Shown here: one piece after another, positions 1 to 52,036 of the stretch | How positions within the stretch are numbered: the stretch's first letter is position 1 | Layout: each line of letters starts with the position of its first letter | NCBI GenBank assembly: GCA_018303625.1 | Contig: JAGVXV010000012.1 | Location: 1-52,036 of the forward strand | Source of the DNA: Candidatus Woesearchaeota archaeon | Lineage (GTDB): Archaea; Nanobdellota; Nanobdellia; Woesearchaeales; GW2011-AR4 | Direction: 5' to 3' | Length of the DNA stretch: 52,036 nucleotides | Made by a program: the position numbers and the translations under genes | The notes under the pieces: model-generated | The model's database searches: none | What the model was told of the DNA's origin: nothing | The model's input: the letters and a program-made list of their open reading frames with translations, nothing else

Positions 1-94
1 CCGAGTTTTCAAATAATTCATTCAAGTTTTTTCCATAGGCTTCAAAAGCTATGTCTGCAGTTGCAATTTTCTCAAGGATTTTGTATCGGGACAT
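1..94 (-). CDS. Archease, N-terminal part (cut by window edge)
   Basis: Archease is the small protein cofactor that drives guanylylation and turnover of the RNA ligase RtcB. Only the first 31 codons are present, read leftward from the ATG at 94. They give an N-terminus ending in ADIAFEAYGKNLNELFEN, which matches the archease start: a conserved Asp in a TAD-type motif, then a G-x-x-L-x-E-L-F-E-N helix. The rest lies beyond position 1. It is on the same strand as rtcB and 138 bp downstream of it. An AT-rich TATA-like stretch lies about 15-30 bp before the ATG, so it may have its own promoter. The family is recognised from a short fragment plus its neighbour, so some uncertainty remains. Confidence 0.75.
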   Translation of the reverse strand, partial: MSRYKILEKIATADIAFEAYGKNLNELFENS

Positions 95-232
95 TTTTAA
101 TCATCATATTAATTATTTTTTAAATATTTTTTCAATTGTGCAATATTGGTTATTAAATTTTTACAATAACTCAATTAAAATTTAAAACATTGAATAAAAA
201 TTATTTTAATAAAATAAAAATCCTAAAAAACA

Positions 233-1690
233 CTATCCTTTTATATTCCCAATCGGCTTCAATTGCACAACAGGCTTCGAGATTCCGGCAATTGCCAAAG
301 TTTCAACAACTTCATTTATATTTTTATAAGCAATTCCAGCTTCCTCTGCCAAGCCTGACATTGAAACAGCTTTGACATAAATTCCCCTTTTTTCCATATC
401 TTTCTGCAGGCTTTCACCGTGAACCTGCCTTTTTGCAGCAGTCCTTGACATTGTCCTTCCACTTCCATGCGCTGTTGTTCCAAATGTATCCTGCATTGCT
501 TTTTCTGTCCCAACTAAAAGATATGAGCCAGTTTCCATGCTTCCTCCAATAATAACAGGCTGGCCTGTCTCTTTATACAATTTGGCTAATTCTGAGTGCC
601 CTGAGGGGAAAGCCCTTGTTGAGCCTTTTCTATGAACAACCACTTTCTTCCTTTTTCCATCAACATCATGCTCTTCAATCTTGGCAATGTTATGCGCGAC
701 ATCATAGACCATGTGCAGCTCTAATTCTTCAGCGCTTTTTTTGAAAACTTTGGAGAAGCCTTCCCTTATCCTATGAAGTATAACCTGCCTGTTTGCAAAT
801 GCCATATTGGCTGCGCATGCCATTGCCTTGTAATAATCCTGGCCTTCATTGCTTGAAAATGGGGCGCAGGCAAGTTCGCGGTCATCAGTATAGATTCCAT
901 ATTTTTTCATTGCGCCGTCAAAAATTTTCAAATAATCAGTGCCTATCTGGTGGCCAAAGCCCCTGCTTCCGCAATGCACCATTATAACTATCTGCTCTGG
1001 CGTATGGATTCCGAATTTTTTTGCAATTTCCCCATCAATAATATTTCCTGCATGCGCAACCTGCACTTCAAGGTAATGGTTTCCGGAGCCTAAAGTCCCT
1101 AACTGTTTTATGCCTCTTTCCTTTGCCTTATTGCTTACTTTGCCGGGGTCTGCCCAATCTATCCTCCCATAACCTTCGGTTCTTTCCAAATCCTCTTTCC
1201 AGCCATAGCCATTTTCAACGCACCATTTGCTTCCTTCAAGCATAATCTCCTTGAACTGCTGCTGGCTGGCATCAAGAAATCCTTTGCTGCCCACGCCGGC
1301 AGGGACAATTTTAAACAAAGTGTCAATCAATTCGCGCAGCTTTGGCTGCACATCTTTTATTGTCAGGTTTGTTGTGACAAGGCGCATTCCGCAGTTAATG
1401 TCAAATCCAATGCCGCCTGGGCTTATAACTCCATTATCCAAATCAAAAGCTGCAACGCCGCCAATTGGAAAGCCATAGCCCCAATGCCCGTCAGGCATGC
1501 AGTAGCTGTATTTCTGGATTCCTGGCAGGCATGCAACATTAGTAACCTGTTTAAATACACCTTCGTCCATTTCTTTTAGCAGCTTTTCAGTAGCATATAT
1601 GCGGGCTGGGACCAACATACCCTTTTTGTAAGAAGTTGGTATTTCCCATACTACTTTGTCCACTCTTTTCATTGATGGTAGTTCTGCCAT
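233..1690 (-). CDS. rtcB: RNA-splicing ligase RtcB
   Basis: RtcB is the GTP- and Mn-dependent 3'-5' RNA ligase that joins tRNA exons after intron removal. At 485 aa it has the usual length and no intein. The metal centre is visible: GGIGFDINCGMR near residues 92-102 (Asp97, Cys100), the HCGSRGFGHQIG segment near residue 240, and the guanylylated His in AHGSGRTMSR near residue 405. The start MAELPSMKRVDKVVWEIP is preceded by a strong Shine-Dalgarno (AAGGAGGT) 8 bp upstream. Archease follows on the same strand. The tRNA-Leu gene at 19.3 kb has an archaeal bulge-helix-bulge intron and so supplies a substrate within this window. A divergent promoter region separates it from nrdJ1. Confidence 0.97.
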   Translation of the reverse strand: MAELPSMKRVDKVVWEIPTSYKKGMLVPARIYATEKLLKEMDEGVFKQVTNVACLPGIQKYSYCMPDGHWGYGFPIGGVAAFDLDNGVISPGGIGFDINCGMRLVTTNLTIKDVQPKLRELIDTLFKIVPAGVGSKGFLDASQQQFKEIMLEGSKWCVENGYGWKEDLERTEGYGRIDWADPGKVSNKAKERGIKQLGTLGSGNHYLEVQVAHAGNIIDGEIAKKFGIHTPEQIVIMVHCGSRGFGHQIGTDYLKIFDGAMKKYGIYTDDRELACAPFSSNEGQDYYKAMACAANMAFANRQVILHRIREGFSKVFKKSAEELELHMVYDVAHNIAKIEEHDVDGKRKKVVVHRKGSTRAFPSGHSELAKLYKETGQPVIIGGSMETGSYLLVGTEKAMQDTFGTTAHGSGRTMSRTAAKRQVHGESLQKDMEKRGIYVKAVSMSGLAEEAGIAYKNINEVVETLAIAGISKPVVQLKPIGNIKG

Positions 1691-2007
1691 AGTTTTTTAC
1701 CTCCTTCCTGTTTAATTGATAAATGCGAGCCATTGAGCGAGCCTAAAATGCGTCGCAGACATATTTATTTTTTATTAAATTATAATATTTAAATATATTA
1801 AAACCTATTTTGCGTAGAATTATCCATTCCACGCACACTCTCTGCCAAAGATTTTATGGCGAGTATGCGCTATATTTCCAGAAAGTGTTGTATTTATTTA
1901 AGGCTTTTGATTTTTATTTTATTCAAAATCTATATTTTAAAACTACCTAGAAAATTTATATATTTTATAACCAAAACTTTTATATATAAGTTTAAGTTTA
2001 GTTAAAC
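1691..2007. promoter_or_regulatory. Divergent intergenic region, rtcB / nrdJ1
   Basis: This is a noncoding, very AT-rich gap between two divergent genes. On the minus strand a TATA-like run (1783-1798) could serve rtcB, leaving a leader of about 70 nt with a strong Shine-Dalgarno. On the plus strand TTTTATATATAAG at 1978-1990 is the best TATA box for nrdJ1. An imperfect hairpin (GCGTAGAAT at 1812-1820 against ATTCCACGC at 1826-1834, one mismatch) has no known role. No ORF or tRNA is visible. Confidence 0.5.
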
Positions 2008-2055
2008 ATACAACATCTTGTATATGCAGGATAGGCAACCTACAATATATTGTAT
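2008..2055 (+). promoter_or_regulatory. Tandem NrdR-box-like operators upstream of nrdJ1
   Basis: Two palindromes lie between the nrdJ1 TATA box and its start codon. The first is ATACAACATCTTGTAT (2008-2023, 6-bp arms). The second is TACAATATATTGTA (2041-2054, a perfect 14-bp palindrome) within the 16-mer 2040-2055. Their centres are 32 bp apart, about three helical turns. The second matches the core of the known NrdR box consensus (ACAnAwATATwTnGT-like, AC-w-ATATAT-w-GT), and the 15-16 bp linker is what NrdR sites usually show. The TATA box is at 1978-1990, so the sites would cover the transcription start and fit a repressor. No nrdR gene is in the window, so the regulator's identity is inferred. 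Confidence 0.6.
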
Positions 2056-2094
2056 TTGTTCTTAGCGGTGAAATAAAAATAAGAGGTGCGGAAA

Positions 2095-4644
2095 ATGATT
2101 GCCAAGATAAGGAAAAGGGACGGGAGCATCGTTGATTTTGAAAAAAGCAAGATAGCCGGCGCCATTTTCAAGGCTGCAAGGGCTGTTGGCGGCAAAGACA
2201 GAAGGGAAGCAGAAAGGCTTGCAGACTTTGTTATGATTGAAGTTGAAAATCTTGGCGAGAAAGTTCCATCAGTTGAGGAAATCCAGGATATAGTGGAAAA
2301 AGTTTTAATTGAAAACGGGCATGCTGTTACAGCAAAAGCTTACATCCTTTACAGGCAGGAAAGATCAGCGCTGAGAGAGCAAAAAATGCTTGTTCTGGAA
2401 AAAGACAATTTAGATGATGTTGACAAGGAATTTGATATGAATGCTCTGCGGGTTTTAAAGTCAAGATACCTAAAGAAGGATGAAAGCGGCAAATTGATAG
2501 AAACCCCGAAGCAGTTATTTACGAGGGTTGCGGTGCATACGGCTCTGCCGGATATTTTCTATGATGAAAAGATTTTTGACAAGGAGGCAAAGCAGAGAGC
2601 CTTTGAAATTGAAGAATTTAATGCTGATGAATACGATGAAAAATTCTCCATCGGGAAGTATAAGCTGAACCAATACCATATGGACGGCGTAAGAAGGCTT
2701 TACGAAAGGATGAACAGAAACAAGCAGATGAAGGTTTCCTGGAGCCAGTTCATGGATTTGCTTGATAAGGGATATTTCAATAAATACGAGAAAAGCGTTG
2801 AAGAATTTTACGAACTAATGACCAAGAGGAAATTCATGCCTAATACTCCGGCAATAGCGAATTTCGGGAATGCGCTTGGCATGGGCTCGGCTTGTTTTGT
2901 ACTTGATGTTCCTGATAGCATAGAAGGCATTATGGAAACCCTGAAAAATACGGCCGTTGTTTTTAAGGCAGGCGGCGGGATGGGCTATAATTTCTCAAAG
3001 CTCAGGCCTGAAGGGGATTTTGTATCAACAACAGGGGGCGTTGCTTCAGGGCCAATAAGCTTCATGCGCCTGTTTGACACAATGACTGAAGTGATTAAGC
3101 AGGGCGGAATAAGGCGCGGCGCAAACATGGGCATTTTAAACAGCAACCATCCCGACATTGAAAAATTCATAACGGCAAAAGATGGCAACAAGGCATTGCG
3201 CAATTTTAATATTTCAATCCTGATAATGCCGGATTTCTGGGACTGCTATAACAACAACAAGCCTTACCATTTAATAAACCCAAGGAATGGCAAGGTTGTA
3301 AAAACAGTCGACCCGAAAGCATTGTTTGACAAGGTTGTTTACCAGGCATGGGAAAGCGCTGAGCCAGGCGTGATATTCTTTGACACTGTGAACAAATATA
3401 ATCCTTTCTATGACTATTTGGGGCCCATAGTGACAACAAACCCCTGCGGTGAAGTTTTATTGTACCCTAACGAGCCGTGCAACCTTGGAAGCATTAACGT
3501 ATGGGCTTTTGCAAAAGAGGATGACAACGGCAATGTTTACTATGACTGGAATGGCTTAAAGGATGCCATATTCAAATGCACTAAGTTTTTGGACAATGTA
3601 ATTGACGTGAATAAATTCCCGTTGAAGCAGATTGAGGAAATGAGCCTGGCAACAAGGAAAATCGGCTTGGGAGTTATGGGTGTAGGCGACTTGTTGTACG
3701 AGCTAAGGATACCATACAACACGGAAGAGGGCAGGGAATTCATGGAAAAACTGATGCAGTTCATTGCCTACTATTCCAAAGTTGAAAGCGTTGAGCTTGC
3801 AAAACAAAGAGGAATTTTGCCATATTTCAATAAAAGCTTTTACAAGGAAGGCATAATGCCTTTCAGGGGCTTTGAATTGAGAAATGAATGGGATTTTGAC
3901 TGGGACAGGCTAAGCGACGATACAAGGAGGTATGGTGTAAGGAACGGCTATACAACAATTATAGCCCCGACAGGAAGCATTTCAATGATAGCTGGTTGCA
4001 GCTCTGGCATGGAGCCAGTATATAGCCTGGCTTTTGAGAAAAATGTGAAAGTTGGAAGCTTTTACTATGTTGACCCTGCTTTTGAAAGGGCGATGAGGAA
4101 AGAGGGGCTTTACTCTGAAAGGCTTATGGAAAAAATCAGCAACAACGGCGGCTCTGTGCAGGGCATAGAAGAAATCCCTGAGAAATTGCAGAAAGCGTTT
4201 GTAACAGCGCTAAATACAACTCCAGAAGACCATATAAGGGCGCTTGCAAGTTTCCAGAAATGGGTTGACAGCTCGATTTCAAAAACAAACAACTTTCCGG
4301 CTGATGCTACAATAGAGCATATGAAGGAAAGCTATATTCTGGCTTACGAGCTTGGCTGCAAGGACGTGACTGTATTCAGGGACACAAGCATCAAGGACCA
4401 GGTTCTGGTTGCGCCGAAGAAGAAAGAGGCAAAAGCTGATGTTGAGGCTAAGAAAGAAGCCGTGCAGAAGGCAAAGGCAGCTATCGAGAGGGAAAGCGAG
4501 AGCGGGACTTTGGTTATGGAAAGCGGCAGGGACATTCCCACAAAGAAAATAGCTTTCAAGGAATGCCCGCAGTGCCACGGCAAAGTTGAGCTGAAGGAAG
4601 GCTGCGTTACATGCGTGGAATGCGGATGGGGAATATGCATGTGA
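2095..4644 (+). CDS. nrdJ: Adenosylcobalamin-dependent ribonucleoside reductase (class II), complete
   Basis: Reduces ribonucleotides to deoxyribonucleotides using a radical from coenzyme B12. The 849-aa protein begins with an ATP-cone (residues 1-95, MIAKIRKRDGSIVDFEKSKI), the allosteric on/off domain. The catalytic barrel follows, with redox Cys267 (GSACFVLDV), thiyl-radical Cys451 (NPCGE), second redox Cys462 (EPCNLGS) and PTGSISMIAGCSSG near residue 630. The C-terminus has six cysteines (824, 827, 837, 840, 843, 848) in CxxC pairs, as expected for a tail that passes electrons from thioredoxin. A Lys/Glu/Ala-rich linker precedes the tail. I chose the ATG at 2095 over the in-frame GTG at 2086 because GAGGTG at 2083-2088 then serves as the ribosome binding site. 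Confidence 0.96.
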   Translation: MIAKIRKRDGSIVDFEKSKIAGAIFKAARAVGGKDRREAERLADFVMIEVENLGEKVPSVEEIQDIVEKVLIENGHAVTAKAYILYRQERSALREQKMLVLEKDNLDDVDKEFDMNALRVLKSRYLKKDESGKLIETPKQLFTRVAVHTALPDIFYDEKIFDKEAKQRAFEIEEFNADEYDEKFSIGKYKLNQYHMDGVRRLYERMNRNKQMKVSWSQFMDLLDKGYFNKYEKSVEEFYELMTKRKFMPNTPAIANFGNALGMGSACFVLDVPDSIEGIMETLKNTAVVFKAGGGMGYNFSKLRPEGDFVSTTGGVASGPISFMRLFDTMTEVIKQGGIRRGANMGILNSNHPDIEKFITAKDGNKALRNFNISILIMPDFWDCYNNNKPYHLINPRNGKVVKTVDPKALFDKVVYQAWESAEPGVIFFDTVNKYNPFYDYLGPIVTTNPCGEVLLYPNEPCNLGSINVWAFAKEDDNGNVYYDWNGLKDAIFKCTKFLDNVIDVNKFPLKQIEEMSLATRKIGLGVMGVGDLLYELRIPYNTEEGREFMEKLMQFIAYYSKVESVELAKQRGILPYFNKSFYKEGIMPFRGFELRNEWDFDWDRLSDDTRRYGVRNGYTTIIAPTGSISMIAGCSSGMEPVYSLAFEKNVKVGSFYYVDPAFERAMRKEGLYSERLMEKISNNGGSVQGIEEIPEKLQKAFVTALNTTPEDHIRALASFQKWVDSSISKTNNFPADATIEHMKESYILAYELGCKDVTVFRDTSIKDQVLVAPKKKEAKADVEAKKEAVQKAKAAIERESESGTLVMESGRDIPTKKIAFKECPQCHGKVELKEGCVTCVECGWGICM

Positions 4645-4684
4645 TTTTTTGAATTCTTTTTTGGCTTATTTTGTGCAATAATCA

Positions 4685-4725
4685 AGGCGAGAAAACCATT
4701 AGTCGTAGTAGTGAGGCGAGAAAAC
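4685..4725. repeat. 12-bp direct repeat AGGCGAGAAAAC, two copies
   Basis: The 12-mer AGGCGAGAAAAC occurs at 4685-4696 and again at 4714-4725, a 29-bp period, in the short gap between nrdJ1 and the converging toxin gene. Only two copies exist, so this is not an array. Function unknown. Confidence 0.5.
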
Positions 4726-4731
4726 TTATTC

Positions 4732-5127
4732 TCATATTTTATTGAATTCTTCAGGAGTTATTATTTTAATTCCCCTAAATCCTTTTAATTTTAACAAATG
4801 TTTATCTTGTGTAACTATGTAATCTGCATTTCCAGCAACAGCAGTTTCAATGAAAATGTTGTCTTTTGGATCGTCTTTGACTATGCTTATTTTCTCCTTC
4901 GGCTCTACAATAATAGAATTTCTTACAATCAAATCAACCCATTCTTTAATCATATCATCCGAAAGCTTGATTTTAAAGTCTTTGAGAACTTTTATTATTT
5001 CTGAAACTGCTTCCAATGAGGTTACTAGTGTAAATTTCCCTTCTTTCCAGTTGAGTATGACTTTATTAGAGGCACCTTTCCAAAAGATTCCAGAAATAAA
5101 GACATTTGTATCCAGAATCGTCTTCAT
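4732..5127 (-). CDS. PIN-domain toxin of an AbrB/PIN toxin-antitoxin pair
   Basis: This is probably an endoribonuclease toxin. The 131-aa protein begins MKTILDTNVFISG, the PIN-domain first acidic motif (Asp6, Asn8). A central acidic region follows, then DPKDNIFIETAVAGNADYIV near residues 86-105 with the conserved D-x-x-F-x-E and the final NADYIVTQDKHLL. This matches the PIN family annotated as putative toxin-antitoxin toxins (COG1569-like) rather than classical short VapC. Its ATG overlaps the antitoxin stop by 4 bp (ATGA), which indicates translational coupling. The pair points opposite to the flanking reductase genes. Whether it acts as a toxin here is inferred from family and layout. Confidence 0.85.
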   Translation of the reverse strand: MKTILDTNVFISGIFWKGASNKVILNWKEGKFTLVTSLEAVSEIIKVLKDFKIKLSDDMIKEWVDLIVRNSIIVEPKEKISIVKDDPKDNIFIETAVAGNADYIVTQDKHLLKLKGFRGIKIITPEEFNKI

Positions 5128-5381
5128 TTCCTAGCTCTCTTGATAGCACTTTCAACATCAGCTTTTGTTATACCACTATCCTTTGCGAATTGCTGTGTTT
5201 TTTGGAGCAATTTATCAAAGTTTTTGAAGGAAGGCATGGTTACTTTTTTCAAAATAACCGTATCTTCTTCCCCTACAACAACAAATTTTTCTCCTTCCTT
5301 TAAGCCAAGCTGCTCCCTTATGCCCAAAGGTATAACTACTTGACCTCTTGAACTCATGCTTGTTATTTCCAGTTTTTCCAT
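5124..5381 (-). CDS. AbrB/MazE-type antitoxin
   Basis: This is the DNA-binding antitoxin of the downstream PIN protein. Its 85 residues open with a SpoVT/AbrB swapped-hairpin domain (residues 1-45: SSRGQVVIPLGIREQLGLKE, then EKFVVVGEEDTVILKK). A helical C-terminal tail rich in Lys and Arg (residues 50-85) is the usual toxin-neutralising segment. A clean AAGGAGG lies 8-14 bp before the ATG and a TATA box precedes it. Two palindromes in the promoter (separate entry) suggest autorepression. Confidence 0.88.
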   Translation of the reverse strand: MEKLEITSMSSRGQVVIPLGIREQLGLKEGEKFVVVGEEDTVILKKVTMPSFKNFDKLLQKTQQFAKDSGITKADVESAIKRARK

Positions 5382-5397
5382 TTTGTTTGCCTCCTTA

Positions 5398-5429
5398 ATA
5401 AGAATATCTTATCAGTAAGAGTATCTTAT
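5398..5429 (-). promoter_or_regulatory. Tandem palindromic operators of the toxin-antitoxin promoter
   Basis: ATAAGAATATCTTAT (5398-5412, 6-bp arms) and GTAAGAGTATCTTAT (5415-5429, 5-bp inner arms) are near copies with centres 17 bp apart. They lie just downstream of the minus-strand TATA box (TTTATATATAAG, 5424-5435) and just upstream of the Shine-Dalgarno. The position fits binding by the AbrB antitoxin, alone or with its toxin, to repress the operon. Confidence 0.55.
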
Positions 5430-5568
5430 ATATAAATGTTGTGAATTTATTGACGTTTTTCCCAGAAAATTATTGTGTTTAACAATTATTCATGGCATAT
5501 CTCAAGCCAATGCTTTTTAACCATCAAAAACAACAAAAATTAAAAACAGCCATTGCTTAGTTATTAAA

Positions 5569-6183
5569 ATGGTCACTAAAATCCGGAGGAAGATTATTGT
5601 AGAAGGTGATGAAAACAAGGAGCATCTGGGGCTTGTCCACATCATAACTGGGGATGGCAAAGGGAAGACAACAGCAGCAATAGGCCTAGCTGTCAGGGCG
5701 TTGGGAAGCAACCTAAGGATTTACATGATACAATTCTTAAAATCGGGAACAACAGGCGAATTGTTTACTATACAGAAATATCTGCCCGGAATGAATATCA
5801 TACAATTTGGCGTTGATGCTGTAAGGGAGAGGCAGCAAAAGCTGGACGAATTCACGGACAAGGGAAGCAAATTCACCTTTAATCCTGATGAGGAAGAAAG
5901 GGAAGCTGCATTAATGGGGTTTGAGCACGCAAAAAAAATAATAAATTCCAAAGAGTATGATTTAGTTATTTTAGATGAAATCAATGTTGTACTGGATAAG
6001 GGGCTGATACCCATAAATGAAGTCCTTGAGCTGATAAAAAATCATGGGAACGTTGAAATGGTTTTTACTGGAAGGGACGCGCCTAAGGAAATAATTGACG
6101 CAGCAGATTACGTCAATGTCGTGCAAAAGGTAAAAAACCCCTGGGATAAGGGCATAAAGGCAAGGAAAGGGATTGAGTTTTAA
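5569..6183 (+). CDS. cobO: Cob(I)alamin adenosyltransferase, CobA/CobO type
   Basis: Transfers the 5'-deoxyadenosyl group from ATP to reduced corrinoid, giving the adenosylcobalamin that class II reductases need. The 204-aa protein has the family's unusual P-loop (GDGKGKTTAAIGLAVRA, residues 28-44), the MIQFLKSG segment near 53-60, and YDLVILDEINVVLDKGLI near 128-145 with the Walker-B-like LDE. The end EMVFTGRDAPKEIIDAADYV is also typical. It runs directly into nrdJ2: the stop at 6181-6183 is 1 nt before the nrdJ2 ATG. The two are therefore surely co-transcribed, tying cofactor supply to cofactor use. The start has no strong Shine-Dalgarno. Confidence 0.95.
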   Translation: MVTKIRRKIIVEGDENKEHLGLVHIITGDGKGKTTAAIGLAVRALGSNLRIYMIQFLKSGTTGELFTIQKYLPGMNIIQFGVDAVRERQQKLDEFTDKGSKFTFNPDEEEREAALMGFEHAKKIINSKEYDLVILDEINVVLDKGLIPINEVLELIKNHGNVEMVFTGRDAPKEIIDAADYVNVVQKVKNPWDKGIKARKGIEF

Positions 6184-6184
6184 G

Positions 6185-8062
6185 ATGCCAAAACTAAAAC
6201 TGAGCGAAAACGCAAAATTAATCCTTGAAAAAAGATACCTGAAGAAGGATGCAAGGGGCAGGGTAATTGAAAAGCCGGAAGATATGTTCAAAAGGGTTGC
6301 CGAAAACATTGCCATGACGGATGCAAAGCATCTGTTAAAGGATGAAATTGAAAATTTAATGCAAAAGAGCAATAAGGAATATTTTGAAATAGTTAAGCTG
6401 CAGTCATTTAAAAAATTATTGAATAAAAACAGAAAAGCTAAAAATAAAATAAAAAAAACTGAAAGAGAATTTTACAATTTAATGGCTTCTCTCGATTTTT
6501 TGCCTAACTCTCCAACATTATTTAATGCGGGCAGAGAGCTTCAACAATTAGCTGCTTGTTTTGTATTGCCTGTTGAAGACAATTTAGACGATATCTTCAA
6601 GGCCTTGTATTACGCGGCAAAGATTGCGAAAACAGGCTCAGGAACTGGGTTTAATTTTTCCAAGCTGAGACCGAGAAACGATGTTATAAAGTCAGTTACC
6701 GGCTTTTCCTCAGGGCCCTTGAGCTTCATGAAAATGTTTGATTCGGTTACAGAGCAGATCAAGCTTGGAGGCCTGAGAAGAGGGGCCTTGATGGGAATCT
6801 TAAGAGTCGACCATCCCGATATTGAGGAGTTTATAACAATAAAGAACAGGGAAGAAAAGGCATTGGAAAATTTTAACATTTCTGTTGCTGCAACGCATAA
6901 ATTCATGGATGCTGTAAGGCGGGACGGGGATTACTGGCTGATAAACCCCAGAAACAATAAAAAAGTTGCGAAAGAAAATGCAAACAGGATTTTCAACTTG
7001 ATGTGCGAGATGGCATGGAGGAATGGCGACCCCGGAATAATATTCATTGACAGGATAAATGAGAATAATCCAACCCCTGCCTTGGGAGGGATAGAATCAA
7101 CTGACAGCTGCGGCGAGCAGCCTTTATTGCCGTATGAAAGCGCCAATCTAGGCTCTATCAACTTATCTAATTTCGTTAAAAATAAAAAAATTGATTTTGG
7201 CAGATTGGGGAAAGTGGCTCATAAGGCAGTCCATTTCCTTGACAATGCAATTGACATGTGCAACTATCCTGCCGATGAGACAAAAAAAATTGTAAAGCAA
7301 AACAGGAAAATCGGCTTGGGCATAATGGGCTTTGCCGATATGCTGATCAAGCTCGAGATTCCCTACGACTCTGAAAATGCAATTAATATTGCAGACAAAT
7401 TAATGGCTTTTATAAGAAAAGAGGCTGACAACGCATCTGCCAGTCTGGCAAAGGAAAGGGGCTTTTTTCCAAGCTGGGAAAACAGCATTTACAACAAAAA
7501 GAGCAGGCATTTCAGAAAAAAGCATTTAGCCCTGAGGAATGCAACAAGGCTTACATTGGCTCCAACGGGGACAATAAGCATTATAGCAAACTGCTCTTTC
7601 GGCATAGAGCCTTTATTTGCGCTTAGCTACCTTAGGACAATACATGATGGCAGGGAGCTTTACATAATAAACGAGAAATTAAAGGAAGTGCTGGCAAAAA
7701 GAAAGATTTACAGCGAAGAGCTGATGAGAAAAATTGTGAGGCAGGGCTCTGTGAGGAATATAGAAGAGATTCCTGATGACATAAAGAAAAAATTTGTCGT
7801 GAGCTACGAGATACTGCCCCAGTACCATGTAAGAATGCAGGCTGCATTCCAGAGGCATGTGGACAATGCGGTTTCAAAAACAGTCATCCTGCCGAAATTC
7901 GCAAATGCCGATGATGTCAGGAAAACCTATCTGATGGCTTATGAGCTTGGATGCAAAGGCATCTCAATTTACAGGTATGAAAGCAGGAAAGACCAGGTTT
8001 TGTATCTGAAAAACATCAAGGACCAGCAGGCAAACCTGACAAACTGGCTGAGGCATTTGTGA
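6185..8062 (+). CDS. Class II ribonucleotide reductase paralogue lacking one redox cysteine
   Basis: Homologous to the catalytic barrel of NrdJ1 (625 aa), without ATP-cone. Conserved parts include CFVLPVEDN (Cys125), GSGTGFNFSKLRPR, GGLRRGALMGIL, DSCGEQPLLPYESANLGSIN and APTGTISIIANCSFG. Cys309 is the expected thiyl-radical residue. The position 11 residues later, Cys462 in NrdJ1, is Ala320 here, so the active-site disulfide of normal class II enzymes cannot form. The C-terminal CxxC tail is also absent: the protein ends LTNWLRHL. Both losses concern thiol-based reduction, so it may use another reductant, as formate-using class III enzymes do, or catalyse something else (inference). I chose the ATG at 6185 over the TTG at 6173, which overlaps cobO. 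Confidence 0.9.
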   Translation: MPKLKLSENAKLILEKRYLKKDARGRVIEKPEDMFKRVAENIAMTDAKHLLKDEIENLMQKSNKEYFEIVKLQSFKKLLNKNRKAKNKIKKTEREFYNLMASLDFLPNSPTLFNAGRELQQLAACFVLPVEDNLDDIFKALYYAAKIAKTGSGTGFNFSKLRPRNDVIKSVTGFSSGPLSFMKMFDSVTEQIKLGGLRRGALMGILRVDHPDIEEFITIKNREEKALENFNISVAATHKFMDAVRRDGDYWLINPRNNKKVAKENANRIFNLMCEMAWRNGDPGIIFIDRINENNPTPALGGIESTDSCGEQPLLPYESANLGSINLSNFVKNKKIDFGRLGKVAHKAVHFLDNAIDMCNYPADETKKIVKQNRKIGLGIMGFADMLIKLEIPYDSENAINIADKLMAFIRKEADNASASLAKERGFFPSWENSIYNKKSRHFRKKHLALRNATRLTLAPTGTISIIANCSFGIEPLFALSYLRTIHDGRELYIINEKLKEVLAKRKIYSEELMRKIVRQGSVRNIEEIPDDIKKKFVVSYEILPQYHVRMQAAFQRHVDNAVSKTVILPKFANADDVRKTYLMAYELGCKGISIYRYESRKDQVLYLKNIKDQQANLTNWLRHL

Positions 8063-8085
8063 TATAAAATAATAAAAAAATAAAA

Positions 8086-8808
8086 ATGGAAAGCCTAAAA
8101 GCAAGCAGCACTGCAATAAAAAACCTGAAGAAAGAATATTTGCTGAAAAAAGAAAGGATAGGGCAGCGCCTGAAGGACTTTGACGATTTCTACAATAAGC
8201 ATTGTTCATGGTTTTTTGGCAATAACGCGATGGAACTGAGAAAGGCGGATAAGCCTGATGATGAAAGGCTGTTTGAGGAGCTTTGCTTCTGCATTTTGAC
8301 TGCAAATACCTCTGCGGAGATGGGAATGAGGGCAATTGACGCTATAAGGGGCTTATTGGTGAATGGCTCTGCAGAGCAGATGAGCAAAAAGCTTGACGGC
8401 ATTTACAGGTTCAACAATTTAAGGCCTGCTTATATTGTGCACACGAGAAATTATCTTCAAACTGAATTAAATTTTAGGCTAAAGGAAAAAATTGAGAGCC
8501 TGAGAAATGATGCAGAAGCATTGCGGGATTTTTTTGCCTTCAATGAGGGAATAAAGGGCCTGGCCTACAAGGAAGCATCCCATTTCTTAAGGAACATTGG
8601 AATTAAAGGCTATGCAATCCTTGACAAGCACATACTGAACAGCCTGCTTGAGTTTGGCGTTATTCAAGAGCCGAAAAGGCCTTCGACAAGAGCAAAGTAC
8701 AGGGAAATAGAGCACAAAATGAGGCTTTTCAGCAATGAAATTGAAATTCCGATGGACGAGCTTGACTTATTGTTCTGGAGCAGGAGAAACGGGAAGATTT
8801 TGAAGTGA
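8086..8808 (+). CDS. 8-oxoguanine DNA glycosylase/AP lyase, archaeal Ogg2 type
   Basis: Removes oxidised guanine from DNA and nicks the abasic site. The 240-aa protein has the helix-hairpin-helix region GLAYKEASHFLRNIGIKGYA with catalytic Lys162 and Asp180 (ILDKHIL). The 18-residue spacing is the same as in the Methanocaldococcus Ogg2 enzyme. The chain ends in Lys, and in Ogg2 proteins the C-terminal Lys takes part in 8-oxoG recognition. It sits 23 bp after nrdJ2 on the same strand. A second base-excision enzyme, endonuclease III, lies about 1.2 kb downstream. Confidence 0.92.
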   Translation: MESLKASSTAIKNLKKEYLLKKERIGQRLKDFDDFYNKHCSWFFGNNAMELRKADKPDDERLFEELCFCILTANTSAEMGMRAIDAIRGLLVNGSAEQMSKKLDGIYRFNNLRPAYIVHTRNYLQTELNFRLKEKIESLRNDAEALRDFFAFNEGIKGLAYKEASHFLRNIGIKGYAILDKHILNSLLEFGVIQEPKRPSTRAKYREIEHKMRLFSNEIEIPMDELDLLFWSRRNGKILK

Positions 8809-8854
8809 GGATTTTAGTTTTAAAACTAGGATGGCGCCATATTAGTGCGAAAAA

Positions 8855-9907
8855 GTGAAAATACTTTATGGATTGTCTGGAGAAGGATTCGGCCATAGCT
8901 CCAGGGCTAAAACTATCTTGCCCTACCTCGAAAAGAAAGGCCATGAAGTCAAGATAATGACTTACGGCCAGGCATCAAAAGTACTGAAAAGGGAAGGCTC
9001 TGGAGTTTTTGATATCAGAGGAATGCACATTGTATTCAGGAAAGGGAGTATCAGGAAAAGAGAAACACTGTTTAGCGGGCTGAAAAGCTTTGCTTCTAAC
9101 CTGAAGAAAAATGAAAAGATAAGGAAATTGATGAAAAATAATTTTGATTTGTGCATCACTGATATGGAGCCTTTAGCGTCCATCCTGTCTTTTTGGCATA
9201 AAATCCCCTTATTGTGCATTGACAATCAGCATAGGCTAGTAAATATGGAATTGAGAGTGCCTAGAAAATACTACCATGATTTTCTAATAGCGAAATTAGT
9301 CACCAAGGCCTTTGTTCCCAGGGCAGACTGGTATATAGTCACAACATTCGCCAATGGAAGAATAAAAAACAAGTACCGCAAAAATACATTCTTGGTTCCG
9401 CCACTAATAAGGCAGGTAATAAAAGAATCAGCACCAAAAAAGGGAGAAAGCATACTGGTTTATTTGACCAAGAAAAACCATAAGCTGCTTGGCACACTTA
9501 AGCATATCAATAGAAATTTTTTGGTATACGGGTGGGATACAGAGAAAAAGGATGGAAATCTGGTGTTCCGCAAATCCGGAAACAGATTTACAGAGGATTT
9601 GGCAAAATGCAAGGCAATAATCGCTACGGCAGGCTTTACGTTAATCTCAGAGGCATTGTACCTTAAAAAACCTTATTTCGCCCTGCCACTTAAAGGCCAG
9701 TTTGAGCAAACCCTAAATGCGTTGTTTTTAAAACGATCTAAGCTAGGGGAATATTCCGATAATCCCGACAAGCAGTCTATCGCCTATTTTTTGGATAATC
9801 TGGAGGAATACCGCAAGAAACTCAACAAATACAATCCGGATTATGATTTGTTATTTAAAAAATTGGATTTTGTGCTTGACCAAGTAAGTAAAAATGAGGG
9901 AAAATAA
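8855..9907 (+). CDS. Glycosyltransferase, MJ1255/VC2487 family
   Basis: A predicted GT-B fold glycosyltransferase of 350 aa. The N-terminus MKILYGLSGEGFGHSSRAK carries the nucleotide-sugar transferase G-x-G-F-GHS signature of the family. The C-terminal half has the donor-binding stretch TAGFTLISEALYLKKPYFAL (near residues 263-282) followed by PLKGQFEQTLNA, as in UDP-GlcNAc-type transferases. The acceptor is unknown. The start is GTG at 8855 with no obvious Shine-Dalgarno, and the first residues align with the family start. No other envelope genes are adjacent. Confidence 0.8.
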   Translation: MKILYGLSGEGFGHSSRAKTILPYLEKKGHEVKIMTYGQASKVLKREGSGVFDIRGMHIVFRKGSIRKRETLFSGLKSFASNLKKNEKIRKLMKNNFDLCITDMEPLASILSFWHKIPLLCIDNQHRLVNMELRVPRKYYHDFLIAKLVTKAFVPRADWYIVTTFANGRIKNKYRKNTFLVPPLIRQVIKESAPKKGESILVYLTKKNHKLLGTLKHINRNFLVYGWDTEKKDGNLVFRKSGNRFTEDLAKCKAIIATAGFTLISEALYLKKPYFALPLKGQFEQTLNALFLKRSKLGEYSDNPDKQSIAYFLDNLEEYRKKLNKYNPDYDLLFKKLDFVLDQVSKNEGK

Positions 9908-9973
9908 ACCATCGCTGAAGCAGGACAGCTGGAGCAATGACTTACGCGTTCATCAAAGAAAAAAACACAGAAA

Positions 9974-10639
9974 ATGCCAATGCCACCAAAAAACCTTGAC
10001 AAGATAATCTCCCTGCTGAAGAAGGAAGTGGAGAAATTTGACATTCCCATTGCAACTAAAATAGGGGATAAAATACGCGATCCTTTCAGGGTTCTGATTT
10101 CCTGCATTCTCAGCCTGAGGACAAAAGACACTACAACCGGGCCTGCCTGCGAAAGATTATTCAAACTTGCAACTACCCCTCAAAAAATGCTCAAACTGCC
10201 AAATAAAAAGATTGAAAAGGCAATTTTTCCTGTAGGATTTTACCCTACAAAAGCAAGATACATCAAGGCAACATGCAGGAAATTAATTGAGGATTATAAT
10301 AGTGAAGTTCCAGACACAATGGAGGGACTTAAGACTTTACCGGGAATAGGCAATAAGTGTGCAGGACTTACTTTGATATATGGATATAATAAGGTTGATT
10401 GTATACCTGTTGATGTCCACGTTCAAGTTATTGCTAATCGTTTGGGCTGGGTAAAAACTAATAACCCAGATAAGACAATGTATGAACTCATGGAAATAAT
10501 ACCTCACAAGTACTGGTACGATCTTAATAACTTACTTGTGGCACACGGTCAAAATATTTGCTTGACAAATTCTCCGTTTTGTAGCAAATGCTCAATAAGA
10601 AAATACTGTCCGAGGATCGGAGTTCTTAAAGCAAGATAA
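9974..10639 (+). CDS. nth: Endonuclease III (DNA glycosylase/AP lyase)
   Basis: Excises oxidised pyrimidines. In this 221-aa protein the helix-hairpin-helix TLPGIGNKCAG supplies catalytic Lys128, and IPVDVHV supplies Asp147. The [4Fe-4S] cluster loop is complete: Cys196-x6-Cys203-x2-Cys206-x5-Cys212, close to the C-terminus as usual. The start MPMPPKNLDKI could also be the internal Met at residue 3. It is separate from the glycosyltransferase upstream (66 bp gap). Confidence 0.95.
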   Translation: MPMPPKNLDKIISLLKKEVEKFDIPIATKIGDKIRDPFRVLISCILSLRTKDTTTGPACERLFKLATTPQKMLKLPNKKIEKAIFPVGFYPTKARYIKATCRKLIEDYNSEVPDTMEGLKTLPGIGNKCAGLTLIYGYNKVDCIPVDVHVQVIANRLGWVKTNNPDKTMYELMEIIPHKYWYDLNNLLVAHGQNICLTNSPFCSKCSIRKYCPRIGVLKAR

Positions 10640-10698
10640 CTACTCTTAAATAGTCTCTTTACGAAAGCTTTTTATTGCTAAATGCATAATTTGATGCT

Positions 10699-11055
10699 AT
10701 GTACCAGACTTTCATAGAGGTTGCCAAACTGCATGAGCCAGACAACCATGCATTGAGACTGAGCGAGGTTCTCGGTAAAGACTTTTATGAGTTGGTGTTC
10801 AGAAGAAAAGTCGGTGAACCTTTATCATTCCTTACAAGAAATCCTAAGATTAGGGAATATTATGAAGTTTACATACGAGGAAAACCATGGTCTATGATGA
10901 TGGCAGGTGAAAATAAGGGAAAGGCAATAGGGATATACCCTCTTGAGGCGATAGCAAGCAGTGCTGAAAGCCTTATGGAGCGGCGTGCAGATTTAATAGT
11001 TTTCTCCAAAACTGAAAACGGGAGCTATAAACTATATGCACGCAATCACCTCTAA
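10699..11055 (+). CDS. Hypothetical protein, 118 aa
   Basis: I do not recognise the family. The protein is soluble and mixed in charge, without membrane segment or signal peptide. Readable segments are LSEVLGKDFYELVFRRKVG, IREYYEVYIRGKPWSMMMAG and a final YKLYARNHL. An alpha/beta fold is likely. The ATG at 10699 follows an AT-rich TATA-like stretch by about 25-35 bp, which would give a nearly leaderless transcript. Codon use is like its neighbours. Confidence 0.65.
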   Translation: MYQTFIEVAKLHEPDNHALRLSEVLGKDFYELVFRRKVGEPLSFLTRNPKIREYYEVYIRGKPWSMMMAGENKGKAIGIYPLEAIASSAESLMERRADLIVFSKTENGSYKLYARNHL

Positions 11056-11101
11056 CAACAACCTTTAAAAACAAAAAAATATTCCTTCTTAAAGTGATTT
11101 T

Positions 11102-11530
11102 ATGCTGGGTATAGGACATGTTCATTTGAAAGTATCCAACCTAAAAAGAGCCGAAGATTTTTATAAAAAGCTCGGATTTAAAGTTAGGGAGAGGTTTGGA
11201 AATTATATCTTCATGACGCTGGGGAAAAAACACCATGACTTGGCTTTGCAGGAAATTCCAAATGCCGAGATTCCTGACGAAAATTCAACGGGACTTTACC
11301 ATTTCGCAATTGAGATAAAAGATTTAAAAGAATTGGCAACAGTTTATTTTAATTTAAGAAAACAAAATATTAATATAAGCGCAATTGACCATGGCATAAG
11401 CAAAGCATTGTACCTTTCAGATCCAGATGGTAACAGGATTGAAATTTATCTCGATACAAGGCATTTAAGGAAAAAATGGGGTGGCTTTTCAAAGTTGATA
11501 AAGGTGGATGAATTGAAGAAATTTAGGTAG
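11102..11530 (+). CDS. VOC-family (glyoxalase/dioxygenase-fold) metalloprotein
   Basis: A 142-aa vicinal oxygen chelate protein made of two beta-alpha-beta-beta-beta units. Likely metal ligands are a His in GHVHLKVSN (residues 5-13), His in GLYHFAIEI near residue 66, and Glu in GNRIEIYLD near residue 116. The sequence LYLSDPDGNRIEIY is the family's most typical C-terminal motif. The substrate cannot be told from sequence; members include glyoxalase I, ring-cleaving dioxygenases and resistance proteins. It is followed after 8 bp by the PfpI-like gene, with GTAGGTGG between them as Shine-Dalgarno, so the two form a small operon. Confidence 0.88.
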   Translation: MLGIGHVHLKVSNLKRAEDFYKKLGFKVRERFGNYIFMTLGKKHHDLALQEIPNAEIPDENSTGLYHFAIEIKDLKELATVYFNLRKQNINISAIDHGISKALYLSDPDGNRIEIYLDTRHLRKKWGGFSKLIKVDELKKFR

Positions 11531-11538
11531 GTGGTTCT

Positions 11539-12045
11539 ATGACAAAAAAAGTTATGTTACTGATTGAAAGGGATTTTAATGATGCAGAGGCTTTGTACCC
11601 CTATTACAGGCTTAAGGAAGCAGGCTTTGATGTCAAAGTTGCAGGAACCGGAGAGAAAGAATACCGTAGCAAGTACGGCTATCCTATGAAAACAGACGGC
11701 AAAATCCAGGATTTCAAGGCAGATGATTTTGACGCTGTCATCATACCCGGAGGATGGGCCCCGGATTTCATGAGGCGCAATAAGGCAATGGTTGATTTTG
11801 TCAAAAAAATGAATAAAAAAGGCAAGGTTATAGCTGCAATTTGCCATGCCGCCTCGCTGCTTGTATCCGCAGATGTTTTAAAAGGAAAAAAGATGACATG
11901 CTTTATGGCGGTGAAGGATGATGCAATCAACGCCGGGGCAAATTATGTTGATGAGGAGGTAGTTATTGATAGCAATTTGATAACTTCAAGGCAGCCCGAT
12001 GACCTTCCCGCTTTCTGCAGGGAGATAATAAAGGCGCTGGGTTAA
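11539..12045 (+). CDS. DJ-1/PfpI family protein
   Basis: A 168-aa member of the DJ-1/PfpI superfamily, variously annotated as protease, deglycase or chaperone. The nucleophile elbow AAICHAASLLVSA contains Cys102-His103. The conserved acidic residue is in the N-terminal DAEALYPYYRLKEAGF (Glu17), and PGGWAPDFMRR near residues 70-80 is also typical. The catalytic Cys and its acidic partner are intact. The final part, INAGANYVDEEVVID, is the usual PfpI ending. It is coupled to the VOC gene, suggesting a shared role in reactive carbonyl or stress handling (inference). It converges with the large surface protein. Confidence 0.92.
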   Translation: MTKKVMLLIERDFNDAEALYPYYRLKEAGFDVKVAGTGEKEYRSKYGYPMKTDGKIQDFKADDFDAVIIPGGWAPDFMRRNKAMVDFVKKMNKKGKVIAAICHAASLLVSADVLKGKKMTCFMAVKDDAINAGANYVDEEVVIDSNLITSRQPDDLPAFCREIIKALG

Positions 12046-12056
12046 AACTTCGACAA

Positions 12057-15000
12057 TTATTTTAATTTTTTTCTTATGAGTATATAGCCTATCATAAATA
12101 TTATGAGCCCAATTAATATAACATTTAGTATTATTAGTAAGGTTATATATTCTAATGTTTCAGTAAAAGATATTTTTGTTACTGGCACAGGTGCTTGTTT
12201 CTTTGCTGGAGTAATTTTTTCAGTTTTGGTGATAGGTTTTTCAACTTTAACTTCTTCTTTTATTTCCTTAACTCTTTCACAATCTTGAATCATCAGATCT
12301 ATGGTTTTACTATCGCTTAATTTGCTATCATCGTAATAAGAATTTATTAAAATTGGATAAGTGCCAGAAGGCACATCGTCACTTATTTTTAATGTAAATG
12401 ATTTCTCATATTTATTGTCCTCTGTGCCTTCTTCTAATTTTATATCTTTTTTATCAATTTGTATGCCTAGGTCATTATTTGATATCTTTAGAACAACCTC
12501 ATTTTCATCTTCACTGCCAATATTGATTAATTCCGCATTTAAATTAACATTTCTATTGCAGCTTATTGTTGTTGGATTTAAATTAAATTTATCAATTATA
12601 ACATCGTGCCTTTCTTTATCAACATCCAATTCAAGTTTCCATACTACATTATGATCTTTTCCATTTTTATCTTTTCCATTGACATTTATTATTACATCAT
12701 ATGCTTTTTCATCAACTTCTTTAGGTATATTAAAATTTATTTTAATGGTTTTATCTTCTCCAGCTTCCAAGTCAAAGTCATCTGCTTCTTCATCTAAGTC
12801 GCTATCGTCACCAATATCTTCTATTGTAACTTCCACTTCTATGTCTTTAATTTCAACATTTTCTTCTTTTGTGTATAAATTCTCTATTTTTATCCTGAAT
12901 TCCACATCAGATTCAGGTTCTGCATCCTTGCTTATTTTGCTGTTATTTGCCACGTTTTTATCGCTTTTATCATCAACTTTGACATCTAAGTCAGAAATCT
13001 TTAGTTTATTTGTGGTATTTTTACCTGTCCAAAATGCTGTAAAATGGGCAGCATCAAATGTTAATGTTTTAGTTGAAGCATCATAATTTATGTTGCTGCA
13101 TAAATCAGAAGGGCAAACATTATTTCCAGAAACACTAAGGCCTTCATTATAATAAATTACTGGAGTTTTATCATAGTTTAGACTTTTCATTGTCAAGGTT
13201 GCTGGCTTGTTTAAGGCTGGCAAATTATTTGTGTCAATGCCGATAAAATTATCTGAAATCTTGACATAGTTGTCTAAATCCAAAGCGCCCCTTAAATCCA
13301 AAACACTGCTCCCAAAATCAATTTTACCAAAAGATGTTTTTTCCAAAACAACATTGCTTATATTAGCTAATTCACTTTCATTTAAAGTTGAAAAGTCAAT
13401 TGTTGCTCCATCAAATGTATTTGCAATTGGCTTTGAATCAATATCGAATGATACTGATTTTGAATTTGAATTTCCTGAATTATCTGCGCAACTTACAGAT
13501 AGTCTATAACTCCAATCATCATGAAGATTTTCTACCAATTGAGAATGCTTTGTTCTGCCTGTTTCTGACATATTCATCGGAATAGATCCTCCTCCTCCGC
13601 CTCCTCCAGGAAAAGTTACGCTACCTGATGTTGCATATTGGCAAGTAGCATTCTCATTTGTTGTAACATTCAGCCAAGTTGAATCAACAGTTATAATTGA
13701 GTTATTTATCGGGCTGGTGATATTTATATTTGGAGATGTTGTATCTTTTATTTCATGCTCAAAGTCTGTGTAGTTATAAGCGGATGTATTGTACACATCT
13801 TCGACTGAATCTATTCTAATGGTTCTTTCTATATCAGATAAGTCATATATACCAATATCTCCATATTTATAAGGGCCATTCACTTTGCTGTTAAATATAT
13901 CTGAACCATTAATGGGTATGGTTATATTTTGTATTCCTGGCAACAAGGAAAATTTTTCTTCGGTTTCTGCAACAGGTCTCCACGAACCATTAGATAATTC
14001 AAAATTAAAAATATAATTTCCTGCCTTAGTAACATTTAAGCCAATTACTGCAGCTAAATATTCATATAAACCATCATCATTATCATCTATGCCATAATCA
14101 GAATAAAAGCCCGAGAATACTATCGGAGGTCTTTGGAATTCATTATAATTATATGTGTTAGTAGTATAAGAATTTTCTAATTGGTATATCTCTATACCTT
14201 GGAATTCTATTTCTAATTCATCAAACTCATAGGATCTAGTTTGTTGATTATTATAAACTAAAAATCCAGGGAATTTTAAATCAATAAATTCATCGGTAGT
14301 GTTAAGATATGTTTCAAAATATAAATCACCAACATCATCCAAATCAGCTTCTTCTATTGTATAAATTCCAGGTTTGGTTACATTTATAGGAATCCTTATA
14401 ACTAGATAATCATAAAATCTGTCATTGTCTTCGTCAACTACAAAATCAGTCAAATTTTCAAAAATTTGCAATCCAACCTTTTCAAAATCAGTATAATTAT
14501 AATTTGAACTAATGTAATTATAAGTATCCAATTCTTCAAAGTTATCAGCATTTCTGATTTTAAGTTCTATTGGTCGGTATGGTCCATTAAGCCCACTTAG
14601 GTACAGTCCAATTCCGCTGAAATTAAGCTGAATTGTGCTGACCCCAATATCTAGAAAAACTTTGATCCTCGGTTCAATTTCGATATAAGGCTCGTCATCG
14701 AATTCTAATTCTCCCTCGAATCTATAATTGCCTGCTTTGGTTACATTTATTTCAGCTTCAATAGCCAAATAGTTATAAAGTCCGTTTCCATCTTCATCAA
14801 AACCAAAATCCGAGAAAACTTCTGTAAAGGTAGCTCCAGGTTTTTGAAATTCCTTAAAAAAATAATCTGTAGTATTGTACAAATCATTAAACTCTTCTTT
14901 AACACTTTCTGTCCCAATACTATCCCCCTCAAAGTCCAAAAAATCTAGTTCATAAGGCCCATTTACTCTATTAGAGAAAATCCTGATACCACTAAAGTTC

Positions 15001-15533
15001 AGCAAGATAGTATTTTCACCTGTAACAAGATCTACCTCATCATCATCGATTATATGGGGATTAACACTCAAATTGTCTTGTAACCTTGCACTGATCTCAT
15101 ATTCTCCCCCTATTGAAACGTTTGCCAGTATTTCTATGATTAGAAAATCGTAGAACCCATCTCCATCTGCATCTACACCATAATCTCTTATATTGTTTAT
15201 AATTATGGGATGTGTTGTCAGGGTAAAACTTGCCTGATGTATCCCACCAGCATAATCTTGGTATAAAATATCTGTCACATTAATTATGGCTCTATCAGCA
15301 AGTGTATCTGTTTTCCCTTCCATTAAATCATCTGTTGCTTCACCATTTATTATAAATTTTGCACTGTCAGAATCTACAAAATTCAAAGTTATTTCATAGC
15401 TTTTCCCATCAAGTGTATAGGTTTTTGTATTTCCCTCTAAAATAGTATCTGAAACAGAGCTTGCATTGACGAGACTAACATAAACTAGTAAAATACCTAT
15501 AAAAATGAATAAATTCCTTAATTTTTTATACAT
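12057..15533 (-). CDS. Large cell-surface protein with four tandem modules
   Basis: A 1158-aa secreted, membrane-anchored protein of unknown function. Residues 1-25 are a signal peptide. Four modules of about 120 aa each begin with a Ca-binding-like acidic loop: DYGVDADGDGFYDFL (117), DFGFDEDGNGLYNYL (242), DFVVDEDNDRFYDYL (363) and DYGIDDNDDGLYEYL (479). Each ends SGI...NGPY followed by a Tyr/Asn-rich YNYTDF-type linker. Then come an Ig-like ITSPINNSII segment, a run of seven glycines near 642, an acidic beta-rich region with CARDB/APHP-like texture, a Lys/Glu/Pro stalk and a C-terminal membrane helix (about 1128-1153) with KKLK inside. Many N-x-S/T sites suggest glycosylation. It is monocistronic. 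Confidence 0.85.
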   Translation of the reverse strand: MYKKLRNLFIFIGILLVYVSLVNASSVSDTILEGNTKTYTLDGKSYEITLNFVDSDSAKFIINGEATDDLMEGKTDTLADRAIINVTDILYQDYAGGIHQASFTLTTHPIIINNIRDYGVDADGDGFYDFLIIEILANVSIGGEYEISARLQDNLSVNPHIIDDDEVDLVTGENTILLNFSGIRIFSNRVNGPYELDFLDFEGDSIGTESVKEEFNDLYNTTDYFFKEFQKPGATFTEVFSDFGFDEDGNGLYNYLAIEAEINVTKAGNYRFEGELEFDDEPYIEIEPRIKVFLDIGVSTIQLNFSGIGLYLSGLNGPYRPIELKIRNADNFEELDTYNYISSNYNYTDFEKVGLQIFENLTDFVVDEDNDRFYDYLVIRIPINVTKPGIYTIEEADLDDVGDLYFETYLNTTDEFIDLKFPGFLVYNNQQTRSYEFDELEIEFQGIEIYQLENSYTTNTYNYNEFQRPPIVFSGFYSDYGIDDNDDGLYEYLAAVIGLNVTKAGNYIFNFELSNGSWRPVAETEEKFSLLPGIQNITIPINGSDIFNSKVNGPYKYGDIGIYDLSDIERTIRIDSVEDVYNTSAYNYTDFEHEIKDTTSPNINITSPINNSIITVDSTWLNVTTNENATCQYATSGSVTFPGGGGGGGSIPMNMSETGRTKHSQLVENLHDDWSYRLSVSCADNSGNSNSKSVSFDIDSKPIANTFDGATIDFSTLNESELANISNVVLEKTSFGKIDFGSSVLDLRGALDLDNYVKISDNFIGIDTNNLPALNKPATLTMKSLNYDKTPVIYYNEGLSVSGNNVCPSDLCSNINYDASTKTLTFDAAHFTAFWTGKNTTNKLKISDLDVKVDDKSDKNVANNSKISKDAEPESDVEFRIKIENLYTKEENVEIKDIEVEVTIEDIGDDSDLDEEADDFDLEAGEDKTIKINFNIPKEVDEKAYDVIINVNGKDKNGKDHNVVWKLELDVDKERHDVIIDKFNLNPTTISCNRNVNLNAELINIGSEDENEVVLKISNNDLGIQIDKKDIKLEEGTEDNKYEKSFTLKISDDVPSGTYPILINSYYDDSKLSDSKTIDLMIQDCERVKEIKEEVKVEKPITKTEKITPAKKQAPVPVTKISFTETLEYITLLIILNVILIGLIIFMIGYILIRKKLK

Positions 15534-15706
15534 CTAGCCACCGTGATTTTAGCTACAAAAGGCATTTACTGTTTATAAATCTTTTTATTTTTGACTACTA
15601 CTTAGTAATTATGTGTTTGATCGATTTAACATTAGTAATATTAATAAAGCAATAATTTTTTCCATTGTTATTACCTATTTAAAACATATTAAAGTACATC
15701 GATAAA

Positions 15707-16420
15707 ATGGAAATAAAGGAATATAAATTAAAAATAAAAGAAATAATTGATGAAACCGCTAAAGTCAAGATATTCAGGTGCGGAATCCCTAATGGCAGCG
15801 AAATTAATTTCTTTCCGGGGCAGTTCTTTATGGTCAGCATTGAAGGGGATGAGGAAAACTTGAAGAGGGCTTACTCGATTGCATCTTCTCCCACAGAAAA
15901 AAATTATTTGGATATAGGGCTTGACAAGGTTGGAAGATTTTCAACGAAATTGTTTGATACAAAGCCGGGGCATGTTTTGATTTTTAAGGGCCCTTACGGG
16001 AAATTCTATTTTACAGATGAGATGAAAAACGACTTAATATTGATAGCTGGAGGCGTGGGGATAACACCCTTAATGTCGATTATAAGGTACTGTAAAGCGA
16101 AAAAGCTGGGCAATAAGATAAAATTCATTTATAGTGTGAGGACGCCTGCTGATGTGATTTACAAGGATGAATTAGAAAGAATAAAAAAGGAAAGCCATAA
16201 ATTTGATTATCTGGTTACAGTGACAAGGCCTGAGCCTGGTCAAAACTGGAGCGGAAAGACGGGCAGGATAGATGAAAGCCTGCTGGAGGAACATATCCAG
16301 GACATCAAAGGAAGCCTGTATTTCCTATGCGGCCCTAACGAGTTTGTAAAGAGCATAATAGCCATGCTTGAAAAACTAGGAGTTGCAAAGGAGCAGATAA
16401 AAACAGATGTGTGGGGGTAA
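15707..16420 (+). CDS. Ferredoxin-NADP+ reductase-like flavoprotein
   Basis: A 237-aa oxidoreductase of the FNR superfamily. The FAD site is RAYSIASSP (near residues 64-72), and the pyridine nucleotide site starts at LIAGGVGITPLMSII (near 111-125). CGPNEFVKS (near 208-216) and a C-terminal aromatic residue (TDVWG) complete the pattern. There is no 2Fe-2S cluster, so it is the short form that passes electrons to a separate partner. Its stop at 16418-16420 is 1 nt before the corrinoid-binding gene. A role in reducing cobalamin before CobO acts is possible but is only inferred from this pairing. Confidence 0.88.
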   Translation: MEIKEYKLKIKEIIDETAKVKIFRCGIPNGSEINFFPGQFFMVSIEGDEENLKRAYSIASSPTEKNYLDIGLDKVGRFSTKLFDTKPGHVLIFKGPYGKFYFTDEMKNDLILIAGGVGITPLMSIIRYCKAKKLGNKIKFIYSVRTPADVIYKDELERIKKESHKFDYLVTVTRPEPGQNWSGKTGRIDESLLEEHIQDIKGSLYFLCGPNEFVKSIIAMLEKLGVAKEQIKTDVWG

Positions 16421-16421
16421 A

Positions 16422-17219
16422 ATGCTCAAAAGAATTGTTTCAATGGCACCCAGCAATACAGAAATCCTTTTTGAATTGGGCCTGGACGAGGAAATAGTCG
16501 CTGTCACAAGGTACTGTGATTTTCCTGAAAAAGCAAAGGAAAAGCCGAAAATCGGCGGCTGGCTTGATATAAAAGAAGACCTGGTTTTGAAATACAAGCC
16601 TGACTTATTGCTTACATCAACCTTTGTGCAGAATGATATAACCAAAAGGTACAAAAAGCTCGGGATGAATATTGAAACTTTGATGCCTACAACCCTTGTT
16701 GGCGTTTTCAATTCCATAAGGAGAATTGGCAAGCTTGTCAGCAGGGAGAAGGAAGCAGAATCGCTGATTAAAAGAATGAATAAGGAAATCAGTGAGGTAA
16801 AAAACAGTGCAAAATTCGCTGACAAAAGGCCAAGGCTCTACATAGAGGAATGGCACAAGCCTCCGACAATAAGCGGAAACTGGGTTCCTACTCTGGCCAG
16901 GATTGCAGGAGCCGACTACCACCTGATTAAGGCAGGCCATCACAGCAGGGAAGTATCCCTGGAGCAGGTGCAAAAGTACAATCCTGAATACATCATAATA
17001 TCAATCTGCGGCTTAAAGGACAACGTGCCCAAGGAATGGGTTACAAAAAGGCAGGGGTGGGAAAATTTGAAGGCTGTAAAGCACAATAATGTCTATGTTT
17101 TTGATGACAGCTTTCTTAACAGGCCCGGACCAAGATTAACAACAGGCCTGAAAATGATTGCGAATGTCCTGCACCCTGAAATTTTTGCCGACAAGGAAAT
17201 AAAGGCCATGATTAAATAG
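16422..17219 (+). CDS. BtuF-like corrinoid/metal-binding protein without signal peptide
   Basis: A 265-aa helical-backbone metal receptor protein of the TroA/BtuF type. It starts MLKRIVSMAPSNTEILFELG, the usual first strand of BtuF after the signal peptide. It continues IVAVTRYCDFPEKAKEKPKIGG and later SGNWVPTLARIAGADY, both typical of cobalamin-binding members. No signal peptide, lipobox or membrane anchor is present and no BtuCD transporter genes are adjacent, so a cytosolic corrinoid-binding role is possible. The ATG at 16422, right after the upstream stop, was chosen over 16407. With cobO and two B12-dependent reductases in the window it points to corrinoid salvage. Confidence 0.8.
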   Translation: MLKRIVSMAPSNTEILFELGLDEEIVAVTRYCDFPEKAKEKPKIGGWLDIKEDLVLKYKPDLLLTSTFVQNDITKRYKKLGMNIETLMPTTLVGVFNSIRRIGKLVSREKEAESLIKRMNKEISEVKNSAKFADKRPRLYIEEWHKPPTISGNWVPTLARIAGADYHLIKAGHHSREVSLEQVQKYNPEYIIISICGLKDNVPKEWVTKRQGWENLKAVKHNNVYVFDDSFLNRPGPRLTTGLKMIANVLHPEIFADKEIKAMIK

Positions 17220-17225
17220 CTTAAA

Positions 17226-17933
17226 ATGAAATTAAAAGACAAGGTTGCCTTGGTAACAGGAGCCTCTTCAGGCATCGGGAAGGCAATTGCAGAGTCGTTT
17301 GCAAGAGAAGGGGCTTTTGTTGTTTTGACCGCAAAGCATTTAGCAAAATTAAAAAATGTTGAAAATAAAATAAAACTAAATAATGGAAAAGCGCATTCTA
17401 TGTTAATGGACGCAACCAATAGAAAACAAATAAAAACTTCAATTGAAAAAATAATTAAAAAATTCAAGAAAATTGACATTTTAGTTAATAATGCCGGCAT
17501 TGCTATTTGGAATCCAATTCAAGAGGTTACTGACAAGGAATTTGATGACCATATCAATATTAATTTAATAGGATATTATAACTGCATTAAAGCTGTTTTG
17601 CCGTATATGCTAAAAAGAAAATCCGGAACTATAATCAATATCATTTCCGGGAGCGGAAAAGCGGCAAGGAAAGGAAGCGTTGCGTATGCAGCATCAAAAT
17701 TTGGATCTGCCGGCCTGTCTGATGCTGTTTTTGAGGATGTCAAGGACAAAGGCATCAATGTAACTGCGCTCTACCCCGGAAAAACAAATACGCCGATACA
17801 TGACAAGTACTTTACAAAAGAAGAAAGAAAGAAATTCTTAAAGCCGGAAGATGTTGCAAATCTTGCTTTATATGTTGCTGCTTTGCCTTCCAATGTGAAG
17901 ATAAAGGAGGTCAGCATAAGGCCTTTGGATTAG
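17226..17933 (+). CDS. Short-chain dehydrogenase/reductase
   Basis: A 235-aa classical SDR. The N-terminal NAD(P) site is VTGASSGIGKAIAESFAREG (residues 11-30), NNAGIAIWNP is near residue 86, and the catalytic triad is Ser in IISGSGK with Tyr-x-x-x-Lys in YAASKFG near residue 152. PGKTNTPIHDKYF follows the active site. The substrate cannot be assigned; members close to this type act on 3-oxoacyl or sugar/alcohol substrates. It follows the BtuF-like gene by 6 bp and is the third gene of that operon. Confidence 0.93.
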   Translation: MKLKDKVALVTGASSGIGKAIAESFAREGAFVVLTAKHLAKLKNVENKIKLNNGKAHSMLMDATNRKQIKTSIEKIIKKFKKIDILVNNAGIAIWNPIQEVTDKEFDDHININLIGYYNCIKAVLPYMLKRKSGTIINIISGSGKAARKGSVAYAASKFGSAGLSDAVFEDVKDKGINVTALYPGKTNTPIHDKYFTKEERKKFLKPEDVANLALYVAALPSNVKIKEVSIRPLD

Positions 17934-17976
17934 TTGTTACGTTAAATTTAAAAAACCAGGATTATTAGTCTTAGTA

Positions 17977-18480
17977 ATGGGATTAAATAATGTACTTTAC
18001 TCTAAAGAAGTTTTGGGATTAAATAGACAACCTTTTACACAATATAAAATAAGGACTATGCGTCCTGATGCCGATAGGGATTTAGAAACTACTTTGTCAA
18101 AAGAAACTGACGGTTTTGGAAAATTAGTTGACGATCCAAGAATAACGCCTTGGGGGAAATACTTAAGAAAGTACTGGCTTGATGAACTGCCGCAATTATA
18201 CAACCTCTTAAAAGGTGATATGGCCCTAATTGGGGTAAGACCAAGAACTGAAGTTGAATGGACAAAATACCCAGAAAACCTTAAGCAAAGAGCGCTTCAA
18301 TTTAGGCCTGGATTGATTGGCGTGAATTACTCTAATGCTGATTCTAAAGATTTTAGAGGCCATCTGAGAACACATCAAATGTATTTAAGGAAAAAAAGAA
18401 TCGCTCCATTGTATGTAGACATGATATATTTTTTTAGAATAATAAAAAACATCTTATTTGAAGGTGTAAGAAGTAGATAG
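17977..18480 (+). CDS. Sugar transferase catalytic domain lacking its membrane part
   Basis: Related to the bacterial sugar transferases (WcaJ/WbaP type) that place a sugar-phosphate on undecaprenyl-phosphate to start glycan assembly. The 167-aa protein keeps KEVLGLNRQPFTQYKIRTMR, DDPRITPWGKYLRKYWLDEL, PQLYNLLKGDMALIGVRPR and the RPGLIGVNY segment. It lacks the N-terminal membrane helices and the first part of the family domain. Translation upstream in the same frame gives KPG-like residues with no start codon and soon a stop, so it may be a 5'-truncated descendant. The 3' end overlaps the convergent exonuclease by 27 bp. Confidence 0.82.
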   Translation: MGLNNVLYSKEVLGLNRQPFTQYKIRTMRPDADRDLETTLSKETDGFGKLVDDPRITPWGKYLRKYWLDELPQLYNLLKGDMALIGVRPRTEVEWTKYPENLKQRALQFRPGLIGVNYSNADSKDFRGHLRTHQMYLRKKRIAPLYVDMIYFFRIIKNILFEGVRSR

Positions 18481-19224
18481 ATATTTATTTTTTAAATTCA
18501 CAACGCAATAATCCGCAATTGCCTTCAAATTTATAATGTCTTCCTCGTTGTATTCTACCAATAAATCTAGGTAATAATCATCTCCTGTTGCTTTGTACAT
18601 TCTCCATAAAGTTAAGGCATCGCCGCCATAGAATTTTTCTATTATTTTGTTTCTTTTAATGCCAAGCTTTTTCTCAATTTCCTTCAAGCCGCCTTTCAAG
18701 CCTAATCTGTTGGTTACCGATTTAATGTCAAAATTCGGGATATTCGGCAACAGGCCTGGGTACCTTTTATTTATGAATGGAATATCAAATGAAGAGCCGT
18801 TAAATGTTACAATCAGCTTGTATTTTTCCAGCTCTTTTTTTAAAATTTTATAGTCTAAATTGATGTTTTTTATCATTGTCTTTGTTTCAATGCCGTTGAA
18901 CAGGCCAAAAACTGTTATATCATCCTCAAAGCTTAAGCCGGTTGTCTCAATGTCAAGGAAAACAGAATCCTCTTTGAAAAAGTCATACAATCTCCAGAAT
19001 TCGCTTTTCGGCATTATCCTTTGGAAATACCCTGAATTGAAATTATACAGGGCATTTCTTGCCTTTAAAATCTGCCTGTCATAGTAGAGCTTCCTTGCAT
19101 TGCTTAAGCCGCCAATTTTTCTTGCTTTTAAAAAATCATCCCAATTTTTAATGCCCTGCTGCCACAGGCTGTTTTCAAGGCCTTTCCCTATTTTTTCCAG
19201 AAAAATGAAGGTGTTTTGGATCAT
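18454..19224 (-). CDS. DEDD-type 3'-5' exonuclease, RNase_H_2/YprB family
   Basis: A predicted nuclease of 256 aa. The catalytic acids are visible: Asp91 and Glu93 in FLDIETTGL, Asp147 in FNGSSFDIPF and Asp229 in YNEEDIINL. This is the Exo I, II, III arrangement of the family. An N-terminal helical region of about 85 aa precedes the nuclease fold. It is similar to YprB-like proteins, whose substrate is not settled. Its gene begins about 17 bp downstream of the tRNA-Leu 3' end on the same strand, and its 3' end overlaps the sugar transferase gene. Confidence 0.85.
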   Translation of the reverse strand: MIQNTFIFLEKIGKGLENSLWQQGIKNWDDFLKARKIGGLSNARKLYYDRQILKARNALYNFNSGYFQRIMPKSEFWRLYDFFKEDSVFLDIETTGLSFEDDITVFGLFNGIETKTMIKNINLDYKILKKELEKYKLIVTFNGSSFDIPFINKRYPGLLPNIPNFDIKSVTNRLGLKGGLKEIEKKLGIKRNKIIEKFYGGDALTLWRMYKATGDDYYLDLLVEYNEEDIINLKAIADYCVVNLKNKYLSTSYTFK

Positions 19225-19240
19225 TATATCAATATTAAGT

Positions 19241-19354
19241 CGCCGCGGCTGGGATTTTCACCCAGAAAGTTATCCTTTATAGGATTTGAACCCAGATGCT
19301 GTTTCCAGCAGAAGGGTCTGAACCTTCCGCTCCACCGGATTGAGCGACCGCGGC
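19241..19354 (-). tRNA. tRNA-Leu(CAG) with a T-loop intron
   Basis: Read from 19354 leftward: acceptor GCCGCGG pairs with CCGCGGC; D-stem GCTC/GAGC; anticodon stem GAAGG/CCTTC with 7-nt loop TTCAGAC, anticodon CAG; long variable arm TGCTG-GAAA-CAGCA, as in leucine tRNAs. The T-arm is complete only if 30 nt (19255-19284) are removed, giving CTGGG-TTCAAAT-CCCAG. No CCA is encoded. The discriminator base (19241) reads G, whereas archaeal leucine tRNAs normally have A. The mature length would be 84 nt before CCA. A decayed copy of the 5' half lies about 36 nt upstream. Confidence 0.93.
19255..19284 (-). other. Noncanonical tRNA intron, 30 nt, between tRNA positions 59 and 60
   Basis: The precursor folds into a full bulge-helix-bulge motif. 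The exon helix is CTGGG:CCCAG, followed by a 3-nt bulge AAT, a central 4-bp helix TTCA:TGAA and a second 3-nt bulge AAT. The intron helix is CCTA:TGGG, extended after one mismatch by AAA:TTT and closed by the loop GGATAAC. Cutting each bulge after its second base and joining gives the consensus T-loop TTCAAAT. A 6-nt repeat (AAATCC) at both ends means sequence alone allows several boundaries, but the bulge positions fix this one. Confidence 0.88.
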
Positions 19355-19360
19355 ATAAAG

Positions 19361-19381
19361 TTTATATATAAGTTAATTATA
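19361..19381 (-). promoter_or_regulatory. Probable tRNA-Leu promoter (TATA region)
   Basis: AT-rich sequence upstream of the tRNA 5' end. On the minus strand it reads TATAATTA (19374-19381) and then TTATATATAAA. The first element is centred about 24-26 bp before the mature 5' end, the usual archaeal TATA spacing. The second seems too close to be the main box. Confidence 0.4.
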
Positions 19382-19390
19382 GTATGTCTT

Positions 19391-19425
19391 GGGTCTGAAC
19401 CTTCTGTTCTGCCGGTTTAGCGGCC
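19391..19425 (-). pseudogene. Decayed copy of the tRNA-Leu 5' half
   Basis: On the minus strand these 35 bases align with the D-arm through anticodon-loop part of the tRNA-Leu gene. They include an identical run GAAGGTTCAGACCC and matching CGCT, AA and CCGG blocks. About 28 of 36 aligned positions agree. The acceptor stem, variable arm and 3' half are missing, and after the match the sequence becomes the AT-rich tRNA promoter. It looks like a remnant of a tandem duplication. A split-tRNA half is unlikely because no paired leader or acceptor strand is present. Confidence 0.5.
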
Positions 19426-19490
19426 TTTTTTCTTTTTTAATTAAGAACTAGTTTATAAATCTCACGCGGGCAAATGTCCAGTGTCCAGTG

Positions 19491-19904
19491 CTATTTCTCC
19501 TCAGGCATTATAGCCCAAGCAATAATGTAAGCTAAAATCCCTGCTCCCATACTGGCAATGCTCAATAAAGCCCAAAGCAGCCTTATTGCTGTCGGATCAA
19601 CGCCAAGATAGTTTCCTATGCCGCCGCAGACTCCGGCAATAATCCTGTTTTTTCTGCTCCTCAATAATTTCTTTCCTTTAAAATTGGCTTTTTGGAGCCT
19701 GATTGTTTTTGAGAAGACAAAATAAATTACCGCCCCGATGATGTTGAGCAGAAATACAATAAAGAGCCAAAGCAATTTTTCTGAAGTATTGCGCTTAGAA
19801 GTTAAGCAGTCTATTATTGCAAAAATCCAGATGACTAAAAAGAAAAATCCCAGCAAAAAAATAAAAAACATGAGCCATAACGGGAAAACTAAAAATCCAA
19901 GCAT
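19491..19904 (-). CDS. PspC-domain membrane protein
   Basis: A 137-aa membrane protein. The N-terminal half (residues 1-65) has two hydrophobic helices with the WIFAIIDCLTSKR loop typical of PLDc_N-like regions. The C-terminal half (from about residue 78) is a PspC domain: KKLLRSRKNRIIAGVCGGIGNYLGVDPTAIRLLW in two pieces, ending AIMPEEK. PspC proteins sense or answer membrane stress in bacteria; the archaeal role is unknown. The ATG at 19904 was chosen over the TTG at 19916 because GAGGTG, which overlaps the stop codon of the upstream gene, is then 5 bp away. It is translationally coupled to the TPR gene. Confidence 0.88.
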   Translation of the reverse strand: MLGFLVFPLWLMFFIFLLGFFFLVIWIFAIIDCLTSKRNTSEKLLWLFIVFLLNIIGAVIYFVFSKTIRLQKANFKGKKLLRSRKNRIIAGVCGGIGNYLGVDPTAIRLLWALLSIASMGAGILAYIIAWAIMPEEK

Positions 19905-19912
19905 AAGGCACC

Positions 19913-21025
19913 TCAAAGCATGATGTAAGGCTTCATTTTTATTTTTAATGCCTCTTCAATGCTTTTTTCATCTTCGGAGACAGTATAAATCAGCTTCTTC
20001 TTGTGCTTTTCATACTGCTTTATCTTCCACTTCATCAGCTTTTCATAATCCTTGATGTAGTCGTATTTGAAATGCTCTATATAGACATCAAGTTTCTGGA
20101 TAAAAAATGCCGCCTTGAAATCGTCCTTATCCGCCCAGCTTACTGCGACATTGTAACGGAACATTAAATTGTTGTCGAACAAAAAGTCTGCGATAAACTT
20201 TTCGGTTTTGTTCCTGACCATATGCCCTGTTTTCGTCTTGAATAAATGCTCGTCTTCAAGGACCTTTGAGTACTTTACTTTGACGCCCTTTTCCCTCTGT
20301 ATATCATCAAACAGCGCAATCCCTTCCTTGTTTTCATAGTTTTTATCCACGTTAATGACATTATCAAAGGAAAGCATGGCATCCTTTATTCTGGCCAGCT
20401 TTACTTCCATATGGCCCTTGTTGTACCATCCATCCGCGAAGTTCCTGTCAATATCGGTAACCTGGGTAAAGCATTGGTATGCCAATTCAATCAGATTCTG
20501 CTTTTCATCCAATTTTTTGAATTCCTCGGCCATCTCCTCATTCTCCTTTTCCCAGTCAGTTTCCATGGAAATCCTGTAGGCTCCAGAATAAGCGCCGTCA
20601 ATAAGCATCCTCATCCGGTAGTAGCTGTTGCCCTTTCCCATCAGGGCCTTTACCTTGTTGTCAGCATCCTCGATGTCAATCTTCAGGGACTTGTCAAAGA
20701 ATTTTATCGCTTCATTAAACCTGTTTAGGTAAGAATAGCAGCCTGCAATGTTAAAATAAACTTTAAACAGGAAGTCTGATGCGTTCCTGAACAAATTTTT
20801 TTCATCTCCCTTGTAAGGATAAATTTCAAGCGCCTTGTTGTATTCCTCAATTGCCGTCTTGTACTGCTTTAATTGCGCCAGTCTGTCAGCCTCTTTCTTT
20901 ATTTTTTCGGCTTTCCTCATCTCTTCAGTTTCCCTGAAGCTTTGCAGCTTTTCCTCTTCTATTTTTTCCTGCTCCTTTTTCTTTTCCCTTTCCTTCAGCA
21001 TTTCCTTGATTTTGCCAATTACCAT
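19913..21025 (-). CDS. TPR protein fused to a PD-(D/E)XK nuclease-like domain
   Basis: A 370-aa soluble protein. Residues 10-50 are a highly charged coiled coil. Residues 45-230 hold tetratricopeptide repeats (AIEEYNKALEIYP, AIKFFDKSLKID, DGWYNKGHMEVKLARIKDAM). Residues 268-370 look like the small nuclease-fold domain also found near UvrD/DEAD helicases: Glu in MVRNKTEKFIADFLFDNN, DDFKAAFFIQKLDVYIEHF with the Asp and Glu, then MKWKIKQYEKHKKKLIYT with Lys. The acidic residues are present, but the usual Pro-Asp is Asp-Asp here, so activity is uncertain. It heads a two-gene unit with the PspC protein. Its role is unknown. Confidence 0.72.
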   Translation of the reverse strand: MVIGKIKEMLKEREKKKEQEKIEEEKLQSFRETEEMRKAEKIKKEADRLAQLKQYKTAIEEYNKALEIYPYKGDEKNLFRNASDFLFKVYFNIAGCYSYLNRFNEAIKFFDKSLKIDIEDADNKVKALMGKGNSYYRMRMLIDGAYSGAYRISMETDWEKENEEMAEEFKKLDEKQNLIELAYQCFTQVTDIDRNFADGWYNKGHMEVKLARIKDAMLSFDNVINVDKNYENKEGIALFDDIQREKGVKVKYSKVLEDEHLFKTKTGHMVRNKTEKFIADFLFDNNLMFRYNVAVSWADKDDFKAAFFIQKLDVYIEHFKYDYIKDYEKLMKWKIKQYEKHKKKLIYTVSEDEKSIEEALKIKMKPYIML

Positions 21026-21144
21026 TTTATAGTTTAAACATTGTGGAAGGAAATATATAAATTTAATTGTTTTTGTTGCTTTCTATATCGAAAACAATTC
21101 ATTCTAAGATAAAGTTTATATATTTGAAAGATATTATTGCTGAT

Positions 21145-21648
21145 ATGAATTACGAGCAAAGGCTGATGAAAGCGAAAAGCTTTGCGGATATTTTCGATAT
21201 TGTAAAAGCCATGGTCTCAGAGTTTTTAGGGATCGACCAGGCAGGATTGATGGTTGGCTTGAGCGATTTTGGGAGCTTTGGCAGTAGTTTTGTTGGAGCT
21301 TTTTATTCCTTGAATGCAAACACTATAGTTATAAATAAAAGGCCTTTGAGCAGGATAAAGCAGACAAGCCCGGAGCTTTACAATCCATACCTGTTTCACG
21401 TGATGCTGCATGAATATGTCCACAGCATAGGCATCTTTGATGAGGCGCAGGTAAGGCAGCTTGTTTTTGAGATAAGCAGCAGATTTTTCGGGGAAAACCA
21501 TGTTGCGAGCCAGATAGCTTCCAATTTGGACAATTTTCTGCCGAATTTAGTTTACCCTTCCGGAGAATTCGAAAATACTTTGCCTGAAGACATAGGCATA
21601 GAATTCATTCCCGGAATTGACAGGAAGAACACTAATTACATAATGTAA
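21145..21648 (+). CDS. Zincin-like predicted metallopeptidase
   Basis: A 167-aa soluble protein with a clear HExxH zinc motif in FHVMLHEYVHSIG (His89, Glu90, His93) and a nearby Glu (IFDEAQVRQL) that could be the third ligand. The family is unnamed to me. The sequence before it (GAFYSLNANTIVINKRPL) fits the edge strand of small zincins. The start MNYEQRLMKAKSF at 21145 was preferred over 21067. A TATA box (AAAGTTTATATA, about 21111-21122) lies 25-30 bp upstream, which would give a nearly leaderless mRNA. No signal peptide, so it is probably cytosolic. A membrane protein gene follows after 1 bp. Confidence 0.72.
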   Translation: MNYEQRLMKAKSFADIFDIVKAMVSEFLGIDQAGLMVGLSDFGSFGSSFVGAFYSLNANTIVINKRPLSRIKQTSPELYNPYLFHVMLHEYVHSIGIFDEAQVRQLVFEISSRFFGENHVASQIASNLDNFLPNLVYPSGEFENTLPEDIGIEFIPGIDRKNTNYIM

Positions 21649-21649
21649 A

Positions 21650-21838
21650 ATGGACAAAAACAACGCTTTAAAGTTAGCTGCCGTTATTTTTGGAATTGTC
21701 GCTTTATTGCACTTATTAAGGGCTGTTTTGGGCTGGGATTTAAGAATTGCGGGCTGGCACGTTCCTGTTTATTTCAGCTATCTTGGTTTTGCTGTTGCTG
21801 GATTTTTGAGCTTGTGGATGTTTAAGAAAAGCAAGTGA
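21650..21838 (+). CDS. Small membrane protein, two helices
   Basis: A 62-aa protein with two hydrophobic stretches (residues 8-28 and 38-57), separated by GWDLRIAGWHVPVY and ending in a basic FKKSK. The family is unknown. It starts 1 bp after the zincin-like gene stop, so the two are cotranslated. The positive-inside rule puts both ends in the cytoplasm. Confidence 0.7.
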   Translation: MDKNNALKLAAVIFGIVALLHLLRAVLGWDLRIAGWHVPVYFSYLGFAVAGFLSLWMFKKSK

Positions 21839-21856
21839 TTTATTCTTCAATAACCT

Positions 21857-22849
21857 TTAAGATCCTGTTGGATAAGCACCGGGAAAACGATTGAATTTAT
21901 GCTCCTTAAATATTATCACTGATTCGCACTCTTTTATGATTTCAGAAAACCTAGCCTTGATTTCTTTTAGTAATTCATGGAATGCAGGCATGCTGTCTAT
22001 CTTAATATTAATCTCAAAATCCCACTGCCCGATGCAATAAACGAATAAAGTGATATTATTGTGCTGCAGGCAGAACTGAAAAAGCTCTTTCTCTTTTTCT
22101 TTATTTACAAAATTAAGAGTTAAGAATACCTTGCAAAAAACATAGCCTAATTTAGATCCATCAAGAAGGCAGCTGTACCTCCCTATAAATCCCTTTTTTT
22201 CCAGCTCTCTCATTCTGTATATAACTGCGCTGCTTGTCAGTTCTAATTTTTTAGCCAATTCTACGACTGGCATGCGTGCATTATTCGCCAATAGCCTAAG
22301 AAGTTCCATGTTCTTTTCGTCTAAAGTTTGAAACCCCTTTTCTTTGCCTATAAGAAAAGGCTCGTCAATTCCTGCTTTCCATCCCAAGAAGCTATTCAGG
22401 CAGTTGTAAGTTCTTGTTGAAATTGTAATATCCTTTGAAATAAAATATGAGCCATACCTGTGAAAACAATCTTGGAGTATATCATTTAGCTTATAAACAT
22501 CTGTATGGGCTAACGTAACAATGAGGTCATAAACCCCGTCGCACGAGGCTACCCAGATAACATTCTCATTTTTATTGAAATACTCAATTAATCCCTTTTC
22601 CTGCTCCGGATCCAAGCCTTTTATTTTCAGGTATAATTTGTATAATGTATACGAAATTTTATGAATAGCTATATGCGTATAAAACTTTTTAATCACGCCT
22701 TTTTGCATAAGCCTGTTTATCCTGTAATCGACGACTTCCCTAGATATTTTCAGCCTTTTCCCCAGCTTGGATGAGAAAATCCTGGAGTTTCTGTCCAAAT
22801 GCAGAAGTATCTTCTTATCCAATTTGTCCAATTTTATAATTTCACTCAT
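21857..22849 (-). CDS. Lrp/AsnC-type regulator, internally duplicated
   Basis: A 330-aa transcription regulator made of two Lrp-like halves. The first winged helix is LDKLDKKILLHLDRNSRI to VIKKFYTHI (residues 6-58) and the second is LDEKNMELLRLLANNARM to GFIGRYSCLL (about 175-228). Each is followed by an alpha/beta ligand-type domain (YDLIVTLAHTDVYKLNDIL; WDFEINIKIDSMPAFHELL). Normal Lrp proteins are about 150 aa and dimerise, so this chain resembles a covalent dimer. The effector is unknown. It is monocistronic, with an AT-rich promoter shared with the divergent small genes to its right. Confidence 0.9.
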   Translation of the reverse strand: MSEIIKLDKLDKKILLHLDRNSRIFSSKLGKRLKISREVVDYRINRLMQKGVIKKFYTHIAIHKISYTLYKLYLKIKGLDPEQEKGLIEYFNKNENVIWVASCDGVYDLIVTLAHTDVYKLNDILQDCFHRYGSYFISKDITISTRTYNCLNSFLGWKAGIDEPFLIGKEKGFQTLDEKNMELLRLLANNARMPVVELAKKLELTSSAVIYRMRELEKKGFIGRYSCLLDGSKLGYVFCKVFLTLNFVNKEKEKELFQFCLQHNNITLFVYCIGQWDFEINIKIDSMPAFHELLKEIKARFSEIIKECESVIIFKEHKFNRFPGAYPTGS

Positions 22850-22967
22850 AAATTTTACTAAAATTAAAATTTATATATAAATTTTTCTATTTTCGTAAAA
22901 AAATTGATTTAAAAATTTATATTCTAGTCTATCACTCTAATTCTTATAAATCGCAAAGGTGATAAAA

Positions 22968-23306
22968 ATGCAGGAAAAAACAAATAAAATCTTTCAATAT
23001 GTAGTGAATAGTAATGCGGCACCATTTTTTTCTGACACAGATAGTGGTTTCATTGAAGCAAAAGACCCAATGGAAGCACTTGAGAAGATTGTGAAGGACT
23101 ATAAGCATCCAGCAGGGTTATTTTCTGCTGTCGTTAAGGAACCAAGTCCGGAAAATCCTGTACTTGCGAGGTACTTATCTGCGAGAGCAGCAACTCAAGA
23201 AGCAGGAGGGACAGGGTGGCATGAACGGAAGAAAGACGGGTTGTATGTTAATGACAAAAAAATTCCAGAACAAAATGAGATGTACGAACTTGTAAAAGAT
23301 GATTGA
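22968..23306 (+). CDS. Hypothetical protein, 112 aa
   Basis: Not recognised. A small soluble protein with no membrane segment. The first half (KIFQYVVNSNAAPFFSDTD, then EAKDPMEALEKIVKDYKHPA) looks like a small alpha/beta fold; the C-terminal part is polar and charged. The ATG at 22968 was chosen over the GTG at 22959 because AAAGGTGAT is then a well-placed ribosome binding site. It forms a short plus-strand group with the next hypothetical gene. Confidence 0.65.
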   Translation: MQEKTNKIFQYVVNSNAAPFFSDTDSGFIEAKDPMEALEKIVKDYKHPAGLFSAVVKEPSPENPVLARYLSARAATQEAGGTGWHERKKDGLYVNDKKIPEQNEMYELVKDD

Positions 23307-23348
23307 AATGCAAGTAGCGCGGGAAAAATTTTTCGATGTAAAATAGAC

Positions 23349-23411
23349 ATGGAAAAATTGGCTTTCCTGGAAGACTGCACAGACAAGATGGAAGAATTCA
23401 GAGAAAAATAA
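23349..23411 (+). CDS. Possible 20-aa small ORF
   Basis: An ATG opens a 20-codon frame rich in Glu and Lys (MEKLAFLEDC...FREK) between two hypothetical genes on the same strand. It has no convincing Shine-Dalgarno. It may be a real microprotein, a remnant, or chance. Confidence 0.2.
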   Translation: MEKLAFLEDCTDKMEEFREK

Positions 23412-23433
23412 CAAACGTAATGGGGGGATTAAA

Positions 23434-23847
23434 ATGAAAAAAGAATTCAAGTCTATAGATGAAATATTTGATGATTTGCCCGAAGAGAACAAAAAAAGGG
23501 TACTAGAAACAATGGCAAAATATGGTGACAATAAATGGTGGGCTTATGAGGATTCGGTTGAAGTCGCAAAATACCAGATTTTTGAAGACATACTTATGGT
23601 TCCATTCGGAAAATACCATGAAGGTGTGGAGAAACTGCTTGGAAGGCCAGTATGGACGCATGAATTTGGCATAAACGCAGAAGGATTAAGGCAGGAAGCA
23701 AAAGAAGCAATTAAAAGGCTGGAAAAAGGAGAAAGTCTGGAAAGAGGTCCTGAATATCAGACGGGAAAAATTGCAGAGAGCTTCAGAAGATTAAACGACT
23801 TTGCCAAAGACAATAACAAAAAAGTGATATATGTTGCCAAAAGTTAA
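23434..23847 (+). CDS. Hypothetical protein, 137 aa
   Basis: Not recognised. The protein is soluble, mainly helical and charged. Readable parts are IDEIFDDLPEENKKRVLETM, DNKWWAYEDSVEVAKYQIF and GRPVWTHEFGINAEGLRQEA. The ATG is preceded by a G-rich ribosome binding site (GGGGGGATTAAA). It ends 20 bp from the convergent polB gene. Codon use is like its neighbours. Confidence 0.65.
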   Translation: MKKEFKSIDEIFDDLPEENKKRVLETMAKYGDNKWWAYEDSVEVAKYQIFEDILMVPFGKYHEGVEKLLGRPVWTHEFGINAEGLRQEAKEAIKRLEKGESLERGPEYQTGKIAESFRRLNDFAKDNNKKVIYVAKS

Positions 23848-23866
23848 TTTTTTTATTACTAAATTT

Positions 23867-26320
23867 TCAAAAAAACCCCTCCAGCTTTCTCTGCTCCCTA
23901 TGCTCTAATAATTCATCCTTGCTGTGGCCTAAAACCTCAAAAATCCTTTCAACAGCCGGCACAACCTGGTTTTCTATGTAATAAACAGCATCATAATCCC
24001 CTTCATCTACCTCATCGGGCAGTTTGCTCCTTCTGCCTATTGCATCACTTCCCGATGTTACAACATATTTAATCAATGTCCCGGGACCGACAGAGACTCC
24101 CTGGTTTTTCAGCCTTTGCGCAACGGCAACATGGGGCCCTTTTGAGTCATAATCAAGAATTTCCTTTTGCAATTGCGTATGGATTATAACCTTGTCCAAA
24201 GGCACTTTTCTTTCCCTAATGTCATGTATAACCTTTTTTACATATTCCAGCGCCTTTTCCTTATCATGCTCCCTCAAAATTATGTTAAGGACATTTTCCT
24301 GCACTTCCTTTGCGATAAAGCTCCAGTTGCGCCTTACAGTCTCAAAACCCTTTATCTTTAAATTGCCGTCTTCAGCAATCAAAGCATATTTTTTCTTCGC
24401 GCCATAAGGCCCAAACTTTGCAGAGACGAAAATCCCAGAAGGGTAGAATCCTTCATACTCGAGTTCCATGAGCCCGGGCAGTTCGGCATTGATTTTTTCG
24501 GCAAACTTTTCAGAATCCTCTTTTGTCTTTCCGTCAAGAGTCAAAAAGACGCTGTCAGTATCGGAGTAAAGAACCTTAAATCCCGCATCCTGCGCTTTTT
24601 GTATAACCCTTTTGATGTAAAACCTTCCAAAAGCAGTTGTTGACTCGGCGCTTTCTATTGAATAATAGCGCGCGCCAAAAAAGCCTAGATAGCCGTAAAA
24701 GGAGTTTGCAAGCAGCTTTAGCGCAGTGTCCCTTGCATCAAGCATTATATGCTTGCCCTTGCCTTCCTTCAAAATTTCCTTGATTCTGGCCCTTCTTGTG
24801 ATTATATCTTCGATAATGCTGGGCAAAAAGCCCTTTTTTTTTGTGCAGAACCAATAGGATTCATTCTCCAGAGGGACTTTTTCAGCATCTCCCTCGCAGC
24901 AGCTGCAATTCAGGGTTCCCGGGCTTATGTTATGCGAGGCAATAATGGTTGGATACAGGCTTCTGTAGTCAAAAACCACGATGTTGCTGTACAAGCCCGG
25001 TTTTGGCTCAAAAACAAAGCCGCCTTTGATGCTTTGCATCCTTCTTTTTTGTATCTCATCATTGCTCGGCTTATTCGGGACAATCTGGTTGAATAAAGGA
25101 GCCTGCCTTAAGACATACCATTCAACAAGCTGCGAGAATCCCATCCTGTTTATGTCATAAATGGGCAAGCCAACAACCTTCACAATCTCTGTTATTGTGG
25201 GCAGCATCTTTTCGGTGAGCCTGAAGCACAGCAAGGCATCATTCATGTTATATTTGCAGTATTTTTCCAAATTTTCAGCATTATTGTCCCAGGTGTGGGA
25301 AAGCTCGTCCAGGTCAATGTCATGCTTTTGTTCGCCCAGGAGCTCTGCTGCAACAGCGTTTAAATTGTAGGTTTCAGTATCCATTGAAGGGCCCATTATC
25401 TTCCTTATGAACTTGAAAATATCCAGATGGTTAATGCCCTTTATCTGCGCAGTAATGTCCATGCCCTTTTTTATCCTAAGCTCGGAGAAATCAAGGCCGA
25501 GGTCAAGCTTTATCTTGTACTTGTCAGCCCTTGCCTTGATGTACGGCAGGTCAAACCCGTCTGAAAAATACCCCGTCAGAATATCTGGCTTATAAGCTTC
25601 GATATGCTTTTTTATATCCTCTATCAGCTCTGACTCGCTGCCCACAAACTCGACATAGCCCAGATCGGTTTTGAATCTTTTCCATGTGACTACTTTCTCA
25701 AAATTGTCCCCGTATAATGCCGCCATTATTATTGGGTTTTTCTCAGGCTCTATTGCCCTGTTTGCCGGAGTATAAGTTTCTATGTCAATTGCAAGAATCC
25801 TTGGCTTTGTTAATGTTATGTCTGCAATCTGCTCAATTTTTTCCGCCTTGAAGCCCGGAATTTTCAAATTGAGGTTAATAAACTCGCCTTCTGCCTCGTA
25901 AAGCAGCATCGGTATGATGTTTTTGTCAATCAGATAGCGCCTTGCAAACAGAATGTCATATTCATTTACAGATTCAATAATCTCCCATTCTTTTATTATA
26001 TCCCTTATGATTGGAACGTCCCTTGGGAGCCTTGTAAAGACTTTTATCGCTTCAACCTCCTTTCCCAGATATGTTTTTTTTACCATATCAGCTTTTGCAA
26101 CAGAATAAGTCTCATTGTCCCTTTCGATGCTTAATTTCTCAATCTTTTCCTTTACACTAAAGCCTTTTTTTGGAATTGCGTAAAAATACGGCTCAAAATT
26201 CCCGTCAATAACGCAGATTTGCTTTCCATCCTCTGTCCTACTAAATAGATGGATTACTGCCTTTTCGTCAATAACCTTGTAGGTAACATCCAGCGGAAAA
26301 AACCTTATCCTCTCCCCCAT
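23867..26320 (-). CDS. polB: Family B DNA polymerase with C-terminal PCNA-binding box
   Basis: The replicative or repair DNA polymerase, 817 aa from the ATG at 26320. Upstream in-frame codons to 26377 are not family-like. The exonuclease motifs are intact: Exo I ILAIDIETYTP (Asp179, Glu181), Exo II GYFSDGFDLPY, Exo III YNMNDA. The polymerase motifs are A DYRSLYPTIIASHNIS (Asp451), B LANSFYGYLGF and C YSDTDS (585-590). A cysteine cluster CSCC near 472 may be a metal or disulfide site in the palm. The chain ends QRKLEGFF, a textbook PCNA-interacting peptide. There is no intein. The promoter is shared with the divergent zinc ribbon gene. Confidence 0.97.
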   Translation of the reverse strand: MGERIRFFPLDVTYKVIDEKAVIHLFSRTEDGKQICVIDGNFEPYFYAIPKKGFSVKEKIEKLSIERDNETYSVAKADMVKKTYLGKEVEAIKVFTRLPRDVPIIRDIIKEWEIIESVNEYDILFARRYLIDKNIIPMLLYEAEGEFINLNLKIPGFKAEKIEQIADITLTKPRILAIDIETYTPANRAIEPEKNPIIMAALYGDNFEKVVTWKRFKTDLGYVEFVGSESELIEDIKKHIEAYKPDILTGYFSDGFDLPYIKARADKYKIKLDLGLDFSELRIKKGMDITAQIKGINHLDIFKFIRKIMGPSMDTETYNLNAVAAELLGEQKHDIDLDELSHTWDNNAENLEKYCKYNMNDALLCFRLTEKMLPTITEIVKVVGLPIYDINRMGFSQLVEWYVLRQAPLFNQIVPNKPSNDEIQKRRMQSIKGGFVFEPKPGLYSNIVVFDYRSLYPTIIASHNISPGTLNCSCCEGDAEKVPLENESYWFCTKKKGFLPSIIEDIITRRARIKEILKEGKGKHIMLDARDTALKLLANSFYGYLGFFGARYYSIESAESTTAFGRFYIKRVIQKAQDAGFKVLYSDTDSVFLTLDGKTKEDSEKFAEKINAELPGLMELEYEGFYPSGIFVSAKFGPYGAKKKYALIAEDGNLKIKGFETVRRNWSFIAKEVQENVLNIILREHDKEKALEYVKKVIHDIRERKVPLDKVIIHTQLQKEILDYDSKGPHVAVAQRLKNQGVSVGPGTLIKYVVTSGSDAIGRRSKLPDEVDEGDYDAVYYIENQVVPAVERIFEVLGHSKDELLEHREQRKLEGFF

Positions 26321-26418
26321 AAGGCAAAGATAGCTTTTAGAGTATATAAAAGTAGCGCAGGGTTGGCTAAAAAACAACCAATATATTTAAATACGCTCCT
26401 GATTTTATCAGGCAAAAT

Positions 26419-26574
26419 ATGGACCATGATGAAGAAAGATGGCAAAGTAAATTCGAGAAATACAAAATTGCCCAGAAGTGCCCAAGATGCAAAAAAATTG
26501 CCCTGGGCTTTGTTGGGGGCAGATTGCTTTGCACAAATTGCGGCTTTGAACAAAATGTAGGTGAGATAATATGA
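26419..26574 (+). CDS. Small zinc ribbon protein, 51 aa
   Basis: A short ORF reading MDHDEERWQSKFEKYKIAQK, then CPRCKK and CTNCGF, a four-cysteine zinc ribbon of the type found in small archaeal nucleic-acid-binding proteins. Its TGA overlaps the ATG of the NYN-domain gene by 4 bp, which indicates coupling. A TATA-like AATATATTTAAATA lies about 30 bp upstream, giving a nearly leaderless start. Likely partner or specificity factor of the NYN protein (inference). Confidence 0.75.
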   Translation: MDHDEERWQSKFEKYKIAQKCPRCKKIALGFVGGRLLCTNCGFEQNVGEII

Positions 26575-27074
26575 TTATAAAGAGGGAGCAGAGGGTTGGC
26601 GTTTTTGTTGATGTGCAGAACATGTACTATTCTGCAAAGAATCTATATAATGCAAAGGTGAATTTTGCCAATATCCTTAGGGAAGCTGTTGGAGGAAGGA
26701 GCCTTGTCAGGGCCATTGCGTATGTGATTAAGGCTGACATAAAGGAAGAAAGGAATTTTTTTGATGCTTTGGAGAAAATAGGCTACGAGGTAAAGGCAAA
26801 GGATTTGCAGACCTTTGTGGGAGGCGCGAAAAAAGGGGACTGGGATATAGGCATTGCCATGGACACAATTGAGCTGGCATCAAAGCTTGATACAATCATT
26901 TTGGTTTCCGGAGATGGGGATTTCGTGCCTTTGGTTGAGCACTTGAAAAGGGCAATGGGATGCAGGATTGAAATTATGGCTTTCGGGCCGTCAAGCAGCG
27001 GAAAGCTGAGGGAGGAAACTGATTTTTTTATTGACATGGACAAGGACAAAAGAAGGTTTTTGATGAGCAGGTAA
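26571..27074 (+). CDS. NYN-domain (LabA/DUF88-type) predicted RNase
   Basis: A 167-aa protein with the PIN-like NYN fold. VGVFVDVQNMYYSAKNLY (residues 9-26) holds the first Asp and Asn. GDWDIGIAMDTIEL (about 88-101) holds the central Asp residues, and IILVSGDGDFVPLVEHL (about 108-124) holds the final acidic motif. All metal-binding acids are present, so ribonuclease activity is likely, though targets of this family are mostly unknown. It is coupled to the zinc ribbon gene. A noncoding RNA candidate follows. Confidence 0.9.
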   Translation: MIIKREQRVGVFVDVQNMYYSAKNLYNAKVNFANILREAVGGRSLVRAIAYVIKADIKEERNFFDALEKIGYEVKAKDLQTFVGGAKKGDWDIGIAMDTIELASKLDTIILVSGDGDFVPLVEHLKRAMGCRIEIMAFGPSSSGKLREETDFFIDMDKDKRRFLMSR

Positions 27075-27106
27075 ATAAGTTAAATAAATTTTATAATTAA
27101 TAAAAT

Positions 27107-27280
27107 AAGGGGGAATAGATTTATGCCCTGCTCTTAATGTTGCAGTAAAGTTCCCCACCCCCTTGCGCTTCTGTTATTTTAAGAGCAACTACATACACTT
27201 TATTCCCAAACATGTACGGGTGAGTGGAGGGCATTACACTTTATATGAAGTGCAATCTGCGACCTTCCCTCCCTTATTTT
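27107..27280 (+). ncRNA. Candidate structured RNA, copy A
   Basis: A gap with no ORF but with many long-range pairings. These are AAGGGGG (27107-27113) with CCCCCTT (27158-27164) or, alternatively, GGGAATA (27111-27117) with TATTCCC (27201-27207); ATGCCCT (27123-27129) with AGGGCAT (27228-27234); TGCTCTTAA (27129-27137) with TTAAGAGCA (27179-27187); and GGAGGG (27226-27231) with CCCTCC (27267-27272). Some pairings cross, so a pseudoknot or switch is possible. A TATA-like TTTTATAATTAAT lies about 20-25 bp upstream of 27107, and TTATTTTT at 27274-27281 looks like a terminator. The 3' part recurs at 34.05 kb. Confidence 0.55.
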
Positions 27281-27346
27281 TCAAATTCAAATCAAAATAT
27301 CAAAAAAGAAAGATATAAATAATAAGCGCAATAATCAGTCTGGAAA

Positions 27347-27667
27347 ATGCTTCAGCTGAGCGGTGAAAATTTTGAAAAAGAGGTTGTTGAGAGCAAAATC
27401 CCTGTTATTGTGGATTTCTGGGCTGAATGGTGCGCCCCATGCAGGATGATTGCGCCTGTTTTTGAAAAGCTTTCATTTGCATATAGTGGAAAACTGAAGT
27501 TTGCAAAAATCAATGTTGATGAAAGCCACGAATTGGCTGAAAAATACAGCATCAGGGCTATACCATGCCTTGCTGTTTTCAGCAAAGGCAGGGAAATCGG
27601 GAGGATAGTAGGCGCTTTGCAGGAAGATATGCTTAAGGTAAAGATTGGAGAGATAGCTAAATTATGA
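27347..27667 (+). CDS. trxA: Thioredoxin
   Basis: A general protein disulfide reductase of 106 aa, standard size. The active site is FWAEWCAPCRM (Cys29, Cys32), a WCxPC motif differing from WCGPC only by Ala. The cis-proline is in AIPCLAVFSKG, where the residue after Pro is an extra Cys. It could reduce NrdJ1 through its C-terminal cysteines (inference). It is the first gene of a plus-strand run with three small proteins of unknown function. A TATA-like ATATAAATAATAAG lies 20-35 bp upstream. Confidence 0.96.
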   Translation: MLQLSGENFEKEVVESKIPVIVDFWAEWCAPCRMIAPVFEKLSFAYSGKLKFAKINVDESHELAEKYSIRAIPCLAVFSKGREIGRIVGALQEDMLKVKIGEIAKL

Positions 27668-27670
27668 ATA

Positions 27671-27832
27671 TTGAAGGTTGTTGAAGTGGAAGATATCTTT
27701 AAGATGGACGAAATGGGCGAAATAAGCCTTGATGACGAATTTGTGCTCAAAATCCATAGAATCGCCGAAAAATTAAGGAAAAGGGGATTTAACATCAAAA
27801 AGCCTGTCATGGAAAGCAATGAGGCGTCTTAA
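27671..27832 (+). CDS. Small hypothetical protein, 53 aa
   Basis: A short frame in tight spacing between thioredoxin and the next gene. It starts TTG at 27671 (or GTG at 27686, 48 aa) and its stop is 2 bp before the next ATG. The product is acidic then basic: VEDIFKMDEMGEISLDDEFV followed by IHRIAEKLRKRGFNIKKPV. It looks like a small helical protein. The close packing and even codon use support it as real, but no family is recognised. Confidence 0.5.
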   Translation: MKVVEVEDIFKMDEMGEISLDDEFVLKIHRIAEKLRKRGFNIKKPVMESNEAS

Positions 27833-27834
27833 AA

Positions 27835-28263
27835 ATGGCCTACCAAAGAAAAGACATGCTTGATGAGGACAAATGGAACATACATAGCAGCGGCTACAGG
27901 CAGGAAAAATACGGCAGCGGCAAAGGCGAAAGCAGCGAAAAGTACAAGCACGAGCATTATGGCGCCAAGAAGGAAAAAGAGGACTATAGCGCAGCTGACG
28001 ATTACCGGAAAAAAGAGGACGAGGAAAAAAAGGAAGAGGAAGACAAGGGGCCGAGCATCGAGGATACTGTCAAGGAAGATAAGCAGAAGAAGGATGCTGA
28101 GGAAGAGCATGAGGTTTTCAAAATAGCTGCAAAACAGGTTGCGCAGGAATTCCAAAAAGAAGGCGAAAAGGTAAAAACAAAGCGAAAAGATAATAAATCC
28201 ATTGAAGATGCCATAAACAAGGCGGTAAAGGAGGAAAAAGAAACGATTATAGTTGACCAGTAA
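27835..28263 (+). CDS. Highly charged low-complexity protein, 142 aa
   Basis: Not recognised. Almost the whole chain is Lys, Glu, Asp, Tyr, Ser and Gly (for example KKEDEEKKEEEDKGPSIEDT). It is likely disordered or coiled coil, with a more regular helix near residues 92-130 (EVFKIAAKQVAQEFQKEG). There is no signal or membrane segment. It is packed against the small gene upstream and the next gene downstream (1 bp). Confidence 0.6.
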   Translation: MAYQRKDMLDEDKWNIHSSGYRQEKYGSGKGESSEKYKHEHYGAKKEKEDYSAADDYRKKEDEEKKEEEDKGPSIEDTVKEDKQKKDAEEEHEVFKIAAKQVAQEFQKEGEKVKTKRKDNKSIEDAINKAVKEEKETIIVDQ

Positions 28264-28264
28264 A

Positions 28265-28756
28265 ATGTACCACAATCCATATTCAGCGGGCTATGAAGTT
28301 TTCAGGAAAACAAGCGCTTATAATATTGATTCCCATGGGGATTTAAGCGCCACGGCATCCTACCTGATACAGAACGATTTTCCTAATTATGCCGGGATGT
28401 TTTACCATCCGACAGAGCATGAGGTTATAAGCTCAATAAAATACAGGCAGGTCGATGCAGGTTATGACTCAGGCTTGAGGGAATTCCAGGAATCCATGCA
28501 GGGCATGCCGCTTGAATTTTACATCCCGCAGCCAGCCGGCGCTGCAGACGGCGTTGGAAAAAGCCTGGAGATAAGAAGCCCCTTCAAGGAAGTTTCTGAA
28601 AAAATAAGCAGGGGCATTATCCATGAGATAATGAGGGCACAGGAAGAAGCCAAATCAAGCCAAATTATTTTCAGGGACATTGAAATTGAAGACACTTTAA
28701 TCCTAAGGAGAAAAATAAGGAAAAGGGAAATTATCCTCAAGAGAAAAGATATTTAA
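28265..28756 (+). CDS. Hypothetical protein, 163 aa
   Basis: Not recognised. A soluble protein with an N-terminal aromatic, polar region (MYHNPYSAGYEVFRKTSAYN, ASYLIQNDFPNYAGMFYHP) and a basic helical C-terminus (TLILRRKIRKREIILKRKDI) that could bind nucleic acid or a membrane surface. The ATG at 28265 follows the upstream stop by 1 bp; an in-frame TTG at 28253 would overlap that gene. It is part of the thioredoxin group. Confidence 0.65.
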   Translation: MYHNPYSAGYEVFRKTSAYNIDSHGDLSATASYLIQNDFPNYAGMFYHPTEHEVISSIKYRQVDAGYDSGLREFQESMQGMPLEFYIPQPAGAADGVGKSLEIRSPFKEVSEKISRGIIHEIMRAQEEAKSSQIIFRDIEIEDTLILRRKIRKREIILKRKDI

Positions 28757-28779
28757 ATTCAGTATCTTTATTTAGTTTT

Positions 28780-29502
28780 ATGAATGCTAAAAACAAAAAA
28801 ATTCTTATTTCACTGGTTTCAATCTTGTTAATTCTTGATGTGCCGCTTGTTTTATACCTGTTCAATTTCAAAAATACGGCTTTCGATGAAAATTTCTACA
28901 AAAAAGAGTTCCAGAAATACAATGTTTACGGGAAATTGCAGGATTACGACGTTGAAAAAATAAATAATGATGTTTTGAATTATCTAAAATCAGAAAAAGA
29001 AGAATCAATCAAAAATGATTTTTTCATCCAGCGCGAAAAAGAGCATTTATTGGACGTCAAAAATCTTATTCAGAAAACAATCAACTTCTATTATTTTTCA
29101 TTGATTCTATTTTTTATATTATTAATCTCACTGGCTTTTTTATTGGATCAAAATATAAAAATTGTAAAGCATTTCGGGATAATTTTCATAATTTCCGGAG
29201 CATTGACTTTTTTTGAGGCTTTTGCTTTTTTTGCCGCAGTTAACATGAATTTTTCATCAGCTTTTGACATTTTTCATAACACTTTTTTTCAAAGAGGAAC
29301 GTATACTTTTGACCCAAGCTTTGAGAATATTGTCAACCTTTATCCTGAGCAGTTGTTTTTTGGCATAGCGCAAAGAATAATTTTTAACACCCTTATTTTT
29401 TCTTTTTTTTTGTCTTTAGCCGGAATTTTGTTTTTAGCTGCAGTCAAATACAATGCATTGAAAATAAAAAAATATATAAAAGGAATTAAAAACAGAAGAT
29501 AA
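28780..29502 (+). CDS. DUF1461 (TIGR01906) integral membrane protein
   Basis: A 240-aa membrane protein of unknown function. The layout fits the family: one N-terminal helix (about 8-28), a soluble loop with KYNVYGKLQDYDVEKINNDV and HLLDVKNLIQ, then three helices (about 100-122, 130-152 and 200-222). Between the last two is the family signature DIFHNTFFQRGTYTFDPS and YPEQLFF. A basic tail KKYIKGIKNRR ends it. It starts after a TATA-like run and stops 1 bp before tpiA, so the two are cotranscribed. Confidence 0.82.
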   Translation: MNAKNKKILISLVSILLILDVPLVLYLFNFKNTAFDENFYKKEFQKYNVYGKLQDYDVEKINNDVLNYLKSEKEESIKNDFFIQREKEHLLDVKNLIQKTINFYYFSLILFFILLISLAFLLDQNIKIVKHFGIIFIISGALTFFEAFAFFAAVNMNFSSAFDIFHNTFFQRGTYTFDPSFENIVNLYPEQLFFGIAQRIIFNTLIFSFFLSLAGILFLAAVKYNALKIKKYIKGIKNRR

Positions 29503-29503
29503 T

Positions 29504-30253
29504 ATGAGAAAGCCCTTAATTGCTGCAAACTGGAAGATGAACAAGACTGTTTCAGAGTCGGCTTCATTAATCAAGAAATTAAAAAAATCATTAAAAAATG
29601 TAAAAAACAGGGAAATTGTTGTCTGCCCCCCATTTGCTTCACTAAGCGCAGTTTCTAAATTATTAAAAAACTCAGAAATTGGTTTAGGCGCCCAGAACAT
29701 GCATTTCGCGGATGAAGGCGCCTTTACGGGAGAAATTTCACCTTTAATGCTCAAGGAATTAAATTGCGAATACGTTATTTTGGGGCATTCTGAAAGGAGG
29801 CAGCATTTTAAGGAGGATGACGATTTAATAAATAAAAAAGTGATTGCAGCTTTAAAAAACAATTTAAAGCCAATTTTATGCATTGGAGAAACATTAAAAC
29901 AGAGAAAAAACAATCAAACATTCAATATTATTAAAAATCAATTAATAAACTCATTAAAAAACATTTCAAAAAATAATATTTTAAAAGTGGTTATAGCTTA
30001 TGAGCCTGTATGGGCTATCGGCACTGGCGTTAATGCGACCCCAAAGCAGGCAGAGGAAGTGCATGTTTTCATCAGAAGCTTATTATCAGAAAAATACGAT
30101 AAAAAGACTGCAGAAGAAACAAGAGTTCTTTATGGTGGAAGCGTAAAGCCTGAAAATATTAAAGATTTGATGAAAGAAGAAAACATTGACGGCGCTTTGG
30201 TTGGAGGAGCTTCTTTAAGTGCTGAAAGCTTTGCCAAGATTGTGAAATATTAA
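29504..30253 (+). CDS. tpiA: Triosephosphate isomerase, bacterial-type length
   Basis: Interconverts glyceraldehyde-3-phosphate and dihydroxyacetone phosphate in glycolysis. The active site is complete: Lys11 in NWKMN, His in VILGHSERR, Glu in VVIAYEPVWAIGTG, and the phosphate loop LYGGSVKPENI. At 249 aa it has the length and sequence style of bacterial and eukaryotic enzymes rather than the roughly 225-aa archaeal form, which suggests transfer from bacteria. Codon use is AT-rich like its neighbours. It is coupled to the DUF1461 gene upstream. Confidence 0.97.
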   Translation: MRKPLIAANWKMNKTVSESASLIKKLKKSLKNVKNREIVVCPPFASLSAVSKLLKNSEIGLGAQNMHFADEGAFTGEISPLMLKELNCEYVILGHSERRQHFKEDDDLINKKVIAALKNNLKPILCIGETLKQRKNNQTFNIIKNQLINSLKNISKNNILKVVIAYEPVWAIGTGVNATPKQAEEVHVFIRSLLSEKYDKKTAEETRVLYGGSVKPENIKDLMKEENIDGALVGGASLSAESFAKIVKY

Positions 30254-30520
30254 CTATTCTTTGCAGTATTCTTCATAAAACCTTAAAATTTCGTCTGTTT
30301 TTTCAGGATTTAACGAGTAATGGATTTCTCCGGTTTTTTTGGCAGGGATTAACCATTCATCTTTTTCCAATTCTTTGAGCGCTTGTTTAGTCACTTTATC
30401 GCCTCTTAAATGGGATGGCAAACCTTTAAGTATGTTCTCTGTATGAGAACCACCCCATTTTCTCCACTTTATTAGTTTGATTATTATCCTCTTTTTGATT
30501 TCATCTTTTGTAAATATCAT
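30254..30520 (-). CDS. Small predicted winged-helix protein, 88 aa
   Basis: Not firmly recognised. It has the look of a single winged helix: IIIKLIKWRKWGGSHTENIL, a helical LPSHLRGDKVTKQALKELEK and then the wing WLIPAKKTGEIHYSLNPEK. A similar family of small archaeal DNA-binding proteins has this order. It ends flush against tpiA (convergent). Its start faces another small regulator across a palindrome. Confidence 0.6.
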   Translation of the reverse strand: MIFTKDEIKKRIIIKLIKWRKWGGSHTENILKGLPSHLRGDKVTKQALKELEKDEWLIPAKKTGEIHYSLNPEKTDEILRFYEEYCKE

Positions 30521-30565
30521 AAAAAGGTGTTATAGCAGTAGGCATATAAATGATTGTGTATTATA

Positions 30566-30583
30566 TGGCACAATATTGTACCA
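30566..30583. promoter_or_regulatory. Palindromic operator candidate between two small regulators
   Basis: TGGCACAATATTGTACCA is an 18-bp palindrome with a perfect 10-bp centre (ACAATATTGT) and one mismatched pair outside it. It lies between the divergent winged-helix genes at 30520 and 30636. It is probably a binding site for one of them. Confidence 0.5.
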
Positions 30584-30635
30584 AAATAGTAACATTTAAA
30601 TATAAGTTATGACTTAATGTTTATATGTGGTTAGC

Positions 30636-30959
30636 ATGGAAACTAAATCACTGTTCATAGAATTTATGGGGGATTCTCCCACTATAAGAGTTTTAGACTA
30701 TTTATTAACAGAGAGAGATTTAGATTTCTCTATAACAGATATGGCAAAAAATGCCGGCATTGGAAGATCTACTTTATACAGAATTTGGGGCAATTTGATA
30801 AAAAATAAAATAATTATGCCAACAAGAACAATCGGAAAGGCAAAATTATACAAATTAAATAGGGAGAATATGACAATAAAAAAACTTATAGAAATCGATG
30901 ATGCTCTAATACTGCAAGATTTAAAAATGCGCTCAGAAAAGCAAAAGGTTATAGTTTAG
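30636..30959 (+). CDS. Winged-helix transcription regulator, 107 aa
   Basis: A small DNA-binding protein. Residues 10-75 form a winged helix: GDSPTIRVLDYLLTERDLD, helix-turn-helix SITDMAKNAGIGRSTLYRIW, and the wing IMPTRTIGKAKLYKLN. A short C-terminal helix follows. The type is common in DPANN archaea, with unknown ligands. The ATG at 30636 was chosen over the GTG at 30627. A TATA-like ATTTAAATATAAG lies about 25-45 bp upstream, next to the palindrome at 30566-30583. Confidence 0.78.
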   Translation: METKSLFIEFMGDSPTIRVLDYLLTERDLDFSITDMAKNAGIGRSTLYRIWGNLIKNKIIMPTRTIGKAKLYKLNRENMTIKKLIEIDDALILQDLKMRSEKQKVIV

Positions 30960-30998
30960 GCATTTTAGAACAAAAATAATTGAAAAATAGTAACTAAG

Positions 30999-32432
30999 TC
31001 AGCCTATGGAATTTTCTTCTGTAGCGCAATACTGCTTGTAGTCAGGGCAGCAGTCCCCATAGCCTGTGCATAAATTATCGCACCAGCATCCATTAGGAGA
31101 TTGTCCGCCGCAGTAGTTTGCGCAGCCTATTGCTTCTTTTGTCGGCGGCAATGCAACTTCTTCTTTTGGGCATTCCCCTATTGTAACAACAGGCTTGTCA
31201 GATGTGCCTGTAACGCAAACCAAATTTCCAGCAAGTTTATAATCTTTATAATTTGCCAGCACTTTTGCTGCTCTTCTTGTATCTTCGTCTGAATAGCCTG
31301 CTACAAAAATCTTGACACCTGATTCTGGCACAGGTGAGTATTGTGTACTTGTAATTAGTGTACCTGCAATTAGGGCTTGCCCTTGCTCCAAATTCAGGTT
31401 ACAGTTCTGCGGTGATAAAAGAGATTGTACGTAGCTGTTAACACATGCGTCTCCAATGCTAATTAGATTTGACCCCGCACTTTCTTTTAAACTTACTTCA
31501 GATGCTAAAAAAGCTTTTGGCCAACCTAATTGAATTACTTGGGTTTGGTTATTACCAGCAAACTGAAGGCTTGTTACAATATCACTTGCGGCAATAGTGT
31601 CAGAAGCTGAGGCATTATCCCCTACTATAATAAAAGCGTCATCATCTAAGAGTCCGTCTTGAACAAAAGGAGCAGGGTATTTGCTTAAGTCCCATTCTTC
31701 TGCTGGAATGCAAGCCCCGTCTTTGCAGCCGTTGGGACAAATATAAAAATCATCTTGCAAATTACCCCCATCACAATAAAATTCGTCTAATGCAATGTTA
31801 CTATCACAAGCATCACTAGTAGTTTCTATTTCACCATTAAATAAACCGCTAGTCGTTCCTTTTACATAATAATCCAATCCGCCATCAGAATCTGTGCATT
31901 TTTCTTCTATACTTAGTTGATCACAAGGTGTTGGGGATGCAAATACCTTGCCATTGTTGTCTATACATGCGAAATAGTTTTCTGCTACACCTTCTGGTGA
32001 AATTCCTTTTAAGATTAAGCTATCAGCCTTTATATTCCCAACAACATCTAGCTTTTCAGTTGGCTCTGTTGTCCCGATGCCGACATTTCCTCCGGGCATA
32101 AGATTAATATCACTTCCTGAAGTCAACAAAACCAAGTCGTCGTTTATGTCAAGGTAAATCCTGCCTTTATTCCCATCAGTTTTTGCCTTATCTACAAACA
32201 TAATCTGCTTGCTGTTGTCTAGCTGCAAATCGCCGCCTGCAATTTTTACATTTCCAGTCTTTCCGTCAACGTATAGCACGCCTTCATCGCCAACATTTGT
32301 GGCTTTTCCAGTAATTGTCCCATTGCCTGCAAGAATAAGTACAATTGCCAGAATTATGACCATCGCGACTATGGCAGTTATGGCTATGTTGAAATTTTGC
32401 GGCTCTTTTTTCGCGACCCTTTTTTGTTCCAT
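30999..32432 (-). CDS. Surface protein with S-layer-like region and C-terminal somatomedin-B-like domain
   Basis: A 477-aa secreted, N-terminally anchored protein. Residues 15-36 are a membrane helix followed by GNGTITGKA, a start common in DPANN surface proteins. Residues 45-135 are beta-rich and end VGIGTTEPTEKLDVVGNIKA, a tail-fibre-like trimer motif. Residues 155-245 are cysteine-rich (CTDSDGG, YCDGG, CPNGCKDGAC). Residues 250-410 resemble archaeal S-layer modules (FIIVGDNASASDTIAASDI, KIFVAGYSDEDTRRAAKVL). Residues 437-469 carry eight cysteines spaced C-x3-C-x7-C-x-C-x3-C-x5-CC-x6-C, the somatomedin B pattern. It is the last gene of the surface operon. Confidence 0.8.
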   Translation of the reverse strand: MEQKRVAKKEPQNFNIAITAIVAMVIILAIVLILAGNGTITGKATNVGDEGVLYVDGKTGNVKIAGGDLQLDNSKQIMFVDKAKTDGNKGRIYLDINDDLVLLTSGSDINLMPGGNVGIGTTEPTEKLDVVGNIKADSLILKGISPEGVAENYFACIDNNGKVFASPTPCDQLSIEEKCTDSDGGLDYYVKGTTSGLFNGEIETTSDACDSNIALDEFYCDGGNLQDDFYICPNGCKDGACIPAEEWDLSKYPAPFVQDGLLDDDAFIIVGDNASASDTIAASDIVTSLQFAGNNQTQVIQLGWPKAFLASEVSLKESAGSNLISIGDACVNSYVQSLLSPQNCNLNLEQGQALIAGTLITSTQYSPVPESGVKIFVAGYSDEDTRRAAKVLANYKDYKLAGNLVCVTGTSDKPVVTIGECPKEEVALPPTKEAIGCANYCGGQSPNGCWCDNLCTGYGDCCPDYKQYCATEENSIG

Positions 32433-32482
32433 TTAAAACAGATATATAATTTTCGAATTATTACTATTTAAACATTTCTTTT

Positions 32483-33043
32483 TTAACTGACTTCAGCATA
32501 GATTTTCTGTATGCTGTAAACATCTTTTGCGCATTTTCCTGTTGAATCATCATTGCCCTGAACGCGGTCATCAAAGCAGACAACAGCATTGAAGATATAT
32601 GTCCCAGCCTGCGTATTTTTCGGAACTTCAATGCCAATGCCGATTTGCGCATCATCGTTCCTTTGGATATAGACAGTCCTTGGATCTTTAGGCAGATAAA
32701 GCAGGTTGTTTGCTATTTGGGCTCCTTTTTTTGTGTAAGCTCCAGATTCGCTTACCTTAATTTCAAAATTCTGGGAAAGTCCTATATTAATGATTTTAAG
32801 CCCGAAAATACCAAGCTCGCCCCTTTTAATGAGCTTTCTGTCAATGCCCAAGCAGACCTTTTGAGAGCCTTCGCATAGCAGGCTTCCAATCCTTTCATCC
32901 AATTCATCAGCAGTTAATTGCTGAATCTCTGTTGCCTCGGAAGCAAGCTTGTAAATAAACCTGGCTCCAAAAAAGAAAACAATAATAGATATAACGATGA
33001 TTACAATAAAATTTATCGAAAGCTCAACGCCCTTTTTATCCAC
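32483..33043 (-). CDS. Type IV pilin-like secreted protein, 186 aa
   Basis: The N-terminus VDKKGVELSINFIVIIVISI has a short basic leader ending KKG, then a polar-hydrophobic helix (to about residue 33) like class III or archaeal pilin signals, so it may be cut by prepilin peptidase. The rest is a beta-rich extracellular domain with four cysteines (LLCEGSQKVC, VVCFDD, GKCAKDVY) likely paired in disulfides. The start is GTG at 33043, overlapping the lipoprotein gene end by 8 bp, with GGTGAA before it as ribosome binding site. An in-frame extension to 33145 lies inside that gene and is less likely. It belongs to the minus-strand surface operon. Confidence 0.65.
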   Translation of the reverse strand: MDKKGVELSINFIVIIVISIIVFFFGARFIYKLASEATEIQQLTADELDERIGSLLCEGSQKVCLGIDRKLIKRGELGIFGLKIINIGLSQNFEIKVSESGAYTKKGAQIANNLLYLPKDPRTVYIQRNDDAQIGIGIEVPKNTQAGTYIFNAVVCFDDRVQGNDDSTGKCAKDVYSIQKIYAEVS

Positions 33044-33857
33044 CTGCTTCACCGCTCTTGACCAAGAAAACATTTTCCCTGAAAGCCCTTTCAAAGCTGT
33101 TTCTTTTAGGGGCTGAGACTGAATCAATATAACTTCCGTTTGCAAGCCTCTGCTGCTCCTTTACCTTGTATTCATAATCAATCTTATAGCTCAATGATTT
33201 TTCCTCCTCTATCTGCTCAGGAACATAAGTTAAGGGTATCTGCATATTTGCAGTATCACCAATGCCGTTAAGCAAGCCTTCGCTTTGAAGCTCCCCAAAC
33301 AATACTTCGCCTCCAAGTACTGTTGCCTTCAAAATTTTTACCGGCAATACCAGTTCCTGGGAAGCATCTTTAAGAGTTACCCTGAAATTAAAATAATCCT
33401 TTTTACCATCAAACGGTCTGTTGAATGTCATTTTTGTCTCAATTGTAAATTCCTCAAGCTCCCTTTCATCTATCAAATCTATAGGCCTTGCATCCTTTTT
33501 GTCAACGCCGAAAACGCACCTTTCCCTCTCATCGCAATAATATGCCAGATACTGCGTATCATATTCTATATCATACCTTTTTATTTTCCCCTTGCCCTCG
33601 CATTTTCCATAATCGGCAGGGCAGGTGCATTTGTTTCCCTGCTTGCCATTCTCTATTGCATCTTTTATTCCATTGCCGCAGAAATTGCTTTTAGGAGTGT
33701 ATTTGCATTGCTTGTCAATGCAGGCAGCATCCTTTCCGAATTGCGCCTGGCAATCAGCATTTGCCTTGCATTCCGCCTTTGCGCAGCTGCTCAGTAAAAA
33801 TGATGCAGAAATTAACAAGACGAAAAACAAAAAATGGCTTTTTCTTATTTTAAACAC
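33036..33857 (-). CDS. Cysteine-rich lipoprotein of the surface operon
   Basis: A secreted lipoprotein of about 273 aa. The signal is MRKSHFLFFVLLISA followed by the lipobox LLSSC. The mature protein opens with cysteine-rich segments (AECKANADCQ, CIDKQCKY, CGNGIKD, KCTCPADYGKCEG), then a beta domain (TKMTFNRPFDGKKDYFNFRV, QIPLTYVPEQIEEEKSLSYK). The start codon is odd. Sequence before 33857 lacks protein-like features. GTG at 33857 is one option, but GAGGTG followed by 6 nt and ATA at 33848 fits this genome's usual ribosome-site spacing, so an AUA start is possible. A TATA-like box lies near 33880-33890. No function is known. Confidence 0.68.
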   Translation of the reverse strand: MFKIRKSHFLFFVLLISASFLLSSCAKAECKANADCQAQFGKDAACIDKQCKYTPKSNFCGNGIKDAIENGKQGNKCTCPADYGKCEGKGKIKRYDIEYDTQYLAYYCDERERCVFGVDKKDARPIDLIDERELEEFTIETKMTFNRPFDGKKDYFNFRVTLKDASQELVLPVKILKATVLGGEVLFGELQSEGLLNGIGDTANMQIPLTYVPEQIEEEKSLSYKIDYEYKVKEQQRLANGSYIDSVSAPKRNSFERAFRENVFLVKSGEAGG

Positions 33858-33934
33858 CTCTTTCGGATTTCTTTGGAATACTAATATAAAAAAGTTGCGG
33901 AAAAGTATTTTTATTAAACCTTTAAATGATATTT

Positions 33935-34115
33935 CAATCCGCCTACGGCGTATTCTAGGCTCGACCTGTCCGCGAGCTTGCTCGTGGACTCGCAAGCAAA
34001 TCACTGGCTCGCAATATTTACGCTGTTGCACTTTTTGTACTTGCTTAACGGGTGGGTGGAGGGCATTAGTTTTTCAGAAAGTGCACCCAGAAATCTATCC
34101 TCTCTTATTTTTTAG
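33935..34115 (+). ncRNA. Candidate structured RNA, copy B
   Basis: Noncoding sequence between two minus-strand surface genes. Bases 34047-34068 match copy A (27215-27236) at 20 of 22 positions (core CGGGTG-GTGGAGGGCATTA). Both then have a GAA(A)GTGCA element, a CCTC-type strand able to pair with GGAGG, and TTATTTTTT at the end. Upstream lies a strong hairpin, GTCCGCGAGC (33968-33977) with GCTCGTGGAC (33980-33989), and a small one at CGCCTACGGCG. TATA-like sequences at 33880-33925 could drive plus-strand transcription. Ends are approximate. No ORF on either strand looks real here. Confidence 0.45.
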
Positions 34116-34160
34116 TTTGAAGTAACTAACTGAAAATACTGAGAATAAAATGGGCTAAAA

Positions 34161-34385
34161 TTACTTTACGATTTCGTATTCCTTGACAATCAAAACCATG
34201 AACAAGATGAGGATTATTGCGCCAGTTACAATCCATGCCAGGCCGGCAGCTACAGTGTCCGTGAACATCTTGTACATCCCGAAAGCCATCAATACGAAGC
34301 CAAGCCAAAGGAATTTGTCTAAGACAAGCTTCATGATTTCAAATTCCTGCTGCTCTGAAAGCCTTTTTTTCATGCCTTTTGCCAT
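34161..34385 (-). CDS. Small membrane protein of the surface operon, 74 aa
   Basis: The protein has a cytoplasmic basic N-terminus (MAKGMKKRLSEQQEFEIMK) and two membrane helices (about 22-42 and 47-68) ending KEYEIVK. The family is unknown. Its ATG is 1 bp after the stop of the pilin-like gene at 34387, so the two are cotranslated. It could be a partner or platform for the secreted proteins around it. Confidence 0.68.
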   Translation of the reverse strand: MAKGMKKRLSEQQEFEIMKLVLDKFLWLGFVLMAFGMYKMFTDTVAAGLAWIVTGAIILILFMVLIVKEYEIVK

Positions 34386-34386
34386 T

Positions 34387-34929
34387 TTAGCCTCTCACGG
34401 TAATGAAAAAGTCTTTTGAATCATATATTGGATTTTGCGTATCTCGCGTGTCAATCACTTGAAAGTTAAGGAAATAGGATCCTGTATTCACATTTGTTGG
34501 CATCGAAAGCCTTATATTCCTCACATCTGAGTCAGCAGATGCTAATGTATATTTTTGACCCTCTCCAAATAAGAACCATTTGTCTATACTGAATGGCCTT
34601 CCTTGGTCATCTGCTCTTGGTTTAAACTCCATTTGGTATTCTAATGGAGTATCTTTTTTGTTTCTTACTCCGACAGTTAAAATATCAGAACCTCCTTTGT
34701 CAATTACAATCTGCGTTTTGGGAAAGGAAATCTTTTTGTCGCCCGTTATCAAATCATCAAGTATCTTCTGCCTGACCTGCTCTGTAACATCGCTGGAAAT
34801 GCCTCCTATGTCCTTGAACATATTCCTTATAAATCCCAGGCCCAAGCCAAGCAGGGTCATGGCTAGAACAACAATAACAATTGCGCTAATGGATATTTCT
34901 AAAGAAGCCTTTTTGTTTTTAAAAAGCAT
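34387..34929 (-). CDS. Pilin-like secreted protein, 180 aa
   Basis: It begins MLFKNKKASLEISISAIVIV. The basic leader KNKKA is followed by SLEIS and a hydrophobic helix to about residue 35, resembling an archaeal type IV pilin signal. The extracellular part is beta-rich (ILTVGVRNKKDTPLEYQMEF, NTGSYFLNFQVIDTRDTQNP) and looks like an immunoglobulin-like or sheath subunit fold. The ATG at 34929 was chosen; AGAGGTG lies 9 bp upstream. It is the first gene of the minus-strand surface operon and sits divergent to the L10e region. Confidence 0.68.
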   Translation of the reverse strand: MLFKNKKASLEISISAIVIVVLAMTLLGLGLGFIRNMFKDIGGISSDVTEQVRQKILDDLITGDKKISFPKTQIVIDKGGSDILTVGVRNKKDTPLEYQMEFKPRADDQGRPFSIDKWFLFGEGQKYTLASADSDVRNIRLSMPTNVNTGSYFLNFQVIDTRDTQNPIYDSKDFFITVRG

Positions 34930-35004
34930 CAAATCTAGCACCTCTTTTAATATACTTATTATTTTTTAGCTTATTTATATAATTTTCTATTTCTGGTAAG
35001 CAAG

Positions 35005-35170
35005 CCCAAGATAAAGTCAGGTTAAGGCGCCTTTGCTCCAGCAGTTTTCTTGATTTTTATTATTTAAGATATTGAAAAATAAAGTTTATTGAAGGAAAAC
35101 TGTCCCTTGCTTCGTTTCAGCGTTCTCGGCTTCCGCAAAATAAAATGGCGCCTACCTTAACCTGACTCTG
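35005..35170 (+). ncRNA. Candidate hairpin RNA upstream of L10e
   Basis: A noncoding stretch closed by a perfect 12-bp inverted repeat, GTCAGGTTAAGG (35016-35027) with CCTTAACCTGAC (35155-35166), flanked inside by GGCGCC on both sides. Within it CAGTTTTC (35042-35049) pairs with GAAAACTG (35095-35102). A TATA-like TTTATATAATTTT (about 34974-34986) lies 20-30 bp upstream of 35005. The L10e gene has its own TATA-like TTTAAAAA at about 35195, so this may be a separate RNA. The strand is not certain. It does not match tRNA, SRP RNA or RNase P RNA as far as I can tell. Confidence 0.4.
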
Positions 35171-35220
35171 CCAAACCCAACATAGAAATGTTTAAAAACC
35201 GCCGCTTTTTTCTGCTATTT

Positions 35221-35751
35221 ATGGCAAGAATAAGGAAATTTGTGGCTTACAGAAGGCTGGAAAGGCCTTATACCAGGACAAGCAAGTACAAGGAAAAATC
35301 CTATATAAGGATGAACCCTAACCTTAAGATTACAAAATTTGAGACAGGAAGCTCAAAGAAAAAGTTCCAGTATATCCTGACTTTGAATTCTAAAATAGAT
35401 TTGCAGATAAGGGACAATGCGCTGGAAAGCGCAAGGCAGACAAGCAACAAATTGCTGGAAACAAATCTTGGCTTGACAGGCTTCCATATGAAAGTTAAGG
35501 TTTATCCTTACCATGTGCTGAGGGAGCATGCTCTTGCAGCCGGAGCCGGCGCTGACAGGTTCAGCTCAGGCATGGCGCACGCTTTTGGCAAGCCTATGGG
35601 AAATGCTGCAAGAATCAAAAGAGGGCAGACAATTTTCGAGATTTCTGTAGATAAGGCAAACTTGGATTTGGCAAAAAGGGCTTTGGAAAAGGCAGCAACA
35701 AAACTGCCCTGCACGTGCTCAGTACTGATTGCGGAAAACAAGCTGGCTTAG
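35221..35751 (+). CDS. rpl10e: Ribosomal protein L10e (uL16)
   Basis: A protein of the large subunit near the peptidyl transferase and tRNA sites. The 176-aa chain starts MARIRKFVAYRRLERPYTR, the conserved archaeal start, and includes QIRDNALESARQTSNKLLE, VYPYHVLREHALAAGAGADR, then FSSGMAHAFGKP and AARIKRGQTIFEI. All are strongly conserved in L10e. In-frame codons from 35188 are not family-like and the ATG at 35221 is the right start. A TATA-like TTTAAAAA lies about 25 bp upstream, so the mRNA is nearly leaderless. Confidence 0.97.
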   Translation: MARIRKFVAYRRLERPYTRTSKYKEKSYIRMNPNLKITKFETGSSKKKFQYILTLNSKIDLQIRDNALESARQTSNKLLETNLGLTGFHMKVKVYPYHVLREHALAAGAGADRFSSGMAHAFGKPMGNAARIKRGQTIFEISVDKANLDLAKRALEKAATKLPCTCSVLIAENKLA

Positions 35752-35864
35752 GCATTTTTTAGATTTGGTCTTTTTGTCTAAATACCCAATAAAAACATTT
35801 AAATACATCTTTACCTGTCTTAAAGAGATAGTTAGTAAATAATAAACAGGGAGGAGGTTGAAAA

Positions 35865-36350
35865 ATGAAAAAAACGATAATGGCTTTATTTTCTATATTG
35901 GTTTTAGCGTTATCTGCTGTAGTTGTGTTTGCAGCAAAAGGCGGATTTGATGACTTTGGGTATAACAGGCAGGCAAGAATTTTTAATGGTCTTGCGTCTG
36001 GTTGGTGCTTACAGCGAGGTGCTCCTGCTGACTGCATGGGTATATACTCCAATGACAGATTAGTAATGAAATGGAATGCAGAATGGGACAGGGGAAATGC
36101 CGAAAAATGGAAAAACCCTCCTTATGCAGCATGGGAAAATAATGAATGGAACGGACAAGTTCCTGGCGGTTCTGGAGAGACATGGCATTATAACATCCAA
36201 TGGGTAGGCTCTTGCGGGCGCGATGGAACACCTTTGCCGGATGGCGGCTATTGCATTTGGGGCCAGTTTGAAGTGATATTATCCCATGGCACAGTTGCAA
36301 ACCAGCATTTCTGGGATGCGCATGCCACTCCAACAGGATATGGCAACTAA
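35865..36350 (+). CDS. Secreted protein of unknown function, 161 aa
   Basis: It has a signal peptide (residues 1-23: basic MKK, hydrophobic core, AAK cleavage region) and a mature part rich in Trp, Gly and Asn: GGFDDFGYNRQARIFNGLAS, DRLVMKWNAEWDRGNAEKW and YNIQWVGSCGRDGTPL. Four cysteines in the mature region may form two disulfides. I have a general memory of similar GFD-FGYN proteins in uncultured archaea and bacteria, with no assigned function. A strong ribosome site GGGAGGAGGT precedes the ATG, and a TATA-like CATTTAAATAC lies about 65 bp upstream. It is monocistronic. Confidence 0.72.
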   Translation: MKKTIMALFSILVLALSAVVVFAAKGGFDDFGYNRQARIFNGLASGWCLQRGAPADCMGIYSNDRLVMKWNAEWDRGNAEKWKNPPYAAWENNEWNGQVPGGSGETWHYNIQWVGSCGRDGTPLPDGGYCIWGQFEVILSHGTVANQHFWDAHATPTGYGN

Positions 36351-36427
36351 ACTTTTTTCTTTTTTTATTTCTAATTTTTATTAAAATTAACAATATTTTT
36401 AAAATCTAAAATAAATGAAATAATTTA

Positions 36428-36811
36428 ATGCTCACAAAAAACAATTTCAAATGCGACAGGTTTTGCGGAAAATGCTGCATGAACCTTGCCATAAGGGTCG
36501 CCAAAGACGAAATCAATAAAATAAAAAGGCTTGGCTTTGAGGAAAAGGATTTTCTCGAAAGGGATTTGATTGATGAAAGCAAGTTTATCCTTCAAAAGAA
36601 GGAAAACGGCCATTGCATTTTTCTCAAAAAAAGCAGAAAAGGGATGTATTCCTGCGGCATTTACAAAAACAGGCCAAGGATATGCCAAAAATACCCATTT
36701 TTTGGCAATAAGCCATTAGAAAGCTGCTATCCAGAAGACCTTTACCCCGAGCAGTTTTTTTCTTTCAAAGCTGGAAAGTTTGCTGCAAACAACCAATATC
36801 TTTTTAAATAA
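36428..36811 (+). CDS. YkgJ-family zinc/iron-chelating domain protein
   Basis: A 127-aa cysteine-cluster protein. CDRFCGKCC (Cys9, Cys13, Cys16, Cys17), GHCIFL near residue 61, YSCGIYKNRPRICQKYPFF near 74-92 and a later ESCYPEDL form the family's metal-binding set. The domain (earlier called Fe-S oxidoreductase-like) binds metal, but its function is unsettled. It is monocistronic, between the secreted protein and S6e genes. Confidence 0.88.
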   Translation: MLTKNNFKCDRFCGKCCMNLAIRVAKDEINKIKRLGFEEKDFLERDLIDESKFILQKKENGHCIFLKKSRKGMYSCGIYKNRPRICQKYPFFGNKPLESCYPEDLYPEQFFSFKAGKFAANNQYLFK

Positions 36812-36863
36812 GGCATTATTCCATTTCTTTACTTTTCAATATTATTTCAGGAGGTATTTCACT

Positions 36864-37403
36864 ATGGCAAGCTTTAAACTGACAATTGCAGACCCAAAAA
36901 CAGGAAACACTTACCAGAAGGAAGTCAAAGAGCAGGCAGCGCAGGGATTTATCGGATTGAATATAGGCGAGAATGTGAAAGGAGACTCTTTTGATATGCA
37001 GGGCTATGAAATGCAGATTACCGGAGGCTCTGATTACTGCGGCTTTCCGATGAGGAAAGGCATTCTCGGGCTTAGGAAAAAAATAACCCTGCTTGGAGGC
37101 GTCGGGTTTGGCGCAAGAGGCACTGAAAAAGGCATCAGAAGGAGAAAGACAGTCTGCGGGCACAAGATACATGAAAAGATTGTGCAGATAAACCTAAAGA
37201 TTACAAAAGAAGGCAGCAAAAAAATAGGGGATATTTTCGGCAAAAAAGAAGAGAAGAAAGAAGAGGCGAAAGAGGCAAAGGCAGAGAAAAAAGAGGAGAA
37301 AAAGGAAGCAAAAGAAGAAAAGAAAGCTGAAGCGAAAAAGGCCGAAGAAAAGCCCGAAGAAGGCAAAGAAGAGAAGCATAAAGAAGCAAAGCAGGAGAAA
37401 TAA
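36864..37403 (+). CDS. rps6e: Ribosomal protein S6e with an acidic-basic tail
   Basis: A small-subunit protein of 179 aa. The core (residues 1-125) matches archaeal S6e: FKLTIADPKTGNTYQKEV, GLNIGENVKGDSFDM, GYEMQITGGSDYCGFPMRKG and GTEKGIRRRKTVCGHKI. A Lys/Glu/Ala-rich tail of about 50 residues follows, longer than in many archaea and probably disordered. The ATG at 36864 is preceded by CAGGAGGT; upstream in-frame codons from 36780 are not homologous. It lies just upstream of aIF2-gamma, a pairing often seen in archaea. Confidence 0.96.
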   Translation: MASFKLTIADPKTGNTYQKEVKEQAAQGFIGLNIGENVKGDSFDMQGYEMQITGGSDYCGFPMRKGILGLRKKITLLGGVGFGARGTEKGIRRRKTVCGHKIHEKIVQINLKITKEGSKKIGDIFGKKEEKKEEAKEAKAEKKEEKKEAKEEKKAEAKKAEEKPEEGKEEKHKEAKQEK

Positions 37404-37532
37404 GGCAAAGAAACAAAAGCTTAATTTGTTTAAATTGGTTTTAATTTTTTAAATCTCCTTCCATTTTTATTTTGATAATAATTTAATTAACAATATAATA
37501 AAAAATTATAAAAAAAGCTTATAAGAAATAAT

Positions 37533-38795
37533 ATGCCGAGAAAGAAAAAAGAAACAGATGAAGAAGCAGTTGAGCCGCAAGCTGAAAATATCCAGCCGGA
37601 ATTAAATATAGGCTTATGCGGGCATGTAGACCACGGAAAAACAACCCTGCTGGAGAGGCTGAGCGGCAAGTGGACAGACACTCATTCTGAAGAGATCAAG
37701 AGGGGCATTACGATAAGACTGGGTTATGCCGACACAGCTTTCTATAAGGAAGACGGAAACTATACAACCAAGCCCAAGGACAAAAAGAAAGCGTCAATTT
37801 TAAGGAAAGTGAGCTTTGTCGACGCGCCTGGCCACGAAAGCCTGATGGCTACTATGCTTTCAGGGGCGACAATTATGGACGGCGCCTTACTGCTCATAGC
37901 TGCAAACGAGTATTGCCCGCAGCCCCAGACAAGGGAGCACTTAATGGCATTGGACATAATCGGGGTTAAAAAAATAGTTATTGTCCAGAATAAAATTGAT
38001 TTGGCAACAGAGGAGGAAGCAATAAAAAATTACGAGCAGATCAAGGAGTTTGTAAAAGGCACAAATTATGAAAATGCGCCCATAATACCTATTTCCGCGC
38101 AGCATAGCGTAGGCACAGACATCCTAATCAAGGCCATTGAGGATTATATACCGACGCCAAAAAGGGATTCCAGCAAGGATCCTATCATGTTTGTTGCAAG
38201 GAGTTTTGATATTAATAAGCCCAGCACATTGCCGGAAGAATTGGTTGGAGGCGTCCTTGGCGGAAGCTTAAAGCAGGGCATTTTAAGGGTGGGGCAGGAG
38301 ATTGAAATAAGGCCCGGAAGAGCAGTTCTGGAAAAAAACCAGCAGATTTGGAAATCTATCACCACTAGAATTACAGACCTGAAATCAGGCGGCACCTCAA
38401 TGAAAGAAGTTTCTCCTGGCGGCTCCATAGGGGTTTTAACCTCTTTAGATCCATCCATAGTCAAAGCAGACCAATTAGTGGGCTCTTTAGCCGGCCTGAA
38501 GGAGAAATTGCCAAGAGTATGGTATGAAATTAACCTCCAGATTCATCTGCTCCAGAGGGTTGTCGGAGTCAAGGAAGAGCTTAATGTTGAGCCGATAAAG
38601 CTGAGCGAGGTTTTGATGCTGAATGTGAACTCAGCAGCCACTGTCGGCACTGTTGTAAAGCTGAAGAAAAATGCAGTCTTATGCAAATTGAAGATCCCTG
38701 TTTGCGCGGAAAACGGCAGCCGCGTTACAATTTCAAGAAAGATAGGCAACCGGTTCAGGCTGATAGGCTACGGGGAGATAGCGGATATCAAATAG
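37533..38795 (+). CDS. eif2g: Translation initiation factor 2, gamma subunit
   Basis: The GTPase that brings Met-tRNAi to the ribosome. The 420-aa protein has an N-terminal acidic extension, then GTPase motifs: G1 GHVDHGKTTLLERL (residues 30-43), Switch I region EEIKRGITIRLGYAD, G3 VDAPGHESLMATML, G4 VQNKIDLA and G5 ISAQH. Domains II and III follow (GGVLGGSLKQGILRVGQEIE; LMLNVNSAATVGTV). Three CTG codons in the G1 region fall at leucine positions, so CUG means leucine here. It has its own AT-rich promoter. Confidence 0.97.
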   Translation: MPRKKKETDEEAVEPQAENIQPELNIGLCGHVDHGKTTLLERLSGKWTDTHSEEIKRGITIRLGYADTAFYKEDGNYTTKPKDKKKASILRKVSFVDAPGHESLMATMLSGATIMDGALLLIAANEYCPQPQTREHLMALDIIGVKKIVIVQNKIDLATEEEAIKNYEQIKEFVKGTNYENAPIIPISAQHSVGTDILIKAIEDYIPTPKRDSSKDPIMFVARSFDINKPSTLPEELVGGVLGGSLKQGILRVGQEIEIRPGRAVLEKNQQIWKSITTRITDLKSGGTSMKEVSPGGSIGVLTSLDPSIVKADQLVGSLAGLKEKLPRVWYEINLQIHLLQRVVGVKEELNVEPIKLSEVLMLNVNSAATVGTVVKLKKNAVLCKLKIPVCAENGSRVTISRKIGNRFRLIGYGEIADIK

Positions 38796-38835
38796 AGTTT
38801 TTAAACCTGCAATAAAATAGCTGATTATAGCGCCT

Positions 38836-39037
38836 TTATTTATCCCTGAATTCATCCATCTTGTCTTCAGGATAGAAAAAACATAATTCTTTAAATCCTT
38901 TTTCAAATATTCTTTCAATATCCTCAAAAATTTTTTTGTATTGCATCTTCCTTTGTCTCATTCCAGCCCCGGATAAACTGCTCCAGCTGCTCTTCCAATA
39001 TCTTCATAATCTCTTTCTCAAGACCCCTGCTTTTCAT
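38836..39037 (-). pseudogene. Small gene split by a frameshift at an A7 run
   Basis: The frame from the ATG at 39037 reads MKSRGLEKEIMKILEEQLEQ and on to TKEDAIQK, then stops (TGA). The next frame continues smoothly as IFEDIERIFEKGFKELCFFY...MDEFRDK and stops at 38836. The break is in a run of seven A on the minus strand (38931-38937). Removing one A joins the two parts into about 66 aa of coherent helical protein. It may be a mutation, a sequencing or assembly error, or a +1 slip. The family is unknown. Confidence 0.55.
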
Positions 39038-39267
39038 AGTAGCACCTTAATATGTTTTATTTTCCCACCCTTTAGGAATATTCAAGATATTACTGCAACA
39101 AACATTATAAAAGAATAAGAGGATTATGAATTTTATATACTTTTTGCTTAAACTTTATAGATATTATATAAAAAAGAAAAATTTATATATTATATATGCT
39201 TTCCTTAAAGCAATACAAAGGCTAAAGGGGTTTTATATACAGACTTAATTTATATTAAAATTTAGGG

Positions 39268-40200
39268 GTGGTCAAAATCAAGAGAAAAGTCATACAGATA
39301 GCCAACAGTACCCAGCTTATCTCATTGCCCAGGAAATGGAGCCAGAAGTATGGGATAAAGAAAGGGGATGAGATTGAGGTTAATGAGGAAGGCAGCAAGA
39401 TTATTGTAAGCACAGAGAAGGATACCGGCAGCGAAAATATTGAGATAAATCCCCCACACTTAAAGAACATAACTGAAAGGTATATCACAACAGCCTTCAG
39501 GGCAGGTGTTGATGAAGTAAAGGTTAATTTTCACCCCCAGGATAATCCTGAGCTGCTTGAATATATAAGCAAAACCCTGGACGGCCAAACCATAGGTTTT
39601 GAAATACTGGGCCAGGGCAAAGGATTCTTTACTGTAAAAGACCTGTCAGGGACAAATTCCACATCTTTTGATACAGCATTGAGAAGGTCTTTTATACTCC
39701 TGACTTCCATGGCGACAGACTCTTTGGACTCCATTAAAAACAAAGATATTGCAAACTTGAAGGATATGTATTTCAGGGACAGGAGCATTAATAAGTTTAC
39801 TAACTTCTGCGGGAGATTGCTGCTTAAAAAAGGGCAGTTTGACTTGAAACAGACAGCTTTTTATTACAATTTTCTCAGGTCACTTGAGGCTTTGGCAGAC
39901 CAATACAGCTTAATGTGCACCTATTATTCCGGCAAATTGACACACATAAACAAAAAAGTGCTCGATGCTTATAAGGAGATAAATGATATTTTGCTTGGCT
40001 ACTACGGGCTGTTTTACAAGTACAGCAAAGAAGAGCTGGATACACTTTTCGTAAAGATAAAGGATATGGAGGCAAAAACAAGGTTGTTATTCACGTTAAA
40101 TAAGACAGACCATTTGGTTTCATATTATCTGGTCTCAATAACAAGAAGGATAAAAGAAATGATAGACACCTTGATAGAGTTTAATCTTGAGAAGGGTTGA
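39268..40200 (+). CDS. phoU: PhoU-type phosphate regulator with AbrB N-terminus
   Basis: The archaeal form of PhoU, about 310 aa. The N-terminal AbrB/MazE-like DNA-binding domain (KRKVIQIANSTQLISLPRKW, YGIKKGDEIEVNEEGSKIIV) is followed by helical PhoU-like bundles (about 130-310). Such proteins regulate phosphate transport or bind metals; no Pst genes are nearby. The start is unusual. GTG at 39268 is the nearest normal start, but GGGGTG then 6 nt then ATC (39277) fits the genome's ribosome-site spacing, and from general memory homologues start at KRKV-like residues. An AUC start is therefore possible. TATA-like sequence precedes it. Confidence 0.85.
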   Translation: MVKIKRKVIQIANSTQLISLPRKWSQKYGIKKGDEIEVNEEGSKIIVSTEKDTGSENIEINPPHLKNITERYITTAFRAGVDEVKVNFHPQDNPELLEYISKTLDGQTIGFEILGQGKGFFTVKDLSGTNSTSFDTALRRSFILLTSMATDSLDSIKNKDIANLKDMYFRDRSINKFTNFCGRLLLKKGQFDLKQTAFYYNFLRSLEALADQYSLMCTYYSGKLTHINKKVLDAYKEINDILLGYYGLFYKYSKEELDTLFVKIKDMEAKTRLLFTLNKTDHLVSYYLVSITRRIKEMIDTLIEFNLEKG

Positions 40201-40224
40201 TTTCGATAAGATTATTCTTTTGCA

Positions 40225-41280
40225 TCATTCTTTATACGGCTCATTTAGCACAACCGACGCAATAACTCTGCCAACCGCATCTTGCTCATTTGTTTCTTCC
40301 AGCACCGTTACTGTTGCCATTCCTTTTGCTCTTTTTTTTAAGTCGTCAGGAGCATTTCCCAGAAGGTAGAAGCGCCCCACTCTTGCTCGGGATGGTATAG
40401 TTAAATCAGAAGGGCCGTCACCAAATGAAATTACAGATTTAGGCCTTATACCTCGCGCATAATATAGATGGACTAAGGTAGTTCTTACAGCACGACCTTT
40501 AGTTGCTTTTACATTTATAATTTCAACGTACATACCATTCGAGATCATAATCTCCAAACCAGCATTTTTTAGCTTTTCACCTAAAGTTTCCTTTATCCCA
40601 TTAACAGACTGTCCGGTAGCAAGAACTATAAGTTTATGAGGTAGCCCTTGTCTCAAATAATCTTGAGGTCTTGCATCTTCACTTAGTGGAATGTATATAA
40701 GATCTGGATTTCTTCCTTTATATTCCGCTAGCATTCCAGAACTTGTTGGTTTATGAGGCACAGCATTTGCATTAAAATAAAGAAGGTTTGCTTTATCTTC
40801 TAAACCTAACGAGCCAAATGCCTCTATTACTGCCTTAGCATTTTCTGCTTCTATTGGTGTCTCTCCTATTAATTTATCCTTTTGCCCTTCTCTTTGCCCT
40901 ATCCAAGCACCGTGATGTGCAATATAAATAGCATTTTCTATGCCCATTGCTCGTATATAAGGATCCATGGAAGCAGGAGCTCTGCCAGAAACTGGTATTA
41001 TCATAACATCTTTTTCAGTTATTGCTCTTCTTATATATCCTAAAGTTGAAGAATGGATCACATGTTTAATTCCAGTAGTTCCATCTGGCTGCCTATCCTC
41101 CTGGTGGATTAATATAGTCCCATCCAAATCTAGGAACATAGCTTTGACTGCTTCTGGTTTTTGGGGGCTATTATGACTAAGCATATTTCCCAAGCCTCCA
41201 GCTACACAACCAGTAAAATATCTTACTCTTTCTCCAATATCTGGTGGTCCGGGAAATCCAACAGCTCGTTCATATGGCAT
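40225..41280 (-). CDS. HAD-superfamily phosphatase, Cof/IIB type
   Basis: A 351-aa predicted sugar-phosphate phosphatase. Motif I is AMFLDLDGTILI (near residues 47-58), motif II IIPVSGRAPASMD, motif III the Lys in KATKGRAVRTTLVHL, and motif IV ISFGDGPSDLTIPSRA. The insert between motifs II and III is of cap class C2. An N-terminal stretch of about 45 residues precedes the domain (GFPGPPDIGERVRYFTGCVA) and is not part of the fold. The substrate is unknown. The start ATG has AAGGTAAG upstream. It is monocistronic, convergent with phoU. Confidence 0.88.
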   Translation of the reverse strand: MPYERAVGFPGPPDIGERVRYFTGCVAGGLGNMLSHNSPQKPEAVKAMFLDLDGTILIHQEDRQPDGTTGIKHVIHSSTLGYIRRAITEKDVMIIPVSGRAPASMDPYIRAMGIENAIYIAHHGAWIGQREGQKDKLIGETPIEAENAKAVIEAFGSLGLEDKANLLYFNANAVPHKPTSSGMLAEYKGRNPDLIYIPLSEDARPQDYLRQGLPHKLIVLATGQSVNGIKETLGEKLKNAGLEIMISNGMYVEIINVKATKGRAVRTTLVHLYYARGIRPKSVISFGDGPSDLTIPSRARVGRFYLLGNAPDDLKKRAKGMATVTVLEETNEQDAVGRVIASVVLNEPYKE

Positions 41281-41552
41281 ATTCTTACCTTCTCTTATTT
41301 TGTAAACATCATAAATAAGATTATCTAGTACATCCCCTTTATACTCCCACTTCTATCCGAATTTTAGTAAGCATTTTTCCTTTTTAAACATATCGCTTTT
41401 TTATTCGCTTTGAGTAGCAATCTGGTTTTTATATAAAATTTATAATATAATTAACAATAGTTAAGGTTTTACTATTTAAATTTTATTCTTATTTTTCAGT
41501 TCAATTACCCCGTCAATTGTATAGTCTCAAAAATTAAGGTAAAAAGCTGTTT

Positions 41553-42809
41553 TTATACAGAAAGTATATAATGCGCTTTTTGCCTTTCCATGATTTTAAC
41601 TCCAAATCCATTAAGCCTGTTGACAACTTCTTCTTTCAAACCTGGTGGCAAGTTTAGTGCTACATAATATCTGCTTAATTCGTTTCTTCTATACTCACGT
41701 CTTAACCTGTCAAATTCGTTTCCCCTGTTTGGAGCGCCTAACGTGGCTTTTAGGGCGTCGCTTGTTGCCTGTATATTATATATATCCGCCATCAAGGTCC
41801 GGACTGCGTTATCTGCGTCAAGGCTAACATTACCTTTTGAGGTAATGCGCACATTCTTTCCCATTGCCGCAGAAAATTCCTGCTTTAATAAACTCCATGG
41901 GTCAATTTTAAGATCTTTCCCAAGTATCTCATGCATTTTTATGCTTATCTCTATTGCGCCTCTTATTCTTGCTTCAGCAGCATAGCCTGCAATATGCGGC
42001 GTTGCAATTATCGCCCTCTCTATCATCTCCGCTTTGGGTTCTGGCTCATTTTCATACACATCAAGCACCATGCCTTTAATCCACCCTTCTCTTACAGCAT
42101 ACAGCAAGGCATCAGAGTCAACAACGGGGCCGCGTGAAGCGTTAAAAAAATAAGCTGTTTCTTTCATCATACTCAATTCCCTTTTTCCAATCATCCAAAG
42201 TGTTGGATACTCTTTCACAACTTGGCCCTGATCATAACGGCTTTCGCTTGATTTTGTTAACGGAACATGCATGGTGACAAAATCCGATTCCGATAAGACT
42301 TCTTCCAAGCTGTCCGATTTGAAATTTCCATCTGTTTTTCTGAGCAGAGGGTCGTACTTCAAGACATTCAAGCCAAAGCCTTCTGCCCTTTTGGCAACTC
42401 TGCTTCCGCAATTTCCGTAACCTATTATCCCTGCAGTTTTGCCTTTTAAAGAGTCCTCATCATTGGTTATATGCATAAGTGCATATAAGATGTGATCGGC
42501 CACGGCATCGGCATTTGATCCCAAAGCGGAAACTACCCTTACCCCGGAATTACCTGCGTATACTGCATCTACATTATCCGTTCCGCTGGTAGCTATTCCA
42601 ATAACCCTCAGCTTTTTTGCCCTCTCCAAAAATCCAGGCGTTACTTTTGTGACGCTTCTAATTACCATAGCCCAGACTTCTTCAAGATTTTCAAATTTTT
42701 CTGTGACTTCCCTTCCATTAACGTATCTTACATCCCCCAAAGAGTCAAATAACTTATTTGCAAAAGGTATATTTTGATCTACTAGTATTACTCTACTATC
42801 TTTTACCAT
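41553..42809 (-). CDS. D-2-hydroxyacid dehydrogenase, PdxB-like
   Basis: A 418-aa NAD-dependent dehydrogenase. The start VILVDQNIPFANKLFDSLGD and IRSVTKVTPGFLERAKKLRV resemble erythronate-4-phosphate dehydrogenase. The Rossmann motif is GIIGYGNCGSRVAKRA. Catalytic residues are Arg in NASRGPVVD, Glu in VLDVYENEPEP and His in IIATPHIAGYAAEARIRGAI. An insertion LTKSSESRYDQGQVVKEYPT lies in the NAD domain. The C-terminal roughly 110 residues extend beyond the minimal family and resemble the extra dimer domain of PdxB. PLP synthesis is only one option because no other pdx genes are near. It is monocistronic. Confidence 0.82.
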   Translation of the reverse strand: MVKDSRVILVDQNIPFANKLFDSLGDVRYVNGREVTEKFENLEEVWAMVIRSVTKVTPGFLERAKKLRVIGIATSGTDNVDAVYAGNSGVRVVSALGSNADAVADHILYALMHITNDEDSLKGKTAGIIGYGNCGSRVAKRAEGFGLNVLKYDPLLRKTDGNFKSDSLEEVLSESDFVTMHVPLTKSSESRYDQGQVVKEYPTLWMIGKRELSMMKETAYFFNASRGPVVDSDALLYAVREGWIKGMVLDVYENEPEPKAEMIERAIIATPHIAGYAAEARIRGAIEISIKMHEILGKDLKIDPWSLLKQEFSAAMGKNVRITSKGNVSLDADNAVRTLMADIYNIQATSDALKATLGAPNRGNEFDRLRREYRRNELSRYYVALNLPPGLKEEVVNRLNGFGVKIMERQKAHYILSV

Positions 42810-42916
42810 GAGAAAATAGTAATTAAGAGCCTTATTTAAATTTTATTGCCAGATGTCTTATTTTTCAGAAACCCCGAACAAAAAACTATTTAAACAAACC
42901 AGCAAATAAACATGCC

Positions 42917-43072
42917 ATGCCAAGAAAATCAGGATTGATGAGAAGGCTGTTCTTTTTTATTTTATTTCTGATAGGGGTGTTTTTTTTGATACTTCTGATA
43001 AAATACAACTGGGATTTTAGGAAGGTTGTGGAGCATGTTGTCAGCTTAATGGGAAAAGCTCCGGACAAATAA
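42917..43072 (+). CDS. Small single-helix membrane protein, 51 aa
   Basis: Reads MPRKSGLMRRLFFFILFLIG and then a continuing hydrophobic run to residue 28, KYNWDFRKVVEHVVSLMGK and a polar end. It has a basic N-terminus, one membrane helix and an amphipathic C-terminus. A TATA-like CTATTTAAAC (about 42888) lies 25-30 bp upstream, so the mRNA would be leaderless. The minus-strand frame over the same place is less protein-like. Function unknown. Confidence 0.6.
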   Translation: MPRKSGLMRRLFFFILFLIGVFFLILLIKYNWDFRKVVEHVVSLMGKAPDK

Positions 43073-43080
43073 ATTCAAAC

Positions 43081-43830
43081 CTATTTTTTTCCCACGAATA
43101 TAAATCCGCCGCACATCAAGCTTTTAAGCGGCCCTCTATAATACCCGTTTTGCTTCCAGTTAAGGCCGGCTTTTTTTTGGATTTTCAAGCCTGCTGCGGC
43201 AAATAATCGATGAAGCTCATTTAAACTGAAATAGTGGATGAATGTGTGGCCTAGGTTTTTGCTGTGAAAATAAATCATGTCCCTTGGCTCCAAACCGGAT
43301 CCTGGCAGGATGCAGCATTTGAGCATGGGCAATACATCCTCAAGGCTGATATCCCCAAAAATATTATGGCCATGCACTACAACTAAGCCGTCTGGCTTAA
43401 CCACTCTTGCAAATTCCTTTACCGCCTTTTCCCTGTTTTTAATCTTTGGGATGCACCCTAAGCTATGGCCCATTGAGATTACGTAGTCAAAAGAATTGTC
43501 TTTTATCCTTGATAAATCGGTTATGTTGTGATTATAAAGCCTGGCTTTCAGCTTTAACCTGTTTAGGTCTTTCCTGACAAGCTCTACCATATTCCTGTTG
43601 TAGTCATTGCCAAAAACTTCAAAGCCTCTTTTGGCAAAATGAATCACATGCCTGCCTCTGCCCATGGTAGCATCAAATAGCTTGCCTTTCCTGGTGAAAA
43701 GAGAATCAAGAAATTCCGTATCTAGGCTGAAAAGGCCGTCCAGCAGCTCTTTTTCCGCTTCGTAATACTCCAATGCATAGTCTTTGCTTGTGCTTTCCCT
43801 TTTAACTGCTTCCTCTATTCTTTTGTCCAT
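43081..43830 (-). CDS. SAM-dependent methyltransferase
   Basis: A 249-aa class I methyltransferase. The SAM site is KLFDATMGRGRHVIHFAKRG (motif I, with ATMGRGRH in place of the usual GxGxG), FGNDYNRNMVELVRK (motif II), NSFDYVISMGHSLGC (motif IV) and VKPDGLVVVHGHN (motif V). The C-terminal part is about 70 residues (TFIHYFSLNELHRLFAAAGL). Small-molecule methylation is likely; the substrate is unknown. It lies 44 bp downstream of agmatinase on the same strand. Confidence 0.9.
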   Translation of the reverse strand: MDKRIEEAVKRESTSKDYALEYYEAEKELLDGLFSLDTEFLDSLFTRKGKLFDATMGRGRHVIHFAKRGFEVFGNDYNRNMVELVRKDLNRLKLKARLYNHNITDLSRIKDNSFDYVISMGHSLGCIPKIKNREKAVKEFARVVKPDGLVVVHGHNIFGDISLEDVLPMLKCCILPGSGLEPRDMIYFHSKNLGHTFIHYFSLNELHRLFAAAGLKIQKKAGLNWKQNGYYRGPLKSLMCGGFIFVGKK

Positions 43831-43874
43831 AAAAAGAAAATCCGGCAGTTATATAAAATTTTTTCGGAATTAGG

Positions 43875-44747
43875 TCATTTAAAGAATATATAGCCTATCA
43901 TCTTATAAATCAGTTTTGCTGCGGTAAAATCAGGGCTGATGTTATTTTTATTTGGGCAAAGCTCCACAACATCAAATCCAACTACCTTCCTCTGCCTGCA
44001 GACTTTTTTCAGGAACCTTAAGGTCGGGTAATATTGCAAGCCTCCTGGCTCGGGGTTGCCAACAGAAGGCATAAACGAAGGGTCAAACCCGTCCAAGTCT
44101 ATGGTTATATACACGTTTTGCGAAAGCCGGGATATTGCCTTGTCGTGCCATTTTTCATTTTCAGCTATATCCTTTGCCCAGAATATACCTATGCCATTCT
44201 TCTTTGCAAATTCCACTTCTTCAATGGGCGCACTTCTTACCCCGACTTGAACTATCCTCTTTGTAATGTCAAAGCACCTCTTTGCTGCGCATGCATGGTT
44301 AAACCTGCTTCCATTCCATTCTTCCGCCAGGTCTGTATGCGCATCCAGCTGCAGTACAGTTATATTGCCATATTTTTCAGCAAAAGCCTTTACACACCCC
44401 TGGGTTATTGAATGCTCTCCGCCAAGAATAATAGGGAACTTGTTGTCCTCTACGCGGCTTTTAACTTCTTTATAGATGCTGTCAATCATCAATTGGGGCT
44501 TTTCCTTTGCTTTCAGGGAGTATAAAGTACATATTCCTACATTGCATGCATCCTTTTGAAGCTCTTCATCATAAAACTGTATTGCCATAGACGCCTCTAT
44601 CATGGCTTGAGGGCCTTTTTTTGTTCCCCTGACGAATGTCGTGGTTTTTTCATATGGCACAGGAATTATAACCACTTTGGATTCTTTATAGCCAGACAAA
44701 GAGTCATTTAGTTCCAGAAAATTATTGGGGTACCTTTTATATTCCAT
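43875..44747 (-). CDS. speB: Agmatinase (arginase/ureohydrolase family)
   Basis: Hydrolyses agmatine to putrescine and urea in polyamine synthesis. The 290-aa protein has the two-Mn ligand set: GGEHSITQGCVKAF, LDAHTDLAEEWNG and ITIDLDGFDPSFMPSVGNPE, then GGLQYYPTLRFL and VVELCPNKN. The motif THAC-type segment is NHACAAKRCFD. ATG at 44747 was chosen; the GTG at 44765 overlaps the upstream gene and gives a non-homologous start. It sits with the SpeD gene, two genes apart on the same strand, with a SAM methyltransferase downstream. Confidence 0.93.
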   Translation of the reverse strand: MEYKRYPNNFLELNDSLSGYKESKVVIIPVPYEKTTTFVRGTKKGPQAMIEASMAIQFYDEELQKDACNVGICTLYSLKAKEKPQLMIDSIYKEVKSRVEDNKFPIILGGEHSITQGCVKAFAEKYGNITVLQLDAHTDLAEEWNGSRFNHACAAKRCFDITKRIVQVGVRSAPIEEVEFAKKNGIGIFWAKDIAENEKWHDKAISRLSQNVYITIDLDGFDPSFMPSVGNPEPGGLQYYPTLRFLKKVCRQRKVVGFDVVELCPNKNNISPDFTAAKLIYKMIGYIFFK

Positions 44748-44757
44748 TTTACCATAA

Positions 44758-45726
44758 CTATACACTTTTGGACGCAGAAAACAGCACTTCAGCCTCTATT
44801 TTTTCAGGATAAAACTTCTTTTTGAAGTCCAGCAAAGGTTTGTCGGACTGGCCGAAATTCACATAGCTATACTCTTTTCTCCTAAGCAAATTTAACTCAT
44901 ATATTGTGCTTACCTCCCCTACCCCCTCAAACTTATAATTTGACAGGCCCAGGGCAGAGTAATAATTGTTGCTATGTGGTATTCTCCAGCCCCCGCTTAT
45001 TGTGCATGGTATGCCATCCACAACAAGGCTTCTTGCATTTTCCAGGCCTTTAAAATTGTTCTCTATTATATTGTCATAGAATTGCGGCTGCCATAGCCCC
45101 TCTGTGGATCCTCTTTTTTTCTTCCAGTCCCCTACAATTTTTCTTAAATCCCCCCTATCTATATCCCTACATGGGGTAAACAGGACTTTATGGTGGGAAT
45201 GCAGTTTGTTAAACAGATTCCTGAGCTTTTTCCACTTCTTTCCAGGCATGCTGTTGTCCCATTTTTTCAGATTGTAAACAGGCAAATAGAAAGTTCTCTG
45301 GTATTTTGGCACTTTATACCTTTTTACCCTGCTTATTGCCTCTTTATACCCTGCAGGCAGCACTACAAAGACTTTTTCCATGCTTTCCTTGAACAGGGCG
45401 TAATCCAAAAAACCTTTCAGGACCCCAAGATTATTTTTTTCAGGAGCAAGTATCCCAGGAAGCATTTCCATGCTCTTTCCGTTCATTATGCACATTATCC
45501 CGCTGCCATCCTCATAGGAAAAGAAAGCGCTCTTTGTTTTTTTGCCGTCAAGATACCTTAAGTTCCAGTAGTTATGTTCAGCGCCATGCCCGTATTTTTT
45601 GATGGAAGCTTCAATCAGTCCTTTATTCTCTTTAATGTCCGTTATTAGCCGCATTTTGAGTTTGCAAAGAAAGACGCCTTGCTTTAAATCAATTTTGGAT
45701 TTTTTATTCCATTTGCCCCGCAACAA
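44758..45726 (-). CDS. GNAT-fold protein resembling DUF2156/LPG-synthase C-terminal domains
   Basis: A 322-aa protein of acyltransferase-like fold. Readable parts are HNYWNLRYLDGKKTKSAFFS, GSGIMCIMNGKSMEMLPGIL, KKLRNLFNKLHSHHKVLF, ISGGWRIPHSNNYYSALGLS and EVSTIYELNLLRRKEYSYVN. The order of a small N-terminal domain followed by a GNAT-like domain suggests an aminoacyl- or acyl-transferase, but the assignment is tentative. The TTG start at 45726 has GGGGGGATT upstream; ATG at 45654 (298 aa) is the alternative. It lies between SpeD and agmatinase, and its stop codon overlaps the possible GTG start of agmatinase. Confidence 0.6.
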   Translation of the reverse strand: MLRGKWNKKSKIDLKQGVFLCKLKMRLITDIKENKGLIEASIKKYGHGAEHNYWNLRYLDGKKTKSAFFSYEDGSGIMCIMNGKSMEMLPGILAPEKNNLGVLKGFLDYALFKESMEKVFVVLPAGYKEAISRVKRYKVPKYQRTFYLPVYNLKKWDNSMPGKKWKKLRNLFNKLHSHHKVLFTPCRDIDRGDLRKIVGDWKKKRGSTEGLWQPQFYDNIIENNFKGLENARSLVVDGIPCTISGGWRIPHSNNYYSALGLSNYKFEGVGEVSTIYELNLLRRKEYSYVNFGQSDKPLLDFKKKFYPEKIEAEVLFSASKSV

Positions 45727-45794
45727 TCCCCCCTATCGTGCCTTTTTAACACATGACAGTATACAGCAAGATATAAGAATAAAATTTATCAAAA

Positions 45795-46196
45795 TCAGGC
45801 TTTGAGGTAAATATATTCCGGATGGCTTCTTGGAAAGTCCAACCCTCTTTTGACGACCTTTTTGCTGAATTTTTTTGATTCAAATACCGCAGTCAATAAG
45901 TCAGTTGCGTTATCAACATCAAAGCCTTTGCAGGAAAATATGTCAATGAACACATAATCCTTTTCAGGAAAAGTATGCAGGCTTACATGGCTTTCAGCAA
46001 TCATAACAAAGCCAGAAATACCCTCAATTGTTGCGCCTGGATCAAGCCATTTCACAACATGCGGCAGTGACATCTTTGTCATGCCGAGCTTTGCAGGAAG
46101 CTTGTTAAGAATGTCGTACACCAAGCTTTGATCCGCAAGTTTCTTTCTGTTGCAGTTAGCTGCGTCAATTGTCAAGTGCTGACCAAATTCCCTCAT
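45795..46196 (-). CDS. speD: S-adenosylmethionine decarboxylase proenzyme (SpeD family)
   Basis: A 133-aa pyruvoyl-dependent decarboxylase. The self-cleavage motif AESHVSLHTFPE places the cut between Glu68 and Ser69, and Ser69 becomes the pyruvoyl group. Also conserved are GQHLTIDAANCNRKKL at the start, IDIFSCKGFD with the catalytic Cys, and RGLDFPRSHPEYIY at the end. Members supply aminopropyl groups for spermidine; some SpeD homologues decarboxylate arginine or ornithine instead. With agmatinase nearby and no other arginine decarboxylase seen, arginine as substrate is possible. It has a 240-bp leader region. Confidence 0.92.
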   Translation of the reverse strand: MREFGQHLTIDAANCNRKKLADQSLVYDILNKLPAKLGMTKMSLPHVVKWLDPGATIEGISGFVMIAESHVSLHTFPEKDYVFIDIFSCKGFDVDNATDLLTAVFESKKFSKKVVKRGLDFPRSHPEYIYLKA

Positions 46197-46436
46197 TTTT
46201 TTATTTTAATTATTCACCTTTTTTTGCTGAATTTTTAATTTGAAAAGAAGTATTTAAACATTTCTATTTTAAGTCACTGTCGTCGAAGAAATTCGGGTAA
46301 ATTTTCGCAAAAATTGCTTTATTTTTCCCATGAAAAATACTTTAAAGATTTTCTCGACGAGAAAATTTGCAGAATTTTTTGCAGATTTTTCCCGCAAAAA
46401 TAACTTTTTGCAGTTTTTTTAATCAGGAAAATGCAG
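46197..46436 (-). other. AT-rich SpeD leader region with short inverted repeats
   Basis: Noncoding gap upstream of speD. It contains a palindrome ATTTTCTCG-A-CGAGAAAAT (46348-46366) and three TTTGCAG or TTTTGCAG elements within about 60 bp, with many T and A runs. A TATA-like GTATTTAAAC is near 46250. No ORF or known RNA is recognised. It could be a regulatory leader, but nothing links it to polyamine sensing. Confidence 0.3.
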
Positions 46437-46775
46437 TTAATTTATTTTTTCAGCAAATTTTACCGCAGGTTTCAAAGCAATCCTGACTATTTTTTTCAAA
46501 AATTTGTTTTTGGAAATTATTTTTGCCACTGCGGGGCTTGTTTTGTAATAGAATTTTATGAAAACAATCCCGATAAAATTTTTCCTGAGCTTTTTATCCC
46601 TGAAATTCCTTAAAATGCCGACTTCCCTCGCAAATGGGGTGCCGTAAGCTGCTGTTGCAATAAAGCATTTGGGCGCCTCTTCCTTGTCCACAATGCCTGA
46701 GACGTCATTCTCGCAATGCCAGCAATACCTTTCTCCTTCCTTGATTTTCTTACCGCAATACGGGCAGTTTGCCAT
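46437..46775 (-). CDS. Zinc ribbon and CFI-box domain protein
   Basis: A 112-aa protein. Residues 4-21 are a zinc ribbon (NCPYCGKKI, RYCWHCEND). Residues 36-47 are the CFI box (CFIATAAYGTP), followed by AREVGILRNFRDKKL and a hydrophobic helix region IGIVFIKFYYKTSPAVAKII. This CFI-box segment is seen at the ends of surface and membrane proteins in many archaea and bacteria. It could mark membrane association or processing; the role is unknown. The ATG follows the M50 stop by 1 bp, in the same operon. Confidence 0.8.
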   Translation of the reverse strand: MANCPYCGKKIKEGERYCWHCENDVSGIVDKEEAPKCFIATAAYGTPFAREVGILRNFRDKKLRKNFIGIVFIKFYYKTSPAVAKIISKNKFLKKIVRIALKPAVKFAEKIN

Positions 46776-46776
46776 T

Positions 46777-47412
46777 TTACTTTAACGGGAAAAAGTTTTG
46801 CAGGAACATAAATCCCAATGAGATTATGACAACCAAAGCATAAATCGGCTTATTCCACCTTAAAACTTTTGCTCCATCAAGATTTCCCAAGGGTATCATA
46901 TTGAACAAAGCAAGCCAGGAATTGATTAAAAAGCCGTAAATGGCGATAGTTTCCATTATTCCGGCCGGGGGCAACAGCAGGATGGACAAAAAAAGCAGGG
47001 CTAAAACAAGGTTTACCAACGGGCCCGCAACCGAGATTTTTCCGTTTCTTCTTATGCCGACAGGACCTGAGATTATTACGGCGCCAGGAGCGGCAAAAAC
47101 AAAGCTCCCTCTTGTAAAAATAGCTATTGCAATCGCCAGAATCAAAAATGTATCAAAAGCCCTGAATTCGGCAAAGCACCCATACTTTTGCGCTACGAGC
47201 TTGTGCCCCAGCTCATGCAGTAAAAATCCTATTCCGACTGTAAGCCCGGAAATGATAAAGCTTGTGTATATGCCTGTTTCTATGGCTGGACTGTAAAAAA
47301 TGACAATTCCGAAGGCAATGGAAATAGCCACCCATGCTTTTATCAGATCTTTTATCTCTATCTCAGAAGTTGTAATGCTGCCGATTTTAACCTGCTTGTA
47401 TTGGTTAAGCAT
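46777..47412 (-). CDS. Intramembrane metalloprotease, M50/site-2 type
   Basis: A 211-aa polytopic membrane protein. The zinc motif HELGH (His66, Glu67, His70) lies inside a membrane helix, and NMIPLGNLDGAKVLRWNKPI near residues 172-190 gives the third ligand (Asp in LDG). GPVGIRRNGKISVAGPLVN is the family linker. About six hydrophobic segments. It has no extra sensor domain. Its start shares one base with the DUF655 stop (TAATG). The target is unknown; it may cut the neighbouring membrane protein (inference). Confidence 0.93.
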   Translation of the reverse strand: MLNQYKQVKIGSITTSEIEIKDLIKAWVAISIAFGIVIFYSPAIETGIYTSFIISGLTVGIGFLLHELGHKLVAQKYGCFAEFRAFDTFLILAIAIAIFTRGSFVFAAPGAVIISGPVGIRRNGKISVAGPLVNLVLALLFLSILLLPPAGIMETIAIYGFLINSWLALFNMIPLGNLDGAKVLRWNKPIYALVVIISLGFMFLQNFFPLK

Positions 47413-47969
47413 TATGCATCAACAAAAATCCTGTGTTTTTCAGTGCCCTGCAGCTCCTGGACTATCCTTTTGACTGTTGCTTTCTCCGGATCAGGCATAA
47501 GCTTGACCCTTTTCTTTATGTCAGCAAAGCTTTCAAAAGGCTTGTCATTCCTTGCCTCGACAATCTGCCACATATGCTTCTTTCCCAGGCCGGGCAAAAG
47601 CTCCAGCTGGTGCATCCTTGTGCTTAACGGCCTCGCATTGTTAAAGAAATCAACAAACCTTTTTTCATTTTTGTTGACAATATCCTTAACAACAAATTCA
47701 AGCTCATTTTTGCCTGTAGCGGTCAATTTTGAGATTGGCAGCTTGCCTACAATGTGGTGTATCTTGTCCCTTTTCCCTTCTCCAATATAGACTTCCTCAT
47801 AAGGCTGCAGGTGGACGTCCTTTTTTGGCACCAGCTCCAGCAGCACGAAATGCTCCCCGCCTATGGCTTGCGCTATTGGAGTCTTCATGTAGCTGGGCCT
47901 TTCATCAAAAGGATATCCATTCGGCAAAAAATCTAGCACTATTGCCATCTCTTCCTTACCTTTTTCCAT
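47412..47969 (-). CDS. DUF655 nucleic-acid-binding protein
   Basis: A 185-aa archaeal protein of unknown function. It has an OB-like first half (AIVLDFLPNGYPFDERPSYM, FVLLELVPKKDVHLQPYEEV, YIGEGKRDKIHHIVGKL) and a helix-hairpin-helix half (QLELLPGLGKKHMWQIVEAR, FESFADIKKRV). The fold suggests nucleic acid binding. In many archaea DUF655 lies next to L21e and RpoF, as it does here with one extra gene between. ATG at 47969 is 1 bp after the upstream stop. Confidence 0.92.
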   Translation of the reverse strand: MEKGKEEMAIVLDFLPNGYPFDERPSYMKTPIAQAIGGEHFVLLELVPKKDVHLQPYEEVYIGEGKRDKIHHIVGKLPISKLTATGKNELEFVVKDIVNKNEKRFVDFFNNARPLSTRMHQLELLPGLGKKHMWQIVEARNDKPFESFADIKKRVKLMPDPEKATVKRIVQELQGTEKHRIFVDA

Positions 47970-47970
47970 T

Positions 47971-48894
47971 TTAGAGTCTTGCAGCAGCATTGAATTGGTA
48001 AAACATTAACCTCCATTCGTTATCTATCTTCAGTGTTTTCATTGACAGGGCTCTTTGCTCCTTAACCCTCAGTAGCTTTTCCTTTTCCTTTAATATATGC
48101 TTTATCTTCCTATTTATTTTTTTTCTTATTTCCTCATTTTTCTTTAACTTGCTGAAAATCATGCTTTCTTTTTTGTATTCATTTTCAAAGCCTGAAAGCA
48201 GGGCAAAGATTCTTGCAACCCAATGGTGCATTACCTGATTTTTGAGCAAAGCGGGCTTTACTTTGGCAGGCGGGGGCAATTTTGCCTCCAAATGCATCAA
48301 AATTTCAGACTCTTTTTTAAGCACATCCCCAATATGCCTTGTTTCCACCGCCTTTTCTTTTATTATCCTCCCTTCTCCCCTTTTGTAGCCTTCAAGCAAT
48401 TTTTTATCCAAAAATATTACTTTTTCTATCAAGCTGTAAGCTACGTGTTCTAAACTCTCCAGGTCTTTTTTCCCCAAGTAACCTTTGGTTAAAATTTTTT
48501 GCGGCTTTTTTGGCTTTAATGATGGCAATGGGGTTTTTTTGGTTACTCCTATCTCCCTTAAAAAACTCTCTTCAAGGTAGTGGTTTATTGACCTTAGTTT
48601 GTCCACCATTGCCCTCAAAACCATGAGGTTGTTTTTAAACCCGCCCAATAACTCCTTTTTTGATTTGATTTTTCTAGGATCCACTGAAAATGTTTTTACC
48701 AGCGCCTCGTGCAGATGCCTCGCAAGCCCTTTTTTCTTTTTTTCAACTGAGATGCTTGTGCTAAAAATCAGCTTTTCGTAAGCCCGGGGGCTTATTTTAT
48801 GAGCCTTTATCCTGAATCTTGCGGCAGCGTTATTTATATCTCCAGCAAGCTTTTTATAAATATCAAAATGGCTTTGCTCTATGTCCACCCTCAT
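47971..48894 (-). CDS. Helical protein of unknown function, 307 aa
   Basis: Not recognised. The whole chain is helical, highly charged and basic. There are regular stretches near residues 86-112 (KNNLMVLRAMVDKLRSINHY) and 255-290 (KLKKNEEIRKKINRKIKHIL) that look like coiled coils. No membrane or signal segment. The position between rpoF and the DUF655 gene, on the same strand and tightly packed, suggests an accessory in RNA or translation matters. Confidence 0.6.
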   Translation of the reverse strand: MRVDIEQSHFDIYKKLAGDINNAAARFRIKAHKISPRAYEKLIFSTSISVEKKKKGLARHLHEALVKTFSVDPRKIKSKKELLGGFKNNLMVLRAMVDKLRSINHYLEESFLREIGVTKKTPLPSLKPKKPQKILTKGYLGKKDLESLEHVAYSLIEKVIFLDKKLLEGYKRGEGRIIKEKAVETRHIGDVLKKESEILMHLEAKLPPPAKVKPALLKNQVMHHWVARIFALLSGFENEYKKESMIFSKLKKNEEIRKKINRKIKHILKEKEKLLRVKEQRALSMKTLKIDNEWRLMFYQFNAAARL

Positions 48895-48959
48895 TTTTTA
48901 TATCCTGAACTTTTCTATTTATAAATATTTGTTTTTAAGCGACAAATATAGAATTATTG

Positions 48960-49298
48960 CTATTCGAATTGGTTTATAGCATCAACAATCTTCTTCATGC
49001 TTTCGCTGTTAATGCTCACGGTATAGCTTTGCAGCACGACCTTTAGGTCATTTACCGTTTTTGGCATTATGTCTATAATCTTCTTTATCTGGTTTTCTTT
49101 GAGCCTCGGTATATTCAGCTTTACTAATTTTTCATACATCTCAGAAGCCTTTTTTTGAGTTGCAACCTGGTTTAGGTACTCTTCAGTCCTTGAGGACCTG
49201 AAATTAAGCTCTTTATCACGCTTCTTAATCTTTTCAAGCTCTTCCTTCAGGTCATACACGCTTATCGGCTTCTCGGCAATTATCTCGGCTGTTGTCAT
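48960..49298 (-). CDS. rpoF: DNA-directed RNA polymerase subunit F (Rpb4)
   Basis: Part of the RNA polymerase stalk with subunit E. The 112-aa protein has AEIIAEKPISVYDLKEELEK near the start, an HRDC-like helix bundle (NFRSSRTEEYLNQVATQKKA), and LVKLNIPRLKENQIKKIIDI and MPKTVNDLKVVLQS, typical of archaeal RpoF. The ATG at 49298 follows the L21e stop by 5 bp; an in-frame TTG at 49307 would overlap it. The L21e-RpoF pair is common in archaea. Confidence 0.92.
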   Translation of the reverse strand: MTTAEIIAEKPISVYDLKEELEKIKKRDKELNFRSSRTEEYLNQVATQKKASEMYEKLVKLNIPRLKENQIKKIIDIMPKTVNDLKVVLQSYTVSINSESMKKIVDAINQFE

Positions 49299-49303
49299 TT
49301 TGT

Positions 49304-49591
49304 TCAAAGTTTTTTTAAATGCACCGGGTGCACTATTAAAATTTTATTTTTTCCCAAATTGTTGATACTGATTTTGTAGCATTTTCCCTGCATTCCTGTT
49401 ACTATCCCCGTTTTTTCCATAAACCTGGAGTGGTACATGCCTTTTTGCACTGCAGGCTCCGGGCTAAGGGTTACTTTTTGCCCTATTTCCAGCCTTTGCA
49501 GGTATCTTGTGAGGCTTATCTTGCCCCTGCTTCTCTTGTCCTTTTTTAATTTATACCTGGTTTTTCTCCTTGAGCCGCCTATCCTTTTCAT
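49304..49591 (-). CDS. rpl21e: Ribosomal protein L21e
   Basis: A large-subunit protein of 95 aa. It starts MKRIGGSRRKTRYKLKKDKR and includes RGKISLTRYLQRLEIGQKVT, EPAVQKGMYHSRFMEKTGIV and GKCYKISINNLGKNKILIVH, the usual L21e pattern with an SH3-like barrel. It is the first gene of the minus-strand operon L21e, RpoF, helical protein, DUF655, M50 protease, CFI-box protein. The TATA region to its right is AT-rich and shared with the divergent SepF gene. Confidence 0.96.
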   Translation of the reverse strand: MKRIGGSRRKTRYKLKKDKRSRGKISLTRYLQRLEIGQKVTLSPEPAVQKGMYHSRFMEKTGIVTGMQGKCYKISINNLGKNKILIVHPVHLKKL

Positions 49592-49754
49592 TTTACACCT
49601 TAAATTAAGATAAAAAAGAATGGTGTTTTGTTTATAAAGATTTCGCTGATTTTAACATTTCAATGATTAAATAAATTTTTCACTCAGGAATAGAAAGATT
49701 TAAATAGTTGTTAGTTCCACGAAATACCACAACTCATATCGAGTGGTGGCACAT

Positions 49755-50174
49755 ATGAAAAAATTTTTTTCAAAGCTCAAAGAAAAATTAGGCGCAAGTT
49801 CTGAAATTTTGGATGAGGTGCAGGAAGAGGGCTATGTGGAGCTTGATACAAGCAGCCCAGAGGCGAAAGCGAAAATAACCGTAAGGCCCTTTGTAATTGA
49901 TGATTTTGAGAGCATAAAGCCAATACTTGATGTATTAAGGGACGGAACTACGATAGCGTTGGTTAATATAAAGCCGTTGAAAGACAAGGATTTGGTTGAG
50001 CTGAAAAGGGCGATAAACAAGCTGAAGAAAACATGCGACGCAATCGAAGGTGACATAGCAGGATTTGGCGATAACTGGATTGCAGCAGTGCCGAGCTTCG
50101 CAAGGATACACAGGCACAAAAGGGAAGAGCCGAAGAAGGAAAGCGTAAGCGAAGTTTCCAGCTACGGCGAATAG
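49755..50174 (+). CDS. sepF: Cell division protein SepF (archaeal)
   Basis: A membrane anchor for the archaeal FtsZ ring. The 139-aa protein has an amphipathic N-terminal helix MKKFFSKLKEKLG for membrane binding, an acidic linker (ILDEVQEEGYVELDTS), and the SepF fold (residues 40-120: KITVRPFVIDDFESIKPILD, TTIALVNIKPLKDKDLVELK, TCDAIEGDIAGFGDNWIAAV). A polar tail ends it. ATG at 49755 was chosen; GTG at 49743 is in frame. GGTGG just upstream may be the ribosome site. No ftsZ is in the window. Confidence 0.9.
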   Translation: MKKFFSKLKEKLGASSEILDEVQEEGYVELDTSSPEAKAKITVRPFVIDDFESIKPILDVLRDGTTIALVNIKPLKDKDLVELKRAINKLKKTCDAIEGDIAGFGDNWIAAVPSFARIHRHKREEPKKESVSEVSSYGE

Positions 50175-50189
50175 ATTTTTAATTCTTTG

Positions 50190-50400
50190 ATATGTCGGAA
50201 ATATACCATCAGTTTGTAACTGATGGACGTAGCCCTATAACATGAGTAATTATGGTATATTTCCGAGCATGCTCAAAAACCACTGGACAACTTTGCGATA
50301 AGCAAACATGCTATCAGTCCATCGGAAATCAAAGATTTTCGAGTGTGATCGAAAATGCAAAGCATTTATCGACATTTGACTGGTGGTTTTTGACATGACC
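50190..50400 (+). ncRNA. Candidate structured RNA with long perfect stems
   Basis: A gap between two plus-strand genes with unusually strong pairing. A 15-bp perfect stem is TCGGAAATATACCAT (50195-50209) with ATGGTATATTTCCGA (50252-50266). A competing hairpin is CCATCAGTT (50206-50214) with AACTGATGG (50218-50226), which shares bases with the first, so a switch is possible. An 11-bp stem, TCAAAAACCAC (50273-50283) with GTGGTTTTTGA (50383-50393), encloses TTTGC/GCAAA (50292-50306) and ATTTTCGA (50335-50342) with TCGAAAAT (50349-50356). No ORF. Strand and ends are uncertain. It could instead be a mobile element remnant. Confidence 0.45.
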
Positions 50401-50482
50401 TAAAATTTAGAAAATTAATATCTTGTTAATAACAGCTCTCAAAATAGAAAATATTAAAAATCGGATAAAATTTTTCTTTTTA

Positions 50483-51010
50483 ATGGCCAAACCAGAAACT
50501 GTTGCAGGGCAGCTATGCCCTTTATGCCGCGAGAAAACATTGGAAATGACTGAAGAGGAGACAGAAGTGCCTTATTTTGGCAAGGTTTTTCTATTTTCAA
50601 TGACCTGCTCCAACTGCAAATACCATAAGGCTGATGTTGAGGCTGCTGAGCAGAAGGAGCCCTGCAAATACACTTTTGAGATAGGCAGCGAGCAGGATAT
50701 GAAAGTTCGTGTTGTTAAAAGCTCCGAGGCGACAGTTAAGATTCCGCACATAACAACGATAACGCCCGGCCCCGCTTCCCAGGGTTTTGTGACAAATATA
50801 GAGGGAATCTTAAACCGCGTAAAATACCAGATCGAGACTTTGAGGGACACAGCAGAAGATGATGAAGACAGGAAAAAAGCAAAAAACCTGTTGAAGAAGC
50901 TGACAAGGATAATGTGGGGGCAGGAGAAGCAAAAGCTCATTATTGAGGACCCAAGCGGAAACAGCGCAATAATAAGTGACAAGGCAGAGAAAAGCGGCTT
51001 AAAGGCTTAG
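50483..51010 (+). CDS. ZPR1 zinc finger domain protein
   Basis: A 175-aa archaeal ZPR1 relative. The zinc site is CPLC and CSNC (near residues 12-15 and 42-45). The domain follows: FGKVFLFSMTCSNCKYHKAD, MKVRVVKSSEATVKIPHI and TPGPASQGFVTNIEGILNR, a near match to the ZPR1 signature. Eukaryotic ZPR1 assists folding of elongation factor 1A; the archaeal role is unknown. ATG at 50483 was chosen over upstream in-frame codons, which do not fit the family. It has an AT-rich promoter region. Confidence 0.93.
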   Translation: MAKPETVAGQLCPLCREKTLEMTEEETEVPYFGKVFLFSMTCSNCKYHKADVEAAEQKEPCKYTFEIGSEQDMKVRVVKSSEATVKIPHITTITPGPASQGFVTNIEGILNRVKYQIETLRDTAEDDEDRKKAKNLLKKLTRIMWGQEKQKLIIEDPSGNSAIISDKAEKSGLKA

Positions 51011-51352
51011 TTTGGACAATAAAAGTAAGTTCCAATAACTGGACAATTGGCTTAAAATGCAAGAAGGTGCCTTAACTTTGCAAATCACCAATTTTTTAAT
51101 TAAATTGAATTTTTTAAATAAAATAAATAAAAAAATAGCGCAATCAAATGCGCAAATAATTGTGATGTGTTTATGCGCCAAATGCGGGTAAATTGTTGGA
51201 AAGGCAACCAATGAAATAAGAACAAAAACCAAATAATAAATAAAATTAAAAATCAAGGAAAAACAGCCAATAAAAATAATCAATAAATAATAATGAACAA
51301 TCAAAAAATAAAATAATAAAAAACTCTATAAAAATATTTTGTGGTGGTTAAA
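51011..51352. other. AT-rich intergenic region before the MTA phosphorylase gene
   Basis: A 342-bp gap. It holds two copies of TGGACAAT (51013-51020 and near 51041-51048), a GCGC-AATCAAAT-GCGC hairpin (around 51138-51153), and then A/T-rich irregular repeats of AATAAATAA type to about 51330. Leftward translation gives a hydrophobic frame with a TTG start that I do not believe. A promoter for the right-hand gene probably lies in the last 60 bp. Confidence 0.4.
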
Positions 51353-52036
51353 ATGATAAAAATCGGCATTATCGGCGGATCCGGCCTGGATGATCCTAAA
51401 ATTATGAAGGATGTGAAAGAAATTGAAGCCAATACAATTTATGGCAGGCCCTCTTCAACTTTAACTGCTGGAAAGATTAAGGGCGTTGATGCTGTAATTT
51501 TGGCAAGGCACGGCAAGAAGCATACAATTTACCCGACAGGCGTTAATTACCAAGCGAACATCCATGCTCTGAAGGAGCAGGGCTGCACGCATATAATTGC
51601 CACAACCGCCTGCGGCTCATTAAAAGAAGAAATCAAGCCCGGTGATTTTGTTTTTATCGACCAGTTTATTGACAGGACAACGAAAAGAAAAAGCACTTTT
51701 TACGAAAAAGAGCATGTTTGCCATATACCGATGGCAGAGCCTTTTTGCTCTTATTTAAGGAATTTATTGGCCGAAACTGCTAAGCAATTAGGCTTGAGGC
51801 ATCATAAAAAAGGTACAGTAATAACAATTGAAGGCCCTCGCTTTTCGACAAAAGCAGAAAGCAGCTTATTCAGGCAGTGGAATGCCGATGTAATCAATAT
51901 GAGCACTGTTCCTGAAGTTGTTTTGGCAAGGGAAGCCGGAATCTGCTATGCTTCAGTTGCAATGTCAACTGATTATGACTGCTGGCATCAGTCAGAGGAA
52001 GAGGTAAATATTGGAATGGTTTTGCAAATAATGAAA
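51353..52036 (+). CDS. 5'-methylthioadenosine phosphorylase (3' end beyond window)
   Basis: Splits methylthioadenosine, a by-product of polyamine synthesis, to recover methionine and adenine. The frame from the ATG at 51353 reads [18 protein letters not shown], then [80 protein letters not shown] and [11 protein letters not shown]. The last motif, S/T-D-Y-D-CW, is the MTA phosphorylase substrate site rather than that of purine nucleoside phosphorylase. GTGGTGG lies 5-11 bp upstream. The frame is open to the window end, 228 codons. It fits with speB and speD earlier in the window. Confidence 0.93.

Follow-up and report, generated by a model that had tools for sequence, protein, structure and literature searches.

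A woesearchaeal serine-type tRNA gene with a leucine anticodon and a predicted antisense RNA partner, a candidate toxin-antitoxin pair

What does an interrupted tRNA gene with the anticodon CAG encode, and why does a partial copy of it lie directly upstream? We addressed this question for a locus in Candidatus Woesearchaeota archaeon (assembly GCA_018303625.1, contig JAGVXV010000012.1), in a stretch of 52,036 nucleotides referred to here as the window. The features of the locus are listed in Table 1. A first-pass annotation had described the gene as a tRNA-Leu(CAG) whose T-loop holds a 30-nt intron within a bulge-helix-bulge (BHB), and the intron boundaries agree exactly with ours. The minus strand from 19354 to 19241 begins with GCCGCGG and ends with CCGCGGCG. 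Excision of the intron, TCCTATAAAGGATAACTTTCTGGGTGAAAA (19284 to 19255), leaves an 84-nt type II cloverleaf. The BHB is built from CTGGG:CCCAG / AAT / TTCA:TGAA / AAT plus an inner CC:GG helix, and the fold of the precursor (z = -4.9) exceeds chance.

Table 1. Features of the tRNA locus and its upstream region in the window
Feature	Position	Strand	Basis or detail
Serine-type tRNA gene, anticodon CAG	19241..19354	-	114-nt precursor; exons 19354-19285 and 19254-19241; G73 = 19241
T-loop intron, 30 nt, 3-4-3 bulge-helix-bulge at flanks	19255..19284	-	central helix UA/UG/CG in relatives
Anticodon CAG (would read CUG)	19318..19320	-	cloverleaf position
Partial copy of the tRNA's D-arm and anticodon arm, oriented as the tRNA	19391..19425	-	local alignment score 45 vs <=29 in 100 shuffles
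Predicted antisense RNA, ~44 nt	19388..19431	+	ends inferred from TATA box and T-run; wobble-preserving differences; duplex energy
TATA box of antisense RNA, BRE-like CATAAAG ahead	19361..19370	+	sequence; class I box spacing
Putative antisense terminator, hairpin GCCG/CGGC then TTTTTTCTTTTTT	19411..19438	+	sequence; T-run after complement in 74/74 elements
Presumed sense-promoter TATA box TTTATAAA	19452..19459	-	sequence; same arrangement in many relatives
Two overlapping CACTGGACA motifs, upstream of sense promoter	19475..19490	-	3 in window vs 0.09 expected

Relatives of the gene preserve this structure. Across 24 of them, pairing is kept in 95.5% of cells, whereas slid versions of the same structure reach 39-48%. 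At the first position of the central helix, 13 relatives have a UA pair, 6 have UG and 4 have CG, and 1 is unpaired. On the opposite strand, the common UG pair would read as a C-A mismatch, which identifies the tRNA strand as the structured RNA. The 3-4-3 motif at the splice sites, with these compensatory changes, is that of an archaeal BHB tRNA intron. Pair 31-39 is mismatched in 14 of the 24 relatives. The gene scores 129.6 bits with the R1 model. The suspicion that standard scans may overlook it was justified: ARAGORN called no tRNA at the gene, no Rfam family matched it at the gathering threshold, and the Rfam tRNA model gave 19.5 bits against a cut-off of 29 bits.

The same T-loop intron design (TTCA:TGAA) occurs in the genome's tRNA genes for Ala (L016), Val-TAC (L100), Ser-GCT (L105) and Ser-GGA (L107). 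Interrupted tRNAs are numerous in this genome. A Pro gene (L103), read short of its end, has a similar-looking T-loop intron, and L101 (G000:C14:57951-58023), probably a tRNA-Asn, has insertions in the D-loop and at the anticodon. A T-loop intron is also present in the Ser-GCT gene L052 of another family. The introns resemble the non-canonical BHB tRNA introns of Thermoproteales and others (PMC4033280, PMC8450103) in being flanked by a BHB outside the anticodon loop. They differ in belonging to Woesearchaeota, in sharing one T-loop site among several tRNAs, in having a canonical BHB, and in occurring beside one detected EndA gene.

That EndA gene (PF01974) encodes 192 aa with N and C domains, and its nearest matches are the catalytic (alpha) subunit of N. 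equitans and EndA of M. jannaschii. The first-pass annotation had reasoned that an endonuclease of broad specificity must be present. This does not follow, because the motif is canonical, and canonical BHB motifs are cleaved by alpha4 enzymes (PMC4033280). For ligation, it had named an RtcB/archease pair at the window start. An RtcB-like ORF, named from sequence alone, lies there at 233-1690, and no archease-sized ORF is found beside it.

The assignment to leucine did not hold. In place of the A73 and Leu-type body of a tRNA-Leu, the spliced body has G73, a GCCGCGG/CCGCGGC acceptor and a D-arm resembling those of the genome's Ser tRNAs. Its identity is 72% with Ser-CGA and 65% with Ser-GCT, compared with 62% with the genome's Leu-CAG. 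The same gene in relatives carries the anticodon GAA, GAG, GAC, GAT, AAG or CAG (Phe, Leu, Ile, Val). We therefore assign the gene to the serine type despite the small identity margin over Leu, as G73 and the anticodons of the relatives decide. The long variable arm, G73 and the Ser-type acceptor and D-arm are those of a tRNA-Ser; a serine anticodon is present neither here nor in any of 74 relatives that bear a copy. The genuine Ser tRNAs of the genome, in a tRNA inventory compiled from searches, have the anticodons GCT, CGA, GGA and TGA (read by eye). The inventory also holds a separate tRNA-Leu(CAG), with discriminator A73, at C36:15795-15928 (L017). A second intact tRNA-Leu(CAG), with the window's gene silent, was one of the two outcomes that the first-pass annotation had named as fatal to its reading; the second gene accounts for half of that. 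From the identity elements we infer that the gene encodes a serine-tRNA body with a leucine anticodon, which SerRS would charge.

The upstream copy had been overlooked by the first-pass annotation. On the plus strand of this region, a TATA box, the complement of the anticodon arm, a hairpin and T-runs follow one another in this order. From the presumed sense promoter, the transcript would start near 19431, so that the precursor leader would carry the copy. Elements with this layout, a copy of the D-arm plus the anticodon arm, are referred to as class I. In class I, the median distance from the centre of the TATA box to the tRNA 5' end is 13 nt, versus 28 nt in genuine Ser genes, and the tRNA is therefore unlikely to be transcribed from that box. 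The predicted duplex of the window's antisense RNA with its own tRNA has an energy of -49.7 kcal/mol, versus -23 to -29 kcal/mol with five other tRNAs of the genome. In 21 of the 32 class I pairs compared, no predicted duplex is stronger than that with the own tRNA (mean -45.5 versus -27.6 kcal/mol). We also considered whether the fragment is part of a split tRNA. This was ruled out, as the adjoining tRNA is complete and the copy has no acceptor strand. A copy with meaning on the sense strand only is disfavoured by the TATA spacing and by the asymmetry of wobble changes described below.

If the antisense RNA pairs with the tRNA, the copy should differ from the tRNA by G-to-A or T-to-C changes, which keep a G-U pair, and not by A-to-G or C-to-T changes. 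The G-U-preserving changes outnumber the opposite ones by 149 to 33 in class I, by 36 to 14 in class II and by 105 to 32 in other families. Counted per element, 64 favour G-U-preserving changes, 3 go against them and 7 are ties (sign p=7e-16, a value that overstates independence given shared ancestry). Simple drift to A/T would yield about as many C-to-T as G-to-A changes, and such parity is absent. The terminator hairpin accounts for part of the signal, but not for the changes in the anticodon arm, where class I has 52 G-U-preserving changes and 5 opposite ones. Pairing of these serine-type tRNAs with their own antisense RNA is thus well supported by comparative analysis, and the predicted pairing corresponds to the antitoxin RNA of a type VIII toxin-antitoxin system, which is able to pair with its toxin RNA.

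Relatives were gathered by BLAST, by an anticodon-blind 3'-end pattern in GTDB genomes and by a covariance model, and the resulting loci fall into many families. The 3'-end pattern returned 30 loci, all with Woesearchaeota titles, and those read were all genes with non-Ser anticodons. The copy test was passed by 74 elements, the weakest of which score 30-33 and overlap the range of Ser genes. As a control, 31 of 33 genuine Ser genes score <=26, which is the background, and the other two score 30 and 49.5; the latter is probably L149, which has another Ser-like tRNA upstream. Anticodons with A35, for Leu, Phe, Ile and Val codons, are found in 72 of the 74, and the remaining 2 read Asp codons; A35 genes served as the training set for the model of the wider search, which may inflate this share, whereas the 3'-end pattern is blind to the anticodon. 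Genome G309 holds the most copy-bearing genes, 8 among the 9 read, and no copy lies near the ninth (L201). Class II elements have complements of the D-loop and variable arm, and several of their antisense RNAs contain a GGGTTC..GAACCC hairpin. One locus type, with a TsaC-like gene, keeps the same neighbours in several genomes.

Spread beyond the order was considered and rejected. Of four matches at E<=1e-12 (L267, L270, L274 and L282), the three read (L270, L274 and L282) carry Ser anticodons. Viral origin was likewise not favoured, as IMG/VR contigs contained no exact match to the 3'-end pattern.

Several loci depart from the common layout. A further group of serine-like tRNAs (L191-L194, L209-L215, L218, L222, L224, L226 and L229) has T-loop introns, mostly GCCGGCG acceptors and hydrophobic, in some cases GTC, anticodons. 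No upstream or antisense copy was found near the four loci of this group with long flanks. Together with L201, this indicates that an antisense partner is not always needed. At the G026 locus L063 (C19) the copy is kept and the neighbouring tRNA is deleted, and at the G003 locus L066 (C24) copy and tRNA have apparently recombined into one broken gene. Both remnants fit the loss of a harmful RNA, without proving it. Long hairpin insertions lie between the V-arm and T-arm in L037, L041, L061, L062 and L066, in the acceptor of L039 and in the T-loop of L038 and L042. Several share TGCGAGTGAGC...CTCGCTCACAA, and they are perhaps extra introns or tiny mobile elements. In another family, L049 (G056:C11:38395-38430) has two near-identical stretches, GTCGCATACACAAACTTCCCTTCGGTCGTTTGGTCGCGACCTCTAGATAA, upstream of an intron-less tRNA-Ser(GGA).

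The motif CACTGGACA ahead of the presumed sense promoter recurs at 50281-50289 in the window. Genome-wide there are 25 occurrences of the motif and 0 of its reversed pattern, and further genomes of the family show enrichment as well. ORFs downstream of it include a tyrosine recombinase, a Cas4-like nuclease, MCM, a PIN protein whose MazE-like partner scores below the Pfam cut-off, and a TsaC-like ORF, the last named by its sequence; some sites lie away from promoters. These contexts hint at a possible regulon and a stress response.

Starting from the cloverleaf, the intron, G73, the copy, the conserved antisense pairing and the promoter and terminator signals read in the DNA, the explanation that we favour, with belief and doubt in about equal measure, is a serine-charged and probably harmful missense tRNA under a dedicated antisense RNA, resembling a type VIII toxin-antitoxin system. 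Transcription, splicing, serylation, toxicity and neutralisation would then proceed as follows. RNA 1 would be the serine-type tRNA with CAG, from which EndA would excise the T-loop intron before the exons are ligated. The spliced RNA would be charged with serine, as expected because SerRS ignores the anticodon, and would insert serine at CUG (Leu) codons. Anticodon-independent serine charging has been reported in yeast and mammalian cells, and a tRNA-Ser with a Phe anticodon cut the growth rate of yeast by 50% despite an attenuating mutation (PMC6827378). In 31 window ORFs, 234 of the 11,196 codons are CTG, so a free tRNA-Ser(CAG) would be costly and is presumably off in normal growth. A matched antisense RNA would be its simplest control. 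RNA 2, short and running in the opposite direction from a promoter between copy and tRNA, would bind RNA 1 by base pairing at its D-loop and anticodon arm, and would match the copy in the precursor leader perfectly. This would block the folding, splicing or function of RNA 1. Should the CACTGGACA sense promoter be turned up, or the antisense RNA fail, the tRNA would escape and hydrophobic codons would be read as serine.

The same two RNAs could instead serve regulated adaptive mistranslation, a controlled burst of serine-for-hydrophobic substitution in stress as opposed to arrest, defence or addiction. Several different anticodons within one genome would suit such a role, as would CACTGGACA ahead of other genes including the Cas4-like nuclease, MCM and the PIN protein. 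We nevertheless consider it unlikely, since few substitutions should do more damage than serine in a hydrophobic core, and the presence of multiple modules, each with its matched antisense RNA, is more suggestive of toxin-antitoxin copies. Modules might also spread and persist as selfish or addictive tRNA-derived elements that bring no benefit and whose harm is kept down by the antisense RNA. Several loci per genome, in different contexts and many families, and the orphan and recombined remnants (L063, L066) speak for this, but the modules read contain no transposase and the locus type with the TsaC-like gene has constant neighbours, which leaves it quite unlikely.

Slightly less probable again is a role outside translation, in which the tRNA shape would act as a decoy or regulator, an anticodon nuclease being one conceivable target, and would be tuned by the antisense RNA. 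The frequent 31-39 mismatch and some large hairpin insertions would be in keeping with it, yet conservation extends to the acceptor, D-T loop contacts, splicing motif and G73, as in a translated tRNA. The original reading, an ordinary tRNA-Leu(CAG) with a T-loop intron and a copy that is a chance remnant, accounts for the anticodon CAG and the long variable arm. We regard it as highly improbable given G73, the Ser-like body, the separate Leu-CAG, the Phe, Ile and Val anticodons at the same gene in relatives and the conservation of matched copies.

The window's tRNA has partial counterparts among known RNAs. By its sequence features, it resembles the allo-tRNAs (Mukai et al. 2017, reviewed in PMC7609411), which the review describes as having serine identity with anticodons of other amino acids. 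According to the same review, allo-tRNAs are bacterial, with an 8/4 or 9/3 acceptor branch and many anticodon types; it describes no antisense RNA, and speculatively ties some forms to transposons or toxin-antitoxin systems (PMC7609411). The window's type is archaeal, with a 7/5 branch, a T-loop intron, nearly always A35 and a matched antisense gene. Candida has a tRNA-Ser(CAG), a serine tRNA that reads CUG, but there the code change is constitutive and has no antisense partner. Type VIII pairs such as CreTA likewise consist of an RNA toxin acting on translation and controlled by an adjacent RNA; however, CreT sequesters a rare tRNA and CreA requires Cascade (PMC12737573), whereas at this locus the tRNA itself would be the toxin, paired directly by the presumed antitoxin. 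The split tRNAs of Nanoarchaeum (PMC4033280) are similar in that a separate gene piece resembles a 5' tRNA half. There, a BHB mediates the joining in trans of the two separate halves; here the adjoining tRNA is complete, the piece has no acceptor strand and the conserved signal is antisense. In the open-licence PubMed Central literature, we found no description of tRNAs with antisense genes of their own, and such pairs are undescribed in that literature on Woesearchaeota T-loop introns, archaeal seryl chimeric tRNAs and tRNA-antisense toxin-antitoxin systems.

We tentatively propose, with doubt somewhat outweighing belief, a new kind of toxin-antitoxin system, with a serine-charged tRNA acting on hydrophobic codons as the toxin and a dedicated antisense RNA as the antitoxin, present in many Woesearchaeota families with several modules per cell, at least some of them sharing CACTGGACA control. 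If this is true, cells retain genes that would misread their own genetic code, each silenced by a matched antisense RNA, and this would be a new means of halting or stressing a cell. The tRNA gene counts of these genomes would change as well, because annotation by anticodon would name these genes Leu, Phe, Ile or Val tRNAs. Regulated natural missense tRNAs would become a directly testable idea with clear predictions.
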